Shown: piece by piece, positions 1 through 64,000 of the stretch | Position numbering within the stretch: position 1 is the first letter of the stretch | Layout of the letters: each line of letters starts with the position of its first letter | Assembly (NCBI RefSeq): GCF_030530745.1 | Contig: NZ_JAUMUI010000006.1 | Location: 29,548-93,547, forward strand | From: Neisseria sp. | GTDB taxonomy: Bacteria; Pseudomonadota; Gammaproteobacteria; Burkholderiales; Neisseriaceae | Reading direction: 5' to 3' | Length of the DNA stretch: 64,000 nt | Position numbers and translations under genes: made by a program | Notes under the pieces: generated by a model | Told to the model about the DNA's origin: nothing | Seen by the model: only the letters and a program-made list of their open reading frames with translations | Database searches by the model: none

Positions 1-1
1 C

Positions 2-1402
2 GAAACCGAGTTGCTCAACACGCTGGGCAGCAGCAGCGTGGTGCGCGGCCCGACCACGGTTACCGCCACGCAGAGCCTGGCCGAAGCGTATGATTCCGCC
101 CGCCGCCAACGCTTCGGCTTGGGCTACCGTTATATGGGCGGAGGCCGTCTGAAAGAAGCCGAAATCATGTTTTACCGCCAGCAGCTCAAAGCGCAGGACG
201 ATGCGGTGAACACGAGCGAAACCGCGATTAACGGCCGCACCGTCGGCAGCGGCGTCCGTTATTCCGACTACGGCTTCGACCAAACCGCCAACGGTATCAG
301 CAGCCGTGCGGTGGCCGAGTTTGACACCGGCCGTCTGAAACACACCGTGGTGGCGGGGGCGGAATTCAAACACGTCGACACCGAGCGCAGCCGCGACAGC
401 CTCACGGTTAATTCGGACGGCAGCACCAGCAAAAGCTATGCCGGCAGCCTCTATCCCAATAAAACCTTCCCCGACAGCAAACGGCGCACCTTCAGCGTGT
501 ATGCGCAAGACAGCATCGCCTTTGCCAACGGCGTGGTGCTCACGCCCGCGCTGCGCTACGAATACGAAAAGCTGAAGCCGCAAATCGACCAAGCCTATCT
601 GAACGCCAATCCCGAAAGCCTGCCGCAAAACTTCAGCGACAGCGCCATCACGCCCAGCCTGCGCCTAAGCTGGCCGATGGGCGACGCGTTTACCGGTTTC
701 GCCACCTATTCGCAGGGCTTCCGCACGCCGCCGTTCGATTCGGCCACCATGTCGTTTTCCAACACCCAATACGGCTACCAAATCGTGCCCAACAACAACC
801 TCAAATCGGAGCATTCCAACAGCTTTGAATTGGGTTTGAAATACAAAGGCGGAAACAGCAGGGTGCAAGTTACCGCGTTCTACAACCGCTACCGCGACTT
901 TATCTCCCGACAATTTGTCGGTATGGCAAACGGTTTGCAGATATTCCGCTTTGATAATCTCGACAAAGTGAAAACCTACGGCATAGAAGCGGCCACATCC
1001 CACCGTTTTGGCGGTGCTTGGCACCTCAACGGCAGCATCGCCTGGATGCGCGGGGAGGACGGCAACGGCAATGCGCTCGACACCGCCTACCCGCTCAACG
1101 GTGTGCTCGGTGTGGATTATGCGCAGGAAAAATGGGGTGCAGGCACCAAGCTGCGCTGGGCGGCCAAGCAGAAACGCGTGAGCAGCGAAAGTTTCTTCAA
1201 AACGCCGGGCTACGGTGTGTGGGACATCGGTGCGTGGTACAAGCCGGTGAAAAACGTCGAATTGGGGTTGAACCTCTACAACCTCGGCAACAAAAAATAC
1301 TGGCAGCACGTTGATGTGGCCGGCATGGCCGATACCGGCGTGATGGATTTGTACAGCATGAGCGGCCGCAACGTGGCGGCTACGGTGCAGGTGAAGTTTT
1401 AA
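2..1402 (+). CDS. TonB-dependent heme/hemoglobin receptor, C-terminal part
   Basis: This is the 3' part of an outer-membrane TonB-dependent receptor. The reading frame is open from base 2, so the signal peptide, TonB box and plug domain lie outside the window. The 466 visible residues are beta-barrel: alternating aromatic strands, an FRTPPFD motif followed by PNNNLKSE (close to the FRAP and NPNL boxes of heme receptors), and a C-terminal strand ending in Phe, as outer-membrane proteins do. Heme or hemoglobin is the inferred ligand, because a HemS-like protein and a heme ABC importer follow directly. Barrel residues alone do not settle whether the ligand is free heme or hemoglobin. Confidence 0.85.
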   Translation, partial: ETELLNTLGSSSVVRGPTTVTATQSLAEAYDSARRQRFGLGYRYMGGGRLKEAEIMFYRQQLKAQDDAVNTSETAINGRTVGSGVRYSDYGFDQTANGISSRAVAEFDTGRLKHTVVAGAEFKHVDTERSRDSLTVNSDGSTSKSYAGSLYPNKTFPDSKRRTFSVYAQDSIAFANGVVLTPALRYEYEKLKPQIDQAYLNANPESLPQNFSDSAITPSLRLSWPMGDAFTGFATYSQGFRTPPFDSATMSFSNTQYGYQIVPNNNLKSEHSNSFELGLKYKGGNSRVQVTAFYNRYRDFISRQFVGMANGLQIFRFDNLDKVKTYGIEAATSHRFGGAWHLNGSIAWMRGEDGNGNALDTAYPLNGVLGVDYAQEKWGAGTKLRWAAKQKRVSSESFFKTPGYGVWDIGAWYKPVKNVELGLNLYNLGNKKYWQHVDVAGMADTGVMDLYSMSGRNVAATVQVKF

Positions 1403-1417
1403 AGGTAAGGAAAAGGC

Positions 1418-1458
1418 TTTTCAGACGGCCTTATGTTGTGAAACAGGCCGTCTGAAAA
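1418..1458. terminator. Inverted DUS pair after the receptor gene
   Basis: Two 13-base arms carrying the uptake sequence in opposite orientation flank a 15-base loop and end in an A/T run. This is the usual neisserial DUS-pair terminator shape. It lies between the receptor and the hmuS-like gene, so it may attenuate rather than end transcription of the cluster. Confidence 0.6.
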
Positions 1459-1477
1459 ACATGAAAGGAAACAACTG

Positions 1478-2518
1478 ATGAATCTCTGGCAACAATACCA
1501 AGCCAACAAAGCCGGCAAACAAGGCGTGTATTTTCCCCGCGAAGGCGCGGCCGAATTGGGCGTAAGCGAGGGCGCGCTGATGGCCGACGCGCCCGAAAGC
1601 GTTTATCTCGGCGGCAAGGAAAACATCCGCGATATCGTATTGAAACTGCAAACCTTGGGGCGGGTGCAGTGCGTGGTACGCAACAGCGTGTGCGTGCACG
1701 AAAAACAAGGCGTTTATGAAAACGTGAGCATGGCGCCCACCTCCGGCATCGCCCTCAATGTGGGCGGCATCGACCTGCGCATCTTCCCCGCGCGCTGGCA
1801 TCATGCGCTGGCCGTTACCACCCGCGATGGCGGCAAGGTTTCGCGCTCGGTGCAGTTTTACGACGAGTTCGGCGTGGCGGTTCAGAAAGTGTTTTTAAAA
1901 GAAGAGAATAAAGAAGCCGAATGGCAGGCTTTGCTGGCCGCTTTCGGCCGCAGCGGCAAACCTGAATTCCAAAGCGGCGAATTGCCGCCTGTGGAGGCCG
2001 CCGCCGCATTAATGCCCGAAAAAGAGGCCGCATTTCAGGAACGCTGGCTCGAATTGAAAGACATCCACTACTTCGGCGGCCTGCTCGAAACCTTCAATCT
2101 CGACCGCCAGACCGCCTACCGCCACGCGCCCGCAGGCCTCACCCGCCGGCTCGGCTCTGAAGTTTGGCAGCAGGTGCTGGAAGCAGCCAAGGCCAAGGGC
2201 TTGGAAATCATGATTTTTTCAGGCAACCGCGGCATCGTGCAGATTCAGACAGGCCGTGTGCACAACCTCGTGCGCGCACGCGGCTATCTGAACATTTTCG
2301 ACAGCCAAGAAGAAGGCTTCAGCCTGCACCTGAAAGACGACGAAATCGCCGAAACCTGGGTGGTGCGCCGCCCGACGCGCGACGGTTTCGTTACCTGCGT
2401 GGAAGGTTTCGACAGCCGCCGCAAAACCGTGATTCAGATTTTCGGCAAAAGGCAGGAAGGCGAACCTGAGCTGGCGGCCTGGCGGGAAATTACCGACGGT
2501 TTGCTGCAGGCCGTCTGA
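1478..2518 (+). CDS. hmuS: HemS/HmuS-family heme degradation or trafficking protein
   Basis: A 346-residue cytoplasmic protein of the HemS/ChuS/HmuS family, the usual size, built from two similar halves of about 170 residues. The family binds heme delivered by the ABC importer and degrades it or passes it on. The start follows AAAGGAAAC by a normal distance. The last codons are GCC GTC TGA, so an AG-DUS (2507-2518) supplies the stop codon. It sits between the heme receptor and hmuT, which supports the assignment. Whether it cleaves heme enzymatically cannot be read from the sequence. Confidence 0.85.
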   Translation: MNLWQQYQANKAGKQGVYFPREGAAELGVSEGALMADAPESVYLGGKENIRDIVLKLQTLGRVQCVVRNSVCVHEKQGVYENVSMAPTSGIALNVGGIDLRIFPARWHHALAVTTRDGGKVSRSVQFYDEFGVAVQKVFLKEENKEAEWQALLAAFGRSGKPEFQSGELPPVEAAAALMPEKEAAFQERWLELKDIHYFGGLLETFNLDRQTAYRHAPAGLTRRLGSEVWQQVLEAAKAKGLEIMIFSGNRGIVQIQTGRVHNLVRARGYLNIFDSQEEGFSLHLKDDEIAETWVVRRPTRDGFVTCVEGFDSRRKTVIQIFGKRQEGEPELAAWREITDGLLQAV

Positions 2519-2566
2519 ACGGCACAACCCGAAACCAACCTTCCAAACAGGCCTTTGCGCCGAACA

Positions 2567-2578
2567 TGCCTGTCTGAA
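2567..2578 (+). other. DNA uptake sequence of a different dialect (TGCCTGTCTGAA)
   Basis: An exact TGCCTGTCTGAA lies in the hmuS-hmuT gap. This matches the TG-wadDUS dialect described for N. wadsworthii rather than the AGGCCGTCTGAA that dominates here. It could be a two-base drift of the local DUS or a trace of DNA taken from another species. Confidence 0.5.
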
Positions 2579-2600
2579 AAAAGCAAAGGAAAGCATACCC

Positions 2601-3389
2601 ATGAAAAAATATTTATTCGCTGCCGTTTTACTGGCTGCCCTGCAAACCGCCCACGCCCAGCGCATTGTGGTGCTGTCGCCCGATGTGGCCGATATTGCCG
2701 TGGCACTGGGCGCGGCCGGTGAAATCGTTGCCCGCGACCAAACCAGCCGCAATCCCGCGCTGAAAAACAAATCAAGTATCGGTATCTACCGGCAGCTTTC
2801 CGTCGAACCGGTTATCGCCGCCAAGCCCGATTTGGCGGTCGGTTCGTGGATGGTGCAGCCCGCCGCGATTTACGGCCGTCTGAAAAGTGCCGGCATCAAT
2901 GCCGTCAACATCGCGCCGGACGACAGCATTGCCGCCTATCCGCAAAGCATCCGCACGCTGGGCAAGCTGATTAACAAAACCGCCCAAGCCGATGCGTTGG
3001 CAAGCAAATGGCAGGCGGAAATGAAACAGCAGCCCGCCAGCGGCAAACGTTACCTGTTCAGTTACGACGGCCGCATCGCGGCGGGGCGCAACACCGCCGC
3101 CGACGAAATCATCCGCCGCGCCGGCGGCACCAACGCCGCCGCCCATATCGACGGCATGAAACCGCTCAACCGCGAAGCGTGGCTGGCGGCCAAGCCCGAT
3201 GTGATCGTGATTGCCGACCACAACGCCAAAGTCATCGGCGGCGCGCAACAGTTTGCCGCGCGCCCCGAAGTGGCCGCCAGCCCCGCCGCCAAAAACGGCA
3301 GAATTTACCTGTGGCCGGCCAACGATATGTTCCGCTACGGTTTGGATACGCCGCAAGTGGTGAGAAAACTGCATGATTTGGCCAAATAA
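2601..3389 (+). CDS. hmuT: Heme ABC transporter substrate-binding protein
   Basis: A 262-residue periplasmic binding protein of the HmuT/ShuT type. A Sec signal peptide covers about residues 1-19 (basic start, hydrophobic stretch, AHA cleavage motif). The remainder has the two-lobed class III binding-protein pattern, with RIVVLSPDVADIAVALG near the start, KPDLAVG and KPDVIVIAD. It would take heme from the TonB-dependent receptor and hand it to the HmuUV membrane complex. Neighbours on both sides are heme-uptake genes in the same direction. Confidence 0.88.
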   Translation: MKKYLFAAVLLAALQTAHAQRIVVLSPDVADIAVALGAAGEIVARDQTSRNPALKNKSSIGIYRQLSVEPVIAAKPDLAVGSWMVQPAAIYGRLKSAGINAVNIAPDDSIAAYPQSIRTLGKLINKTAQADALASKWQAEMKQQPASGKRYLFSYDGRIAAGRNTAADEIIRRAGGTNAAAHIDGMKPLNREAWLAAKPDVIVIADHNAKVIGGAQQFAARPEVAASPAAKNGRIYLWPANDMFRYGLDTPQVVRKLHDLAK

Positions 3390-3445
3390 CCATCAGGCCG
3401 GGAGCTTTATAAAAAGGCGCCTCCCCCCTGAAAATGTTTTTATCC

Positions 3446-3524
3446 CGTCATACTCGGGCTTGGCCCGAGTATCTGCATATTTCTTTTGAAACCAAAAGAT
3501 GCTCGGGTCAAGCCCGAGCATGAC
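3446..3524. repeat. Inverted repeat element in the hmuT-hmuU gap
   Basis: Two 28-base arms (3447-3474 and 3497-3524) are inverted copies of each other with a few mismatches. Each arm is itself a palindrome around CTCGGGC...GCCCGAG. A third half-copy lies at 4609-4636. The layout resembles a small hairpin repeat comparable in form to neisserial dRS3 repeats but with a different core. Confidence 0.65.
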
Positions 3525-3566
3525 ACAGAGGGTTGAAGATGTTAAAAGGAATTTTGCAAAGGTTCC

Positions 3567-3606
3567 AGGCCGTCTGAAAACCCTGCCGAAGGTGTTCAGA
3601 CGGCCT
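3567..3606. terminator. Inverted DUS pair upstream of hmuU
   Basis: AGGCCGTCTGAA and its reverse complement are separated by 16 bases. The hairpin could stop or weaken transcription between hmuT and hmuU. There is no strong T run on the + strand, so termination is uncertain. Confidence 0.45.
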
Positions 3607-3639
3607 ATTCATCCGCTATTTACCTATTATTTCAATATC

Positions 3640-4581
3640 ATGAAACCCGTTTCCTTTATTCTCGCTGTAACCGCCACCGCCGCGCTGATTTGGTTCTGCA
3701 CCGGCATCGGTTTCGGCGAATGGCAAATGCCGCACCAAGCGGACGAAACCGTGCAGGCCATCCGCCTGCCGCGCGTGTGGGCGGCGCTGTTGGTCGGTGC
3801 CGCGCTGGCGGCAGCGGGCGCGGCTTTGCAGGCGCTGTTTGAAAACCCGCTGGCCGACCCCAGCCTGATCGGCACTTCCGGCGGCGCGGCCTTGGGCGTG
3901 ATCTGCGTGCTGGCTTTCGGCGTCGGCGGCATCGGCGTGCCGCTGGCGGCGTTTGCCGGCGCGCTGGCAGTGTGTCTGCTGATTCTGGCGGCGCACAAAC
4001 TGCTGGGCGGCGGCATGCTAGGTTTGCTGGTGTTGGGCTTTGTGTTGAGCGCGTTTTCGGCGGCGCTGGTAAGCCTGATTCTGTTTTTGTCCGACGACTT
4101 GGTGTTGCGCAGCACCACCGTTTGGCTGTCGGGCAGCTTGGCCGAAGCGGGTTTTACGCCGCCCGCTTATGCCGCAGGTGTGATGCTGGCGGGTTTGGCG
4201 CTGCTGCTGGGTGCGGGCAGAAAACTGGATATTCTGATGCTGGGCGAAGACACCGCCGTGAGCATGGGCATCTCGGTGCCGCGCGTGCGCCTGCAAACGG
4301 TGGCCGGCGCCGCGCTGCTGACCGGTGCGGCGGTGTCGTTGTCGGGCATCATCGGCTTTCTCGGTATGATGATTCCCAATGTGCTGGCACAAACGGTGGG
4401 CGGACGGCGCAGCAAGCTGATAGCGCTCTCCGCCTGGCTCGGCGCGGTATTCTTGTTGGCGGTAGACAGCGCCGCCCGCTGGCTTGCCTATCCGGTGGAT
4501 TTGCCGGTGGGCATCGTGATTGCGCTGCTGGGCGGGCCGTTTTTTATGTGGCTGTTTCTGCGGCCGTTGCGCGGCAGCTGA
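3640..4581 (+). CDS. hmuU: Heme ABC transporter permease
   Basis: A polytopic FecCD-family permease of 313 residues. The ATG at 3640 is chosen over an in-frame ATG at 3499 because the longer version would translate the upstream repeat and DUS pair and add a non-membrane stretch unlike the family. Family marks include RLPRVWAALLVGAALAAAG near the N terminus, FENPLADPSLIGTSGGAALG and a terminal PVDLPVGIVIALLGGPFFMW. About nine to ten hydrophobic segments are visible. It forms the inner-membrane channel for heme with HmuV. Confidence 0.88.
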   Translation: MKPVSFILAVTATAALIWFCTGIGFGEWQMPHQADETVQAIRLPRVWAALLVGAALAAAGAALQALFENPLADPSLIGTSGGAALGVICVLAFGVGGIGVPLAAFAGALAVCLLILAAHKLLGGGMLGLLVLGFVLSAFSAALVSLILFLSDDLVLRSTTVWLSGSLAEAGFTPPAYAAGVMLAGLALLLGAGRKLDILMLGEDTAVSMGISVPRVRLQTVAGAALLTGAAVSLSGIIGFLGMMIPNVLAQTVGGRRSKLIALSAWLGAVFLLAVDSAARWLAYPVDLPVGIVIALLGGPFFMWLFLRPLRGS

Positions 4582-4608
4582 GGCCGTCTGAAAAAATTCA
4601 GAATACCC

Positions 4609-4636
4609 GTCATACTCGTACTTGATCCGAGCATCT
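4609..4636. repeat. Half-copy of the hmuT-hmuU gap repeat
   Basis: About 28 bases match one arm of the element at 3446-3524 with several changes, starting GTCATACTCG and ending CCGAGCATCT. It lies between hmuU and hmuV. Confidence 0.55.
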
Positions 4637-4693
4637 ATCTGTTTCTTAATAGAAAAAGAAACTGTCATTATTTATTCCCCAATCCAACCGATT

Positions 4694-5440
4694 ATGGACA
4701 ACATCTCTTTTTCCATCCGCAATTTAACCGTTTCCACCCGCAGCAAAACCCTGCTGTCGCTGGGCGGGCTGGACATTCCGCACGGCTGCCACACCGCCGT
4801 AATAGGCCCCAACGGCGCAGGCAAATCTACCCTGCTCAAAGCCTTAATCGGGCAGGCCGGGCAAGGGGAGATTACTTTGTTCGGGCAGGCCGCCGCCCCG
4901 CAGCTGAAACAGGGCAAGGTGGCTTGGGTGGGGCAGCACGGCAGTTACCGGATGCCGCTTACCGTGCGCGAATACATTACCTTGGGGCAGAAAAACAGCG
5001 GCAAACTGTTTCAGACGGCCGCCAAACTGCCGCCCGAAGCACAGGCGCTGCTCGAAGATTTCGACCTTGCCGGTTTGGCCGGCAAACGCATCCACGACCT
5101 TTCCGGCGGCGAACAGCAGCGCGCCAACATCGTGCGCGCCCTGCTGCAAAACGCCCCCGTGCTGCTGCTCGATGAGCCGTGCAACCACCTTGATATCCGC
5201 CATCAACACAGCCTGATGCGCTATCTCAACCGCCACACGCAGCGTTTCAGCGCGCTGATGGTGCTGCACGATTTAAACCTGGCCGCGCAATACGCACAGC
5301 ACATCGTGTTGTTAAACCAAGGAAAACTGGTAGCCGCCGGCACGGCCGAAGCCGTGATGCAGCCGGGGTTGCTGGCCGGGGTGTATCAATGGCCGATACG
5401 GCGTGTTTGCAGCGGAGGCCGGGTTTATTTCGGCAGTTAA
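4694..5440 (+). CDS. hmuV: Heme ABC transporter ATP-binding protein
   Basis: A 248-residue ABC ATPase. Walker A is GPNGAGKST, the signature is LSGGEQQRA and Walker B is VLLLDEPCNHLD, followed by the switch histidine in MVLHDLN. The start at 4694 is preferred to 4622 because it begins with the family's N-terminal beta strand and the extra upstream codons overlap a repeat. It powers heme import through HmuU. An inverted DUS core lies inside the gene near 5010 and is translated as part of the protein. It ends the heme cluster. Confidence 0.87.
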   Translation: MDNISFSIRNLTVSTRSKTLLSLGGLDIPHGCHTAVIGPNGAGKSTLLKALIGQAGQGEITLFGQAAAPQLKQGKVAWVGQHGSYRMPLTVREYITLGQKNSGKLFQTAAKLPPEAQALLEDFDLAGLAGKRIHDLSGGEQQRANIVRALLQNAPVLLLDEPCNHLDIRHQHSLMRYLNRHTQRFSALMVLHDLNLAAQYAQHIVLLNQGKLVAAGTAEAVMQPGLLAGVYQWPIRRVCSGGRVYFGS

Positions 5441-5463
5441 GGAGGAGGGGAAAAACAGTAAGC

Positions 5464-5490
5464 AGGCCGTCTGAAACGTTCAGACGGCCT
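5464..5490. terminator. DUS-pair terminator after hmuV
   Basis: Two complementary 12-base DUS arms flank a 3-base loop just after the hmuV stop. It probably ends the heme transcript. Confidence 0.7.
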
Positions 5491-5777
5491 GAAACCTTTT
5501 GCCGGATCTATCGGCTTTTAAAACATCAGCCCTATAACGGCAGACAAATATTTTCAGCTTCAAGCAGGTTTTGCCGAACCGTCGCACCGTTAATGTTTAC
5601 AGCAGTTTTGCCTTATTTTAAAGGTTTCTTTAAGCAAAACTGTGCAAAAATAAAATAAAAAATTAACTGACTGTAAAAAAAACATGTTATATTTGCGGAA
5701 ATTTATGCAAAAATACTGAAATGCCTGTCGGGCATGTATTTTTCAAGCCGTCCGCAACTCTGAACAGCAACCGCGAT
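5491..5777. other. Intergenic region before hisC
   Basis: No gene is recognised here. The second half (about 5580-5720) is clearly A/T-richer than the neighbouring genes and contains a TATATT near 5689, so a hisC promoter is likely here. No -35/-10 pair is convincing enough to place it. Confidence 0.4.
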
Positions 5778-6857
5778 ATGACTGCCGTTTCCGATTTTAT
5801 CCGTTCCGATATCAAAGCCTTAACCGCCTACCAGGTGGCCGATTTGCCTGAAGGCTTTATCAAGCTCGATGCAATGGAAAGCCCCTGCCATCCGTTTGCA
5901 GGCGATGAAGCATTGTTAAACGAATGGTTATGCTTGCTGAAAAAAGCGCCGATACACCTTTATCCCAACCCCGCAACCAGCGGCCTGCGGGAGGCCTTGC
6001 GCGAAGTGTTCGGCATTCCGCAGGCGGCCGAAATCGCATTGGGCAACGGTTCCGACGAGCTGATCCAACTGGTTACCATGCTGCTGGCCAAGCCCGGTGC
6101 GGCCATGCTGGCGGTGGAACCGGGTTTCGTGATGTATAAACACAATGCCGCTTTGTTCGGCATGGATTATATCGGCGTACCGCTGAACGAAGATTTCACG
6201 CTGAACCTGTCGGCGGTGCTGGCTGCGATTGAAAAGCATAACCCCGCGCTGGTTTTTATCGCTTATCCGAACAACCCCACCGGCACGGGTTTTAAGCGCG
6301 AAGAAGTGGAGGCCGTTATCCGCGCCGCCAAGGGCTTGGTGGTGGTGGATGAAGCCTACGGCGCGTTCAGCGGCGACAGCTTTCTGCCTCAGGCGGGCAG
6401 CATTGAAAATCTGCTGGTGATGCGCACCATCAGCAAAATCGGCTTTGCCGGCCTGCGCGTGGGCTATGCCTGCGGCTGTGCGGCGCTGATGCGCGAATTG
6501 GCGAAAATCGTGCCGCCCTACAATATGAACCAATTGTGTTTGGCAACGGCGAAATTCGCCCTGCAACATGCAGATAGAATCGCACGCACTACCGCAGCCC
6601 TGAAAGCCGAGCGCGAACGCCTGTTTCGTGAGCTGTCTGCTATAGGCCGTTTGAAAGCCTTTCCGAGCGAAGCCAATTTCATTACCGTACGCGTACCCGA
6701 TGCCGCAGAGACATACGAAGCCTTAAAGAAAAATAAAATCCTGGTGAAAAAGCTGCACGGTTCGCACCCGATCTTGGCTCAATGCCTGCGCCTTACCGTT
6801 GGTTCGCCGCAGCAGAACGATGCGGTTTTAAACGTTATCCGCAACCTGTATGTTTAG
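5778..6857 (+). CDS. hisC: Histidinol-phosphate aminotransferase
   Basis: A 359-residue PLP-dependent fold type I aminotransferase that converts imidazole acetol phosphate and glutamate to histidinol phosphate in histidine synthesis. Visible marks are YPNPATSGLREALRE, ALGNGSDELIQ, YPNNPTGTGF, VVDEAYGAF and the PLP lysine in RTISKIGFAGLRVGY. The sequence agrees closely with neisserial HisC. The ATG at 5778 gives the family start (MTAVSDFIRSDIKAL); an in-frame ATG at 5721 would add 19 unmatched residues. hisB follows after about 210 bases with its own leader. Confidence 0.93.
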   Translation: MTAVSDFIRSDIKALTAYQVADLPEGFIKLDAMESPCHPFAGDEALLNEWLCLLKKAPIHLYPNPATSGLREALREVFGIPQAAEIALGNGSDELIQLVTMLLAKPGAAMLAVEPGFVMYKHNAALFGMDYIGVPLNEDFTLNLSAVLAAIEKHNPALVFIAYPNNPTGTGFKREEVEAVIRAAKGLVVVDEAYGAFSGDSFLPQAGSIENLLVMRTISKIGFAGLRVGYACGCAALMRELAKIVPPYNMNQLCLATAKFALQHADRIARTTAALKAERERLFRELSAIGRLKAFPSEANFITVRVPDAAETYEALKKNKILVKKLHGSHPILAQCLRLTVGSPQQNDAVLNVIRNLYV

Positions 6858-6876
6858 AAAAAACGCCCGTTATGTT

Positions 6877-6888
6877 TTCAGACGGCAT
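6877..6888 (-). other. AT-type DNA uptake sequence
   Basis: The reverse strand reads ATGCCGTCTGAA, the AT-DUS favoured by N. meningitidis and N. gonorrhoeae. Most copies in this window are AG-type. Further AT-type copies are at 46149-46160 and 57701-57712. Confidence 0.75.
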
Positions 6889-6943
6889 ACCGTGGCAGCA
6901 TTAATAATTTTAATCTGTTTTTTGTTAAAAGTTCCAATATGCG

Positions 6944-7043
6944 GGACGGCTCATAAAGCACCGTCCTGTGTACTGCCCTGATAGGGAAGGTGCCCCCGCC
7001 TTCCTGTTTAAAGCCAAATCCCACCGCCATGTAAGTGGCGGGG
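6944..7043 (+). promoter_or_regulatory. Structured leader upstream of hisB (three hairpins)
   Basis: Three successive inverted repeats precede hisB: GGACGG/CCGTCC at 6944-6966 with an 11-base loop, GGAAGG/CCTTCC at 6985-7004 and an imperfect CCACCGCCA/TGGCGGGG at 7021-7043. They end about 25 bases before the start codon, near the AAAGGAA ribosome site. The arrangement suggests an attenuator or translation-control leader, but no known riboswitch class was recognised. The first hairpin resembles one in front of ndk. Confidence 0.4.
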
Positions 7044-7067
7044 TTTCAACCGTAAAGGAATATTCTG

Positions 7068-8012
7068 ATGAACAAAACCCAACTCCATCTTAAAAATCTG
7101 CAGCTGCTGATCAAAGAGGCCGGTTCTATGGCTGAATTGGCACGCCGCTGCGGCTACGATAACTCCGCTTCGCTCTCGCAAATCAAGCGTCGCCTGGAGC
7201 TTCAATCCGAAGATGAAAACGGCCGCGGTATCCGCCCCTCGCTTTTGTCGAAATTCGAAACCGGCATGGGCAAGCGCAAAGGCTGGATGAACCGCGAGCA
7301 TAATCCCGAAGAGGAACAGCGCCGCAAAGAAGCGGCAGCAGCCCGTGCCGCAGCGGCGGAACAGGCGGCATTTTCCGTACCCGCACCCGCAATCGATTTC
7401 AACCGTGCCGAAGGCCGCGTGGCCGCAGTCAGCCGCAATACCCGTGAAACCCAAATTACAGTGGCTGTCAATCTCGACGGAACGGGGCAAGGCCGCTTCG
7501 ACACCGGCGTGCCTTTCTTGGAGCACATGCTTGAGCAAGTGGCCCGCCACAGCCTGATCGACATCGACATCACCTGCAAAGGCGATCTGCATATCGACGA
7601 TCACCACACCGTCGAAGACATCGGCATCACTTTCGGCCAAGCATTAAAACAGGCGCTGGGCAACAAGGCGGGTATCCGCCGCTACGGCCATGCCTATGTG
7701 CCGCTCGACGAGGCTTTAAGCCGCGTGGTAATCGACCTGTCAGGCCGCCCCGGCTTGGTTTACAACATCGAATTCACCCGTGCCTTAATCGGCAGGTTTG
7801 ATGTGGATTTGTTCAGCGAGTTTTTCACCGGCCTGGTCAACCACAGCATGATGACGCTGCATATCGACAACTTCAGCGGCAAAAACGCCCACCACCAAGC
7901 CGAAACCGTGTTCAAAGCCTTCGGCCGTGCTTTGCACGCAGCGGTAGAGTTCGATCCGCGCATGGCCGGGCAGATGCCTTCCACCAAGGGAATGCTCACC
8001 GAAGAAGAGTAA
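7068..8012 (+). CDS. hisB: Imidazoleglycerol-phosphate dehydratase with N-terminal HTH-like extension
   Basis: A 314-residue protein. Residues from about 122 to the end are a normal IGP dehydratase, the sixth step of histidine synthesis, with the metal-binding signatures [27 protein letters not shown] and [10 protein letters not shown]...KNAHHQAE. Bacterial monofunctional enzymes are near 195 residues, so about 115 residues are extra. Residues 1-80 look like a small repressor-type helical domain ([20 protein letters not shown], then [16 protein letters not shown]), followed by an Ala/Glu-rich linker. Neisserial HisB proteins share this extension. The HTH reading and any regulatory role are inference. 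Confidence 0.92.
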
Positions 8013-8120
8013 GCCGCAGCCGCCTGTTCTGCAGGAAAACATCGGGCGGCAGTGAAAACCGCCTGACGACGGGTTATGAAGAAAAACCGGTGTTTTCATC
8101 AGAAACTCCTTTACGGCGGT

Positions 8121-8284
8121 GGGGTCTGTTGATAATTGACCGGCGAAGCGGTTTTTTGAGGCAAAAATCCGCGTATGCAAGGCAAAAAGCGCAGCAAGGT
8201 TGGACACCTTGCGAGCATTTTTAACGCCGCAGACGGGGATTTTTGACCAAAAACACCGCCGTTGTGTTAATTGTCAACAGGCCC
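8121..8284. repeat. MITE-like element family A, copy 1
   Basis: A 164-base element with inverted ends (GGGTCTGTTGATAATTGACC at the left, complementary end GTCAACAGGCCC at the right). It is clearly the same sequence as 38532-38693, and 29301-29376 is a shortened copy. The right flank is TA; the left flank is not. No coding capacity. Confidence 0.75.
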
Positions 8285-8393
8285 TAGAGTTCGGCCTGGT
8301 TTTGATGGGGGGGCAACCTTTCCAAATCAGGCAATACACAGGAAATCGCTTGATGCCGCCCTGTGTTGAGATATTTTGCTGTTTGAATAAAAC

Positions 8394-8424
8394 AAGGCCG
8401 TCTGAAAAACTTTCAGACGGCCTT
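8394..8424. terminator. Bidirectional DUS-pair terminator between hisB and the pseudouridine synthase
   Basis: AAGGCCGTCTGAAA and its complement form a hairpin with a 3-base loop. It lies between convergent genes and could serve both. Confidence 0.75.
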
Positions 8425-8474
8425 GCAGTATGGGGTTCTGCTTTTTTTTGGGTTGTAGCGGCTGCAATTGGTGT

Positions 8475-9218
8475 TTAAAAAGTTTCGTCGTGCCGTAGAT
8501 AGCGCCATTTGCCCGGCGGCAGCCTGCCCAGTTTCACTTTGCCCATGCGGATGCGCTTGAGGCCGGTTACGCGCAGGCCGACCAGTTCGCACATGCGGCG
8601 GATTTGGCGTTTTTTGCCCTGTTTTAACACAAAACGCAGCTGGTCTTCGTTTTGCCATTCCACCTTGGCGGGTTTGAGCTTTTCGCCGTCGAGGCTCAAG
8701 CCGTGGTTGAGCAGCCTTAAGCCTTCTTCGCCCAAGGTGCCGCGTACGCGCACGAGGTATTCTTTTTCGCTGCCGCTGTTTTCGCCGATAAGCTGTTTGG
8801 CGATGCGGCCGTCTTGCGTGAGCACCAACAGGCCGACCGAGTCGATGTCCAAACGTCCGGCAGGGGCGAGTCCGAATTTGTGTTTTTCGCTGAATTTGAT
8901 GCGGCTGTCGTCGCCTTCCCAGCGGTTTTCGGGGGTGATTAGTTCGGCGGCGGATTTATAGCCCTTTTCGGCCTGCGCGCTCACATAGCCTACGGGTTTG
9001 TTGAGCAGTATCGTTACCCGCTGCGCCTGTTTTTCGTGTGCCTGTTTGTCGAGGTCGATGCGGTCGGCGGGGGTAACTTTCTGGCCGAGCACGGCGGTTT
9101 TTCCGTTCACTTTCACCCAGCCCTGTTCGATATAGCCGTCGGCTTCGCGGCGCGAGCAGAGGCCGAGTTCGGCCATGCGTTTGGAAAGGCGTAGGGGTTC
9201 TTGCGGGGAATTGGGCAT
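8475..9218 (-). CDS. rRNA pseudouridine synthase, RsuA/RluB/RluF family
   Basis: A 247-residue enzyme that isomerises uridine in ribosomal RNA. An S4 RNA-binding domain covers about residues 9-56 ([20 protein letters not shown]). The catalytic domain carries [14 protein letters not shown] with the conserved aspartate, and [11 protein letters not shown] near the end. The internal [20 protein letters not shown] and [20 protein letters not shown] fit the RluF/RsuA branch. RluF (23S rRNA) is a reasonable guess, but the exact target uridine is not certain. A DUS begins directly at the start codon. Confidence 0.85.
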
Positions 9219-9363
9219 TTCAGACGGCCTATTCGGTAAAAATAGTTATTTTATTATAGCCGAGAAGCAGTTGCCGTTTTTTGTTTTCAGACGGCCTTTT
9301 CCCTTTATATACCGTTATCGGCTATAATCCGGAACCCTTTACAGACAACACAGAGGAAGCGCT

Positions 9364-10179
9364 ATGTCCCGTTTTTACCCGCACCCGATTATCGCCCGCG
9401 AAGGCTGGCCGTTTATCGGCGGCGGCCTGATTGCCGGTGTTTTGATAACTTTGTGGGCCGGTTGGTGGTCGCTGCCTTTCTGGCTGTTTACCGTGTTTGC
9501 GTTGCAGTTTTTCCGCGATCCGGCACGGACTGTGCCGCAGGATGCGGATGCGGTGTTAAGCCCGGTTGACGGCCGCATTGTGGTGGTGGAGCGCGCGCCC
9601 GACCCTTACCGCCGGGTGGAATCGCTGAAAATCAGCGTGTTTATGAACGTGTTTAACGTGCATTCGCAACGCTCGCCAGTCGACGGCACGGTAACGGCGG
9701 TGGAATACACGCCGGGCAAGTTTGTAAACGCCGATTTGGACAAGGCCAGTACCGAAAACGAGCGCAACGCCGTGTTGGCCACTACCCGCAGCGGCCGCGA
9801 AGTAACCTTTGTGCAGGTGGCGGGCTTGGTGGCGCGGCGGATTCTGTGCTATACGCAGGTAGGCGACACATTGCGGCGCGGCGAACGTTACGGCTTTATC
9901 CGCTTCGGTTCGCGTGTTGACGTTTACCTGCCGGTTGATGCGCAGGCGCAGGTGGCCATCGGCGACAAAGTCAGCGCCACCGAAACCATCTTGGCTCGCT
10001 TGCCGTTAACCGCACCGCAGCCGGCCGCCACCGCAGAAACTGCTGCCGCAGCTGTGGCGGATAATCATGCAGAAGCCAACGGAACCGAACCCCTGCCCGG
10101 CACTGAAGTGGCGCAAGCTGAAATCGAAGCCTCTGCCGGAAAAGTGCGCAAGGCGGTTGAAAAAGAGTTTGGCGCTTAA
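9364..10179 (+). CDS. psd: Phosphatidylserine decarboxylase proenzyme
   Basis: A 271-residue proenzyme that makes phosphatidylethanolamine at the inner membrane. A hydrophobic segment spans about residues 17-49. The core has [17 protein letters not shown] and [12 protein letters not shown], and the self-cleavage site is Gly182-Ser183 in [11 protein letters not shown], which yields the pyruvoyl group. After residue 215 there is an Ala/Glu-rich tail of about 55 residues that is low in complexity and probably variable. A possible -10 TATAAT lies at 9323-9328. The start is preceded by GAGGAAG. Confidence 0.92.
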
Positions 10180-10208
10180 CGTTAAGAGAATGTTTGACGT
10201 TTTCAAAC

Positions 10209-10297
10209 AGGCCGTCTGAAAAAAACGAACTGTACCCCCAACAAGTCGAATTTCTCCAACTTGAAAAGGTATAGTTCGTTTTTTTTTCAGACGGCCT
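10209..10297. repeat. DUS-flanked long inverted repeat between psd and ppk
   Basis: AG-DUS arms at both ends continue inward as a longer imperfect stem (AAACGAACTGTACC against GGTATAGTTCG). The central 30 bases contain a second inverted pair, CAAGT/ACTTG. It probably ends the psd transcript. The extended stem is unlike a plain DUS pair. Confidence 0.6.
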
Positions 10298-10379
10298 ATC
10301 GCTATGATTGTGAAAGTTATGCTGAAAAACGTTATACTATATGATTAACATCAATACTTTCGAAGCATGGAGCAAATCA

Positions 10380-12437
10380 ATGTCTGAAACCAACCGTTTT
10401 TTATGCCGCGAGTTGGGCTTGCTGGCATTTAACCGTCGCGTATTGGCGCAGGCGCAGGATACGCGCGTGCCGCTTTTGGAGCGTTTGCGCTTTTTGTGCA
10501 TCGTATCATCCAATCTCGACGAATTTTTCGAAGTGCGCATGGCTTACCTCAAGCGCGAGCAGAAACAGCGCCCCAATCTGATTCTTGACAGCGGCAAAAC
10601 CCCTACTGAAACCATTGCTGCCGCCCGCGAAGAAGTACGGGCGCTGATACACGAGCAATACGCTCTGTTTAATGAAGAGCTGCAGCCTGCCTTAAGCAAA
10701 GAAGGCATACATTTCTACCGCCGCCGTAACTGGACGCCCGAACAGCGCGCATGGGTTCAGGACTATTTCGACCGCGAGCTGCTGCAAATCCTCACCCCCA
10801 TCGGCCTCGACCCTTCGCACCCTTTCCCGCGCCCGCTCAACAAATCGCTCAATTTTGCCGTCGAACTGGAAGGTAACGACGCTTTCGGTCGGGCTTCAGG
10901 TATGGCTATCGTGCAGGCGCCGCGTATCCTGCCCCGCGTTATCAAGCTGCCGTCCGAAATCTGCAACGGCGACGACGGCTTTGTGTTTTTATCGTCGATT
11001 CTGCACGAATATGTGGGCAAACTCTTCCCCGGTATGGAAGTCAAAGGCTGCCACCAGTTCCGCCTCACGCGCGACAGCGATCTGACGGTAGACGAAGAAG
11101 ACCTGAAAAACCTGCGCACTGCCATTCAGAGCGAGCTGAGAGACCGCGAATACGGAGACGGCGTCCGCCTCGAAGTGGCAGAAACCTGTCCGCCGCATAT
11201 TTATGAATTCCTGCTCGGCCATTTCAAGCTTGACGCATCCGAGCTTTATCAGGTGAGGGGACCTGTAAACCTGGTGCGCCTGATGGCAGTGCCCGATATG
11301 GTGGACCGCCCCGATTTAAAGTACCGGCCTCGCACGGCGGGGTTTCCCAGTAACCTGAGCAAAGGCAAATCAGTATTGGCTGCCGCTGCAGCCGGCCCCG
11401 TTCTGCTGCATCACCCCTACCAGTCGTTTGAACCGGTGGTGCGCTTTATCCAAGAGGCCGCCGTCGATCCCGATGTTGTGGCCATCAAAATGACTATCTA
11501 CCGTACCGGCAGTACATCCGAGCTGGTGAAGGCCCTGCTGCGCGCTACCCGGGCCGGCAAAATCGTTACCGTGGTGGTGGAACTGATGGCGCGCTTTGAC
11601 GAAGCCAACAACGTCAATTGGGCGCAACAGCTCGAAAATGCCGGGGCACACGTGGTATACGGGGTGTTCGGCTATAAGGTCCACGCCAAAATGGCACTGG
11701 TAATCCGCCGCGAAAACGGTGTGCTCAAACGCTATGCCCACTTGGGTACGGGCAACTACCACCAAGGTACTTCGCGCATCTACACCGATTTCGGCCTGAT
11801 TACCGCCGATGAAGACATGACTGCCGATGTGAACACCCTGTTTATGGAAATTACGGGGCTGGGGCAGCCGGGGAGGCTGAACAAACTGTATCAAAGCCCG
11901 TTTACCCTGCAGCCCATGGTTATGGAAAGCATAGAGCGGGAAATGTGCCATGCCCAAGCGGGGAGGCCGGCGCGGATTATCGCCAAAATGAATTCGCTGA
12001 TTGAGCCCAAGGTTATCGAAGCCCTTTATGCCGCCAGTGCCGCCGGCGTGCAGATCGATCTGATTGTGCGCGGCATGTGCGCCCTGCGCCCCGAAGTGCC
12101 GGGTTTGTCAGACAATATCCGCGTGCGTTCCATCATCGGCCGCCAGCTCGAACACTCGCGCGTATATTATTTTTATAACAACGGTGAAGAAAACACCTAT
12201 ATTTCCAGCGCCGACTGGATGGGGCGCAACTTCTTCCGCCGCATCGAAACCTGCACACCCATCGAAGACGCCGCCCTGAAAGCCCGCGTGATACGCGAAG
12301 GCCTCACCCTTGCCCTGCAGGACAACCGGCAGGCATGGCTGATGCGCCCCGACGGCAGCTACGTGCGCGCGGAGCCTGCCGAAGGCGGAGAAGAGGCGAG
12401 CCTGCAAGACCAACTGTGGGCGGAATACGGCACTTAA
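10380..12437 (+). CDS. ppk: Polyphosphate kinase
   Basis: A 685-residue PPK1 that reversibly makes polyphosphate from ATP. The N-terminal domain begins ETNRFLCRELGLLAFNRRVL, followed by IVSSNLDEFFEVRMA. The C-terminal catalytic part has AIKMTIYRTG, MARFDEANN, KVHAKMALV and YAHLGTGNYH with the autophosphorylated histidine near residue 450. The ATG at 10380 lies 9 bases after GGAG and matches neisserial Ppk; an in-frame ATG at 10341 directly abuts a promoter-like TTATACTAT. A DUS pair separates it from the convergent tmk. Confidence 0.94.
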   Translation: MSETNRFLCRELGLLAFNRRVLAQAQDTRVPLLERLRFLCIVSSNLDEFFEVRMAYLKREQKQRPNLILDSGKTPTETIAAAREEVRALIHEQYALFNEELQPALSKEGIHFYRRRNWTPEQRAWVQDYFDRELLQILTPIGLDPSHPFPRPLNKSLNFAVELEGNDAFGRASGMAIVQAPRILPRVIKLPSEICNGDDGFVFLSSILHEYVGKLFPGMEVKGCHQFRLTRDSDLTVDEEDLKNLRTAIQSELRDREYGDGVRLEVAETCPPHIYEFLLGHFKLDASELYQVRGPVNLVRLMAVPDMVDRPDLKYRPRTAGFPSNLSKGKSVLAAAAAGPVLLHHPYQSFEPVVRFIQEAAVDPDVVAIKMTIYRTGSTSELVKALLRATRAGKIVTVVVELMARFDEANNVNWAQQLENAGAHVVYGVFGYKVHAKMALVIRRENGVLKRYAHLGTGNYHQGTSRIYTDFGLITADEDMTADVNTLFMEITGLGQPGRLNKLYQSPFTLQPMVMESIEREMCHAQAGRPARIIAKMNSLIEPKVIEALYAASAAGVQIDLIVRGMCALRPEVPGLSDNIRVRSIIGRQLEHSRVYYFYNNGEENTYISSADWMGRNFFRRIETCTPIEDAALKARVIREGLTLALQDNRQAWLMRPDGSYVRAEPAEGGEEASLQDQLWAEYGT

Positions 12438-12480
12438 CAGAGCGGGCGCTGTGTAAACAACGCGGTTAATTCTTACATCG

Positions 12481-12509
12481 AGGCCGTCTGAAAAATTTTC
12501 AGACGGCCT
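12481..12509. terminator. Bidirectional DUS-pair terminator between ppk and tmk
   Basis: Perfect 12-base DUS arms with a 5-base A/T loop between convergent genes. Confidence 0.78.
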
Positions 12510-12534
12510 TTCGGTATCTAATCAAAATTCACAA

Positions 12535-13155
12535 TCATAACCCGAAATGCCGGTTTAATGCGGCTTCGACAGACTGCCTCACGGCTTCGCGCCCGCGGTT
12601 GCTGTCGATAACCGCGTAGCGATCGGGGGCGGCGGCGGCGCGGTTAAGGTAAACATCGCGCACGCGGGTGAAAAAGGCGGCTTCTTCCTGCTCAAAGCGG
12701 TCTTTTTCGCGGTTTCGGCTGATGCGTTCCATAGAAACTTCCAGCGGCACGTCGAGCAGGATGGTCAGATCGGGACGCAGGCTTCCTTGCACCCAGTTTT
12801 CAAGCGCGGCAATGTCGGCCGGCGGCATGCCGCGGCCGCCGCCCTGGTAGGCGAAGGTGGCATCGGTGAAGCGGTCGGAAACCACGTTCACGCCGCGTGC
12901 CAGCGCGGGGGCGATAACGCTTTCGATGTGTTGGCAGCGGGCGGCGAACATCATCAGTGTTTCGGTGCGCAAACCGGCTTGGGTGGCGGGGTTGAGCAGG
13001 ATTTCGCGCAAGGCCTCTCCCACCGGCGTGCCGCCCGGCTCGCGGGTAAACAGCACCGGCAGGTTGCGGGTTTCAAACCAATTTCGAATCACGGCAAGGT
13101 TGGTGGATTTGCCCGCGCCGTCGATGCCGTCAAGCGTGATAAATTGTGCCTGCAT
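12535..13155 (-). CDS. tmk: Thymidylate kinase
   Basis: A 206-residue kinase that converts dTMP to dTDP. The P-loop is GIDGAGKST at residues 10-18, followed by FTREPGGTPVGE and SDRFTDATFAYQGGGRG (base recognition and lid region), then LDVPLEVSMERISRNREKDRFEQEE. Length is normal. It lies downstream of mltG on the same strand, the same mltG/yceG-tmk order as in E. coli. Confidence 0.94.
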   Translation of the reverse strand: MQAQFITLDGIDGAGKSTNLAVIRNWFETRNLPVLFTREPGGTPVGEALREILLNPATQAGLRTETLMMFAARCQHIESVIAPALARGVNVVSDRFTDATFAYQGGGRGMPPADIAALENWVQGSLRPDLTILLDVPLEVSMERISRNREKDRFEQEEAAFFTRVRDVYLNRAAAAPDRYAVIDSNRGREAVRQSVEAALNRHFGL

Positions 13156-13213
13156 GGTGTTTGCTTTTCAGGGGGGGATAGGCGGCATTATAAAAGAAAA
13201 GAAATCGAGTTAA

Positions 13214-13272
13214 AGGCCGTCTGAAAACATTTTTGTTAAGTTAAACAGAAGCAAAATATTTTCAGACGGCCT
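13214..13272. repeat. Widely spaced inverted DUS pair between mltG and tmk
   Basis: Two AG-DUS arms face each other with a 35-base A/T-rich loop. The long loop makes a weak terminator. It may mainly serve DNA uptake. Confidence 0.5.
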
Positions 13273-13287
13273 TTGCGGAGTTATGCC

Positions 13288-14283
13288 TTATTTTTTCAGA
13301 ATATATTTGCGCACGGCGGCGTTGTGTTCGTCGAGCGTGTGGCTGAACTGGCTCAAGCCCGTGCCGTCCATTCTCGAAACGAAATACAGGTATTTTTCGG
13401 CGGAAGGATGGGCGGCGGCTTCGAGCGCGGCTTTGCCGGGCAGCGCAATCGGCGTGGGGGTGAGGCCCGCACGGGTGTAGGTGTTGTAGGGGGTGTCGCG
13501 CTGCAAATCGGCTTTGCGGATGCGGCCTTTATAGGCATCGCCCATGCCGTAAATCACGCTGGGATCGGTTTGCAGGCGCATGCCGATGGCAAGGCGGTTG
13601 GTAAATACGGCGGAAACGTGGCGGCGGTCGTTTTTGTGGGCGGTTTCTTTTTCGATGATGCTGGCCATAATCAGCATTTCATAAGGGTTTTGATAGGGAA
13701 GCCCGCTCTGGCGCTCGTCCCACGCGGCTTGCAGGTTGCGCTGCATGGTCCGGTAGGCGGTTTTGTAAATTTGGATATCGCTGCTGCCCGCGTCGATTTC
13801 GTAGCTGTCGGGGAAAAACAGCCCTTCAGGGTTGCTGCTCGGCGCGTCGGGGGCGATTTCCTGCAGCAGTTTTTCATTGCTCCAGCCGCGCGTGGTGTGT
13901 TCGATGTCGTCGGTTCCGTTGATGATGCGGCGCATCTGCGAGAAGCGCATACCTTCCACGATACGCACCGTTACCGAATCGGGGCGGCCGCCGCGCAGGC
14001 GTTGCAGAATCTGCCAGGCGGAAACCTGTTTGGGCAGGCGGTAGGAGCCGGTGTGCAGGCGGTTGTGTACGCCCAACACATAAGCGGCAGCCAGCAGCGC
14101 ATGGCGGCTGTACACCACGTCATCTTCGGCCAGCTTGCGGCTCACCGAGGCAATACCTTGGTTTTTTTCCACTTTCAGGCGGTAGGTTTTTTCGTTGTTT
14201 TTCGGCGTAAATAACAGCCCTGCCCAAACGGCGGCGGACAAAATAAAAGCGGCCGAAAGCCATTTCAACAATTTTTTCAGCAT
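13288..14283 (-). CDS. mltG: Endolytic murein transglycosylase MltG
   Basis: A 331-residue membrane-anchored enzyme of the YceG/MltG family that cuts nascent peptidoglycan glycan strands. An N-terminal transmembrane segment (about residues 6-23) is followed by a LysM-like region and the catalytic domain with MASIIEKETA, the conserved glutamate motif, then FTNRLAIGMRLQTDPSVIYG and NTYTRAGLTPTPIALPG. The start at 14283 places the anchor at the N terminus; an upstream in-frame ATG at 14418 would add 45 basic residues and cross a DUS. tmk follows. Confidence 0.92.
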   Translation of the reverse strand: MLKKLLKWLSAAFILSAAVWAGLLFTPKNNEKTYRLKVEKNQGIASVSRKLAEDDVVYSRHALLAAAYVLGVHNRLHTGSYRLPKQVSAWQILQRLRGGRPDSVTVRIVEGMRFSQMRRIINGTDDIEHTTRGWSNEKLLQEIAPDAPSSNPEGLFFPDSYEIDAGSSDIQIYKTAYRTMQRNLQAAWDERQSGLPYQNPYEMLIMASIIEKETAHKNDRRHVSAVFTNRLAIGMRLQTDPSVIYGMGDAYKGRIRKADLQRDTPYNTYTRAGLTPTPIALPGKAALEAAAHPSAEKYLYFVSRMDGTGLSQFSHTLDEHNAAVRKYILKK

Positions 14284-14420
14284 GGTAGGATTAGTGTGTG
14301 TCGGTTCAGACGGCAGTATAAAGCGAAAACGGCATTTTTTGCAGCGCCGCAGTTTTAGCGGCGGCGTTAAAAGTATGAAAGGCCGTCTGAAAAAGCGTAA
14401 AAACATTTCAAAGAACATTT

Positions 14421-14969
14421 ATGAACAACTGGCAACAAGGCTGGTGGCTGCCCGCACGGCGCACCGGTTCCCCAAATTTCAGCCCCAGGGAAAACGGCGA
14501 AACCGTTTCGCTGGTGGTGCTGCACAATATTTCCCTCCCTCCGTTCGAATACGGCACGGGAGCGGTGGAAAAGCTGTTTACCAACCGCATCAACCCCGCA
14601 GAGCATCCGTTTTTCAGCGTGATACACGAATTGCGTGTGTCCAGCCATTTTTTCATCAGCCGCACGGGCGAAACCGTACAGTTTGTTTCGTGCGACGATA
14701 TTGCTTTTCACGCCGGAGTTTCGTCGTTTCGCGGGCGTGAAAAATGCAATGCGTTTTCAGTGGGCATCGAATTGGAAGGCTGCGATTTTGAACCTTTTGC
14801 CGATGCACAGTATCAATCATTAAACACCCTTTTGCGCGCGCTGGCGGCACGCTACCCGATAGAGGCGGTTACCGGCCACCAGCACATCGCCCCGGGCCGC
14901 AAAAGCGACCCCGGGCACTTTTTCGATTGGGAGCGGGCAAAGGAAGGCGGCATTGCAATCGTGCGCTGA
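14421..14969 (+). CDS. ampD: 1,6-anhydro-N-acetylmuramyl-L-alanine amidase AmpD
   Basis: A 182-residue cytoplasmic zinc amidase used in cell-wall recycling. It removes the peptide from anhydro-muropeptides. Ligand regions are visible: VVLHNISLPP (first His), ELEGCDFEPF and GHQHIAPGRKSDPGHFFDW (second His and Asp). It is divergent from mltG, another peptidoglycan enzyme, and zipA follows by 78 bases. Confidence 0.92.
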   Translation: MNNWQQGWWLPARRTGSPNFSPRENGETVSLVVLHNISLPPFEYGTGAVEKLFTNRINPAEHPFFSVIHELRVSSHFFISRTGETVQFVSCDDIAFHAGVSSFRGREKCNAFSVGIELEGCDFEPFADAQYQSLNTLLRALAARYPIEAVTGHQHIAPGRKSDPGHFFDWERAKEGGIAIVR

Positions 14970-15047
14970 AAGATGCTGCCAGAGCAGGCGATTTTCGTTA
15001 TAATCGCCGCATTAAACCAAACCCCACGGACTAACGGATTATTACAT

Positions 15048-16322
15048 ATGAGTGAAACCACACTGATTATCGTCGTGCTTGTGCTCGCTGTTATTTTGGG
15101 CGTGATTGCCTACAATATGTATCAAGAAAACAAATACCGCCGGCAGGTGCGCGAGCAGTTCGGCCATTCCGATAAAGATGCCTTGATGGGCAGTAAAACC
15201 GATTTCGTGCGCGACGGCCAAACGCAAGACCGGTCGGGCGTGCCCCTGCGCGCCCTGAGGCAAAAAGACATTTCCGGACAGGAAGCCCCGGGCGGCGGCA
15301 AAGACGATTCATTTGCCGCCAAAGTTTCCGAAGCGGCGGCGGGCAAGCCCGACGTGGAGTTTGAAATGGAAGACGACTTCACCGAAACCGTTATCCAGCC
15401 CGAAGTCAAACCCGCCGATGCCGCTTTCGACTTCAAAAAAATGGCCGCGCCGGTGTTTTCGCAAACCAAGCTGCAAGGTAAACGCAAACTGCTGCTTGAT
15501 TTGAACGACCTCACCAAACTCGAGCTGCCGTGGTTCGACCACCGTTTCGACTATATGGCCTATATCTCGTTGCACGAAGCGCAGGAGCTGCATTCCATCC
15601 CCCGCCTTTCCAGCCGCCACCGCTTCCAAATCGCCGGCTGCACCATGGACGACCGCTTTCAAATTGCAGAACCGATTCCCAGCGTTTACTACCAAGGTTT
15701 CGTTATCGGCCTGCAGGCTGTCAGCCGCAGCGGCCTGGCCACGGTGCAGGAGCTTGAAAATTTCGGCGATCAGGTGAACCGGTTTGCCGAAAAAATGGAC
15801 GGCAGCCTGCTGCTCACTGATGTAGAAACGTTTTTAAACATCGCCCGCCCGCTCGACGAATTGTGTGCCCGCGTCGATCAAACCATAGCCATGCACCTTG
15901 TTTCGCGCGGAACCGTCAGCGGCACCGAGCTGCGCGCCGCCGTTGAAAACCTCGGTTTCGAGCTGGGTGTCGACGGCGCTTTCCACCTGCCCGACGGGCA
16001 GGGCGAGCCGCTGTTCAGCATCATCACGCTCGACAATTCGCCTTTCACTTCCAGCCTGCTTGCCAACCAGGCCTACCGCGGTTTCAGCATGTTGTTTGAT
16101 ATCACCCATGTGCCCGCAGGCGAGAAACAGTTCAACCGCTTTATGGATTTGGCAGTGAAACTTTCCAGCGCGCTGGGCTTGGATTTGGTGAACGACAAAC
16201 TCGAAGAGCTTTCCACCCAATGGCTCAAAGACGTGCGCAGCTATGTGCTGGCGCGTCAGGAAGAAATGCAGAAAGTGGGCATCGAGCCGGGCGGCACATT
16301 GTCGAAACGCCTGTTTTCCTAA
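15048..16322 (+). CDS. zipA: Cell division protein ZipA
   Basis: A 424-residue protein with one N-terminal membrane segment (about residues 5-24, LIIVVLVLAVILGVIAYNMY), a charged, low-complexity linker to about residue 150, and a C-terminal ZipA domain that binds the FtsZ tail. The ATG at 15048 puts the anchor at the N terminus; the earlier in-frame ATG at 14973 lies right after ampD and adds 25 residues without family support. E. coli has ligA next to zipA; here it is followed by a terminator. Confidence 0.85.
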   Translation: MSETTLIIVVLVLAVILGVIAYNMYQENKYRRQVREQFGHSDKDALMGSKTDFVRDGQTQDRSGVPLRALRQKDISGQEAPGGGKDDSFAAKVSEAAAGKPDVEFEMEDDFTETVIQPEVKPADAAFDFKKMAAPVFSQTKLQGKRKLLLDLNDLTKLELPWFDHRFDYMAYISLHEAQELHSIPRLSSRHRFQIAGCTMDDRFQIAEPIPSVYYQGFVIGLQAVSRSGLATVQELENFGDQVNRFAEKMDGSLLLTDVETFLNIARPLDELCARVDQTIAMHLVSRGTVSGTELRAAVENLGFELGVDGAFHLPDGQGEPLFSIITLDNSPFTSSLLANQAYRGFSMLFDITHVPAGEKQFNRFMDLAVKLSSALGLDLVNDKLEELSTQWLKDVRSYVLARQEEMQKVGIEPGGTLSKRLFS

Positions 16323-16344
16323 CCGCATTCCGGTATAAAGCGCA

Positions 16345-16377
16345 AGGCCGTCTGAAAGGAAAGTTTTCAGACGGCCT
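16345..16377. terminator. DUS-pair terminator after zipA
   Basis: AGGCCGTCTGAA and its complement with a 9-base loop, followed by T-rich sequence. Confidence 0.72.
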
Positions 16378-16475
16378 TTGGTTTGCGGTAAAGCAAACAA
16401 ACCCCGGGCAACCGCAGATTAAAGCCGGCAAAGGCATGGCAGCTCCCCCCTTTTTCTATACAATAGGCTTATTTT

Positions 16476-16512
16476 TTCAGACGGCCTTTTGTTTAAAAGC
16501 AGGCCGTCTGAA
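16476..16512. repeat. Inverted DUS pair upstream of the ACT gene
   Basis: DUS arms in tail-to-tail order with a 13-base loop. It lies downstream of a TACAAT that could be a -10 (16459-16464), so it may fall within the leader of the ACT-domain gene. Confidence 0.5.
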
Positions 16513-16554
16513 ACCCCGTTTCAAGCCTCAAGCCCAACATTAAGGAAATGCAAC

Positions 16555-16827
16555 ATGAGCAATTCAGTGATTACCGTTATCGGCAAAGACCGCGTCGGCA
16601 TCGTTTACGACGTATCCAAAATCCTTGCAGAACACAAGCTCAACATCCTCAACATCAGCCAGCAGCTGATGGATGATTTTTTCACCATGATTATTCTGGT
16701 GGATACCGCCGAATGCCCGAAACCGCGCCAGGAGATGCTGGATTTGTTTGCCGAAGAGGGCAAAAGGCTGGCGCTGGACATCCGAATGCAGAACGAAGAA
16801 ATCTTCAATGCCATGCACCGCATTTAA
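16555..16827 (+). CDS. ACT-domain protein (UPF0237 family)
   Basis: A 90-residue single ACT domain: SNSVITVIGKDRVGIVYDVS, then ILNISQQLMDDFF. ACT domains bind small ligands, often amino acids. The family is found next to DUF711/PFL-like genes, as here (12-base gap). The ATG at 16555 follows TAAGGAAAT. An in-frame ATG at 16489 is rejected because it reads through the DUS. The ligand is unknown. Confidence 0.9.
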   Translation: MSNSVITVIGKDRVGIVYDVSKILAEHKLNILNISQQLMDDFFTMIILVDTAECPKPRQEMLDLFAEEGKRLALDIRMQNEEIFNAMHRI

Positions 16828-16839
16828 AGGGGTTGAATC

Positions 16840-18201
16840 ATGAGCAAAAGCATACAGTCCAACGAAATTCTCGAAACCGTGCGCATGGTGGCCGACCAGA
16901 ATTTCGACGTGCGCACCATCACCATCGGCATCGACCTGCACGACTGCATCAGCAGCAATATCGACGAACTCAACCGCAACATCTACAACAAAATCACCCG
17001 CACCGGCAAAGATTTGGTTCAGACGGCCGCCTATCTTTCGGCCAAATACGGCGTGCCGATTGTGAACCAGCGCATTTCGGTAACGCCCATCGCCCAAATC
17101 GCCGCGGCCACCAAAGCCGATTCGTATGTGAGCGTGGCGCAAACCCTCGACCGCGCCGCGAAAGCCATCGGCGTGTCGTTTATCGGCGGCTTTTCCGCCT
17201 TGGTGCAGAAAGGCATGTCGCCCGCCGATGAAATCCTGATCCGTTCGATTCCCGAAGCCATGAAAACCACCGACATCGTGTGCAGCTCCATCAACATCGG
17301 CAGCACGCGCGCGGGCATCAATATGGATGCGGTGAAACTGGCGGGCGAAACCATCAAACGTACCGCCGAAATCACGCCCGAAGGCTTCGGCTGCGCCAAA
17401 ATCGTAGTGTTCTGCAACGCGGTGGAAGACAATCCATTTATGGCGGGCGCCTTCCACGGCTCGGGCGAGGCCGATGCCGTGATTAACGTGGGCGTGTCCG
17501 GCCCCGGTGTGGTAAAGGCCGCGCTGGAAAATTCCGACGCGCGCACCCTAACCGAAGTGGCCGAAGTGGTGAAGAAAACCGCCTTCAAAATTACCCGCGT
17601 AGGAGAGTTAATCGGCCGCGAAGCCGCCAAACGCCTGAACATTCCGTTCGGCATTCTCGATTTGTCGCTTGCGCCCACGCCCGCCGTCGGCGATTCGGTG
17701 GCGCGCATCCTCGAACAAATGGGCTTGAGCGTGTGCGGCACCCACGGTACCACTGCCGCGCTGGCATTATTGAACGATGCCGTGAAAAAAGGCGGCATGA
17801 TGGCCTCCAGCGCGGTGGGCGGCTTAAGCGGCGCGTTTATCCCTGTTTCGGAAGACGAAGGCATGATTGCCGCCGCCGAAGCGGGCGTGCTGACGCTCGA
17901 CAAGCTCGAAGCCATGACCGCTGTCTGCTCGGTGGGGCTGGATATGGTGGCCGTGCCCGGCACTACGTCGGCGGCCACCATTTCCGGCATCATCGCCGAC
18001 GAAGCCGCCATCGGCATGATCAACAGCAAAACCACCGCCGTGCGTATTATTCCCGTGCCCGGCAAAGGCGTGGGCGAATCGGTGGAATTCGGCGGCCTGC
18101 TGGGTTATGCGCCGATTATGCCCGTGAAAGAAGGCTCGTGCGAAGTGTTTGTGAAGCGCGGCGGCCGTATTCCTGCGCCGGTGCAGTCAATGAAGAATTA
18201 A
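16840..18201 (+). CDS. PFL-family protein (DUF711/UPF0210)
   Basis: A 453-residue protein of the UPF0210/DUF711 family, whose fold is related to pyruvate-formate lyase and ribonucleotide reductase. Visible marks include [48 protein letters not shown] and [20 protein letters not shown]. No glycyl-radical loop is evident, so radical chemistry should not be assumed. It is co-transcribed with the ACT gene, which suggests ligand-controlled activity. The reaction is not known. Confidence 0.88.
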
Positions 18202-18275
18202 CCGGAAAGCAGGCGTTCTGCCGCTTGCCGCCAAGTTTTAATAGAGTTGTGAGAAACGGCATTTGAAAGTCATTG

Positions 18276-18303
18276 AGGCCGTCTGAAATATTTCAGACGG
18301 CCT
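18276..18303. terminator. DUS-pair terminator after the PFL-family gene
   Basis: Perfect 12-base arms around a 4-base loop. Confidence 0.75.
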
Positions 18304-18378
18304 CGGTTTATTTTTAACTTTGTATGTTATATTATAACAATAATTTTAATCCCTCATTTCCAACCAAGCGAGAAAACC

Positions 18379-19185
18379 ATGAAAAAAGCAGCCTTGTTTA
18401 CCTTAGCCGCCTTACTTTGCCCGGCAGCCGCCCACGCCCACCGCGTTTGGGTGGAAAGCGCCCACACCCACGGCGGCGAAATCCTTAAAGCCGAGCTTGG
18501 CTACGGCGAGTTTCCCGATATGGAGCCGATTGCCAAAGACCGCCTGCACATTTTTAGTAAACCCATGCAGCTTGTTACCGAAAAGGGCAAAGAAGATTTG
18601 GTGCAGAAAGGGCAGTATAACTATCAATACCAAAGCAAAAAGCCCGTGAAAGAAGGCAGCTATTTGGTTACCGCCGAATACCGGCCCACTTTCTGGTCGA
18701 AAAACAAAGCCGGCTGGAAGCAGGCCAGCATTAAAGAAATGCCCGATGCCGAGTATTGCGAGCAAACCCGTATGTACGGCAAAAACATTGTCAACGTCGG
18801 CCATGAAAGCGCCGGCACCAAAGTCATCACCCGCCCGGTAGGCCAGGGTTTGGAAATCGTGCCGCTCGACAACCCCGCCAATGTGCATGTGGGCGAGCGT
18901 TTCAAAGTGCGCGTGCTGTTTAACGGCGAGCCGCTGCCCGGTGCCGTTGTAACCGCCACTTTCGACGGCTTCGATACCAGTGACCGCAGTAAAAACCACA
19001 AAGTGGAAGCGCAGGCGTTTTACGATAAAACCGGCGACGACGGCAGCGTAGATATTATCCCGCTGCGCCAAGGCTTCTGGAAAGCCAATGTCGAGCACAA
19101 AGTCGATTTCCCCGACCAGAAAACCTGCCAGAAACAGGCCAGCTACACCACACTCACGTTCCAAATCGGCCATCAGGCACACTAA
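18379..19185 (+). CDS. Periplasmic DUF4198-family protein, possibly metal-related
   Basis: A 268-residue exported protein with a signal peptide (residues 1 to about 20, cleavage after AHA). The mature protein starts HRVWVESAHTHGG, a histidine-rich beginning seen in DUF4198/NikK-like proteins linked to nickel or other metal uptake. A C-terminal Ig-like region (ERFKVRVLFNGEPLPGAVVTA) and two cysteines are visible. No transporter gene is adjacent, so the metal link is only a family hint. An AT-rich stretch precedes the gene. Confidence 0.72.
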   Translation: MKKAALFTLAALLCPAAAHAHRVWVESAHTHGGEILKAELGYGEFPDMEPIAKDRLHIFSKPMQLVTEKGKEDLVQKGQYNYQYQSKKPVKEGSYLVTAEYRPTFWSKNKAGWKQASIKEMPDAEYCEQTRMYGKNIVNVGHESAGTKVITRPVGQGLEIVPLDNPANVHVGERFKVRVLFNGEPLPGAVVTATFDGFDTSDRSKNHKVEAQAFYDKTGDDGSVDIIPLRQGFWKANVEHKVDFPDQKTCQKQASYTTLTFQIGHQAH

Positions 19186-19214
19186 TAACGGCGTGATTGC
19201 CTGCCCCAACCGTT

Positions 19215-19258
19215 TTCAGACGGCCTCTATTTTAAGAAACACTTGGAGGCCGTCTGAA
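19215..19258. terminator. Inverted DUS pair after the DUF4198 gene
   Basis: DUS arms separated by 20 bases between the DUF4198 gene and zapE. The loop is long, so termination is only possible. Confidence 0.5.
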
Positions 19259-19302
19259 ATCATTTATAATGCGCCCATATTGATTTGCATAAACATTTAT
19301 AG

Positions 19303-20454
19303 ATGGATAATAAAAAAGGCCGGTTTGTTCCTCCCGATTTCGCCAACCACAGTCCGCTTACCTGGTATCAGGCAGCCTCGGAGCAGCCCGCGTTTATCCG
19401 CGACGCCGCCCAAGCCAAAGCCATCGAATATCTCGACCGGCTGTGGACAGAATTAATGATGTTTAAGCGCAAGCGCAACCGTTTTCTGGGCCGCAGCCTG
19501 CGTTCGCCGCAACTGCCCAAAGGGCTGTATTTTTACGGTGGGGTAGGGCGCGGCAAGAGTTTTCTGATGGACGTGTTTTACGGCTGCCTGCCTTACCGCC
19601 GCAAACGCCGCGTACACTTCCACGCCTTCATGGCCGAAGTGCACCGGCGCATGAAAGCCCTGAAAAGCGAAGCCAACCCGCTCAAAGCGGTGGCGGCGGA
19701 AATTGCCAAAGAAACCCGCGTGCTGTGTTTCGACGAATTCCACGTCAGCGATATTGCCGACGCCATGATTTTGGGGCGGTTGCTGGAAAACCTGTTTGAA
19801 GGCGGCGTGGTGCTGGTGGCAACCTCCAACTACGCACCCTCGGAACTCTACCCGCAAGGGCAGAACCGCAGCAGCTTTCTGCCCACCATCGCGCTGATTG
19901 AAAGCAAACTCACGGTTCTCAACGTGGACGGCGGCGAAGACTACCGCCTGCGCACCTTGAAACCCGCCGAAGTATTTTATGTGCCCGACAGCGAAGAAAA
20001 CGAAGGCAAACTCGCCTCGCTGTTTGCCCAAGTGGCGCACGGAAAAGCCAAAAATCCCCGCCCGATTATCATACACGGGCGGGAACTGATGTGTAACGCG
20101 CACGACGACAAAGCCATCTGGTTCGATTTCCGCGCCCTGTGTTTCGGCCTCCGCTCGCAGGCCGACTATCTCTATTTGGCCGAGCGCTACGAAATGGTTT
20201 TTGTGTCGGGCATCGAGAAACTGAGCGAAGCCGAAAAGGCAGAGGCCCGCCGCCTCACTTGGCTGATAGACGTGTTATACGACTTCCGCGTTAAATTTTG
20301 CGCCACCAGCAAAGTTCCCGCCGAAGAAATCTATGTGGAAGGCGACTTCGCCCACGAATTCGTGCGCACCGTCAGCCGTATGGTAGAGATGCAGTCGGAA
20401 GAATATCTGACTCTGCCCCATTTAACGCTCGGCAAAAAAAATGCCGATATTTAA
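19303..20454 (+). CDS. zapE: Cell division ATPase ZapE (AFG1 family)
   Basis: A 383-residue AAA-type ATPase of the AFG1/ZapE family, which in E. coli acts on the FtsZ ring during division. Walker A is GGVGRGKS near residue 82, Walker B is LCFDEFHVSD, and ATSNYAPSELYPQGQNR follows as expected. Length matches the family. It starts shortly after a DUS pair and ends where a possible ndk promoter begins. Confidence 0.9.
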   Translation: MDNKKGRFVPPDFANHSPLTWYQAASEQPAFIRDAAQAKAIEYLDRLWTELMMFKRKRNRFLGRSLRSPQLPKGLYFYGGVGRGKSFLMDVFYGCLPYRRKRRVHFHAFMAEVHRRMKALKSEANPLKAVAAEIAKETRVLCFDEFHVSDIADAMILGRLLENLFEGGVVLVATSNYAPSELYPQGQNRSSFLPTIALIESKLTVLNVDGGEDYRLRTLKPAEVFYVPDSEENEGKLASLFAQVAHGKAKNPRPIIIHGRELMCNAHDDKAIWFDFRALCFGLRSQADYLYLAERYEMVFVSGIEKLSEAEKAEARRLTWLIDVLYDFRVKFCATSKVPAEEIYVEGDFAHEFVRTVSRMVEMQSEEYLTLPHLTLGKKNADI

Positions 20455-20479
20455 CAAAATATTGGCAGAGTTTGATAAA
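20451..20479 (+). promoter_or_regulatory. Possible sigma-70 promoter for ndk
   Basis: TTAACA (20451-20456), a 17-base spacer and GATAAA (20474-20479) overlap the zapE stop codon. Use of this site would give ndk a leader of about 150 bases containing three hairpins. Weak consensus. Confidence 0.35.
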
Positions 20480-20520
20480 ATATGCGCCCCGATTTTTGTT
20501 TGAATCAAGAATAGAGAAAA

Positions 20521-20601
20521 GCAGGCGTTTGTGCCTGCCGGGAAACTTCATCAAGTTTCCTTATCAGGGCAACACGTAGGGCGGCGCTTTATGTGTCGTC
20601 C
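20521..20601 (+). promoter_or_regulatory. Structured leader upstream of ndk (three hairpins)
   Basis: GCAGGC/GCCTGC (20521-20538), GGAAACTT/AAGTTTCC (20540-20559) and GGGCGGC/GTCGTCC (20579-20601) follow one another before the ndk ribosome site TAAAGGAA. The third hairpin, read on the other strand, matches the first hairpin before hisB at 19 of 23 positions, including the loop CATAAAGC. Function is unknown. Confidence 0.4.
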
Positions 20602-20634
20602 TGTATGTTGAAACATTAATTAAAGGAATTTTTC

Positions 20635-21060
20635 ATGGCTATCGAACGTACTATTTCCATCATCAAACCCGATGCAGTTGCTAAAGATGTAATCGGCAAA
20701 ATCTACAGCCGTTTCGAAAGCAACGGCCTGCGCATTATCGCCGCCAAAATGAAACACCTGAGCACCAAAGAAGCCCAAGATTTCTACGCCGTGCATAAAG
20801 ATCGCCCGTTCTTTGCCGACCTGGTTGCCTTTATGACCAGCGGCCCCGTGATGATTCAAGTGCTCGAAGGCGAAAACGCCGTGGCTAAAAACCGCGAATT
20901 GATGGGTGCGACCAACCCGAAAGAAGCCGCCGCCGGCACCATCCGCGCCGACTTCGCAGAATCCATTGATGCCAACGCCGTACACGGTTCCGACAGTCTG
21001 GAAAACGCCGCTAAAGAAATTGCTTATTTCTTCAGCGAAAGCGAAATCTGCGTCCGCTAA
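20635..21060 (+). CDS. ndk: Nucleoside diphosphate kinase
   Basis: A 141-residue enzyme that transfers phosphate between nucleoside tri- and diphosphates. It has the start [20 protein letters not shown] and the phosphohistidine His117 in NAVHGSDS. The length is normal. The ribosome site TAAAGGAA is well placed. Confidence 0.96.
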
Positions 21061-21078
21061 GCGGCAGTGCGACTCTTC

Positions 21079-21106
21079 GGGCTGTCTGAATGCTTTCAGA
21101 CGGCCT
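21079..21106. terminator. DUS-pair terminator after ndk, one arm degenerate
   Basis: GGCTGTCTGAA faces TTCAGACGGCCT across a short loop. One base of the first arm differs from the DUS. Confidence 0.6.
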
Positions 21107-21197
21107 GAAGGTTTTTAGCTTTAAATGGCAGCTTCTGCAACTGCGACGCTTGCTGCAACCCCATGATAAAGCTTCCATTTAAAAGCTTGTAACGAAC

Positions 21198-22298
21198 ATG
21201 AAAACCAATCTGCTGAATTTCGATTTAAACGGACTGACCGAGCATTTCGCGCAAATGGGCGAAAAGCCTTTCCGAGCCAAACAGGTGATGCGCTGGATAC
21301 ACCAAGCCGGTGCCGCCGGTTTCGACGAGATGACCGACCTGGCCAAATCCCTTCGATCCAAACTGCAAGAGCAGGCCGAAGTGGCCGTACCCGCTTTGAT
21401 GGCCGCGCAAGAATCTTCAGACGGCACCCGCAAATGGCTGCTTGACGTGGGAACCGGCAACGGCGTGGAAACCGTGTTTATTCCCGAAGCCGACCGCGGC
21501 ACATTGTGTATTTCGTCGCAAGTGGGCTGTGCGTTGGAATGCACGTTCTGCTCCACCGGCAGGCAGGGCTTCAACCGAAACCTGAGTGCCGCCGAAATTA
21601 TCGGCCAGCTTTGGTGGGCAAACAAAGCCATGGGCGTTACCCCGAAAAACGAGCGGGTTGTGTCCAATGTGGTGATGATGGGCATGGGCGAGCCACTGGC
21701 CAATTTCGACAATGTGGTTACCGCCTTGGGCATTATGCTTGACGACCACGGCTACGGCTTGTCGCGCCGCAGGGTAACGGTGTCCACATCCGGCATGGTG
21801 CCGCAGATGGACAGGCTGCGCGACGTGATGCCGGTGGCGTTGGCTGTGTCGCTGCATGCCTCTAATGATGCCGTGCGTAACGAAATCGTGCCCCTGAATA
21901 AAAAATATCCGCTTGGCGAACTGATGGCGGCCTGCCGCCGCTATCTCGAAAAAGCCCCGCGCGATTTCGTTACTTTCGAATATGTGATGCTCGACGGCAT
22001 TAACGACGAAGCGCAGCATGCAAGGGAATTAATCGAATTGGTGCGCGATGTGCCGTGCAAATTCAACCTGATACCGTTCAACCCGTTCCCGAATTCGGGT
22101 TACCAGCGCTCGAGCAATGAAAACATCCGCGTGTTCCGCGATATCCTGCAGCAGGCGGGCTTTGTGGTTACCGTGCGTAAAACCCGCGGCGACGATATCG
22201 ACGCCGCCTGCGGCCAGCTCGCCGGCCAAGTGAAAGACAAAACACGCCGCCAGGAAAAATGGCAGCAGATTACCATGCAACCTAAGGGGGTAACATGA
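21198..22298 (+). CDS. rlmN: Dual-specificity RNA methyltransferase RlmN
   Basis: A 366-residue radical SAM enzyme that methylates A2503 of 23S rRNA and A37 of some tRNAs. The [4Fe-4S] motif is CALECTFC (Cys111, Cys115, Cys118) and the acceptor cysteine is Cys338 in AACGQLAG. Other marks are [11 protein letters not shown] and SLHASND. It overlaps pilW by four bases (ATGA), which starts an apparent rlmN-pilW-rodZ-ispG operon. Confidence 0.95.
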
Positions 22299-23059
22299 CC
22301 ATCAAAAAAACAGCGGGAATCATCTTAACGGCACTGGCGCTAAGCGCCTGCGCAAGTGGAGCTTCGCAGCCGAGTGCGCGCGAACGTGCCGGGCAGATAT
22401 CGAATATAAAGACACAGCTTGCCGTGGAATATCTTCGCGGAAAAGATTACCGCCAGGCAGTCAGCAGCATAGATGAAGCATTGAAGGAAAATCCGAAAAA
22501 TGAAAATGCCTGGCTGATCCGCGCCCAAATCTACCAATATTTGAAAGTTAACGACAAAGCGCAGGAAAGTTTCCGAAAAGCCTTGTCTATCAAGCCGGAC
22601 AGTGCGGAAATCAACAACAATTACGGTTGGTTTTTATGCAGTACGCAAAACCGCCCGAACGATGCGATGCCTTATTTCGATAAAGCACTGGCCGATCCCA
22701 CCTATCCCAATCCGCATGTTGCCAACCTCAACAAAGGCATATGCAGTACTAAGACGGGTCAGTATTCTCTGGCGGAAGCTTATTTCGAGCGCGCTTTGGC
22801 TGCCGCACCGCAGTTTTACCCTGTTTTGAAAGAAATGGCGCGCACCAAAATGCTGGCCGGCAATTTAAGCGACGCCGATTATTATTTCCGCCAATATCAA
22901 AGCAAAGTTGATGTTTTGGGTGCAGACGATTTACTCTTGGGTTGGCGCCTGTACAGCGCCTTGGGCAATACGCAGGCGGCCTATGAATACGAGGCGCAGC
23001 TGCGTGCCAACTACCCCTATTCCGATGAACTGCAAACAATTACAACAGGACGTTTGTGA
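22295..23059 (+). CDS. pilW: Type IV pilus biogenesis/stability lipoprotein PilW (PilF)
   Basis: A 254-residue lipoprotein with lipobox LSAC near residue 19, followed by about six TPR helices ([20 protein letters not shown], then NNNYGWFLC). In Neisseria PilW stabilises type IV pili, which are also needed for DNA uptake through the DUS so common here. In pseudomonads and enterics the same protein is called PilF. It overlaps both rlmN and rodZ. Confidence 0.9.
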
Positions 23060-23928
23060 TGACCGATAACCAGCAACCAGAACAACACGCCTCCAACAGT
23101 GCTGCGGCCGAGTTGGGTTCGAAACTGCGCCGGGCTCGCGAGCAGAAAGGCTATTCGATCGGTGAAGTAACCGAACGCCTGAAACTGTCGACCCACCAAA
23201 TCGAAGGCTTGGAAAGCGGCAACTACGAAGGTTTGCCCGAATTGGTGTTTGTGCGCGGTTTTTTACGCACCTACGGTCGTTTTTTGGATTTGGACGATAA
23301 TGAGATTGCCGTATTTTTAGACCGCATCGCGCCGCAAAACCGCAATAACCTCTATGCAGTCGAACGCGGCGGCAGTCAAACTCTGAATTACCAGCAAACC
23401 GAAGTGAAAAAATCGTTCCCTACCTGGATCTTGGGTGTGCTGACGGCGGTGGTTGTCGGCGGCGGCATTTATGTATGGCAGAATAAGTCCAACCAAGAAT
23501 ACGTCAAGCAGAGCGACAATATGGAACGCCCCGAGCTGGCGGGTACGACGGCAGGCAATCTTCAAGCCGGCAATATTTCGGTAGTGGCGATGGGCAGCGG
23601 TGCCGCGGCTTCGTCCGTTTCCGACTCTTCCGCCTCCGCCCCCGTTTCTCAGGATGCCGCTTCCGATGTCGTGCCGGTTGCCGCTGATGAATTGGCGGTT
23701 AAGGTGTTATACCGTTCCAACTTGGTTATCAAAGACAAAAACGGCGGTTTTGTCATCAACCGCATCGTGCCCGCCGGCAGCGAGCACCGCTTCAGAGGCG
23801 GCGCGCCGTATGAGGTTTGGATCGGCTATTCAATTGGTGCCACCGCCAATTACGGCGGCCGGGAAATCAATGTGCGCCAGCACTTAACCGGTAAAACCAC
23901 TTCATCTTTCACCGTAGGCCAGCAATGA
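23059..23928 (+). CDS. rodZ: RodZ-like cell-shape protein
   Basis: A 289-residue protein with an N-terminal helix-turn-helix of the HTH_25 type ([20 protein letters not shown] ... [10 protein letters not shown]), one membrane segment ([18 protein letters not shown], about residues 120-138), a Ser/Ala-rich linker and a C-terminal DUF4115 beta domain. RodZ links MreB to the membrane. The ATG at 23059 is chosen over the GTG at 23056; both overlap the pilW stop. ispG overlaps its end by four bases. Confidence 0.85.
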
Positions 23929-25196
23929 GTAATCCACCCTCCAACCGCCGCCAAACCCATCAAGTCCGCATCGACCATTTAACCGTAGGTTCTGATGCGC
24001 CTGTTGTGGTGCAGTCGATGACCAACACCGATACCGCCGATGCGGCGGGCACGGCGCAGCAGGTTAAAGAATTGAGCGATGCCGGCTCGGAGATGGTGCG
24101 GATTACCGTAAACAGCCCCGAAGCCGCCGCCAAGGTGGCGGAAATCAGAAGCCGCCTGGACGACATGGGCTGCAACACGCCGCTGGTGGGGGATTTTCAC
24201 TTCAACGGCGAGCGCCTGCTGCAAGAGTTTCCCGACTGCGCCCGCGCATTGTCGAAATACCGTATCAACCCCGGTAATGTGGGCAAAGGCGCGAAAGGCG
24301 ACGAAAAATTCGCCTATATGATCCGCACCGCCGCCGAACACGATAAAGCCGTACGCATCGGCGTGAACTGGGGTTCGCTCGATCAAAGCCTCGCCAAACG
24401 CATGATGGATGCCAATTTGGCTTCGGCAGCACCTAAGCCGCCCGAAGAGGTAATGAAAGAGACGCTGATTGTGTCGGCGTTGGAATCCGCACAAAAAGCG
24501 GTGGATTTGGGATTGCCCGAAAACAAAATTATTCTGTCGTGCAAGGTTAGCGCCGTGCAGGATTTGATTCAGGTTTACCGCGATTTGGGCGCACGCTGCG
24601 CTTACCCGCTGCACTTGGGCTTAACCGAAGCGGGCATGGGCAGCAAGGGCATTGTGGCTTCAACCGCCGCATTGGCCGTTTTGTTGCAGGAAGGCATAGG
24701 CGACACTATCCGCATTTCGCTCACCCCCGAGCCGGGCAGCCCGCGCACGCAGGAGGTGGTGGTGGCGCAGGAAATCCTGCAAACCATGGGTTTGCGTTCG
24801 TTTACGCCCATGGTTACCGCCTGCCCGGGCTGCGGACGCACCACCAGCACGGTGTTCCAAGAACTGGCGCGCGATATCCAGCAATACCTGCGCGACAAAA
24901 TGACGGTTTGGCGCAGCCAATACCCCGGTGTGGAATCGTTGAACGTTGCCGTGATGGGCTGCGTGGTCAACGGCCCGGGCGAGAGCAAACTGGCCGACAT
25001 CGGCATCAGCCTGCCCGGCACGGGCGAAACCCCCGTCGCCCCCGTGTATGTGGACGGCGAGCGAAAAGTAACGCTTAAAGGCGACAATATGGCCGCCGAA
25101 TTTTTGGCTATTGTGCAGGAATACGTAGAAACCAACTATGGCGAAGGCGGTAAAAAACGCAACGAAAGCCGGGTGATTCCCATCAGCCCGGTGTAA
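23925..25196 (+). CDS. ispG: 4-hydroxy-3-methylbut-2-en-1-yl diphosphate synthase
   Basis: A 423-residue [4Fe-4S] enzyme of the MEP isoprenoid pathway (GcpE). Start region [20 protein letters not shown] and [12 protein letters not shown] match the family. Cluster ligands lie in CPGCGRTTS and [10 protein letters not shown]. It is the last gene of the overlapping rlmN-pilW-rodZ-ispG set, an order common in beta- and gammaproteobacteria. Confidence 0.95.
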
Positions 25197-25250
25197 AACC
25201 TGCCGTTATGTTTTCAGACGGCCTCAATATCCAAACCAGCGAGGTGGAAA

Positions 25251-25649
25251 ATGGCACCCGATTTACGCGAATTGCTGTTGCAGCTTTATCTGCTCAACAA
25301 CCCGAAAGCAGAACACAAAGTGTTTATCTATACCTATCAGGGCGTGAGCGACATGGCCGTGAACCCGTTTCAGTTTGTGGGCGCGGATTTGCTCGACAAC
25401 GTTAAAAAAAGCCTGATTTTGCAGAACCTGCCCTCGGGAGAGATGATACAGGCCTTTGTTTCGCCGGCCGCTTCGGGCAAAAAACAGGCTTGGGAAGTTG
25501 AAAACACCATGCTTTACGGCAACAAAAGCGGCGTGTTGGTTTCTGTCGACCTCGATAAAGAAAGCATTGGTCAATCCGAAAAATACAAACAGTTTGCCGG
25601 TTTGACCACCAGTATGCTGCGTCAGTTTATCAACAGCGGCATCGAATAA
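25251..25649 (+). CDS. Small conserved-looking protein of unknown function
   Basis: A 132-residue cytoplasmic protein without signal peptide or membrane segment. GAGGTGG precedes the ATG. The protein begins [20 protein letters not shown] and contains [20 protein letters not shown]. Codon use matches the neighbours, and the gene is tightly placed between ispG and hisS, so it is probably expressed. No family is recognised. Confidence 0.7.
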
Positions 25650-25687
25650 CAGGCCGTCTGAAAAAAGAATGTGAAAATCAGAAAACT

Positions 25688-26983
25688 ATGGGACAAAAAA
25701 TCCAAGCCGTTAAAGGCATGAACGATCTGCTGCCGGTGGAGCAGAAAGATTTCAAGCTCACCGCCGCTTTCTGGCAGGCGTTTGAAGATACCGTTGCCCG
25801 CTGGGCGCGCCGCTACGGCTACAACCAAATCCGCACCCCCATTTTGGAGCAGACCGGCCTGTTTGTGCGCTCCATCGGCGAAGAAACCGATGTGGTCGGC
25901 AAAGAAATGTACACTTTTGCCGATTCCAACGACAGGCTCAGCCTGAGCCTGCGCCCCGAAGGCACGGCATCGTGCCTGCGCGCAGTGGTCGAACACAACC
26001 TGCTGTATAACGGCCCGCAGAAATTATGGTATATGGGGCCGATGTTCCGCCGCGAACGCCCGCAGAAAGGGCGTTACCGCCAGTTTCACCAAGTGGGGGT
26101 GGAGGCTTTGGGTTTCGAAGGCCCCGATATTGATGCCGAAATCGTCGCCATGTCGGCAGATTTATGGAAAGAATTGGGTATACGCGACCATCTGGTTTTA
26201 GAAATCAACAGCTTGGGTAACCGCGAAGAGCGCGCCGCACACCGTGCCGCGCTGGTGGCCTATTTGGGCAGCCACCAAGACAAGCTCGACGAAGACAGCA
26301 GGCGCCGCCTGCACACCAACCCTCTGCGCGTGCTTGACAGCAAAAATCCCGATTTGCAGGAAATCTGCAACAACGCCCCGCACTTAACCGAATATTTGGG
26401 CGAAGCCTCGCGCGCGCACTATGCCGGCTTCAAAGCCATGCTCGACGGCCTGAACATCACCTATGTGGAAAACCCCCGCCTGGTACGCGGTTTGGACTAC
26501 TACAACCAAACCGTGTTCGAATGGACAACCGACAAACTCGGCGCGCAGGCCACCGTTTGCGGCGGCGGCCGTTACGACGGCCTGATTGAAGAGCTGGGCG
26601 GCAAACCCGCGCCGTCCATCGGTTTTGCCATGGGCGTGGAACGCCTGCTGCTGCTGGTGCGCGACTACGGCTCGCTGGCGTATCAGGCCGCGCCGGATGT
26701 TTACGCCATGCACCAAGGCGAAGGCGCCGCTTTGCAGGCGATGAAACACGCCCAAACCCTGCGTGCCGCCGGATTCGATGTGTTGCAACACGCCGGCAGC
26801 CAAAGCCTGAAAGCGCAGATGAAAAAAGCCGATGCCAGCGGCGCGCGTTTCGCCCTGATTGTGGCGCAGAGCGAGCTTTCGGACGGCACCGTTACCCTTA
26901 AAGACCTCCAGGGCACCCACGGCCAAACCACCCTTGATGCCGCCCTGTTAACCTCCACCCTACAACAATGGAAGAATGATTAA
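25688..26983 (+). CDS. hisS: Histidyl-tRNA synthetase
   Basis: A 431-residue class II synthetase. Class II motif 2 is [20 protein letters not shown]; the histidine motifs [15 protein letters not shown] and [20 protein letters not shown] are intact. The C-terminal anticodon-binding domain begins near residue 330. yfgM starts on the next base after its stop. Confidence 0.95.
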
Positions 26984-27613
26984 ATGGCTGCACACATTCA
27001 AGAACAGGAAGAACTCGAAAATTTCAAATATTTCTGGAAAAGCTGGGGCCGCTGGCTGTTTGCCGCGCTGGTAGCCGCCGCACTCGGTTATCTGGGTTAT
27101 GTGCTTTATAAAAACCATCAGGTTAAAAAAGACCAGGAAGCCGCCGGTGTGCTGACGCAGCTGGTTGAAAAAGCGCAAAACAATGCCGATGCCAAAGCCG
27201 TAAATGCCGATTTGCAAAACCTCCAGCAAAACTATGCCGGCACGATTGCCGCCGCGCAGGCCACGTTTATGGTGGCGGGCACCGAGTTCGACAAAGGCAG
27301 CTACGACAATGCCGCCAACCATTTGAAATGGGTGCTGAAAAACCAGCAAAATCCAGTTGTGCAGGCAATGGCTGCCCAACGCTTGGCAGTTGTGCGCCTG
27401 CAGCAAAAAAAATACGAAGAAGCGCTGGATGTTTTAAACACCAAAGTAGATCCTGCTTTCGAGCCGCTGTTGCTTGAAACCAAAGGCGACATTTATCTGG
27501 CACAAGGCAAAAACAAAGAAGCCTTGCAGGTTTACGAACAGATTTTGGCGCAGCTGCCTAAAGATGCCGCCAACAGAGAGTCGGTGCAGTTTAAAGCCGA
27601 CCAATTAAAATAA
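26984..27613 (+). CDS. yfgM: YfgM-type ancillary SecYEG translocon protein
   Basis: A 209-residue inner-membrane protein with a short cytoplasmic N terminus (IQEQEELENFKYFWKSWG), one membrane segment (about residues 24-42) and a TPR-rich periplasmic part. YfgM associates with SecYEG and periplasmic chaperones in E. coli. hisS-yfgM-der order is kept, but bamB, which sits between yfgM and der in E. coli, is absent. Confidence 0.87.
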   Translation: MAAHIQEQEELENFKYFWKSWGRWLFAALVAAALGYLGYVLYKNHQVKKDQEAAGVLTQLVEKAQNNADAKAVNADLQNLQQNYAGTIAAAQATFMVAGTEFDKGSYDNAANHLKWVLKNQQNPVVQAMAAQRLAVVRLQQKKYEEALDVLNTKVDPAFEPLLLETKGDIYLAQGKNKEALQVYEQILAQLPKDAANRESVQFKADQLK

Positions 27614-27633
27614 AGGCCGTCTGAAAACAGCAG

Positions 27634-27665
27634 GCAGGCTTGCAGAAAGCTTTCTGCAAGCCTGC
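27634..27665. terminator. Perfect 16-bp hairpin terminator after yfgM
   Basis: GCAGGCTTGCAGAAAG is followed directly by its reverse complement and then TTGTTTG. This is a strong hairpin not based on the DUS; a single DUS lies just before it. Confidence 0.75.
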
Positions 27666-27829
27666 TTGTTTGACGGCGTATAATCTTAAACCTCCGTGCT
27701 GCGGAATTACAGCTAACCCATTTTGAAACAAGCGAACCAACGCTGTAATGATTTTAAAGAGGGTAGACCATACAGCACCTGCTTGCCGCCCGAAACCTTT
27801 TCAGACGGCCTGACACAGAAAGAAAACCT

Positions 27830-29287
27830 ATGAAACCCACCATCGCCCTAGTCGGCCGCCCCAATGTGGGCAAATCCACCCTGTTCAACCGCCTCACGCG
27901 CAGCAAAGACGCGCTGGTGCACGACCTGCCCGGCCTCACGCGCGACCGCCACTACGGCCACGGCCGGGTGGGCAGCAAACCCTATCTGGTTATCGATACC
28001 GGCGGCTTTGAACCGGTGGTTGACAGCGGCATTCTGCACGAAATGGCCAAGCAAACCCTGCAAGCGGTGGACGAAGCCGACGCCGTTGTGTTTTTGGTTG
28101 ACGGCCGCACCGGCCTCACGCCGCAAGACAAAATCATCGCCGACCGCCTGCGCCAAAGCCCGCGCCCCGTTTATCTGGCCGTGAACAAAGGCGAGGGCGG
28201 CAATCAGGCCGTGCTGGCCGCCGAGTTTTACGAGCTGGCGCTGGGCGAGCCGCACGTGATTTCCGGCGCGCACGGCGACGGCGTGTATTACCTGATAGAA
28301 GACATCTTAGAAAACTTTCCCGATACCGAAGAAGAAACCGCCGCGCCCAAACACCCCGTATTTGCCGTTATCGGCCGCCCAAACGTGGGTAAATCCACGC
28401 TGGTGAACGCCATTCTCGGCGAAGAGCGCGTGATTGCCTTCGATATGGCCGGCACCACCCGCGACAGCATCCACATCGACTTCGAGCGCGAGGGTAAACC
28501 CTTCACCATTATCGACACCGCCGGCGTGCGCCGCCGCGGCAAAGTGGCAGAGGCGGTGGAAAAGTTTTCGGTAATCAAAGCCATGCAGGCCATCGAAGCG
28601 GCCAACGTGGCGGTGCTGGTGTTGGACGCGCAGCAGGACATCGCCGACCAAGACGCCACCATCGCCGGTTTCGCGCTCGAAGCGGGCAGGGCGCTGGTGG
28701 TGGCGGTGAACAAATGGGACGGTATCAGCGAAGAGCGGCGCGAACAGGTGAAACGCGACATCGCCCGCAAACTCTATTTTCTCGATTTCGCCAAGTTCCA
28801 CTACATTTCCGCCCTGAAAGAGCGCGGCATAGACGGCTTGTTCGAGAGCATCCAATCGGCCTATAACGCCGCCATGATTAAAATGCCTACGCCGAAAATC
28901 ACCCGCGTGCTGCAATCGGCAATCGAACGCCAAGCCCCGCCGCGCGCCGGCTTGGTGCGCCCGAAAATGCGCTATGCCCACCAGGGCGGCATGAACCCGC
29001 CGGTTATCGTGGTGCACGGCAATTCGCTGCAAGCGGTTTCCGACAGCTACACCCGCTATCTCACCCAAACCTTCCGCAAAGCCTTCAATTTGCAGGGCAC
29101 GCCGCTGCGCATCCAATACAACGTGTCGGAGAACCCCTACGAAGAAGCGCAAGACAAGCCCAAGAAAAAACCGCTGCGCCGAGCCGCGTTGAGCAACCGC
29201 ATCGAAAAACGCGAAGGGCGCAAAGAAGAAAAAAACCGCTTGAAAAAGAAAACCAAAGTGAGCGTGAAAAAGCTGCACAATAAATAA
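27830..29287 (+). CDS. der: Ribosome-assembly GTPase Der (EngA)
   Basis: A 485-residue protein with two GTPase domains, each with [10 protein letters not shown] (near residues 8 and 181), DTGG or DTAG switch motifs, and NKGE/NKWD specificity motifs, then a KH-like domain. The last 45 residues are very rich in Lys and Arg. Der acts in 50S subunit maturation. Its 3' side holds a MITE. Confidence 0.95.
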
Positions 29288-29300
29288 ACGAAAGGCTCTA

Positions 29301-29376
29301 GGGGCTGTCGACATTTAACCGACGAAGCGGTTTTTTGAGGCAAAAACCGCTTCGCCGGCCAATTGTCAACAGACCC
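29301..29376. repeat. MITE-like element family A, copy 2 (internally deleted)
   Basis: Only 76 bases remain: the left part of the family and a short right end. The remnant forms a near-perfect hairpin (CGAAGCGGTTTTT against AAAAACCGCTTCG). TA is present on both sides, as expected for a TA target duplication. Removing the element would rejoin GGCTC-TA-GTCTAGAGCC, itself nearly palindromic. Confidence 0.75.
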
Positions 29377-29440
29377 TAGTCTAGAGCCAACGAAATAAGC
29401 GCAGCATGAGGCCTTTGCAAAATTCGTCGGTATTTTTAAA

Positions 29441-29590
29441 CTTGCATTCGCATTTCGAGACCTTTGTAAAACAGCCCGTTGCTCGCTCGTTTGCCTAACT
29501 CCATGTTATGTCTGCACTCGCTGCGCTACTGCGCCTTGAACTGCATCTAAATCTGGCTGTTTTACAAAGGTCTCGAAATGCGAATGCAAG
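29441..29590. repeat. MITE-like element family B, copy 1
   Basis: 150 bases with perfect 36-base inverted ends (29441-29476 and 29555-29590) containing GAGACCTTTGTAAAA. The interior matches 51653-51793. The ends resemble IS1106/IS5-type ends found in Neisseria; a lone end-like GAGGCCTTTGCAAAA lies at 29408. The rest of the der-argD gap (to 29751) holds no gene. Confidence 0.75.
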
Positions 29591-29751
29591 CGTCTGAAAA
29601 CCAAACGGCAGTTAGGATAACACTCAAAACCAAGGCTTTTTACCTGAGCACATTCCGTTTTCGGCACGATTGCGGTAAGGTTACGGCTTCAATCTAACGC
29701 CCGTGCAAACCGGCGTTTCAGGCCGCCTGAACCACTATCGGAAAGAACATC

Positions 29752-30939
29752 ATGCAAAACTATCTCACGCCCAATTTCGCTTTCGCCCCGATTATTCCCG
29801 ACCACGCCGCCGGAAGCCGCGTGTGGGATACCGAAGGACGGGAATATATCGACTTGGCAGGCGGCATCGCCGTTAACGCGCTCGGGCACTGCCACCCGCA
29901 ATTGGTTGACGCCCTCAACCGCCAGGCTGCGAAGCTGTGGCATATTTCCAATATCTACACCACTGCTCCGGCGCAAATGCTGGCGGAAAAACTCACCGAA
30001 CACACATTTGCCGACAAAGTGTTTTTCTGCAATTCCGGAGCCGAAGCCAACGAAGCCGCCCTGAAACTGGCGCGCAAATACGCGCGCGACCATTTCGGCG
30101 AAGATAAAACCGAAATCATCGCCTGCACAAACGCCTTTCACGGGCGTACGCTGTTCACCGTGTCGGTGGGCGGCCAACCCAAATACAGCCGCGATTTCGC
30201 CCCGCTGCCGGGCGGCATCACCCATATCCCCTACAACGATGCCGATGCGCTGGCCGCCGCCATATCGGAAAAAACCTGCGCCGTGATTATCGAGCCGGTT
30301 CAGGGAGAAAGCGGCGTTCTGCCTGCCGACGTTGAGTTCTTGCAAGCCGCCCGCCGCCTGTGCGATGAAAACCATGCGCTGCTGGTGTTCGACGAAGTGC
30401 AAACCGGCATGGGGCGCACCGGCAAACTGTTTGCCTATGAACATTACGGCGTACGCCCCGATATCCTCACCAGCGCCAAAGCCTTGGGTGGCGGCTTCCC
30501 CATCGGCGCAATGCTGACCACCGATGCCGTCGCACCCAGCTTCGCCCCCGGCACGCACGGCTCCACCTTCGGCGGCAACCCGTTGGCATGCGCTGTGGGC
30601 AATTGCGCCTTCGACATTATCAACACGCCCGAAACCCTGCAAAACGCAGCCAACCAAGGGAAAAAGCTGCAAACGGCGCTGGCCCGGCTGGGAGAAGAAA
30701 CCGGCGTGTTTAAAGAAGTGCGCGGCATGGGGCTGTTGATCGGCTGCGTGCTGGCCGACGGTTATGCAGGCCGCGCGGGGGAGTTAACCCAAGCCGCACT
30801 GAAACACGGCCTGATGATTCTAGTGGCCGGCAGCAACGTAATCCGTTTTGCCCCAAGTCTGCTGCTGAACGATGAAGACCTGCAGGAGGGCATGGAACGC
30901 CTGCGTGCGGCGGTGTCGTCGTGGCGGCAGGGTGTGTAG
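29752..30939 (+). CDS. argD: Acetylornithine aminotransferase
   Basis: A 395-residue class III PLP aminotransferase of arginine synthesis; it may also serve in lysine synthesis as succinyldiaminopimelate aminotransferase. Marks: FCNSGAEANEAALKLARKY, AFHGRTLFTVSVGGQPKY, VFDEVQTGMGRTG and the PLP lysine Lys243 in SAKALGGGFPIGAML. Length and start are usual. Confidence 0.93.
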   Translation: MQNYLTPNFAFAPIIPDHAAGSRVWDTEGREYIDLAGGIAVNALGHCHPQLVDALNRQAAKLWHISNIYTTAPAQMLAEKLTEHTFADKVFFCNSGAEANEAALKLARKYARDHFGEDKTEIIACTNAFHGRTLFTVSVGGQPKYSRDFAPLPGGITHIPYNDADALAAAISEKTCAVIIEPVQGESGVLPADVEFLQAARRLCDENHALLVFDEVQTGMGRTGKLFAYEHYGVRPDILTSAKALGGGFPIGAMLTTDAVAPSFAPGTHGSTFGGNPLACAVGNCAFDIINTPETLQNAANQGKKLQTALARLGEETGVFKEVRGMGLLIGCVLADGYAGRAGELTQAALKHGLMILVAGSNVIRFAPSLLLNDEDLQEGMERLRAAVSSWRQGV

Positions 30940-31002
30940 ATACACAGTTTCAAACCATCTTCAGACGGCCGAACAGGCCAACGGTAATAAGGAACCAGCA
31001 AT

Positions 31003-31197
31003 ATGAAATGGACCGACATCCAACGCATCGCCGAAGAACTTTACGACAACCACCCCGACACAGACCCGAAAACCATACGCTTCACCCAATTGCGCGAGTT
31101 GATTATCAACCTGCCCGATTTTGACGACGACCCTGTGCGCAGCGGCGAAAAAATCCTCGAAGCCGTGCAGCAGGCGTGGATAAATGAGGCCGGATGA
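31003..31197 (+). CDS. iscX: Fe-S assembly protein IscX
   Basis: A 64-residue acidic protein of the IscX/YfhJ family: MKWTDIQRIAEELYDNHPDT at the start and FTQLRELIINLPDFDDDP in the middle. IscX binds IscS and iron and adjusts Fe-S cluster assembly. In E. coli it ends the isc operon; here it stands alone between argD and ansA. No other isc gene is in the window. Confidence 0.92.
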   Translation: MKWTDIQRIAEELYDNHPDTDPKTIRFTQLRELIINLPDFDDDPVRSGEKILEAVQQAWINEAG

Positions 31198-31205
31198 TTT
31201 TATGA

Positions 31206-31244
31206 AGGCCGTCTGAAAAAGCATTTCTGCGTTTCAGACGGCCT
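31206..31244. terminator. DUS-pair terminator after iscX
   Basis: AG-DUS arms with a 15-base loop just after the iscX stop. Confidence 0.65.
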
Positions 31245-31359
31245 GCACCGTTTCGATGCAGAATTTTGAAAAAATCAAACCAATCGGGGGAATGTCTTCC
31301 GGCCGAATTTTTCAGCCGGCCATATCTATCATTCCGACATCGGACAAACAGGAAAACAT

Positions 31360-32352
31360 ATGCAGAATTTAAAATCCATTTTCGTACTCTACACCGGCGG
31401 CACCATCGGCATGAGCCAAAGCGGGCAGGGCCTGCGCCCCGATACCGCGCTGGCGGGGAAGGCACTGGTGCCGTTTGCCGGCCGTTTCCGTTTCGACTGG
31501 CACTTATGCGATCCGTTAATCGACTCTTCGGCGGTTACGCTTGACGATTGGCAAGGCTGGCTGCAACTTGCGGCAGAAAAAATCCCGCAATACGACGGCG
31601 TGCTGGTGCTGCACGGCACCGACACGCTGGCCTATGCGGCCAACCTGTTCGCGCTCGCCCTGCAGGGTTTGGACAAGCCCGTGGTGCTGACCGGTTCGCA
31701 ATGGCCTTACGATGCCGAAAACAGCGATGCGCCGCTTAATCTCGCCACCGCCGTGGCCGCTTTCGAGCTGGATTTGCGCGAAACTGTGATTGCCTTTAAC
31801 GGCAAACTGTTCCCCGCCGTGGGCAGCAGCAAAATCAGCACCGAAAGTGCGGCGGGCTTCGGCAACCCGCATTTCGGCGTGTTGGCGGAATGGTCGCCCG
31901 AACAAAACTGGCACAACGTGCGCATCAGGCCGTCTGAAAAAACAGCGCAGGCTTTGCAGGTGCGCCCGTTGAGCGCGCAGGCCAAAGTGGTTTGCACCAC
32001 CCTGATTCCCGGTTTTGCCGCACAAGCCTTTGCAAACGGCCTCGGCAGCAGCGGCGCAGATGCCGTGGTGCTGCAAAGCTACGGCCACGGCAACGCGCCC
32101 GCAGATGCCGGTTTTATCGAAGCCGTGCGGCAGTTCACCGCCAAAGGCGGCCTGCTGCTCAACATCAGCCAAGTGCAGCAAGGCAACGCCGCCGCCGTAT
32201 ATGCGCAGGGCAGTGCGCTGCGCCAAGCGGGCGTGGTGAACGGCGGCAAAGCCAATTTGGAAACCGCCGCCGTTTTGCTGACGCTGGCGGTCAGCGGCGG
32301 CTGGCAGGCTGAGCGCTTACGGCAGGAGTTGGTTGGTTTGGGGCTGGTGTAG
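31360..32352 (+). CDS. ansA: L-asparaginase, type I
   Basis: A 330-residue amidohydrolase that hydrolyses asparagine to aspartate and ammonia. Both catalytic threonine motifs are intact: LYTGGTIGMS and LHGTDTLAYAA. There is no signal peptide, so it is the cytoplasmic type I enzyme. An AG-DUS lies inside the gene near 31928. It directly precedes the allantoin genes but has its own terminator. Confidence 0.9.
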   Translation: MQNLKSIFVLYTGGTIGMSQSGQGLRPDTALAGKALVPFAGRFRFDWHLCDPLIDSSAVTLDDWQGWLQLAAEKIPQYDGVLVLHGTDTLAYAANLFALALQGLDKPVVLTGSQWPYDAENSDAPLNLATAVAAFELDLRETVIAFNGKLFPAVGSSKISTESAAGFGNPHFGVLAEWSPEQNWHNVRIRPSEKTAQALQVRPLSAQAKVVCTTLIPGFAAQAFANGLGSSGADAVVLQSYGHGNAPADAGFIEAVRQFTAKGGLLLNISQVQQGNAAAVYAQGSALRQAGVVNGGKANLETAAVLLTLAVSGGWQAERLRQELVGLGLV

Positions 32353-32371
32353 TTATCATTGTCTTGAGATA

Positions 32372-32425
32372 AGGCCGTCTGAAAACAGGTTACGCATGGC
32401 GATGCGCCTGTTTTTCAGACGGCCT
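32372..32425. terminator. Extended DUS-pair terminator after ansA
   Basis: The DUS arms continue into a longer stem (GAAAACAGG against CCTGTTTTTC) with an inner CGCAT/ATGCG pair. It is much more stable than a plain DUS pair and separates ansA from the allantoin genes. Confidence 0.8.
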
Positions 32426-32518
32426 TTATTTTATTTGGCTGTATTTGGCGCGCAAAGACAGTGGTTTGTCGCAGCAGACTAAAGCCTGCGGGAGAGCAGG
32501 GGGCTATATTGGCAGCAA

Positions 32519-32532
32519 CAATCATGTGATTG
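32519..32532. promoter_or_regulatory. Possible operator before allE
   Basis: CAATCATGTGATTG has perfect 6-base arms around TG and lies 28 bases before the allE start, downstream of a TATATT at 32505. It could bind a regulator of the allantoin set. No second copy was seen in the region. Confidence 0.25.
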
Positions 32533-32560
32533 CCGTTTGTTATGAGTCAGGAGAACGAAA

Positions 32561-33337
32561 ATGCCGGGTTATCCGCAAGATATTTTACAAAACCGTTCGG
32601 TAGTCAAACACGGAAATTATGCGGTTATTACACCGCAAGGCCGCGTAATCAATGTGGTTCCGGGAATTGAAGACTGCCAGATGACCATTCTGGCCACACC
32701 GAAAATGGGTGCAAGTTTCGTCCAGTTAATCGGCCAATTGGGTGCAAATGCGAAAACCACACTGGCCTATGGTGCCAAGCCGCATGAAGAGGCCTTTATT
32801 TATCTGCTCGACGGCGAAGCCGAGCTGAAAGTAACGGTCGGTGGTGAAAGCCGTGTGCTGAAGCAGGGCGGTTATGCCTACGCGCCGCCCGGAGCGGGCA
32901 TCGGTTTTGAAAACAGCAATCATCAGGCCGGACGCATTTTGCTCTACAAACAGCGTTATGTAGAGCATCCGGCGGGACTGAAACCTTATACGGTATTCGG
33001 CAGTGTACATGATATCGAATGGGCGGATTACGACGGTATGGCCAATGTGCATATTAAAGATTTGCTGCCTATCGAGCAGAATTTCGATATGAATATGCAT
33101 ATTTTGAGCTTCGACCCGGGTGCCAGCCACAACATCATCGAAACCCATGTTCAGGAGCACGGTGCCTATGTGTATGAAGGGCAGGGCTGCTATCTGCTTG
33201 ATGAAAACTGGTATTTGATTAAGGAAGAAGACTTTATCTGGTTCGGCCCGTACTGCAAACAAGCTTCCTATGCCGTAGGACGCGGACCGTTTACCTATAT
33301 TTATTCCAAAGACTGCCACCGCGACGTGGAAATTTGA
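32561..33337 (+). CDS. allE: (S)-ureidoglycine aminohydrolase
   Basis: A 258-residue bicupin that converts (S)-ureidoglycine to (S)-ureidoglycolate and ammonia. It aligns well with E. coli AllE, including FDMNMHILSFDPGASH, ETHVQEHGAY with ligands Glu194, His196 and His200, Gln234 in KQASYAVGRG, and the C-terminal YSKDCHRDVEI. It opens the allantoin set. A good GAGAACG ribosome site precedes the ATG. Confidence 0.93.
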   Translation: MPGYPQDILQNRSVVKHGNYAVITPQGRVINVVPGIEDCQMTILATPKMGASFVQLIGQLGANAKTTLAYGAKPHEEAFIYLLDGEAELKVTVGGESRVLKQGGYAYAPPGAGIGFENSNHQAGRILLYKQRYVEHPAGLKPYTVFGSVHDIEWADYDGMANVHIKDLLPIEQNFDMNMHILSFDPGASHNIIETHVQEHGAYVYEGQGCYLLDENWYLIKEEDFIWFGPYCKQASYAVGRGPFTYIYSKDCHRDVEI

Positions 33338-33349
33338 ACAACCGCAAAC

Positions 33350-33386
33350 AGGCCGTCTGAAAGCCTGAAATTCTTTTCAGACGGCC
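33350..33386. repeat. Inverted DUS pair between allE and the carbamoyltransferase gene
   Basis: AG-DUS arms with a 14-base loop. It is inside a set of same-strand genes, so it may reduce rather than end transcription. Confidence 0.5.
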
Positions 33387-33405
33387 ATCACAAAGGAGCA
33401 TTATC

Positions 33406-34434
33406 ATGGCTTTAGACAAAAACTTCAAAACTTTAGATATCCGAGAAACCTTGGCCGCCACCAATATGCGCGGCAAAAACATCACTTTTTTGGACGATTT
33501 TAAGCGCGAAGAAATCCTTTCGCTGTTTAAGGCGGCCGAAATGATGGAGCCGTTTTTGCGCACGGGGCTCGACCTGCTGAAAGGCAAGGTGCTCTATACC
33601 CTGTTTTTCCAACCTTCCACGCGCACCCGCTGCAGCCACGAAAATGCCATGCTGCGTTTGGGCGGCGGCGTGATTACCGAGTCCGATCCGCAGCACAATG
33701 CCGCCGTGGCGAAAAACGAGAGCCTTTACGACACGCTGCGGGTAACGTCGGAATACGCCGATGTAATCGTGATGCGCCACCCCGACGATAAAGAAGCCTT
33801 GGGCGCATTAGACGAGTTGGGCAGCTACGTTTCGCCGGTGATTTCGGGCGGCTACGGCCACGTTACCCACCCGACGCAGGGCTTGCTCGACTGCTATACC
33901 TGCTGGCGCGCGTTCGGCGATTTGAGCAATGCCACGGTTGCCATTGCCACCCCCGATCTTTCACGCGCACGTTCCGGCCAGTCGTTTGCGCTGGCGCTGG
34001 CTTCGATGGGTGCCAAGATTATCTACACCGGTACCAGCGAGCTGCGAACCCCCGAAGTGGTGCGCGACAAGCTCAAAGCGATGGGTGCGCATTTCGAAGA
34101 ACATTTCGACTTAACCGAAAAGCAAAACGAAGAGCTTTATGCCGAAAATGCGGTGGATTTGATTTATCTGCCGGGCTGTTCGGTGAAAAAAGACGACCCC
34201 AACCGCGAAGACTTCATGAAGAAAATGATGAACTATTATATTTCGCTCGATATGCTGCAACGCATCAAAGCGAAAAGCGGCAAGGTAGTCGGCGTACACC
34301 ACTCTTTACCGCGAAACCCGGGCGAATTTGATTTCAGCATCGACAACACCGAACACCAGTTGTATTTCCGTGCGATCGGCTTCTCGGTAGCGGTGCGGAT
34401 GGCACTGTTGAGCGCGGTTGTCGGCGTAGACTGA
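33406..34434 (+). CDS. Aspartate/ornithine-type carbamoyltransferase, likely ureidoglycine carbamoyltransferase
   Basis: A 342-residue transcarbamylase. The carbamoyl-phosphate motif is STRTRCSHE (residues 71-79), with HPTQGLLD (155-162) and HHSLPR (298-303). The ornithine-binding DxxxSMG loop expected in ArgF is absent; the matching region reads LPGCSVKKDDP. Its place between allE and allB and beside arcC argues for a catabolic role that releases carbamoyl phosphate. A ureidoglycine carbamoyltransferase, which would act on allantoate in reverse, has been proposed for similar genes. Oxalurate or ureidoglycolate are other possible substrates. Confidence 0.8.
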   Translation: MALDKNFKTLDIRETLAATNMRGKNITFLDDFKREEILSLFKAAEMMEPFLRTGLDLLKGKVLYTLFFQPSTRTRCSHENAMLRLGGGVITESDPQHNAAVAKNESLYDTLRVTSEYADVIVMRHPDDKEALGALDELGSYVSPVISGGYGHVTHPTQGLLDCYTCWRAFGDLSNATVAIATPDLSRARSGQSFALALASMGAKIIYTGTSELRTPEVVRDKLKAMGAHFEEHFDLTEKQNEELYAENAVDLIYLPGCSVKKDDPNREDFMKKMMNYYISLDMLQRIKAKSGKVVGVHHSLPRNPGEFDFSIDNTEHQLYFRAIGFSVAVRMALLSAVVGVD

Positions 34435-34522
34435 ATCTGCCTCAGAGTAAGCCGAAAAACAGTGGGCTGCCGCTGGTTGTTCGGGCGGCAGCCTGTTTGA
34501 CAGAAACTTAAGGAGTTGTGTC

Positions 34523-35947
34523 ATGAGTGCGCAAAAACCAAAAAAATCTTTCAAAATGCCCGATATTTATATTGTGCTGGCAGTATTTATTTTAGTGGTT
34601 GCCGCGCTGACCTATATTGTTCCGGCGGGTGAGTACGAACGGCAGGCCATCGAAACCTCTCACGGTGTGCAAAACCTGGTGGTGGCGGGAACCTATCACC
34701 AAATCGAACAGCAGCCCGTAGGCTTTATGGATTTGGTAACCGCCATTCCCGACGGCCTGAAACGGGCGGCGGGCATTGTGTTTCTCACATTTATGGTAGG
34801 CGGCTGTATGGGTTTGATCAAACGTGCAGGGCTGATTGATATGGGTGTGCAGAAACTGAGCACGGCCGTAGGCAATAAAGATATTCTGGTGATTCCGATT
34901 TTAATCACGATTTTTGCCGGGCTGGCTGCATTTATCGGCGTGCCTGAGCTGTCGCTGGCTTACCTGCCCGTGCTGCTGCCGCTGTTTTACCGCTTGGGCT
35001 ACGACGGCATGACGGCAATGGCGGTGGCGCTTTTGGGGCCCTGTATGGGTTTTACATTCGGTCTGACCATTCCGGGTTCTGTCGGGGTGGGGCAGCAGAT
35101 TGCCCAACTGCCGATGTTTTCAGGCTCGGCTTTCCGCGCAGTAGTGTTGGCATGCGTGGTGCTGATTGTCATTCTGTATGTGATGCGCTATGCCGTTAAA
35201 GTGAAGCGTAACCCCGAGGCCAGCCTCACTTACGAGAGCGACCGCGAAATGCGTGCCAAATTGGCTGCGGAAGATACGGAAAAAGGTGAAATGGTGTTCA
35301 ACGCGCGCCAGAAATATGCCGGTATCGCCTGCATGGTTCTGTTTCCGGTTGCCATTGTCATGATTTTGAAAAACAACTTGGGGTTTGAGGCCATCGGCGG
35401 GCTGTTTCTCTTTATCGGTATCGCCGCAGCCGCCGTTGCAGGCAAATCGGCACAGCAGATTTGCGACGATGTGAATGCAGGTATGCGCGATATGATGGTG
35501 GCAGCACTGTTGTGCGGCGTGGCCTCTGCCATTGCCGTGGTGATGGATAAAGGTGTGATTACCGATACCTTGGTGTTTTGGCTCGAAAGCATGATGCGTT
35601 CGGTGCCGCCGGAACTTACCGCTATTGCGATTTTCTGGGAGCAGTCGTTGTTTAACTTTCTGATTCCGGGCGCAACCGCTCTGACCGTATTGACTATGCC
35701 GATTATTTCGCCTTTGGCCAGCCTGCTTGATATTTCGCAACAGGCGGTGGTGTCGGCCAACGCATGGGGCGGACAGCTTACCGATATTTTCTTCCCCACT
35801 TCCGGTTTCTTTGTAGCCACGCTGGTGATTGCCAAGGTGGAATACGGTAAATGGCTGCGTTTCTATACCCCGCTGATGCTGATGCTCGGCCTGCTTGCCA
35901 GCGTTGCGCTCTATTTCATGCAGTCTGCCGGTATTGGTGCGATGTAG
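34523..35947 (+). CDS. YfcC-family (DcuC-like) membrane carrier
   Basis: A 474-residue polytopic protein with about 11-12 hydrophobic segments of the YfcC/C4-dicarboxylate anaerobic carrier family: YIVPAGEYERQ near residue 33, GGCMGLIKRAG and ISPLASLLDISQQAVVSANA. Members carry carboxylates, amino acids or peptides. Within the allantoin set it could move allantoate, ureidoglycolate or another product. This substrate is a guess from position. Confidence 0.8.
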   Translation: MSAQKPKKSFKMPDIYIVLAVFILVVAALTYIVPAGEYERQAIETSHGVQNLVVAGTYHQIEQQPVGFMDLVTAIPDGLKRAAGIVFLTFMVGGCMGLIKRAGLIDMGVQKLSTAVGNKDILVIPILITIFAGLAAFIGVPELSLAYLPVLLPLFYRLGYDGMTAMAVALLGPCMGFTFGLTIPGSVGVGQQIAQLPMFSGSAFRAVVLACVVLIVILYVMRYAVKVKRNPEASLTYESDREMRAKLAAEDTEKGEMVFNARQKYAGIACMVLFPVAIVMILKNNLGFEAIGGLFLFIGIAAAAVAGKSAQQICDDVNAGMRDMMVAALLCGVASAIAVVMDKGVITDTLVFWLESMMRSVPPELTAIAIFWEQSLFNFLIPGATALTVLTMPIISPLASLLDISQQAVVSANAWGGQLTDIFFPTSGFFVATLVIAKVEYGKWLRFYTPLMLMLGLLASVALYFMQSAGIGAM

Positions 35948-35955
35948 CTTGGTTT

Positions 35956-35994
35956 TTCAGACGGCCTGATGTTTTAAACAATAGGCCGTCTGAA
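35956..35994. repeat. Inverted DUS pair before allB
   Basis: DUS arms separated by 15 bases; the second arm ends 14 bases before the allB start, close to the ribosome site GAAGGAGAA. A terminator role would cut allB off from the upstream genes. Confidence 0.5.
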
Positions 35995-36008
35995 AGAAGG
36001 AGAACGAA

Positions 36009-37370
36009 ATGTATGATTTACTGATTAAGAACGGCTTGTTGGTTTTGCCGGAGCAAATGCTGCACGGCGATATTGCAGTGAAAGACGGAAAAATAGCCGC
36101 CATTGCGCCCCGGCTTGAGGGCAGTGCCGGAAAAACCGTCGATGCCCGCCACTGCTATGTGCTGCCCGGTATGGTAGACGTGCATATGCATATTTCCGAG
36201 CCGGGCCGTACCGAGTGGGAAGGTTACGTTACCGGCACGCAGGCGATGGCCGCAGGCGGCACGACTTCTTATGTGGAAATGCCGCTCAACACCATTCCCG
36301 CCACCATCGATGCGGAAACGATGGAAATCAAACGCCGCGCCGCCGAAGGGCAGAACCATGTGGACTATGCGTTTTTCGGCGGACTTGTGCCGCACAACAT
36401 CGACAAGCTCAAAGAACTTTCCCAAGCGGGCGCGGCCGCCTTCAAAGCCTTCGTCGCCACCTGCGGTTCCGACAAACCCGGCGATTTTAAAAACGTAACC
36501 GATTTCGAGCTGTACGAAGGCATGAAAGTATTGGCCGAAACAGGCGATTTGCTGGTAGTGCACTGCGAAAACGCCACGCTCACCGACGGCTTGGGGCGCA
36601 AAGCCAAAGCGGAAGGCAAAACCCTGGTCAGCGACTATGTGGCCACCCGCCCGGTTTTCACCGAAGTCGAAGCCGTCCGCCGCGTTTTGTATCTGGCCGA
36701 ACAGACCGGCTGCCGCATCCACATTGCCCATTGCAGCTGCGCCGAAGCCGTAGAAGCCGTTTTGGAAGCCCGGGCGCGCGGCGTCGATGCCAGCTGCGAG
36801 AGCTGCGTGCACTACCTGCTCTTGGCCACCGAAGATTTGGACGCCATCGGTCCCAAAGCCAAATGTTCGCCCCCCATACGCGACCGCGCCCACCAGGCGC
36901 AGCTTTGGCGGCTTTTGGAAGAAGGTATCTTGGACATCATCTGTTCCGATCACTCGCCCTGCACGCCTGATTTGAAAGCCGATCCCAACGCATTCAAAGC
37001 ATGGGGCGGTATTTCGGGCTGCCAAAACAGCGTGGACGCGCTGTTTGATGCAGCGGTCAAACAGCGCAACATCAGCCCTGTGGTACTGATGAATGCACTG
37101 GCCACCCGCCCCGCCGAACGCTTCGGTCTGATCGACAAAGGCGCACTGGCCTTGGGTAAAGATGCCGACATCGTGTTGCTCGATCCCAACCAAAGCTACA
37201 CGCTGACTGCCGACAAACTCTTCTACAAAAACAAATTCAGCGCCTACGAAGGCATGGAAATCGGCTGCCGCATCAGCGCCACGTTTGTGCGCGGACAGGA
37301 AGTCTATTCGCTGGAGCGCGGTTTCGGCAAACCGTCGGGCATCAGAACCCGTTTGCGTAAAGACGTTTGA
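36009..37370 (+). CDS. allB: Allantoinase
   Basis: A 453-residue cyclic amidohydrolase that opens allantoin to allantoate. The full metal set is present: His59 and His61 (DVHMHISEPGRTEWEGY), carboxylated Lys146 (AAAFKAFVATCG), His185, His241 and Asp314 (SDHSPC). Along its length it matches E. coli AllB more closely than hydantoinases or dihydroorotases, for example EMPLNTIPATID and AKCSPPIRD. GAAGGAG precedes the start. Confidence 0.95.
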   Translation: MYDLLIKNGLLVLPEQMLHGDIAVKDGKIAAIAPRLEGSAGKTVDARHCYVLPGMVDVHMHISEPGRTEWEGYVTGTQAMAAGGTTSYVEMPLNTIPATIDAETMEIKRRAAEGQNHVDYAFFGGLVPHNIDKLKELSQAGAAAFKAFVATCGSDKPGDFKNVTDFELYEGMKVLAETGDLLVVHCENATLTDGLGRKAKAEGKTLVSDYVATRPVFTEVEAVRRVLYLAEQTGCRIHIAHCSCAEAVEAVLEARARGVDASCESCVHYLLLATEDLDAIGPKAKCSPPIRDRAHQAQLWRLLEEGILDIICSDHSPCTPDLKADPNAFKAWGGISGCQNSVDALFDAAVKQRNISPVVLMNALATRPAERFGLIDKGALALGKDADIVLLDPNQSYTLTADKLFYKNKFSAYEGMEIGCRISATFVRGQEVYSLERGFGKPSGIRTRLRKDV

Positions 37371-37382
37371 CGCAGCAAGGTT

Positions 37383-37418
37383 TTCAGACTGCCTGATTTG
37401 ACCGGCAGGCCGTCTGAA
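37383..37418. repeat. Inverted DUS pair between allB and arcC, one arm degenerate
   Basis: TTCAGACTGCCT faces AGGCCGTCTGAA, one base off, with a 12-base loop. Confidence 0.5.
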
Positions 37419-37453
37419 TTCCCCGGTATTATTTCAGATTAAAGGAGATGACC

Positions 37454-38383
37454 ATGAGAATCGTTATTGCACTGGGCGGCAACGCCCTGCTCAAACGCGG
37501 AGAGCCGTTAACTTCTTCCAATCAGAGGGCCAACGTGCGCGAAGCCTGCGAACAAATCGCCAAAATCTATCCGGGCAACCAACTTATCATTACTCACGGC
37601 AACGGGCCGCAAGTCGGCCTGATGGCTTTGCAGAGCAATGCTTACAAAGATGTGCCCATGTATCCGCTTGATGTTTTGGGTGCGGAATCGGTCGGCATGA
37701 TCGGCTATATGATTCAGCAGGAGCTGGCCAATTTCGTGCCTAAAGAGGCTTCGCTGACCACCGTGTTAACCCAAACCGAAGTCGATCCCAAAGACCCTGC
37801 CTTCCAAAAACCGAGCAAGCCGGTCGGTCCCGTATACAGCAAAGAAGAAGCCGATGCCGTCGCCGCCGAAAAAGGTTGGACGATGGCTCAAGACAACGAC
37901 AAATACCGCCGTGTCGTCCCAAGCCCGCTGCCCACGCGTATTTTCGGGCTTAAGCCGTTGAAAACCCTTATCGAAAACAACTATATATTGATTTGCGCGG
38001 GCGGCGGCGGGATTCCCACCTATTACGACGAATCGGGAAGATTGTGCGGTGCCGAGGCGGTGATAGATAAAGACTTGGCTACAGCTTTGCTGGCCGCGTC
38101 GGTAGATGCCGATATGTTGGTTATCGCTACCGACATTGATGGTGTCTACCTTGACTGGGGTACGGAAAAGCAGCGCCTTGTGCATGCGGCAAACCCTGAT
38201 GAAATCGAAAAAATCGATTTTGCCGCAGGCTCGATGGGGCCGAAAGTCCAAGCGGCGGCCAATTTTGCCCGTTCAACCGGCAAAACAGCAGTAATCGGCG
38301 CTTTGCGCGATATCGAACGCATCGTGTCGGGAGGGGCGGGCACGCGCATCAGCACAGGAACCTGCGGCATCAGATGCCGTTGA
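37454..38383 (+). CDS. arcC: Carbamate kinase
   Basis: A 309-residue kinase that uses carbamoyl phosphate to make ATP, CO2 and ammonia. Marks: [43 protein letters not shown] and [16 protein letters not shown] 37454 is preferred to 37448 because the latter abuts AAAGGAG. No arginine deiminase gene is near, so its carbamoyl phosphate probably comes from the carbamoyltransferase of this set. Confidence 0.93.
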
Positions 38384-38411
38384 AACTCCGTTTTGCAAAC
38401 AGAAATACTTC

Positions 38412-38460
38412 GGGCCGTCTGAAACCGTTTTCCTGTTTGAAAAACGGTTTCAGACGGCCC
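38412..38460. terminator. Strong extended DUS-pair terminator after arcC
   Basis: A 20-base perfect stem begins with the DUS (GGGCCGTCTGAAACCGTTTT) and closes with its complement around an 8-base loop. It ends the catabolic part of the allantoin set. Confidence 0.85.
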
Positions 38461-38531
38461 AAGCCTATGTTTTATTCTGTCTGCCTCTGTTTGTGATTTT
38501 GGCAATTATCAAATAATTTATTTTTTCATTA

Positions 38532-38693
38532 GGGGCTGTCGACATTTAACCGACGAAGCGGTTTTTTGAGGCAAAAACCGCGTATGCCAGGCAAAAAGCG
38601 CAGCAAGGTTGAACACCTTGCGAGCATTTTTAACGCCGCAGACGGGGTATTTTGGCCAAAAATACCGCCGTTGCGTTGAATGTTGACAGACCC
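38532..38693. repeat. MITE-like element family A, copy 3
   Basis: 162 bases with inverted ends (GGGGCTGTCGACATT and AATGTTGACAGACCC) and TA on both sides, closely matching copy 1. It lies between arcC and the regulator gene. The rest of the gap, to 38838, holds a TATAAT at 38783-38788 that may serve the regulator. Confidence 0.78.
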
Positions 38694-38838
38694 TAGGGCA
38701 TTGTATGCCGATAATTTTCTTATTTTTATCAATTTTTGCCTGTTTTGCGCATCGGTTTCGGCAGTGCAGAGTGATTGTTAAATATAATTGCCTAAATAGT
38801 TAAAATTTTATATCGAAGAAGGCAGAGGAGAAAATGAG

Positions 38839-39891
38839 ATGGCAACCGGAAAAAATACCGTTCATGCCCACGTGGCCGGACACAGTGTATTGGCAAGCTG
38901 GGTTTCTTCTATCTGCCAGACGGCACGGGGTTACGGTGTCGACCCGCTGCCGCTCCTCTCCCGCTCGAATCTGGACGCAAGGCTGCTGCACATTCCCGAT
39001 GCGCGTTTTCCCGTGGAAGACGTGCGCCGCTTTTGGAATGCTCTGATTCAGGCGACGGGCGATCCGCTGTTCGGCCTGCAGGTGGGCAGGGAGATTCAGG
39101 CGCCCGCCCTGCAGGGTTTGGGCCTGGCTGTGATCTCGTGCGGCTCGCTGTCTGATTTGATGATGATGATGGTGCGCTACTGTCAGATGATTTCCACTAC
39201 CATGAGAATCAGTTTCGATCATCCGCCCGAACTGAAAGGCACCAAGCTGGTTTTGCATTCCGAGGGCGGCTCCGAGCCGATGAATTCGGCGCGGCTGGCG
39301 GTTTTGGCCTTTATCTACCGTCAGGCATGCAGCCTGGCGCAACACCCTGTCAAACCTGTTTCTGTAACCTTGTCGATACCCTCCTGCGGCGGCACTGAGC
39401 GTTTGGACGGCTATTTTCAGACGGCCGTCAACCTGGGTTGCGAAAAAGATTCGATCAGCTTTGCCTATGCAGACACGATAGAGCCTTATGCAGGTGCAAA
39501 CCCGCAACTTGCGGATATGAATGCGGCCGTGGTCGGCCGTTATCTGAACCGCTTGAGAAAAATGGATACCGCCGCACAGGTGGACAGGCTGATACGCGAT
39601 GAACTGAAAAACGGTGAGCCCGGCCTGTGCGGCATTGCCGCCAAACTCCACCTGTCGCCGCGCACCCTGCAGCGCCGCCTGAACGAAGGCGGGCATTCTT
39701 TCAGCAGCCTGCTCGACGGTATCCGCCGCGATATGGCGCACGATTTGCTGATGCACAGTAATGCCAGCATAACCGAAATCGGCTTCAGGCTCGGTTTTTC
39801 TGATTTGAGCAATTTCATCCGTGCCTGCCGCCGCTGGTTCGGCTGCACGCCCCAACAGCACAGGGAAAGCAGCCTGCTTATCGGTGTTTGA
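38839..39891 (+). CDS. AraC-family transcriptional regulator
   Basis: A 350-residue regulator. The N-terminal two-thirds resembles the arabinose-binding-type domain (PF12625 class: VEDVRRFWNALIQATGDPLF). Residues from about 255 carry two helix-turn-helix units, with GIAAKLHLSPRTLQRRLNEG and ITEIGFRLGFSDLSNFIRAC. It lies between arcC and the permease and is likely to control the allantoin genes. The effector is unknown. GGAGAAAATGAG precedes the start. Confidence 0.88.
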   Translation: MATGKNTVHAHVAGHSVLASWVSSICQTARGYGVDPLPLLSRSNLDARLLHIPDARFPVEDVRRFWNALIQATGDPLFGLQVGREIQAPALQGLGLAVISCGSLSDLMMMMVRYCQMISTTMRISFDHPPELKGTKLVLHSEGGSEPMNSARLAVLAFIYRQACSLAQHPVKPVSVTLSIPSCGGTERLDGYFQTAVNLGCEKDSISFAYADTIEPYAGANPQLADMNAAVVGRYLNRLRKMDTAAQVDRLIRDELKNGEPGLCGIAAKLHLSPRTLQRRLNEGGHSFSSLLDGIRRDMAHDLLMHSNASITEIGFRLGFSDLSNFIRACRRWFGCTPQQHRESSLLIGV

Positions 39892-40146
39892 ACGCCGGCA
39901 GCCGGCAGCGGTCGTATGGCGCGGAACAACAGGTGCTTGTCGCATGATGACAGGGTGTATCCGTCCTGTTTTTATATAGTGGATATAAGAGTGTGTTTGA
40001 ACGGCGCGGCGGGCCGGCGGTTTTGTTTGAAACGTTTCGGCAGAAATGTCAAACAGCCCGTTTCAGACAGGAAAACGCAGGCAGTTGCAGATACCGCCGC
40101 AGAAATGAAACGGCTCGGCCGCAACTACGGTTAGAAAGGGACTGCC
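39892..40146. other. Gap between regulator and permease
   Basis: No convincing gene. A lone TATAGTGGAT at about 39974 resembles one end of a Correia element without its partner. The permease ribosome site GAAAGGG is at the end. Confidence 0.4.
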
Positions 40147-41607
40147 ATGCCTGTGTATATCAAAAAGCTGAAGTCTGCCAAACCCGATACCCCGCGCTTG
40201 AGCAACGACGACCTCCTGCCGGCTAAACAGAACTGGAACTGGTACAACATCTTTGCGTTTTGGATGTCGGATGTGCACAGTGTCGGCGGTTATGTTTTTG
40301 CCGGTACGCTGTTCGCACTGGGGCTGACTTCGTGGGAGATTCTGTTTACGCTCGTCGGGGGCATTTCCATCGTGATGGTGCTGGCCAACCTGCTGGCCAA
40401 GCCCAGCCAGGCCTCGGGTGTGCCCTATCCTGTGATTGCGCGGATGTCGTTCGGCGTATACGGGGCCAATATTCCCGCCCTGCTGCGCGGCATCATCGCC
40501 ATCGTGTGGTACGGCATTCAAACCTATCTCGCTTCGGTTGCGCTTACCATCATTCTGTTGAAGTTTTTCCCGCAACTGGCCGTTTGGCAGCAACAGTCGT
40601 TTCTCGGTCTTTCGCACTTGGGCTGGCTGAGCTTTTTTATCATGTGGACGGCGCAAACCGCCCTGTTCCTGATGAAGATGGATGCAATCAAGGTGTTTCT
40701 GGATTATTCGGGGCCGGCCGTTTACAGCGTGATGTTCTTATTGATGATTTGGATTGTGTATAAGGCGGGATGGGAAAACATCAGTTTTTCACTTTCTTCG
40801 GAAAAGCTGGATTTTTGGCGTACTTTGGGCGCAATACTGGTAGGCATGTCGCTGATTGTGAATTATTTTGCCGGACCTACATTGAATTTCGGCGATTTTT
40901 CACGCTACTGCCGCAGCATGAAAGATGTGAAAACGGGAAATTTCTGGGGGCTGCCGGTCAACTTTACCGCTTTTGCGCTGACTGTGGTCATCACCATTAC
41001 CGGCACGCCGGTTATTTTCGGCCGGATGATTATCGACCCCATGGGCATCGTGGCCAAAATGGACAATATCGGCATTGTGCTGCTGCTGGCGTTTACCTTC
41101 GTTACCGCTACGGTGGGCACCAATATCGTGGCTAATTTCGTTTCGGCCGCCAACGATATTTCAAACCTCTATCCCGGCCGCATCAGCTGGCGCACCGGCG
41201 GCATGGTTGCGGCCGTACTGTCTGTGATAATCACACCGTGGAACCTCTACAGCTCGCCCGAAGTGATCCACTATACCATCGACCTGCTGGCCGGTACGCT
41301 CGGGCCGATGTACGGTATCATTTTGGTGGATTATTATCTGCTGAGGAAACGGGTGATCCAAGTTGACGATTTGTTCGACGATTCTCCCAAAGGCATTTAT
41401 TGGTATCAAAACGGCTATAACCGTGCAGCGGTTAAATCCATGATTCCCGCTTCATGCCTCAGCATAGGCATCGTGCTGCTGGCCGATTTCGGCCAAGGCA
41501 ACCCGATAATGCGTGCCATAGGCAGCCTGGCGCCTTTTTCGCTGGTAATCAGTGCCATAGTGGGCGGGGTTCTTTATTACCATCTCAGTGTAAAAAAACC
41601 TGAATAA
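40147..41607 (+). CDS. NCS1-family permease, probably for allantoin
   Basis: A 486-residue transporter of the nucleobase-cation-symport-1 family with about 12 membrane segments. Marks: RLSNDDLLPAKQNWNWYNIF, FAFWMSDVHSVGGYV, and NFGDFSRYC in the middle. NCS1 members carry allantoin, uracil, cytosine, hydantoins or thiamine. The neighbours make allantoin the best guess; the fold alone does not decide it. Confidence 0.87.
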   Translation: MPVYIKKLKSAKPDTPRLSNDDLLPAKQNWNWYNIFAFWMSDVHSVGGYVFAGTLFALGLTSWEILFTLVGGISIVMVLANLLAKPSQASGVPYPVIARMSFGVYGANIPALLRGIIAIVWYGIQTYLASVALTIILLKFFPQLAVWQQQSFLGLSHLGWLSFFIMWTAQTALFLMKMDAIKVFLDYSGPAVYSVMFLLMIWIVYKAGWENISFSLSSEKLDFWRTLGAILVGMSLIVNYFAGPTLNFGDFSRYCRSMKDVKTGNFWGLPVNFTAFALTVVITITGTPVIFGRMIIDPMGIVAKMDNIGIVLLLAFTFVTATVGTNIVANFVSAANDISNLYPGRISWRTGGMVAAVLSVIITPWNLYSSPEVIHYTIDLLAGTLGPMYGIILVDYYLLRKRVIQVDDLFDDSPKGIYWYQNGYNRAAVKSMIPASCLSIGIVLLADFGQGNPIMRAIGSLAPFSLVISAIVGGVLYYHLSVKKPE

Positions 41608-41619
41608 AATATATTGATA

Positions 41620-41650
41620 AGGCCGTCTGAAAATGTTTTTCAGACGGCCT
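41620..41650. terminator. Bidirectional DUS-pair terminator between the permease and maeB
   Basis: AG-DUS arms with a 7-base loop and A/T-rich flanks, between convergent genes. Confidence 0.78.
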
Positions 41651-41670
41651 CGTTTATACAGGCAGCGGGT

Positions 41671-43950
41671 TTACTGACGTTGGGCATCTACCGCGGTCAG
41701 CGCAATCATATTGACGATGCGGCGCACGGTGGAAATCGGCGTAACGATATTCACCGGTTTGTTCATGCCCATCAGAATCGGGCCGACGGTGATGCCGTTG
41801 GTGGCGTTAACGCGCAGCAGGTTGTAGCTGATGTTGGCCGCCTCCACGTTGGGCATCACCAGCAGGTTGGCCGAGCCGGTAAGCGTGGTTTCGGGGAAGA
41901 TGCTCTTGCGCATTTCTTCGTCCATCGCCACATCGGCCTGCATTTCGCCGTCTATTTCCAAAGTCGGGTCGAGTTCGCGGATGATTTCCAGCGCACGCTG
42001 CATTTTTGCCGCATCTTTATCTTTACGCGAACCGTAGTTGGAGTTGGAAACCAGTGCGGCTTTGGGTTTGATGCCGAAACGTTTCATTTCGCCGGCGCAC
42101 ATCAGCGTGCCTTTGGCCAGCTGCTCCGCGTCGGGGTCTTCGTTGATGTAGGTGTCGGCGATGAAGAAGTTGCCTTTGTTGGAAATCAGCGCGTTCATGG
42201 CAAAGGCGTGTTTTTCGGGGTTGTTGTAGCCGATAACTTCTTCAAAAATACCGAAGTGGTCGTGGAAACGGCCCATGGTGCCGCACAGCATACCGTCGGC
42301 ATGGCCAAGGCGTACCATCAGCGCGCCGATAAGGGTGCTGTTGGCGCGCAAGCGGCGTCGCGCCATTTCTTCGGTAACGCCTTGGCGTTTGCGCAGCCGG
42401 TAGTATTCTTTCCAGCTTTCTTCGAAATGCGGGTTTTCGATGATGTCGATAAGTTCGAAATCTTTACCCGGCTGAATCGTCAAACCTTGCGACTGAATGC
42501 GCTCTTCAATGGTTTGGCGGTGGCCGACCAAAATGGGAAACGCCAGTTTTTGCGACACAACCTGCTGGGCGGCGTGCAAAATGCGCTCGTCTTCGCCTTC
42601 GGTGAGCACGATGCGCTTAATCTGTTTGCGGGCCTGGTTGAAAACGGGGCGCATAAACAGGCTGGTTTTATACACGAACTGGGTGAGTTTTTCGACATAG
42701 GCTTCCATATCGGTAATCGGGCGTGCGGCTACGCCCGAATCCATGGCGGCCTGAGCCACGGCGGGAGCGATTTTGGCAATCAGACGCGGATCGAAAGGCT
42801 TGGGAATCAGGTATTCGGGGCCGAAAGTCAGGTCGGCGTCGCCGTAGGCGCCGGCCACTTCGGCGCTGGATTCGGCCATGGCCAAATCGGCAATCGCACG
42901 CACGCAGGCGAGCTTCATTTCTTCGTTGATGGTGGTGGCGCCCACGTCAAGCGCGCCGCGGAAGATGAAGGGGAAGCACAATACGTTGTTGACTTGGTTG
43001 GGGAAGTCAGAACGGCCGGTGCCGATGATCACATCGGGGCGGGCTTCTTTGGCTTCGGGCGGCCAGATTTCGGGCTGGGGGTTGGCCAGTGCAAACACAA
43101 TGGGTTGCTCATTCATGGTTTTGAGCATGTCGGGGCTCAGCAGGTTGGGGCCGGAGAGGCCGAGGAAGATGTCTTTGCCGGGAACGGCATCGGCAAGCAC
43201 GCGCTGGCCGTTGTCTTTCACGGCATAGCGCAGTTTGCTTTCGTCCATGCGTTCGCGGTCTTCGCGGGTGGCGAAGATTACGCCTTTTGAGTCGCACACG
43301 GTGATGTTTTCACGCTTCATGCCGAGTGCTGCGAGCAGGTCGAGGCAGGCAATCGCGGCGGCGCCGGCGCCGGAGCACACCAGGGAAACGTCTTCGATTT
43401 TTTTGCCGGTAACGCGCAGGGCGTTCAATACGGCGGCGGCGGTGATGATAGCGGTGCCGTGCTGGTCGTCGTGGAATACGGGGATGTTGCAGCGTTCGCG
43501 CAGTTTTTTCTCGATGTAGAAGCACTCGGGGGCTTTGATATCTTCGAGGTTGATGCCGCCGAAAGTGGGCTCGAGCGAAGCAATGGTGTCAACCAGTTTG
43601 TCGGGGTCGGTTTCGTTGATTTCGATGTCGAACACGTCGATGCCGGCGAACTTTTTAAATAATACGCCTTTGCCTTCCATCACCGGTTTGCCCGCCAGCG
43701 CGCCGATGTTGCCCAAACCCAGAACGGCGGTGCCGTTGGAGATGACGGCCACGAGGTTGCCGCGGGCGGTGTATTTGTAGGATGCGAGCGGATCGTTGTA
43801 GATTTCCATACAGGGCGCGGCTACGCCCGGGGAGTAGGCCAGCGACAGGTCGTATTGGGTGGCCAGCGGTTTGGTGGGGGCGACTTGGATTTTGCCGGGT
43901 GTGGGAAATTCGTGGAAATGAAGGGCGGCTTCTTTGATTAGTTCGTCCAT
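41671..43950 (-). CDS. maeB: NADP-dependent malic enzyme with phosphotransacetylase-like domain
   Basis: A 759-residue MaeB: malate to pyruvate and CO2 with NADPH. The malic-enzyme part (to about residue 425) has [31 protein letters not shown] and [14 protein letters not shown]. The rest is a phosphotransacetylase-like regulatory domain ([25 protein letters not shown]). The start at 43950 follows AGGATAT; an in-frame ATG at 44037 adds 29 residues from the DUS-containing leader and is rejected. Confidence 0.93.
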
Positions 43951-44160
43951 AATATATCCTGACTTGGCTTGAAAGGCCGTCCGAAAAGGTTTTTCGGCTT
44001 TCGGAAGGTCTGTTGTTTGAAAGCGCAATATTATCATGTTGCCGCGTGTAGCGCACTGTTATAGCGGTTTAAATTCAAACCGGCGGGGTGCCCGGTTTGT
44101 TTGGCGGTAGTGTTTGATTTTGCAGTTTGCCCGGGCTGCTGCGGCAGTGCGGGGAAAACA

Positions 44161-44189
44161 AAGGCCGTCTGAAACTTTCAGACGGCCTT
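44161..44189. terminator. DUS-pair terminator after the FAD oxidoreductase gene
   Basis: AAGGCCGTCTGAAA and its complement directly adjoin, 11 bases beyond the end of the minus-strand gene. Confidence 0.72.
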
Positions 44190-44199
44190 TGTCAAGCGG

Positions 44200-46071
44200 T
44201 TAACCTTCCAATGCTTCGTTAACGGCTCGGTAGGCCTGATCGACAGCGCCGTGCACATACGGCATCCATGCGGCGTCGGAACCTGCGATGAAGATGTTGC
44301 CCACGCGCTTCTGCATGGTTTCGGTGGCTTTTTCGGCGCTGCTGTCTGAGTCATAAAGGCCGGCCTGCTCATAGCTGTAACCGTGTGCCCAGCGGTTGAG
44401 GGTAACGGCGGCCAGCACGTCGTCGAGGCTTTCGCCCGCCGCTGCGTAGATGCCGCGCAATTGATCGAGCATTTCGGTTTCCAGTGCTTTGTAGTCTTGG
44501 CCGTTCAGGTGGCGGCGGCCGCTGCGGTACATGTCGCGGGCGGTTTTTCCGGCAAAGTCGGTGGCGATGCGCACCATGTGGATAACGGCGGGCTCTTCGG
44601 GGGTGAGCGGGCTTTGGTAGCCGCCCATGCTGACCGGATCGTCGAGCTGGATCAGGCAGTAGGGCGCATCGGGAGCGTAAAGTGAATACACACCGAGTTT
44701 TTGGAATGCACGGGTGTTTTTTACGGCCACTTTGCCGTAAATCATAGGCACTTTCACATTGGTCAGGGCTGCGGCTTTCTGCGCTTCGGGCATTTGCGGT
44801 ATCACGCGGGCGGCCAATGCGCTGTGTCCGGCAAAAACGGCCTGTTTGGCTTGAACCTGCTTGAGGTTTCCGCCGCCGTGGGGCATATAGGCCACGGCCA
44901 CGCCGCCGTCGTTGTTTTCAACCAAAAGGGCGGTGCTGTTGAGGCGGATGCGTACGTTGTTTTCGGGTGCGTCGAGTTTGCTGTAGTCGAATTTGGCCAA
45001 TACGATGTCTTCCATGGTGCTGCCGGGTGCGGATGCGGGGATCATTTTGCGCACCAGCAGGCGGGCAATGGAAGCGTTGCCGTCGGGAAAGTGGTAGATA
45101 TAGGGTTCTTCTTCTCCTTCTTCTTCTGCTTTCAGCCCCAGATTGTCCAAACCGGGATAACCTTCTTCAAACGCTTCTTGAACGGAAATGGCGTTGATGG
45201 CGTGTCCCCAATATTCTGAGCTGATGTTTTTCAGGTATTTCAGCGCACCTTCGGGCAGTTTGGCATAGTTTTTTAAAAAATCGTAATAGCTGGTTTCTTC
45301 GGCAGTTTGCGCGCGCCGGCGTTTGTTTTGGCCTTTCAGGTAGTCGGCAGGGTCGGTATAGAGTGCAGCCAGTGCTTCTTTGTCGGCATCTGCCAGCGGA
45401 AACCGGGAAATGATTTCGGCGGCTTTTTCTTCTCCTGCTTCGGGCAGGGCTGCAATTACGGTGTCTTTGCCGAAAGAGGCCTTATTGAAAAATACGCCTT
45501 TTTTCAGGCCCCTGGTTTTCTCATATAAATCTTGGTGGAAATAGGTTTCGAATTTTTTGTAGTCGACGCCTAAATCTTTCAGCAGTGCCAGCGATTCTTC
45601 GGAATATTCGGATTTGGGCGAATCGATGGATTCGCTGCCTGCATATGAAATCAACAGGCGGCCGCCGACGGTGAATTCGTTGCGCTGGGCATGGCCGCCG
45701 AAATCGTCATGGTTGTCGATCAGCAGGATTTTGGCTTCGGGACGCTGCTTTTGGTAAAGATAAGCTGCGGTCAGCCCGCTGATGCCGGCGCCGACTATTA
45801 CCAAATCGTATTGTTCGTCGGCTTTGCCGGGCAGGGTGTAGGTTTGTTTTTTTAGTGCAACGCTGTGTGCGGCCGCCTGAACGCCTTCCGAATCGCCGCG
45901 CAGGCCGAGTAGGGCGGGCGGGTAATATGTGCCGTTGACAGTATGGGCGGCGGTTTGTGCGGATTCGGGGGAAAAGATGCGGTAGATTTTTTCACAACCG
46001 CCGAGCATCAGGGTGGAAGTAACGGCTGCGGAGCCGCCGAGAAAGGCGCGGCGGGAAATTTTGCGTTTCAT
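44200..46071 (-). CDS. Tat-exported FAD oxidoreductase, spermidine-dehydrogenase type, with lipobox
   Basis: A 623-residue flavoprotein. The N terminus has a twin-arginine motif (SRRAFLGG, residues 6-13) and a lipobox LGGC ending at Cys26, which suggests a Tat-exported lipoprotein. The FAD-binding GAGISG is at 94-99, followed by DNHDDFGGHAQRNEFTVGG. LRGDSEGV, the DNHDDFGGHA block and the ending VHGAVDQAYRAVNEAL resemble Pseudomonas spermidine dehydrogenase (SpdH). Polyamine oxidation is therefore plausible but untested. No polyamine gene is near. Confidence 0.78.
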   Translation of the reverse strand: MKRKISRRAFLGGSAAVTSTLMLGGCEKIYRIFSPESAQTAAHTVNGTYYPPALLGLRGDSEGVQAAAHSVALKKQTYTLPGKADEQYDLVIVGAGISGLTAAYLYQKQRPEAKILLIDNHDDFGGHAQRNEFTVGGRLLISYAGSESIDSPKSEYSEESLALLKDLGVDYKKFETYFHQDLYEKTRGLKKGVFFNKASFGKDTVIAALPEAGEEKAAEIISRFPLADADKEALAALYTDPADYLKGQNKRRRAQTAEETSYYDFLKNYAKLPEGALKYLKNISSEYWGHAINAISVQEAFEEGYPGLDNLGLKAEEEGEEEPYIYHFPDGNASIARLLVRKMIPASAPGSTMEDIVLAKFDYSKLDAPENNVRIRLNSTALLVENNDGGVAVAYMPHGGGNLKQVQAKQAVFAGHSALAARVIPQMPEAQKAAALTNVKVPMIYGKVAVKNTRAFQKLGVYSLYAPDAPYCLIQLDDPVSMGGYQSPLTPEEPAVIHMVRIATDFAGKTARDMYRSGRRHLNGQDYKALETEMLDQLRGIYAAAGESLDDVLAAVTLNRWAHGYSYEQAGLYDSDSSAEKATETMQKRVGNIFIAGSDAAWMPYVHGAVDQAYRAVNEALEG

Positions 46072-46116
46072 AAAAAGTCCTGTTCGGTATGGCTTGTGTT
46101 GCAGAAAGAACGGTTG

Positions 46117-46160
46117 AGGCCGTCTGAAAAAACGGCAGGAGGTTTGTTTTCAGACGGCAT
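46117..46160. repeat. Inverted DUS pair mixing AG- and AT-types
   Basis: AGGCCGTCTGAA (AG-type) at 46117 faces an AT-type copy at 46149-46160. It lies upstream of the FAD oxidoreductase gene on the minus strand. Confidence 0.55.
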
Positions 46161-46258
46161 AAGCGCGCCATAATTTTATCAAAGCCGACCTTGATTGTGA
46201 ATAATCTGTAAAATAGCATATGTTTTTATAAATATATGTCATAAACTGTAAACAAAAA

Positions 46259-46288
46259 AGCCGTCCGGAAAATGTTTTCAGACGGCCT
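46259..46288. terminator. DUS-pair terminator after fixH, one arm degenerate
   Basis: AGCCGTCCGGAAAA faces TTTTCAGACGGCC. It is 45 bases beyond the fixH stop on the minus strand. Confidence 0.6.
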
Positions 46289-46332
46289 TCAGGGGGAGGC
46301 AGGTTGTTTTGAGGCGGATTGGCGCATCCGGT

Positions 46333-46905
46333 TCAGGGTTGTTGCGCGGCCGGGGCGGAAAACAGTTTCTCCATCGGCTTCAGGTTAACGGCATTGCCTT
46401 GGCTGACCAGCCATTTGTCTTCCACGCGCCATTTGCCGCCGGCGTCTTCCACGCGCACATACCAGTGGTGGGCGGCGGGCAGGGGTTTGAAAACGGCGTT
46501 GTATTCCGCTTTGTCGCCCGAAAGTATACCGTCTCGGGCAGGCTTCAGCTTCACGGTTTGGTCGCCGGCTTTTTTGGCCGGGTGCATCAGTACCAAGTTG
46601 AGCGGTTCCTGCGGGTTGAAGTTTCCGCTCACCAATACTTTGGCGGCGTCTTTGTCGGGGCTGACCAGCACTTGCGCGTGAATATTGCGTTTGAAGGCTT
46701 CTTCGTCGCGGTGCAGTTGCAGGTCGATATGTTTGCCGTCTTTATAGTAGTCGTCGCTCACCAGATCGGCCGAATTGCTTTGAGCCAGATAAAAAGTGTA
46801 GGCGGCGGCGAACACTACAATCACCGGCCCTGCCATCAGCAGCCACGGCCAGGGTTCTCTATACCAAACTTTTGATTTCTGCGGTTGTTGGGGCACTTTG
46901 GTCAT
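46333..46905 (-). CDS. FixH/CcoH-like cbb3 oxidase assembly protein
   Basis: A 190-residue protein with one N-terminal membrane segment (PWPWLLMAGPVIVVFAAAYT, about residues 19-40) and a periplasmic domain starting with SADLVSDDYYKDGKHIDL, typical of FixH. FixH/CcoH helps assemble cbb3 cytochrome oxidase. It overlaps ccoG by four bases, which supports the function. A Pro/Ala tail ends the protein. Confidence 0.85.
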   Translation of the reverse strand: MTKVPQQPQKSKVWYREPWPWLLMAGPVIVVFAAAYTFYLAQSNSADLVSDDYYKDGKHIDLQLHRDEEAFKRNIHAQVLVSPDKDAAKVLVSGNFNPQEPLNLVLMHPAKKAGDQTVKLKPARDGILSGDKAEYNAVFKPLPAAHHWYVRVEDAGGKWRVEDKWLVSQGNAVNLKPMEKLFSAPAAQQP

Positions 46906-48326
46906 TCTCCGATAAACGATGCTTTTTCCGTGATGGTGTGGGTGTCGCCGCCGGCCTCGCGGTAGGTGAATTCAAACTCGATGGGGTGGCTGCCTTTGTC
47001 GGCGTATTCGGGAATCGTCGATACCTGCACGGGAACGGTAACGGTTTCTTTGGGCGGCACTTTGAGGCCGTCTGAAGGCAGGCCGGTAAGGGCGATTTCG
47101 TCGAAGCCGCTCACTTTGGCGGTTAATACCTGTTCGTTTTCGCTGTCGTTGATGATGCGCAGGTTGTAGGCGTTTTCAAGCCAGCCTTGATTGTTTTCGC
47201 GCACCATCACGCCGCGGTCTTTGAGGATGTCCACGCTCAGGGTTTCGCGGGTGGAAATGCCGGTTATCATGGCTGCCACGGCGGCGAACAATACGGCGCC
47301 GTAACCGATGACACGCGGGCGCAGCAGGCGTTTTGTGATGTCTTTGTCGGCATATTCGTGCGCGAGCACGCTTTCGGTGGTGTAGCGTATCAGGCCGCGC
47401 GGGTAATTCATTTTATCCATGATTTCGTCGCAGGCGTCGATACAGGCGGCGCAGCCTATGCATTGGTATTGCAGGCCGTCGCGGATGTCGATACCTACGG
47501 GGCAGACCTGCACGCACATGGTGCAGTTGATGCAGTCGCCCAAATGGGTTTCTTCTTTGCTGGCGGTTTTCTTGCGGGCGCCGCGCGGCTCGCCGCGCTC
47601 GGCATCGTAAGAAATAATCAGCGTGTCTTTATCGAACATCGCGCTTTGGAAACGGGCGTAGGGGCACATATATTTGCACACCTGTTCGCGCATCTGGTGC
47701 GCCATCAGCCAGGTCATGAAGCCGTAGAACGCTGCGGCAAACAGCGCGCCGCCGCCTGCGGTGAAGGTGAACACGGCGGGTACGAGTTCGCGTATCGGCG
47801 TGAACCAGCCGGCGAAAGTGATGCCCGTCCATGCGCACACGGCGAAAATCAGCAGGTATTTGGTGGTTTTGATGCGGATTTTGCGGAAGTTCCACGGCTC
47901 CTTGTCGAGCTTCAAACGTTTATTGCGGTCGCCTTCGACGATGTGGTCTATCCACAGCATGATTTCGGTGTAAACCGTTTGCGGGCAGGCATAGCCGCAC
48001 CACAGGCGGCCGGCGATGGTGGTCCACCAAAACAGGCCGAAGGCCGAAATAATCAGCAGCAACGACAGATAGATTAAATCGCCCATGCCGAGCGACAGGC
48101 CGAAAATATAGAAGTGGCGTTCGGGGATATCGAACAAAACCGCCTGGCGGCCGCTCCAGTTAAACCACGGAATCACGTAAAACACAAACTGTGTGGCCAG
48201 AATCATTAACAGACGCAAATTGGCAAAACGCCCTTTGGCCATTTTCGGATGGATGCGTTTCGAACTTTGATAAAGTTGGATAACTTGTTCTTTGGGTTGG
48301 TTATTGCTTTTAGGTTCGCTCGACAT
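46902..48326 (-). CDS. ccoG: Cytochrome c oxidase accessory protein CcoG
   Basis: A 474-residue membrane ferredoxin-like protein (RdxA/FixG/CcoG) that acts in copper handling for cbb3 oxidase. Several membrane segments fill the first 200 residues. Cysteine motifs CGYACPQ, CKYMCPYARFQ, CINCTMCVQVCPVG and CIGCAACIDAC carry the Fe-S clusters. A C-terminal Ig-like domain follows. ccoNOP is not in the window. Confidence 0.93.
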   Translation of the reverse strand: MSSEPKSNNQPKEQVIQLYQSSKRIHPKMAKGRFANLRLLMILATQFVFYVIPWFNWSGRQAVLFDIPERHFYIFGLSLGMGDLIYLSLLLIISAFGLFWWTTIAGRLWCGYACPQTVYTEIMLWIDHIVEGDRNKRLKLDKEPWNFRKIRIKTTKYLLIFAVCAWTGITFAGWFTPIRELVPAVFTFTAGGGALFAAAFYGFMTWLMAHQMREQVCKYMCPYARFQSAMFDKDTLIISYDAERGEPRGARKKTASKEETHLGDCINCTMCVQVCPVGIDIRDGLQYQCIGCAACIDACDEIMDKMNYPRGLIRYTTESVLAHEYADKDITKRLLRPRVIGYGAVLFAAVAAMITGISTRETLSVDILKDRGVMVRENNQGWLENAYNLRIINDSENEQVLTAKVSGFDEIALTGLPSDGLKVPPKETVTVPVQVSTIPEYADKGSHPIEFEFTYREAGGDTHTITEKASFIGE

Positions 48327-48444
48327 GGCGGGGTTCCTCAGCTTGGCAGTGTTTTATGTTGTTTTCGTTACGGCGCGGTATTATAACAGCTTCCGGTTTT
48401 CAGACGGCCTGAAAAATAAAGGGCGGCCGTATGAAGGCTGAAAA

Positions 48445-48551
48445 TATAGTGGCTTAAATTTAAAACAGTACAGCGTTGCCTCGCCTTGCCGTACTATCTG
48501 TACTGTCTGCGGCTTCGTCGCCTTGTCCTCTTTTAAATTTAAGCCACTATA
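48445..48551. repeat. Correia-type repeat, short form
   Basis: 107 bases with inverted ends TATAGTGGCTTAAATTTAAA and an interior containing GCGTTGCCTCGCCTTGCCGT and CTGCGGCTTCGTCGCCTTGT, the known Correia core. The length is that of the short class. Such elements can carry promoters or be cut by RNase III; it lies between divergent ccoG and the MocR gene. Confidence 0.88.
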
Positions 48552-48557
48552 AAATCC

Positions 48558-48586
48558 TTGCCAACTTTCTGAAAATCTTGTAGATT
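48558..48586 (+). promoter_or_regulatory. Possible promoter for the MocR-type gene
   Basis: TTGCCA (48558-48563), a 17-base spacer and TAGATT (48581-48586) lie just right of the Correia element. The transcript would start about 25 bases before the GTG start codon at 48619. Confidence 0.45.
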
Positions 48587-48618
48587 AATTTGAACTAGAA
48601 CAAAATGGACTTTGTGTT

Positions 48619-49920
48619 GTGGAATTAAAACCCAAAGGCGGCACTGCTGTCAATATTGCCCAATCCGTTGCGGGGCTTATCCGCGACGGAGTGTGGCCGG
48701 CCGGTTACCGGCTGCCCACCGTGCGCAGCCTTGCGCAAGAGTTGGGCGTGAACCCCAATACCGTGTCGGCGGCCTACAAACAACTGCGTGATGCGGGTAT
48801 TATCGACACCGACGGCAGGCGCGGCAGTTTTGTGCCTGAAAAAACCGAAATCCTGCATACCGAAAGCGCAGTTCCCCAAGGCTTGGTGGATTTGGCTTCG
48901 GGCAATATCGACCGCCGCCTGCTGCCCGAACTGCCCTCCGACCTGCTCAACGGCTACCATCTGGATACCGACGTAGGCGGCCACGGCGACAACCCCGAAC
49001 TGATGGCGTTCATACGCAACTGGTTGCGGCAAAACACTGGTATTGAAGCCGACCCTATGCTGTTTTCGGGCAGTTTGGACATTATCGACCGCGCGCTCGG
49101 CCAGTATTGTATGCCCGGTGCAAAAGTGCTGGTGGAAACACCGTGCTGGCTGCCCCTGCTGCCTCTGCTTGCCGGTTTGCGCCTTGAGGCCGTGCCGGCC
49201 GAAATGGACGAAGAAGGCGCAAAAATTCCCGATCACACAGACTTCAGCCGGATTTCCGCAGTTATCCTTACTGCCCGCGCCCACAGCCCCACCGGCATCT
49301 GCTACAGCCGCGAACGCTGGCAGGCATGGCAGAACGCGCTGGCGCCGCATAAAACATTAGTGATTATCGACGATCACTGGGCAGCGCTCAGCCTGAAACC
49401 TTTCCATGGAATGGAAGGGTTTGCCAACGAATGGATATATACCACTTCGACCAGCAAATTCCTCGGCACCGATATGCGCACTGCCGTTGCAGCGGGTAAC
49501 GGCAATACTTTGAAAGCCATGAAAAAGCGTTTTTCCCTAGGGCCGCGCTGGATCAGCAAACTGTTGCAGCACGTTACTCTGCAACTGTGGCGGCAGCTCG
49601 GAGAGGGAGGGCTGGCCGCTATCGCCGCAAGCTACCAAACCCGTCGCCAAAAACTGATCGGCAGCCTGCAGCGGCACGGCATCTGTGTGCCCGGGCAACA
49701 CGGTGAAGGCCAGCATATCTGGCTGCCGGTGCATAATGAAGCACAGGTTATCCAGTTTCTTGCCGCCAAAGGCTGGGCGGTACAGAGCGGAGCGGCGTTC
49801 AATTTGTCGAAACAAAGTGCGGTTCGGATTACGATAGGAAATCTGGGGGAGCGGGACTGCGAAACGCTGGCCGACGACATAGCCGAAGCATTATCGGCAA
49901 ATGGTAGGGCCGTTTATTGA
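48619..49920 (+). CDS. MocR-family regulator (GntR HTH fused to aminotransferase domain)
   Basis: A 433-residue fusion. Residues 1-75 are a GntR winged helix (GYRLPTVRSLAQELGVNPNT) and the rest is a fold type I aminotransferase-like domain with TSTSKFLGTDM carrying the likely PLP lysine. MocR proteins such as PdxR, GabR and PtsJ control vitamin B6 or amine genes using PLP. The start is a GTG without a strong ribosome site; no better in-frame start is seen. The target genes are unknown. Confidence 0.85.
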   Translation: MELKPKGGTAVNIAQSVAGLIRDGVWPAGYRLPTVRSLAQELGVNPNTVSAAYKQLRDAGIIDTDGRRGSFVPEKTEILHTESAVPQGLVDLASGNIDRRLLPELPSDLLNGYHLDTDVGGHGDNPELMAFIRNWLRQNTGIEADPMLFSGSLDIIDRALGQYCMPGAKVLVETPCWLPLLPLLAGLRLEAVPAEMDEEGAKIPDHTDFSRISAVILTARAHSPTGICYSRERWQAWQNALAPHKTLVIIDDHWAALSLKPFHGMEGFANEWIYTTSTSKFLGTDMRTAVAAGNGNTLKAMKKRFSLGPRWISKLLQHVTLQLWRQLGEGGLAAIAASYQTRRQKLIGSLQRHGICVPGQHGEGQHIWLPVHNEAQVIQFLAAKGWAVQSGAAFNLSKQSAVRITIGNLGERDCETLADDIAEALSANGRAVY

Positions 49921-50030
49921 AGGTGTGGCGCAGAAAACAGAAAAGGCCGGAATACGGCAGTATATTGCCCTTCCTGACAAGAAAGATTGCAATATGGCCT
50001 ACGCACAACCGACCTCTGAGTAACGATGCT

Positions 50031-50207
50031 ATATTATTTTTGGGAGAAGGCTGGGTGGGGAATGCCGACGGGTTGATACGGCAATATTTCCCTAAGGGGG
50101 CGGATTTCAGAAAAGTGTGCGGCATACAGATTAAGGCGGTTGGGGGTAACCTCAACCACCGAGCGGGAAAAACGCCGGGTGATGAAGCTCCCGCCGATTT
50201 GTTTTTA
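50031..50207 (+). pseudogene. IS30-family transposase remnant (C-terminal fragment)
   Basis: One frame reads GNADGLIRQYFPKGADFRKV and then NLNHRAGKTPGDEAPADLF, the recognisable C-terminal end of IS30-type transposases (NENxNGLIRQYFPKG... LNxRPRKxLGxxTPxEVF) in decayed form. The upstream part of the transposase and the IS ends are missing. The rest of 49921-50292 holds no gene. Confidence 0.68.
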
Positions 50208-50292
50208 CCGGCCCTTGACGTCGGCATTTGAGTGTTTACCTGATATGTGTATATAAGGCCGTCTGAAAAATATCGCGTTGCTTTACAGTAAG

Positions 50293-50493
50293 TTATGAAG
50301 TTGTTTTTCCCTGTTTGGCCAATTCGGCTCTGCGGCGTGCGCACGGGGTGTCGCAGTCGCAGACTTTTTCCATGCCGAGGGCGGAAATGCCGCCGCAGCT
50401 GCCTTTGATTTCGCGGCGTTTGAAAATGTAGCCCAGAGCCATGCCGAGTATCACCAGCAGGAAAAAGCAGAAGGTGATTAAGAAAATTTTCAT
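50293..50493 (-). CDS. nqrM: Na+-NQR maturation protein NqrM
   Basis: A 66-residue membrane protein with one N-terminal segment (LITFCFFLLVILGMALGYIF) and the four-cysteine pattern SCGG ... VCDCDTPC of NqrM (DUF539). NqrM is needed to insert iron between NqrD and NqrE. It lies 32 bases downstream of apbE, the other Na+-NQR maturation gene. Confidence 0.93.
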   Translation of the reverse strand: MKIFLITFCFFLLVILGMALGYIFKRREIKGSCGGISALGMEKVCDCDTPCARRRAELAKQGKTTS

Positions 50494-50525
50494 GGTTTGA
50501 TCCTTATTTGAAGCCGTTGCAGCGG

Positions 50526-51587
50526 CTATTTTACTATTTCTTTAAAGGCAGAAGACATTTCGGTTTTAAAACCATCGGCGGTTTTGATAATCAGAAAAAC
50601 CGCTAGGCGGTTTTTCTCGGCGGTTGCCAGCGCTTTTTCTTCACCCATCGCAAAAAGGCCGGTAGCCAGTCCGTCGGCGGTCATGGCGCTATCGGCTACC
50701 ACGCTTACAGAAGCGAGATTATGACTGATGGGCTGTTTGCTTTTGGGGTCGATGATGTGTGAAAGGCGTTTTCCTGATGCATCGGTATGGAAATTGCGGT
50801 AATCGCCTGAGGTGGCAAGCGAACGGTTGTTTAAAGGCACCACGATTTGTGCGGTTTGTTTTTGGGCAAACTGCGGTTGTTCGATGCCCACGCTCCAAGC
50901 TTTGTTTTGCCGGTTTCTGCCTTTTGCGCGCAATTCGCCGCCGACTTCGACCAGATAGTTCTGAATGCCGAGGCTGTCGAGATGCTGCGCCAGTTTGTCG
51001 ACGCCGAAGCCTTTGGCAATGGCAGACAAGTCTAAATAAACGCCGTCGGCCTGCTTGCCCAGGCGTGCGCCGTTTTCAGACGGCCTGCCGGCTTCTAAAC
51101 GGATTTTGTCTATACCTACCAGTTTTTCGACAGTGCCGATTTGTTTGGCTGTCGGTGCTTGGCTGATGCTTTTGTCCGGCCCGAACCCCCACAGGTTTAC
51201 CAGTGGGCCGACGGTAACGTCTAAAGTGCCTTCGGTGATGAGGTTCAGACGCACGGCTTCTGCTACTACGGTGGCGAAGTCGGCAGAAACAGCCATGCTG
51301 CCATCGCTTGCTTTCATACGGTTGAAGCGGCTGATTTCGGAATCGGTTTGGTAGGTGGACATTTGCCGGTTGACTTCTTGCAAAATCTTATCGAAACCGG
51401 CTTGGATTTGTTTCGGATCGGGCAGGGGCTCTCCCGGATTGGCAAGGTATTTGACCGTGTAGGTAGTGCCCATGGTTTCGCCGCTGACGGTGGCCGTTTC
51501 GGGCGCGCCGCCGCAGGCGGAGAGGGCTGCTGAAACGGTTAGCAGGGCGATCAGCCGGAAGGTGAGGCTTTTTACGTGGTGAAGCAT
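50526..51587 (-). CDS. apbE: FAD:protein FMN transferase ApbE
   Basis: A 353-residue lipoprotein (lipobox LSAC near residue 25) that attaches FMN to threonines of NqrB and NqrC. Marks: GETMGTTYTVKY, DLSAIAKGFGVDKLA, and SHIIDPKSKQPISHNLASV. The start at 51587 begins a normal lipoprotein signal; an in-frame ATG at 51620 adds 11 residues. It is separated from nqrF by 237 bases holding a DUS pair and a MITE. Confidence 0.93.
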   Translation of the reverse strand: MLHHVKSLTFRLIALLTVSAALSACGGAPETATVSGETMGTTYTVKYLANPGEPLPDPKQIQAGFDKILQEVNRQMSTYQTDSEISRFNRMKASDGSMAVSADFATVVAEAVRLNLITEGTLDVTVGPLVNLWGFGPDKSISQAPTAKQIGTVEKLVGIDKIRLEAGRPSENGARLGKQADGVYLDLSAIAKGFGVDKLAQHLDSLGIQNYLVEVGGELRAKGRNRQNKAWSVGIEQPQFAQKQTAQIVVPLNNRSLATSGDYRNFHTDASGKRLSHIIDPKSKQPISHNLASVSVVADSAMTADGLATGLFAMGEEKALATAEKNRLAVFLIIKTADGFKTEMSSAFKEIVK

Positions 51588-51621
51588 AATGATTTCTTTA
51601 ACGAAGAGGTAAAACGGCATC

Positions 51622-51652
51622 AGGCCGTCTGAAAAAGGTTTTCAGACGGCCT
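51622..51652. terminator. DUS-pair terminator between nqrF and apbE
   Basis: AG-DUS arms with a 7-base loop, between nqrF and apbE on the minus strand. It would reduce read-through from nqrA-F into apbE-nqrM. Confidence 0.6.
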
Positions 51653-51793
51653 GAGACCTTTGCACCCCCCATCTGCGGCGCATTTCTGCGTTGTGCGCTG
51701 CCCGCTCGCTTGCCTATCTACTTGATATGTCTGCGTCCGCTGCGCTACTACGCCTTGAACTGCATCCACATCTGAGGGTTTTGCAAAGGTATC
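51653..51793. repeat. MITE-like element family B, copy 2
   Basis: 141 bases beginning GAGACCTTTGCA and ending TTTTGCAAAGGTATC, with an interior matching copy 1 at 29441-29590 (shared TATGTCTGC, CGCTGCGCTACT and CGCCTTGAACTGCATC). The ends are less perfect than copy 1. It splits the nqr operon from apbE-nqrM. Confidence 0.72.
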
Positions 51794-51824
51794 AGCCTGA
51801 TGGGTGTATGGCTGCGTGGCAGCC

Positions 51825-53048
51825 TTAGCCGCCGAAGTCGTCCAACAAGATGTTTTCGTCTTCAACGCCCAAATCTTTCAACATTTTGATGACTGAGGCG
51901 TTCATTATCGGCGGGCCGCACATATAAAATTCGCAGTCTTCCGGCGCTTCGTGGTTTTTGAGGTAATTTTCGTAAATCACGTTGTGGATAAAGCCGGTGT
52001 AGCCGTCCCAATCGTCGTCGGGCTGGGGATCGGAAAGGGCGACGTGCCATTCGAAGTTGTCGTTTTCCGCCTGCAGCGTGTCGAAATCTTCAACATAAAA
52101 CATTTCGCGTTTGGAGCGTGCGCCATACCAAAAACTGATTTTGCGTTTGGACTTCAAACGTTTGAGTTGGTCGAAAATGTGCGAGCGCATCGGTGCCATG
52201 CCTGCGCCGCCGCCGATAAACACCATTTCGGCATCGGTGTCTTTGGCGAAAAATTCGCCGAAGGGGCCGGAAATGGTAACTTTGTCGCCGGGTTTGAGCG
52301 ACCAGATATAAGACGACATCTGACCGGGCGGTACATCGGGGTTGTTTGGGGGCGGGGTGGCGATCCGCACGTTGAGCATGATGATGCCTTTTTCTTCGGG
52401 ATAAGAGGCCATCGAGTAGGCGCGTACAATCGGCTCGTCTACTTTGGAAACATAGCGCCACAAGTTGAATTTATCCCAATCTTCGTGGTATTCCTCGGGA
52501 ATATCAAAGTCTTTATAGGCCACGGTATGCGGTTCGGCTTCGATTTGGATATAGCCGCCGGCGCGGAAGGGCACTTCTTCGCCTTCGGGAATTGCCAGCT
52601 TCAGTTCTTTGATGAAAGTGGCTTTGTTGTCGTTGGAAATAACGGTGCATTCCCATTTTTTCACGCCGAACACTTCTTCGGGAAGTGCTATGTCCATATC
52701 GTTTTTGACGTTGACCTGGCATGACAGGCGGCAGCCTTCTTTGGCTTCGCGTTTGCTGATGTGGGAAAGCTCGGTGGGCAGAATGTCGCCGCCGCCGCTT
52801 TTTACCACTACTTTGCACTGTCCGCAGGAACCGCCGCCCCCGCAGGCGGAAGATACGAAAATGCCTTTGCTCGAGAGTGCGCCCAACAACTTGCCGCCTG
52901 CCGGGACAGTGATTGTTTTATCGTCTTCATCGTTGATGGTGATGGTGATGTCGCCGGAGCTGACGAGCTTGGATTTGGCCAGCAGAATCATTACGGCCAA
53001 AGCCAAAATGATTATGGTGAACATCACAATGCCTAAAATGATTTCCAT
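51825..53048 (-). CDS. nqrF: Na+-NQR subunit F (NADH dehydrogenase subunit)
   Basis: A 407-residue subunit. One N-terminal membrane segment is followed by a [2Fe-2S] domain ([10 protein letters not shown], then CRLSCQ) and a ferredoxin-reductase-like FAD/NADH domain with [11 protein letters not shown] and [12 protein letters not shown]. It takes electrons from NADH into the sodium pump. Confidence 0.96.
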
Positions 53049-53061
53049 GCGTTCCCCCTCC

Positions 53062-53658
53062 TTATAACTGTATGCCGGAAAATGACAGGAAACCCAATGC
53101 CATCAGGCCGGCGCTGATGAAGGTAATGCCCAAACCGCGCAGGCCGTCCGGAACATCGGCATATTTCAATTTTTCAGTGATGCCTGCCAGTGCCACAATC
53201 GCCAGCATCCAGCCCAAACCTGCGCCGGCACCGTAAACGATGGATTCGGTGAAGCTGTAATCGCGCTGTACCATAAACGATACACCGCCGAAAATGGCGC
53301 AGTTAACGGTAATCAGGGGCAGGAAGATACCCAGTGCGTTGTAGAGTGCGGGGAAATATTTGTCCAAAATCATTTCGAGAATCTGAACGATGGCGGCGAT
53401 TACGCCGATAAAGGTAATAAAACGGAGAAAGGTTAAATCAATACCTGCCATAAGGGCCCCGTCTTTCAGAATCAGCGAATATACCAACTGGTTTACGGGT
53501 ACGGCAATCGACAAAACAACAACAACAGCTATCCCCAAACCGAAGGCAGTGGAGATTTTTTTGGATACGGCCAAAAATGTGCACATACCCAAAAAGAAAG
53601 AAAGTGCCATATTTTCAATAAATATGGATTTCACAAAAATACTCAGATAGTGTTCCAT
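53062..53658 (-). CDS. nqrE: Na+-NQR subunit E
   Basis: A 198-residue, six-segment membrane subunit ([20 protein letters not shown] at the start; [11 protein letters not shown]). With NqrD it holds an iron centre, using cysteines such as that in GMCTF. The ATG at 53658 gives the usual length; the ATG at 53703 runs into nqrD. Confidence 0.95.
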
Positions 53659-53660
53659 GA

Positions 53661-54287
53661 TTATTTCTCCACTTGTTCGGGTTTCCAAGTACGCAGGGCC
53701 CAAATAATGAATGCGATGATGAAGAACGCACTGGGTGCCAGCAGGAAAAGGCCGTTAGCCTGATACCAGCCGCCGTCCTGAACGGTTTGCATAATGGTAA
53801 TACCGAACAGCTTGCCCGAGCCGATAAGCTCGCGGACAGCCGCAACAATAACCAGAATCACACCATAGCCGATACCGTTGCCCAAGCCGTCGACGAAGCT
53901 GTCAAGAGGGGGTTCTTTCATGGCAAACGCTTCAGCACGCCCCATCACAATACAGTTGGTGATAATCAGGCCGACGAATACCGACAGCTGCTTGGACAAT
54001 TCATATGCAAATGCCTGCAGTACCTGATCGACCAGTGTTACCAGAGAAGCGATTATGGCCATCTGAACGATAATGCGCACGCTGTTTGGAATATAGTTGC
54101 GGATTAAAGAGATAAACAGGCTGGAGAAGCCGGTTACCAAGGAAACGGAAACAGCCATGACTACGGCGGTTTCCAGTTTTGTGGTAACAGCCAGAGCGGA
54201 GCATATGCCGAGAATTTGGAGGGCAATCGGGTTGTTTTTTGCAACCGGTGCGGATATCAGTTCTTTCAAACGTTTTGTATCAGCCAT
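53661..54287 (-). CDS. nqrD: Na+-NQR subunit D
   Basis: A 208-residue, six-segment membrane subunit beginning [31 protein letters not shown] contributes the cysteine for the shared NqrD-NqrE iron site. The start at 54287 follows GGAGAAT; the longer in-frame version overlaps nqrC and is rejected. Confidence 0.95.
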
Positions 54288-54289
54288 GG

Positions 54290-55054
54290 TTATTCTCCTG
54301 TTTTGATTTTGGCCAAATAAGGACCGAAGCCGTTTTGGCTGAACCAATAATTAAACGAGTTCTGCACGCCTTTGGTGGTCATGGTGGCGCCGGAGAGGCC
54401 GTCTACACCATGCTCTTTGTCGGAAGAGGCACCTTTGCCGACACGGATGGCGACATTGCCTTGTCCGTTATACAGCTTTTTGCCGACAAAGTTTTTCTGC
54501 CATAGCGGGTTGGCAATTTCACCGCCCAAACCGGCGGTTTCGCCCTGTTCGTAATAGGTGATTCCGTTGATGGTGTTGCCGTCCGGTTGAACGGCCACGA
54601 AGCCGTACATTACCGACCACAGGCCGCTGCCGTGCATGGGCAGCACGATTTGGCCGGTTTTGCCGGAATCGTCTTTAATTAAATATACTTCGGCATATTT
54701 GGCGCGGGTTTGAATGCCCGCCAGATCGTCTTCCGGCCGGATTTTTATACTTTGCTGCGGATCCTTGGCGGCGGCGCGGGCATCAAAATCTGCCATTCCC
54801 TCTACATATTCGCCGCTGGCCAAATCCACAATACGGGGTTCGACCCGCTCCGCGTATACTTTTTGTATATCGGTGCTGCTTGAGAGCAGGCCGGCCGCCC
54901 CCAAAATATTTCTTTGTTTGTCTAACAGTTTTTTTTCGTTTTGAAGGGGTTTCAAACCCACTGCGGCCCCTGCTACGACAACCGAACATAACAGACTGAC
55001 GGCAACCACAACAGCCAGAGTGCCGCCGAAGCTGTCTTTATCAAACTTAGCCAT
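54290..55054 (-). CDS. nqrC: Na+-NQR subunit C
   Basis: A 254-residue subunit with one membrane segment ([20 protein letters not shown]) and a periplasmic FMN domain. The flavinylation site is in [12 protein letters not shown] (SGATxT), the target of ApbE. The start at 55054 follows GGAGGAT and overlaps the nqrB end by eight bases. Confidence 0.95.
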
Positions 55055-56279
55055 TGCGAATCCTCCTGCGTTTGATATTCGCCTGAACAACAAAATAATC
55101 CATAATCGGGGCAAACAGGTTGGCAAATAAAATTGCCAGCATCATACCTTCGGGGTAGGCGGGATTGACCACACGGATCAGTACGCACATGACGCCGATT
55201 AATCCGCCGTACCACCATTTCCCGGTGTTGGTAAACGAGGCGGATACGGGATCTGTGGCCATAAACAGCATACCGATGGCGAACCCCCCCAATACCAAAT
55301 GCCAATACCAAGGCATCGAGAACATGGGGTTGGTGTCGGAACCGATGGTGTTAAAGAGTAAAGAGGCCAGTACCATACCGATCATGACGCCGGCAATAAT
55401 ACGCCAGGAGGCAATACGGCCGAATACGATAATCAGACCGCCGATAATCAGAGCCAGAGTGGAAACTTCACCGACAGATCCCGGCATATTGCCGATAAAG
55501 GCGTCCATCCAAGTAATCGGCTGGCCGGTAACGGCGTGTTTCAAACCTGCCGCCCCCTCTGCCGCCCATTGAGATAAGGCTGTGGCTCCCGAAAACCCGT
55601 CTACGGCGGTCCAAACGGCATCTCCCGACAGATTGGCGGGGTAGGCGAAAAACAGAAACGCACGGCCTGCGAGTGCGGGGTTCATAAAGTTTTTACCCGT
55701 ACCGCCGAACACTTCTTTGGCCACAACCACGCCGAAAGTAATGCCTAAGGCAGCCTGCCACAGGGGCAGGGTGGGCGGTACGATAAGTGCGAACAGAATC
55801 GAGGTAACGAAAAAACCTTCGTTGATTTCGTGTTTGCGTACAATCGAAAACAAAACCTCCCAAAAGCCGCCCACGGCAAAAACCACCGCATAAATCGGCA
55901 GAAAGAATATGGCTCCCAGTGATAATTTACTGAATATGCCGGCTTCGCCCCCCAAATTAATACCCAGCCACTGTGCCGCCGCATAATGCCAGTCGGCGGC
56001 AATGTTTTGTTCCAGCAGCCCGGATTGGTTGATGGCGGCAATAGATTGTGCGCCAACGTTATACATGCCGTAAAACATGGCCGGAAACAGAGCCATCCAT
56101 ACCAAAATCATCATGCGTTTGGAGTCGAGGGCGTCGCGGACATGCGAAGCTTTGCGCGTTACCGTTCCTTGGGTATATAAAACGGTGGCTACCGCTTCAT
56201 AGAGCGGATACCATTTTTCATGTTTGCCGCCGGGCAGGAAATCGGGTTCGATTTTTTCTAAAAAATGCTTTAATCCCAT
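55047..56279 (-). CDS. nqrB: Na+-NQR subunit B
   Basis: A 410-residue membrane subunit with about ten segments, carrying covalent FMN at the threonine of [11 protein letters not shown] and riboflavin. It forms much of the sodium path. The ATG at 56279 ([20 protein letters not shown]) is used; a TTG two codons earlier is possible but not needed. Confidence 0.95.
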
Positions 56280-56281
56280 TT

Positions 56282-57625
56282 TCAACCTTCTTTCTCAATC
56301 TTGTCCAGCACATTGCGCAACAGCGTGCCGTATTCGTATTTGCCCGGGCAGACGAAACTGCACAGCGCCAAATCTTCTTCGTCCAGCTCCAGACAGCCCA
56401 AAGCCTGCGCACCGTCGGTGTCGCCGACAATCAGATCGCGCAGCAGCAGGGTCGGCAGGATATCCAGCGGCATCACACGCTCGTAGGTTCCGATGGGAAC
56501 CATGGCACGTTCGCCACCGTTGGTGGCTGAGGTGAAATTGAACAGTTTGCTTTTTAGGAAATGGCCGATGGTAGTGCGGGTAACCGTATATTTTCCTGCG
56601 CTGGGAACTACCCAGCCGAACAGTTCTTTGGCGCGGCCTTCGGCAATAACTGAAATCTGATTGTGGTAGCGGCCGAGGTAATCATGGGGACCGGATGCAA
56701 TGGCGCCATTGAGTACCGAACCGGAAATGATACGGTTTTCGCCTTCTTTTAATTCGTCCGCCGTCAGTTCGGAAACTTTCACACCCAATACCGTGCGCAG
56801 CAGGCGCGGTTGTCTGACTTGCGGGCCGGCCAGCGACACTACGCGCGAAACGTCCAGTTCTCCGGTGGCAAACAGATGGCCGATGGCGGTAACGTCTTGA
56901 TAGTTTACCGTCCACACTGTTTTATTGGCGCCTACGGGTTCGATAAAGTGGATGTGCGTGCCCGACAAACCGGCCGGATGCGGGCCGCCGAATTCGTGAA
57001 CGGTGATGTTGCCGCCGTCTGAAACCGGAATATCGGCACCGGCGGCTTTGCAGACGTGGATTTGATTGGCGGTGAGGCGGCTCAGTACCAGCAAACCGCG
57101 GGTAAAGTCGTCGGCACGTTCCCGAATCACTACCTGTGGATCGGCAGCCAGCGGGTTGGTATCCATGGCGTTGACGAATATGGCGGCAGGCTCGGCATCT
57201 GCGGCGGGTATTTTGCTGAAGGGGCGGGTGCGGAAGGCCGTCCACAAGCCCGAAGCGATCAGGTTGCGGCGGGCTTCCTCACTGCTCAAACGGCTAAGGG
57301 CTTCGGCGGGGTAGCGATCGAAAGTAATCTGTTCGTTGCCTTCTACGGCAATTACCACCGATTGCAACACCCGTTTTTCACCGCGGTGGATGGCGGCAAC
57401 CGTGCCGGATGCCGGGGCGGTAAATACTACACCGGGATTTTTCTTGTCTTCAAACAGTACTTGGCCTTTTCGGACCTTATCGCCTTCCTGAACCTTCATA
57501 GAGGGGCGCATACCCACATATTCTTCGCCGAGTACGGCCACTTCGGTGGCAGCGGCGCCCGGGTAGACGGTTTGTTCCGGCTTGCCTGCAATCGGCAGAT
57601 CAAGCCCTTTTTTAATTTTAATCAT
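56282..57625 (-). CDS. nqrA: Na+-NQR subunit A
   Basis: A 447-residue peripheral subunit that begins the nqr operon. Marks: [37 protein letters not shown] and [20 protein letters not shown]. It binds quinone in the complex. nqrB starts three bases after its stop codon. Confidence 0.96.
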
Positions 57626-58020
57626 GGTTTTGAGCTAACGTCGTATCAGGTTGATGAAATACGGATTGCAAGTTTGACATCGGAACCCGAGAATAATCTG
57701 ATGCCGTCTGAAAACAAACCTGCAACCGCTCGGTAGAACACAGCCGCCGAAGCCGTATTCTTTTCCTTTCCTGTGTATAATCGACACGGGGCAGGTGTGC
57801 GGCTTTATAAGAATACCATGTACATAAGAATACCATGCACAAGTTTGGTAGTGTTGCAAGCTTGCGCGGGCGGCTGCGTAACACCGAATCTAAACGGAAA
57901 ACCGTTTTGATTTTACCTAAATCGTACACTTGTTACTACGGTTTTAACCGATAAATTTTATTTTCCTATAATAATCAAAATCTTGATTAAAATATTTACT
58001 TTTCAGACGGCCCGGATACC
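57626..58020. other. Intergenic region between divergent nqrA and xerC
   Basis: No gene is seen. It must hold the nqr promoter (minus strand) and perhaps the xerC promoter. It contains an AT-type DUS at 57701-57712, a TATAAT at 57775-57780 (plus strand), a short tandem repeat at 57807-57840, an A/T-rich stretch at 57940-58000, and one AG-core DUS just before xerC. Confidence 0.5.
57807..57840. repeat. Tandem 17-base duplication
   Basis: ATAAGAATACCATGTAC is followed directly by ATAAGAATACCATGCAC, one base different. It lies in the probable nqr promoter region. Confidence 0.7.
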
Positions 58021-58917
58021 ATGCTGCTCGAACAGTTCGCCAACTATCAGAATCCTTATTTGAATATGCTGGTACAGCAGGGTAAGTCGTCGCATACCAT
58101 AGCGGCATACCGCCGCGATTTGAACCAGCTTCAAAAACTGATGCCGGAAAATTCAGACGGAGAAACCGTAAACCGCCGTCATTTTACGGCTGCTTTGAAA
58201 AAGCTGTCGCAGCTTGAGGCCCACCAGCGGAGCATGGCGCGCAAACTGTCGGCTTGGCGGCAATATTGCGGCTGGCTGGTTGAACAGGGTTTGCTGGAAG
58301 CAGATCCGACCGAAGGTTTGAGGGCACCCAAGCCGCCGGAGCGTTTGCCCAAAGCGCTTGAGCAGGAAACGCTTAACAACCTGCTCGATAACGATACCGA
58401 TAGTGAACCTTTGAGCGTGCGCGATCATGCTTTGTTCGAGTTGATATACGGCAGCGGCCTGCGCGTGGGCGAAGTGCACAGGCTGGATATTGAAGATGTT
58501 TTGCTTGAAGAAGGCTGGGTTGGTGTAACCGGTAAGGGGGACAGGCAGCGTCGCATACCGCTGGGCAGCAAAAGTATAGAGGCTGTTAAGGCCTATCTGC
58601 CGAAACGGGCGGCAGCGGGGGGGGAAACTGCTCTGTTCACCAGCCGTGCGGGCCGCCGCCTGAGCATACGCCAGATTCAAAACCGACTGTGCGGTTGGGC
58701 GTTGAGCCACGGCAGCCCGCAGCATATTTCACCGCATATGCTGCGCCACAGTTTCGCCAGCCACCTGCTGCAGTCGGCGCAGGATATCCGCGCGGTGCAG
58801 GAGCTGCTCGGCCACAGCCGGTTATCGACCACGCAGATTTATACCAAGCTCGATTTTGACCATTTGGCAAAGGTTTATGATGATGCGCACCCGCGGGCGA
58901 AGCGTAAGAAAGAATGA
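58021..58917 (+). CDS. xerC: Tyrosine recombinase XerC
   Basis: A 298-residue recombinase that resolves chromosome dimers at dif. Catalytic residues are intact: Arg148 (GSGLRVGE), Lys172 ([10 protein letters not shown]), His239 and Arg242 ([12 protein letters not shown]), His265 ([10 protein letters not shown]) and nucleophile Tyr274 ([17 protein letters not shown]). XerC is preferred to XerD from the N-terminal shape. It stands alone, so it is not part of a mobile element as far as seen. Confidence 0.88.
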
Positions 58918-58961
58918 TGTGGCACTGCCCGGCCGGGTTCGGAACTTCAAACAATCAAGAA

Positions 58962-58994
58962 GCAGGCCGTCTGAAAACTTTTCGGACGGCCTGC
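58962..58994. terminator. DUS-pair terminator after xerC
   Basis: GCAGGCCGTCTGAAAA faces TTTTCGGACGGCCTGC, one changed base in the second DUS. Loop of one or two bases. Confidence 0.72.
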
Positions 58995-59024
58995 TTCAGT
59001 TTGTATTAAGAAAAGGAGGATATA

Positions 59025-59099
59025 ATGTGCACGCACGAAACTACGTTTTACAAATTTTATCAGCATTATTACCAAAACCAATGGAATATAAATTATTGA
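59025..59099 (+). CDS. Candidate 24-residue micro-ORF upstream of ccp
   Basis: A strong ribosome site (AAAAGGAGG) lies five bases before an ATG that opens a 24-codon frame rich in Tyr, His and Gln, starting MCTHETTFYKFY. It ends in the possible FNR site of the ccp promoter. It may be a real small peptide, a leader, or a chance frame; nothing identifies it. Confidence 0.3.
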   Translation: MCTHETTFYKFYQHYYQNQWNINY

Positions 59100-59137
59100 C
59101 GCTGCGCAAATTCAGGAGATGATTCTACTTTTATACT
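59096..59137 (+). promoter_or_regulatory. Possible FNR-controlled promoter of ccp
   Basis: TTGACGCTGCGCAA (59096-59109) resembles an FNR site (TTGATnnnnATCAA; 7 of 10 fixed bases). TATACT at 59132-59137 is a good -10. The start would be near 59144, placing the site centre about 41.5 bases upstream, the class II activation position. Cytochrome c peroxidase is FNR-controlled in gonococci. Confidence 0.45.
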
Positions 59138-59212
59138 GTCTGCAACCATAAGCCGCATTATGGTGAAAACGCGTAACTAACAATAAAATTTTTAACAGAT
59201 AAAGGAACCACC

Positions 59213-60397
59213 ATGAAACACATTCTCGAAAAAAGCGGTTTGGCGTTGGCTGTGCTGTTGGCGCTTGCAGCATGCAAAGGAGAAGGACAGTCGGGTCAGG
59301 TTGCGGAGTCGGCGTCTGTACCCGCAGTGTCGGAATCTGCCTCGGCAGAGGATTCAACAGCTTCTTCTGCCGCAGCAGTACCCGATAACAGCAATGCATC
59401 GCCTGAAGACAAAGAACTGTTAAAACAGGCGCAGTCACTGTTCCAGCCGTTGCCCGATGAAGCAGAAATGCAAAAAGCACATCCGTTTACCGAGGCACAG
59501 GTTAAACTCGGCCGTCAGCTTTGGTACGAACCTCGTCTGTCGCGAGGCAATACGGTAAGCTGCAATTCCTGTCATAACTTGGCGACAGCGGGTGTAGACA
59601 ATCTGCCGACCAGCCCGGGCCACAAGGGAGCCTTTGGCGGCCGCAATTCACCTACGGCCTTGAATGCCGCCCTGTTGGGCAGCCAGTTTTGGGACGGACG
59701 TGCCGCTACGGTAGAGGAACAGGCGGGCGGGCCGTTACTGAACCCGGTGGAAATGGCCAATCCCGACAAGGCTTCGGTGGAGAAAAAAATTGCGGCGATT
59801 CCCGAATATCAGGCTATGTTTAAAGAAGTGTATGCTGATAAAGGCGGTACGGTAACGTTCGACAATATTACAGAAGCCATTGCTGCGTTCGAACGTACAC
59901 TGCTTACTCCTACTAGATGGGACGACTATCTCAAAGGCAATATCGGTGCGCTTAACGAAACCGAGCGTAAAGGTGTGCGTGCGTTTATCGATAACGGTTG
60001 TATAGCCTGTCACAAAGGCGTTGCGCTGGGCGGCGATTCGTTCCAGAAATTCGGTTTGGTCAAAGGCCCTTACTGGCAGTTTACCGGCAGTAAAAACAAA
60101 GACGAAGGGCGCTTTGAGGTAACTAAAGCCGAAAACGACAAATTTGTGTTCCGGGTTCCCGGCCTGCGCAATGTCGCCCGCACTTATCCTTATTTCCACG
60201 ACGGCAGCGTGTGGGAGCTGGATAAAGCGGTCGGCATTATGGGCGAAGCGCAGCTGGGCAAACAGCTGCCGAAAGAAGACGTAGATGCCATTGTGGCGTT
60301 TTTGAACACCTTGTCCGGCACTGTGCCCGAATCTGCCCGCACTGTGCCTGAACTGCCTGCATACAGTGCAGCCGACAGCCGTCCGGACAATCAATAA
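59213..60397 (+). CDS. ccp: Di-heme cytochrome c peroxidase, lipoprotein
   Basis: A 394-residue periplasmic enzyme that reduces hydrogen peroxide. Lipobox LAAC ends at Cys21. An Ala/Ser/Glu-rich linker runs to about residue 65. The two heme motifs are CNSCH and CIACH. GGRNSPTALNAALLGSQFWD and FRVPGLRNVARTYPYFHDGS fit the family. The membrane anchor and low-complexity linker are as in neisserial Ccp. Confidence 0.94.
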   Translation: MKHILEKSGLALAVLLALAACKGEGQSGQVAESASVPAVSESASAEDSTASSAAAVPDNSNASPEDKELLKQAQSLFQPLPDEAEMQKAHPFTEAQVKLGRQLWYEPRLSRGNTVSCNSCHNLATAGVDNLPTSPGHKGAFGGRNSPTALNAALLGSQFWDGRAATVEEQAGGPLLNPVEMANPDKASVEKKIAAIPEYQAMFKEVYADKGGTVTFDNITEAIAAFERTLLTPTRWDDYLKGNIGALNETERKGVRAFIDNGCIACHKGVALGGDSFQKFGLVKGPYWQFTGSKNKDEGRFEVTKAENDKFVFRVPGLRNVARTYPYFHDGSVWELDKAVGIMGEAQLGKQLPKEDVDAIVAFLNTLSGTVPESARTVPELPAYSAADSRPDNQ

Positions 60398-60416
60398 ACC
60401 AACGGTATCTAACCGA

Positions 60417-60448
60417 AAGGCCGTCTGAAAATATTTTCAGACGGCCTT
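60417..60448. terminator. Bidirectional DUS-pair terminator between ccp and gdhA
   Basis: AAGGCCGTCTGAAAAT and its complement form an almost loop-free stem between convergent genes. Confidence 0.8.
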
Positions 60449-60477
60449 GGTTTGTTTCAATCAAACAGCGGGTGAGG

Positions 60478-62200
<1,723 letters not shown>

Positions 62201-62216
62201 CAAACTAAGGAACTCT

Positions 62217-63011
62217 ATGAAGGCCTACTTGGATTTAATGCACCATGTGTTTGAGCATGGCACCGACAAACCCGACCGTACCGGAACCGGTACCCGATCC
62301 GTATTCGGCTATCAGATGCGCTTCGATTTAAGCAAAGGCTTTCCCCTCCTCACCACAAAAAAACTACACTTGCGTTCGATTGTCCATGAGCTGTTGTGGT
62401 TTTTAAAAGGCGACACCAACATCAAATACCTGAAAGACAACAACGTTTCGATTTGGGACGAATGGGCCGACGAAAACGGCGACCTAGGCCCCGTTTACGG
62501 CTACCAGTGGCGCAGTTGGCCCGCACCGGACGGTCGCCATATCGACCAAATCGCCAATCTGATTGACCAAATCAAAAAAAATCCCGACAGCCGCCGCCTG
62601 ATTGTTTCGGCATGGAACCCCGCACTGGTTGATGAGATGGCCCTGCCGCCGTGCCATGCGCTGTTTCAGTTTTATGTGGCAAATGGCAAACTCTCGTGCC
62701 AACTCTATCAGCGCAGCGCAGATATTTTCCTCGGCGTGCCGTTTAACATCGCCAGCTACGCGCTGCTTACCATGATGCTGGCGCAAGTATGCGGTTTGCA
62801 GGCGGGCGAGTTTGTTCACACCTTCGGCGATGCCCACCTATACAGCAACCACTTCGAGCAGGCCGAATTGCAGCTTACCCGAGAGCCGCGAGCGTTGCCG
62901 CAGATGAAGCTCAACCCCGAAGTGAAAGATTTGTTCCGCTTCAAATTTGAAGACTTCGAATTAACCGGCTACGACCCGCACCCGCACATCAAAGCTGCGG
63001 TGGCGGTGTAA
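62217..63011 (+). CDS. thyA: Thymidylate synthase
   Basis: A 264-residue enzyme that makes dTMP from dUMP with methylenetetrahydrofolate. Marks: [19 protein letters not shown], the nucleophile in [12 protein letters not shown], and [20 protein letters not shown]. The C terminus [10 protein letters not shown] is typical. Confidence 0.97.
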
Positions 63012-63042
63012 GTCATAGCGGCAGTTTGTATCGATAGGATTT

Positions 63043-63073
63043 TTTCAGACGGCCTGCTGTAAGGCCGTCTGAA
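63043..63073. terminator. Inverted DUS pair between thyA and the esterase gene
   Basis: TTCAGACGGCCT faces AGGCCGTCTGAA across a 6-base loop. Confidence 0.65.
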
Positions 63074-63094
63074 ATATTAAGAAAAACAGTAAAC

Positions 63095-63937
63095 ATGAAC
63101 ACCTTAACCCTGATTTCCCGCAATAAAATGTTTAACGGCAGCCATGAGCGCTACCGCCATTTTTCCGATGCCAACCAATGCGAAATGACTTTCGCCATTT
63201 ATCTGCCGCCGCAGTCGCTGCAAGGTTACCGTGTGCCGGTTTTATACTGGCTGTCGGGTTTAACCCGCACCGATGAGGATTTTTCCACCAAGTCGGGTGC
63301 GCAGCGTTTCGCCGCACAGTGGGGTATTGCCTTGGTCATGCCCGATACTTCGCCGCGCGGAGCAGGCGTGGCTGATGATGTCGCCGATAATTTGGGGCAG
63401 GGCGCAGGTTTTTATTTAAACGCCACCTGCGAGCCGTGGGCGGCGAATTATCAGATGTACAGCTATATCGTGCACGAGTTGCCGGCTTTAATCGAAGCGC
63501 ATTTCCCAGTGAACGGTTTACGCAGCATCGCCGGCCACAGCATGGGCGGCCACGGCGCTTTGCAGATTGCCCTGAAAAACCCCGAGCGTTATGCGGCGGT
63601 TTCCGCTTTCGCACCGATTGCCAACCCGAGCCAAACGCCGTGGGGCCAGAAAGCCTTTGCCGCTTATTTGGGCGACAATCCCGAACTATGGGCGCAATAC
63701 GACAGTGCAGAGCTTGCCAAAACTGCCGTTAAAAAACTGCCAGTATTGATAGACCAAGGCAGCACCGACGAGTTTTATCCGCACGATCTGCAACCGCAGG
63801 CATTTGTAAATGCCGCGCGCGGTAACGGTTTTAATGTGCAATTCAATCTGCGCGAAGGCTACGGCCACGGTTATTATTTTATCGCCACCTTTATCGACAG
63901 CCATATTGAGTTCCATGCCGACGCGCTGGGGCTATGA
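63095..63937 (+). CDS. fghA: S-formylglutathione hydrolase
   Basis: A 280-residue alpha/beta hydrolase that completes glutathione-dependent formaldehyde removal. The nucleophile serine is in AGHSMGGHGAL, the acid is in the DQGSTDEFY region and the histidine is in GYGHGYYFIATF. FNGSHERYRHFSDANQCEM at the start is usual for the family. Its partner AdhC/GSNO reductase is not in the window. After its stop the window ends with a degenerate DUS (63948) and no further gene. Confidence 0.92.
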   Translation: MNTLTLISRNKMFNGSHERYRHFSDANQCEMTFAIYLPPQSLQGYRVPVLYWLSGLTRTDEDFSTKSGAQRFAAQWGIALVMPDTSPRGAGVADDVADNLGQGAGFYLNATCEPWAANYQMYSYIVHELPALIEAHFPVNGLRSIAGHSMGGHGALQIALKNPERYAAVSAFAPIANPSQTPWGQKAFAAYLGDNPELWAQYDSAELAKTAVKKLPVLIDQGSTDEFYPHDLQPQAFVNAARGNGFNVQFNLREGYGHGYYFIATFIDSHIEFHADALGL

Positions 63938-64000
63938 TACCTAAAGGCTGTCTGAAACGTTTTTCGGGTGGCCGGTTGTTTGCGCATCTGACTAAATACC

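What the first reader, a model, noticed from the sequence alone, without database searches (positions are those of the whole stretch)
32561..41607. Allantoin-use gene set without AllC, AllD, AllA or FdrA
Seen: AllE, an ATC/OTC-fold carbamoyltransferase, a YfcC carrier, AllB, carbamate kinase, an AraC regulator and an NCS1 permease lie in one direction. Known: E. coli uses AllC for allantoate and AllD plus an FdrA-type oxamate carbamoyltransferase to reach carbamoyl phosphate. None of these is here. Inference: a shorter route in which phosphorolysis of allantoate gives ureidoglycine and carbamoyl phosphate; AllE and ArcC then yield ureidoglycolate, ammonia and one ATP. Such a route conserves energy where AllC would waste it, and allantoin use is not a usual trait of Neisseria.
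Basis: partly seen in the sequence, partly recalled or inferred. Interest (0 to 1): 0.78.

Follow-up and report, generated by a model that had tools for sequence, protein, structure and literature searches.

The report
Allantoin cluster saving one ATP
A small set of genes in a Neisseria lets it, very probably, break down allantoin by splitting its ring-opened form with phosphate so that one ATP is gained; the key reaction was shown in another bacterium in 2013, but this version, which seems to stop half way, I did not find described.

Summary
In detail: seven genes run in one direction at 32561-41607, and the genome (99.76% complete) has no match to AllC, AllA, AllD-family or AllG models. The proposed reaction, allantoate + phosphate -> ureidoglycine + carbamoyl phosphate, is not new: Barba et al. 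2013 (PMC4016543) assayed it for Rubrobacter xylanophilus Rxyl_2847 (UGTCase). The window enzyme has nearly all residues that Shi et al. 2015 (PMC4581275) list for that protein and lost the ATCase aspartate motif; Barba's table disagrees with Shi on the motif, which I could not settle. What is added: allE and the transcarbamylase are neighbours in 17 of 17 loci, 13 with the order allE-UGTCase-yfcC-allB-arcC; both occur in the same 7 of 84 Neisseriaceae genomes; those 7 lack AllA, AllD-family and AllG proteins, so the route seems to end at ureidoglycolate, exported or decaying. I read it as an allantoin counterpart of the arginine-deiminase pathway. New variant of a known kind; activity is inferred, not shown.

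The parts
32561..33337 (+). allE, (S)-ureidoglycine aminohydrolase, 258 aa
   Evidence: TIGR03214 323 bits, cut-off 200; closest solved chain is 1rc6, YlbA, 273 bits
33406..34434 (+). ATCase-branch transcarbamylase, proposed ureidoglycine transcarbamylase (UGTCase), 342 aa
   Evidence: ATCase model 188.9 bits under cut-off 236.95; STRT, R124, HPTQ, R189, GCSVKK, HHSLP; own clade apart from 7 ATCases
34523..35947 (+). YfcC/DcuC-family carrier, 474 aa; substrate unknown, proposed carrier of ureidoglycolate or allantoate
   Evidence: PF03606 284 bits; YfcC model 219 of 500; a match in 17 of 17 loci, weakest 41% identity in L030
36009..37370 (+). allB, allantoinase, 453 aa
   Evidence: TIGR03178 582 bits, cut-off 358; closest solved chains 8hfd and 3e74, both allantoinases
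37448..38383 (+). carbamate kinase, 311 aa
   Evidence: NF009008 475 bits, cut-off 361; TIGR00746 405, cut-off 358; closest solved chain 8crv, carbamate kinase
38839..39891 (+). AraC-type regulator, 350 aa, possible regulator of the block
   Evidence: PF12625 and PF12833; in 9 of 17 loci within the stretches held
40147..41607 (+). NCS1-family permease, 486 aa, possible allantoin uptake
   Evidence: PF02133 292 bits; allantoin-permease model 257 of 620, so substrate not fixed; in 9 of 17 loci within the stretches held

Best explanation
An energy-conserving allantoin block. The NCS1 permease takes up allantoin (inferred); AllB opens it to allantoate (family known); the transcarbamylase splits one ureido group with phosphate, giving (S)-ureidoglycine and carbamoyl phosphate (shown for Rubrobacter Rxyl_2847, inferred here); AllE removes ammonia, which pulls the unfavourable phosphorolysis forward (AllE family known, pulling inferred); carbamate kinase makes ATP, CO2 and ammonia. 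Net: one ATP and two ammonia per allantoin, as in the AllC route but with the ATP gained. Ureidoglycolate is not the substrate of any enzyme family that I found in the genome; it is exported, perhaps by the YfcC-type carrier, or decays to glyoxylate and urea (both inferred).
For: Family cut-offs for AllE, AllB, ArcC. The transcarbamylase is no ATCase: under cut-off, PyrB elsewhere, RxQxxER loop lost and HPLP changed to HSLP in 17 of 17 block members, while carbamoyl-phosphate residues and R189 stay. Residues agree with those Shi 2015 lists for Rubrobacter UGTCase save one. UGTCase phosphorolysis measured by Barba 2013. allE and UGTCase neighbours in 17 of 17 loci, full order in 13; same 7 of 84 Neisseriaceae genomes. 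AllC, AllA, AllD-family, AllG absent from the genome.
Against: No activity is shown for this protein. I could not obtain the Rxyl_2847 sequence, so shared descent with the assayed enzyme is not tested. Barba's Table 1 gives Rubrobacter's subgroup other motifs (HPLA, AIx), and the row that fits the window (H[ST]LP, GX[SC]) is labelled as the subgroup of Nocardioides, with no tested function. S102 of the Rubrobacter list is alanine (A99) in the window. Five of 13 block-bearing genomes searched also hold a hydantoinase/AllC-type match over cut-off. The permease and carrier are far under their specific cut-offs, so allantoin uptake is unproved.
Confidence: 0.8

Rival explanations
1. The transcarbamylase cleaves both ureido groups: first allantoate, then, after AllE, ureidoglycolate, giving a second carbamoyl phosphate plus glyoxylate and ammonia. 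The route would then not be a dead end and would yield two ATP.
For: No AllA, AllD-family or AllG protein in the 7 Neisseriaceae genomes with the block, so something must deal with ureidoglycolate; Barba 2013 could not at first exclude a promiscuous activity down to glyoxylate.
Against: Ureidoglycolate carries a hydroxyl where ureidoglycine carries an amine; no enzyme with that activity is known to me; the dead end is tolerable if the product is exported or decays.
Confidence: 0.12
2. Allantoate is hydrolysed by a non-homologous or unrecognised amidohydrolase, and the transcarbamylase acts on ureidoglycolate or another ureido acid.
For: Two M20 peptidases exist in the genome; hydantoinase-type matches over cut-off occur in 5 of 13 block-bearing genomes searched.
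Against: The AllC model reports neither M20 protein; one reaches 20.6 of 204 bits for TIGR01879, and 8 of 13 genomes, the seven Neisseriaceae among them, have none over the cut-off.
Confidence: 0.06
3. The block serves another cyclic ureide, and AllB- and AllE-like proteins act on its analogues.
For: The permease and carrier are far under their specific cut-offs.
Against: AllB and AllE pass equivalog cut-offs with wide margins and the nearest solved chains are allantoinases and YlbA.
Confidence: 0.05

Closest known systems
Rubrobacter xylanophilus UGTCase cluster (Rxyl_2840-2850; Barba et al. 2013, PMC4016543)
   Same: Allantoinase, ATCase-like transcarbamylase and carbamate kinase together; same proposed reaction, assayed there.
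   Different: No allE or YfcC gene is named in Barba's Table 2, but one neighbour, Rxyl_2846, is listed as unknown and I could not read it. The deamination was tentatively given to an asparaginase-like protein. Uricase and other purine genes lie there too; none is in the window block.
E. coli anaerobic allantoin route (AllB, AllC, AllE, AllD, AllFGH, AllK; PMC11326118, passages read)
   Same: AllB, AllE and a catabolic carbamate kinase; ATP from carbamoyl phosphate.
   Different: E. coli makes carbamoyl phosphate at the end, from oxalurate, by AllFGH, which shows no similarity to known transcarbamylases; the window makes it early and its genome lacks AllC, AllD-family, AllA and AllG.
Arginine and agmatine deiminase pathways (recalled)
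   Same: Ammonia-releasing enzyme, catabolic transcarbamylase, carbamate kinase and a membrane carrier in one block.
   Different: Substrate and ammonia-releasing enzyme differ; there the carrier is a known antiporter, here its substrate is unknown.
E. coli YgeW transcarbamylase
   Same: Transcarbamylase beside carbamate kinase and a cyclic amidohydrolase (recalled).
   Different: YgeW is of the knotted branch (title cited); the window protein matches the ATCase branch by sequence.

Membership tests
UGTCase | Carbamoyl-phosphate residues STRT, R, HPTQ | tested here: met
   S71-T74, R124, H155-Q158; kept in 17 of 17 proteins, save Q158 which is P in one, L030
UGTCase | H(T/S)LP motif and R189, S258, K261 equivalents (Shi 2015) | tested here: met
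   HSLP 299-302, R189, S259, K262. Spacings STRT-R-H, Q-R189-S-HxLP: window 50/31/31/70/41 and E. coli ATCase, counted from R of RxQ, 50/29/30/62/37; Rubrobacter 49/29/31/69/40, worked out by hand from the numbers. Only the last two tell them apart. S102 of the list is A99 here
UGTCase | Subgroup motif in Barba 2013 Table 1 | tested here: inconclusive
   Window has HSLP and GCS, the row labelled pseudo-ATCase 2; Barba's text puts Rubrobacter in subgroup 1 (row HPLA, AIx), whereas Shi gives Rubrobacter T298 in H(T/S)LP
UGTCase | Allantoinase and carbamate kinase beside it | tested here: met
   full block order in 13 of 17 loci
UGTCase | Same clade as Rxyl_2847 | not tested
   Sequence not reached: the one genome-contig scan gave 13 loci, none of Rubrobacter
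UGTCase | Phosphorolysis of allantoate | not testable with these tools
   Needs an assay
ATCase (PyrB) | Curated cut-off; RxQxxER loop; HPLP | tested here: not met
   188.9 against 236.95 bits; loop and motif absent; PyrB elsewhere
YgeW knotted transcarbamylases | Sequence kin to YgeW | tested here: not met
   No chain named YgeW among the 60 shown of 75 solved matches, the best ones ATCases; no model of that name among the 15 NCBIfam matches
E. coli allantoin route | AllC, AllD or AllA, AllFGH | tested here: not met
   0 matches in the genome for AllC, AllA, the AllD family and AllG; AllF and AllH not searched
(S)-ureidoglycine aminohydrolase AllE | TIGR03214 cut-off | tested here: met
   323 against 200 bits
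Arginine-deiminase-like pathway | Carrier exchanges substrate for end product | not testable with these tools
   A YfcC-type gene lies in 17 of 17 loci; its substrate is unknown

The most novel reading that the evidence does not exclude
A self-contained allantoin fermentation, built like the arginine-deiminase pathway and shared among several families of Pseudomonadota, mouth and gut genera among them: transcarbamylase, AllE and carbamate kinase gain one ATP per allantoin, and the YfcC-type carrier exports ureidoglycolate, perhaps in exchange for allantoate or allantoin, so that neither AllA nor AllD is needed.
Probability: 0.35. Interest if true: 0.6.

Novelty: new variant of a known kind. 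Interest (0 to 1): 0.42.

Why it matters
It gives a likely physiological setting to an enzyme whose reaction was assayed, as far as I found, only from one thermophile; it offers AllE for the deamination that Barba 2013 tentatively gave to an asparaginase-like protein; and it suggests that Neisseria, Cardiobacterium and Sutterella species with the block could draw ATP and nitrogen from allantoin, releasing ureidoglycolate or its decay products. It also bears on annotation: the protein's best family model is aspartate carbamoyltransferase, under its cut-off.

Tried and rejected
Upstream asparaginase as part of the block (Rubrobacter and Kistimonas also have an asparaginase nearby): set aside for Neisseria, because in 4 of 6 other Neisseriaceae loci (L014-L017) the stretch held has no match to it at E 1e-15. 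Plasmid search for distant relatives: 200 records, all under 60% identity, 40 listed; the six fetched are ATCases by motif. Promoter and terminator scan: 9 and 19 sites against 7.3 and 14.1 in shuffles, no use. Papers on YfcC as an antiporter: two listed, not read, and none in a second search; on ureidoglycolate half-life: none. A first mapping of residue numbers by a fixed offset did not fit and was replaced. One search stopped with an error after 19 rows (17 block members, own and E. coli PyrB), which are the rows cited; its Rubrobacter line did not run and was worked out by hand. The row own_OTC was a fragment and was left out of the tree (24 of 25 rows); that tree warns of long ATCase branches. 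The alignment for the structure job used 15 of 17 sequences. The four genome searches with 13 block-bearing genomes leave out four of the 17 (those of L020, L024, L027, L030).
Full report
What is there. Seven intact ORFs on the + strand, 32561-41607: allE, an ATCase-like transcarbamylase, a YfcC/DcuC carrier, allB, carbamate kinase, an AraC regulator, an NCS1 permease. The first five are spaced by 68, 88, 61 and 77 bases; the regulator and permease follow after 455 and 255 bases. AllE, AllB and carbamate kinase pass curated cut-offs with wide margins; the transcarbamylase does not pass the ATCase cut-off (188.9 against 236.95 bits), and the carrier, regulator and permease are placed only at family level. 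The uptake word AGGCCGTCTGAA occurs 60 times in the window, also in gaps of the block, which fits Neisseria (recalled dialect), as do the nearest loci, one named Neisseria dentiae.

What is absent. In the window's genome (2.28 Mb, 53 contigs, 99.76% complete) there is no match at E 0.001 to AllC, the AllA family, the AllD family or AllG of the oxamate transcarbamylase; each model rang in E. coli. Two M20 peptidases are present; one reaches 20.6 of 204 bits for the AllC/hydantoinase-type model TIGR01879. AllF, AllH and urease were not searched.

What the transcarbamylase is. It is 35% identical to the genome's own PyrB (PyrB by motif). In 17 of 17 members of its clade the residues STRT, R124, H155 and R189 are kept (Q158 in 16 of 17), while the aspartate-binding loop RxQxxER is replaced by PG[CS]S[VL]KKDD and HPLP by HSLP. 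R189 corresponds to the ATCase arginine that holds the alpha-carboxylate, and the lost arginine to the one that holds the side-chain carboxylate (roles recalled): the change fits a substrate with one carboxylate and a neutral ureido arm. The 17 proteins form one side of a 100/100 branch against 7 ATCases, several on long branches; this shows separateness, not function.

The published precedent. Shi et al. (PMC4581275) list its residues: S74-T77, R126, H155, Q158, R189, S258, K261, T298, L299, S102, K106. The window has S71-T74, R124, H155, Q158, R189, S259, K262, S300 (serine allowed by H(T/S)LP), L301 and K103; S102 is A99 here and serine in 11 of the 17 proteins. The two spacings around the substrate loop, 70 and 41, lie nearer to Rubrobacter's 69 and 40 (worked out by hand) than to E. 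coli ATCase's 62 and 37; the other three spacings do not tell them apart. Against this, Barba's Table 1 gives HPLA and AIx to subgroup 1, in which the text puts Rubrobacter, and H[ST]LP and GX[SC], which the window has, to subgroup 2 (Nocardioides only). The two papers disagree. Row 2 lists alternatives although its subgroup has one organism, so the labels may be swapped, but I could not get the sequence to decide.

How the block is kept. Seventeen distinct loci were compared: the window, six Neisseriaceae regions and ten of the 13 loci (L018, L019 and L028 have the contig lengths of three of the six regions and were not counted twice). allE and UGTCase are neighbours in 17 of 17, and a YfcC-type match lies in all 17. 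The order allE-UGTCase-yfcC-allB-arcC holds in 13 of 17 (one, Cardiobacterium valvarum, with a second YfcC gene inside). The other four: Sutterella wadsworthensis has all five rearranged; L027 ends in yfcC; Kistimonas (L029) and an Oceanospirillales MAG (L030) have other genes between UGTCase and yfcC and no carbamate kinase, L030 no allB either, within the stretch held. The AraC gene and the NCS1 gene were each found in 9 of 17. In Neisseria the block lies beside an asparaginase gene in the window and two others, and beside an adenylate kinase gene in L014. In 84 Neisseriaceae genomes the UGTCase occurs in 7 at E 1e-90 and AllE over its cut-off in the same 7; seven further genomes have AllE-model matches of 19-26 bits, far under it. 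In an even sample of 397 genomes of the phylum only the window's own has the UGTCase at E 1e-55. The protein is 81-87% identical to those of Cardiobacteriaceae, Saezia and Sutterella, so spread by transfer is likely (inference).

Where the route ends. Thirteen of the 17 block-bearing genomes were searched. None has AllA, one has AllG, four have an AllD-family protein (the family is wider than AllD) and five a hydantoinase/AllC-type match over cut-off, one of them with a stop inside. The seven Neisseriaceae genomes have no AllA, AllG or AllD-family match and no TIGR01879 match over cut-off (five of the seven have matches far under it). So in them ureidoglycolate appears to be the last intermediate for which I found a known enzyme. 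It is moderately stable and decays to glyoxylate and urea (PMC3793230, passage). Export by the conserved carrier is my preferred reading: with a carrier, a transcarbamylase, an ammonia-releasing enzyme and carbamate kinase the block has the make-up of the arginine-deiminase pathway (recalled). That is inference; nothing tested the carrier.

Novelty. The reaction is known. I found no description of an AllE-UGTCase-YfcC-AllB-ArcC block, nor of allantoin use by Neisseria through it, in seven full-text searches of an open-licence library, which lacks most subscription papers. One neighbour of the Rubrobacter enzyme, Rxyl_2846, is listed as unknown, so an AllE there is not excluded.

Noticed in passing
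31360-32352: Asparaginase gene directly upstream of allE; the Rubrobacter cluster and Kistimonas (L029:5907-7010) also have an asparaginase near the transcarbamylase. In 4 of 6 other Neisseriaceae loci it is not in the stretch held.
   Followed up: partly
L029:13067-19027: Kistimonas asteriae carries two YfcC genes and two AllB genes beside the block (the second AllB cut by the stretch end); a glutathione-transferase-like gene follows the transcarbamylase.
   Followed up: partly
L021:11590-13014: Cardiobacterium valvarum has a second YfcC-family gene inside the block.
   Followed up: no
60478-61818: NADP-specific glutamate dehydrogenase, a possible sink for the ammonia released; of ten right-side proteins scanned, others are nqrA, nqrB, nqrF, ccoG and the like.
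   Followed up: no
33406-34434: Two papers give different motifs for the Rubrobacter UGTCase (PMC4016543 Table 1 and PMC4581275); the table's labels for subgroups 1 and 2 may be swapped.
   Followed up: partly
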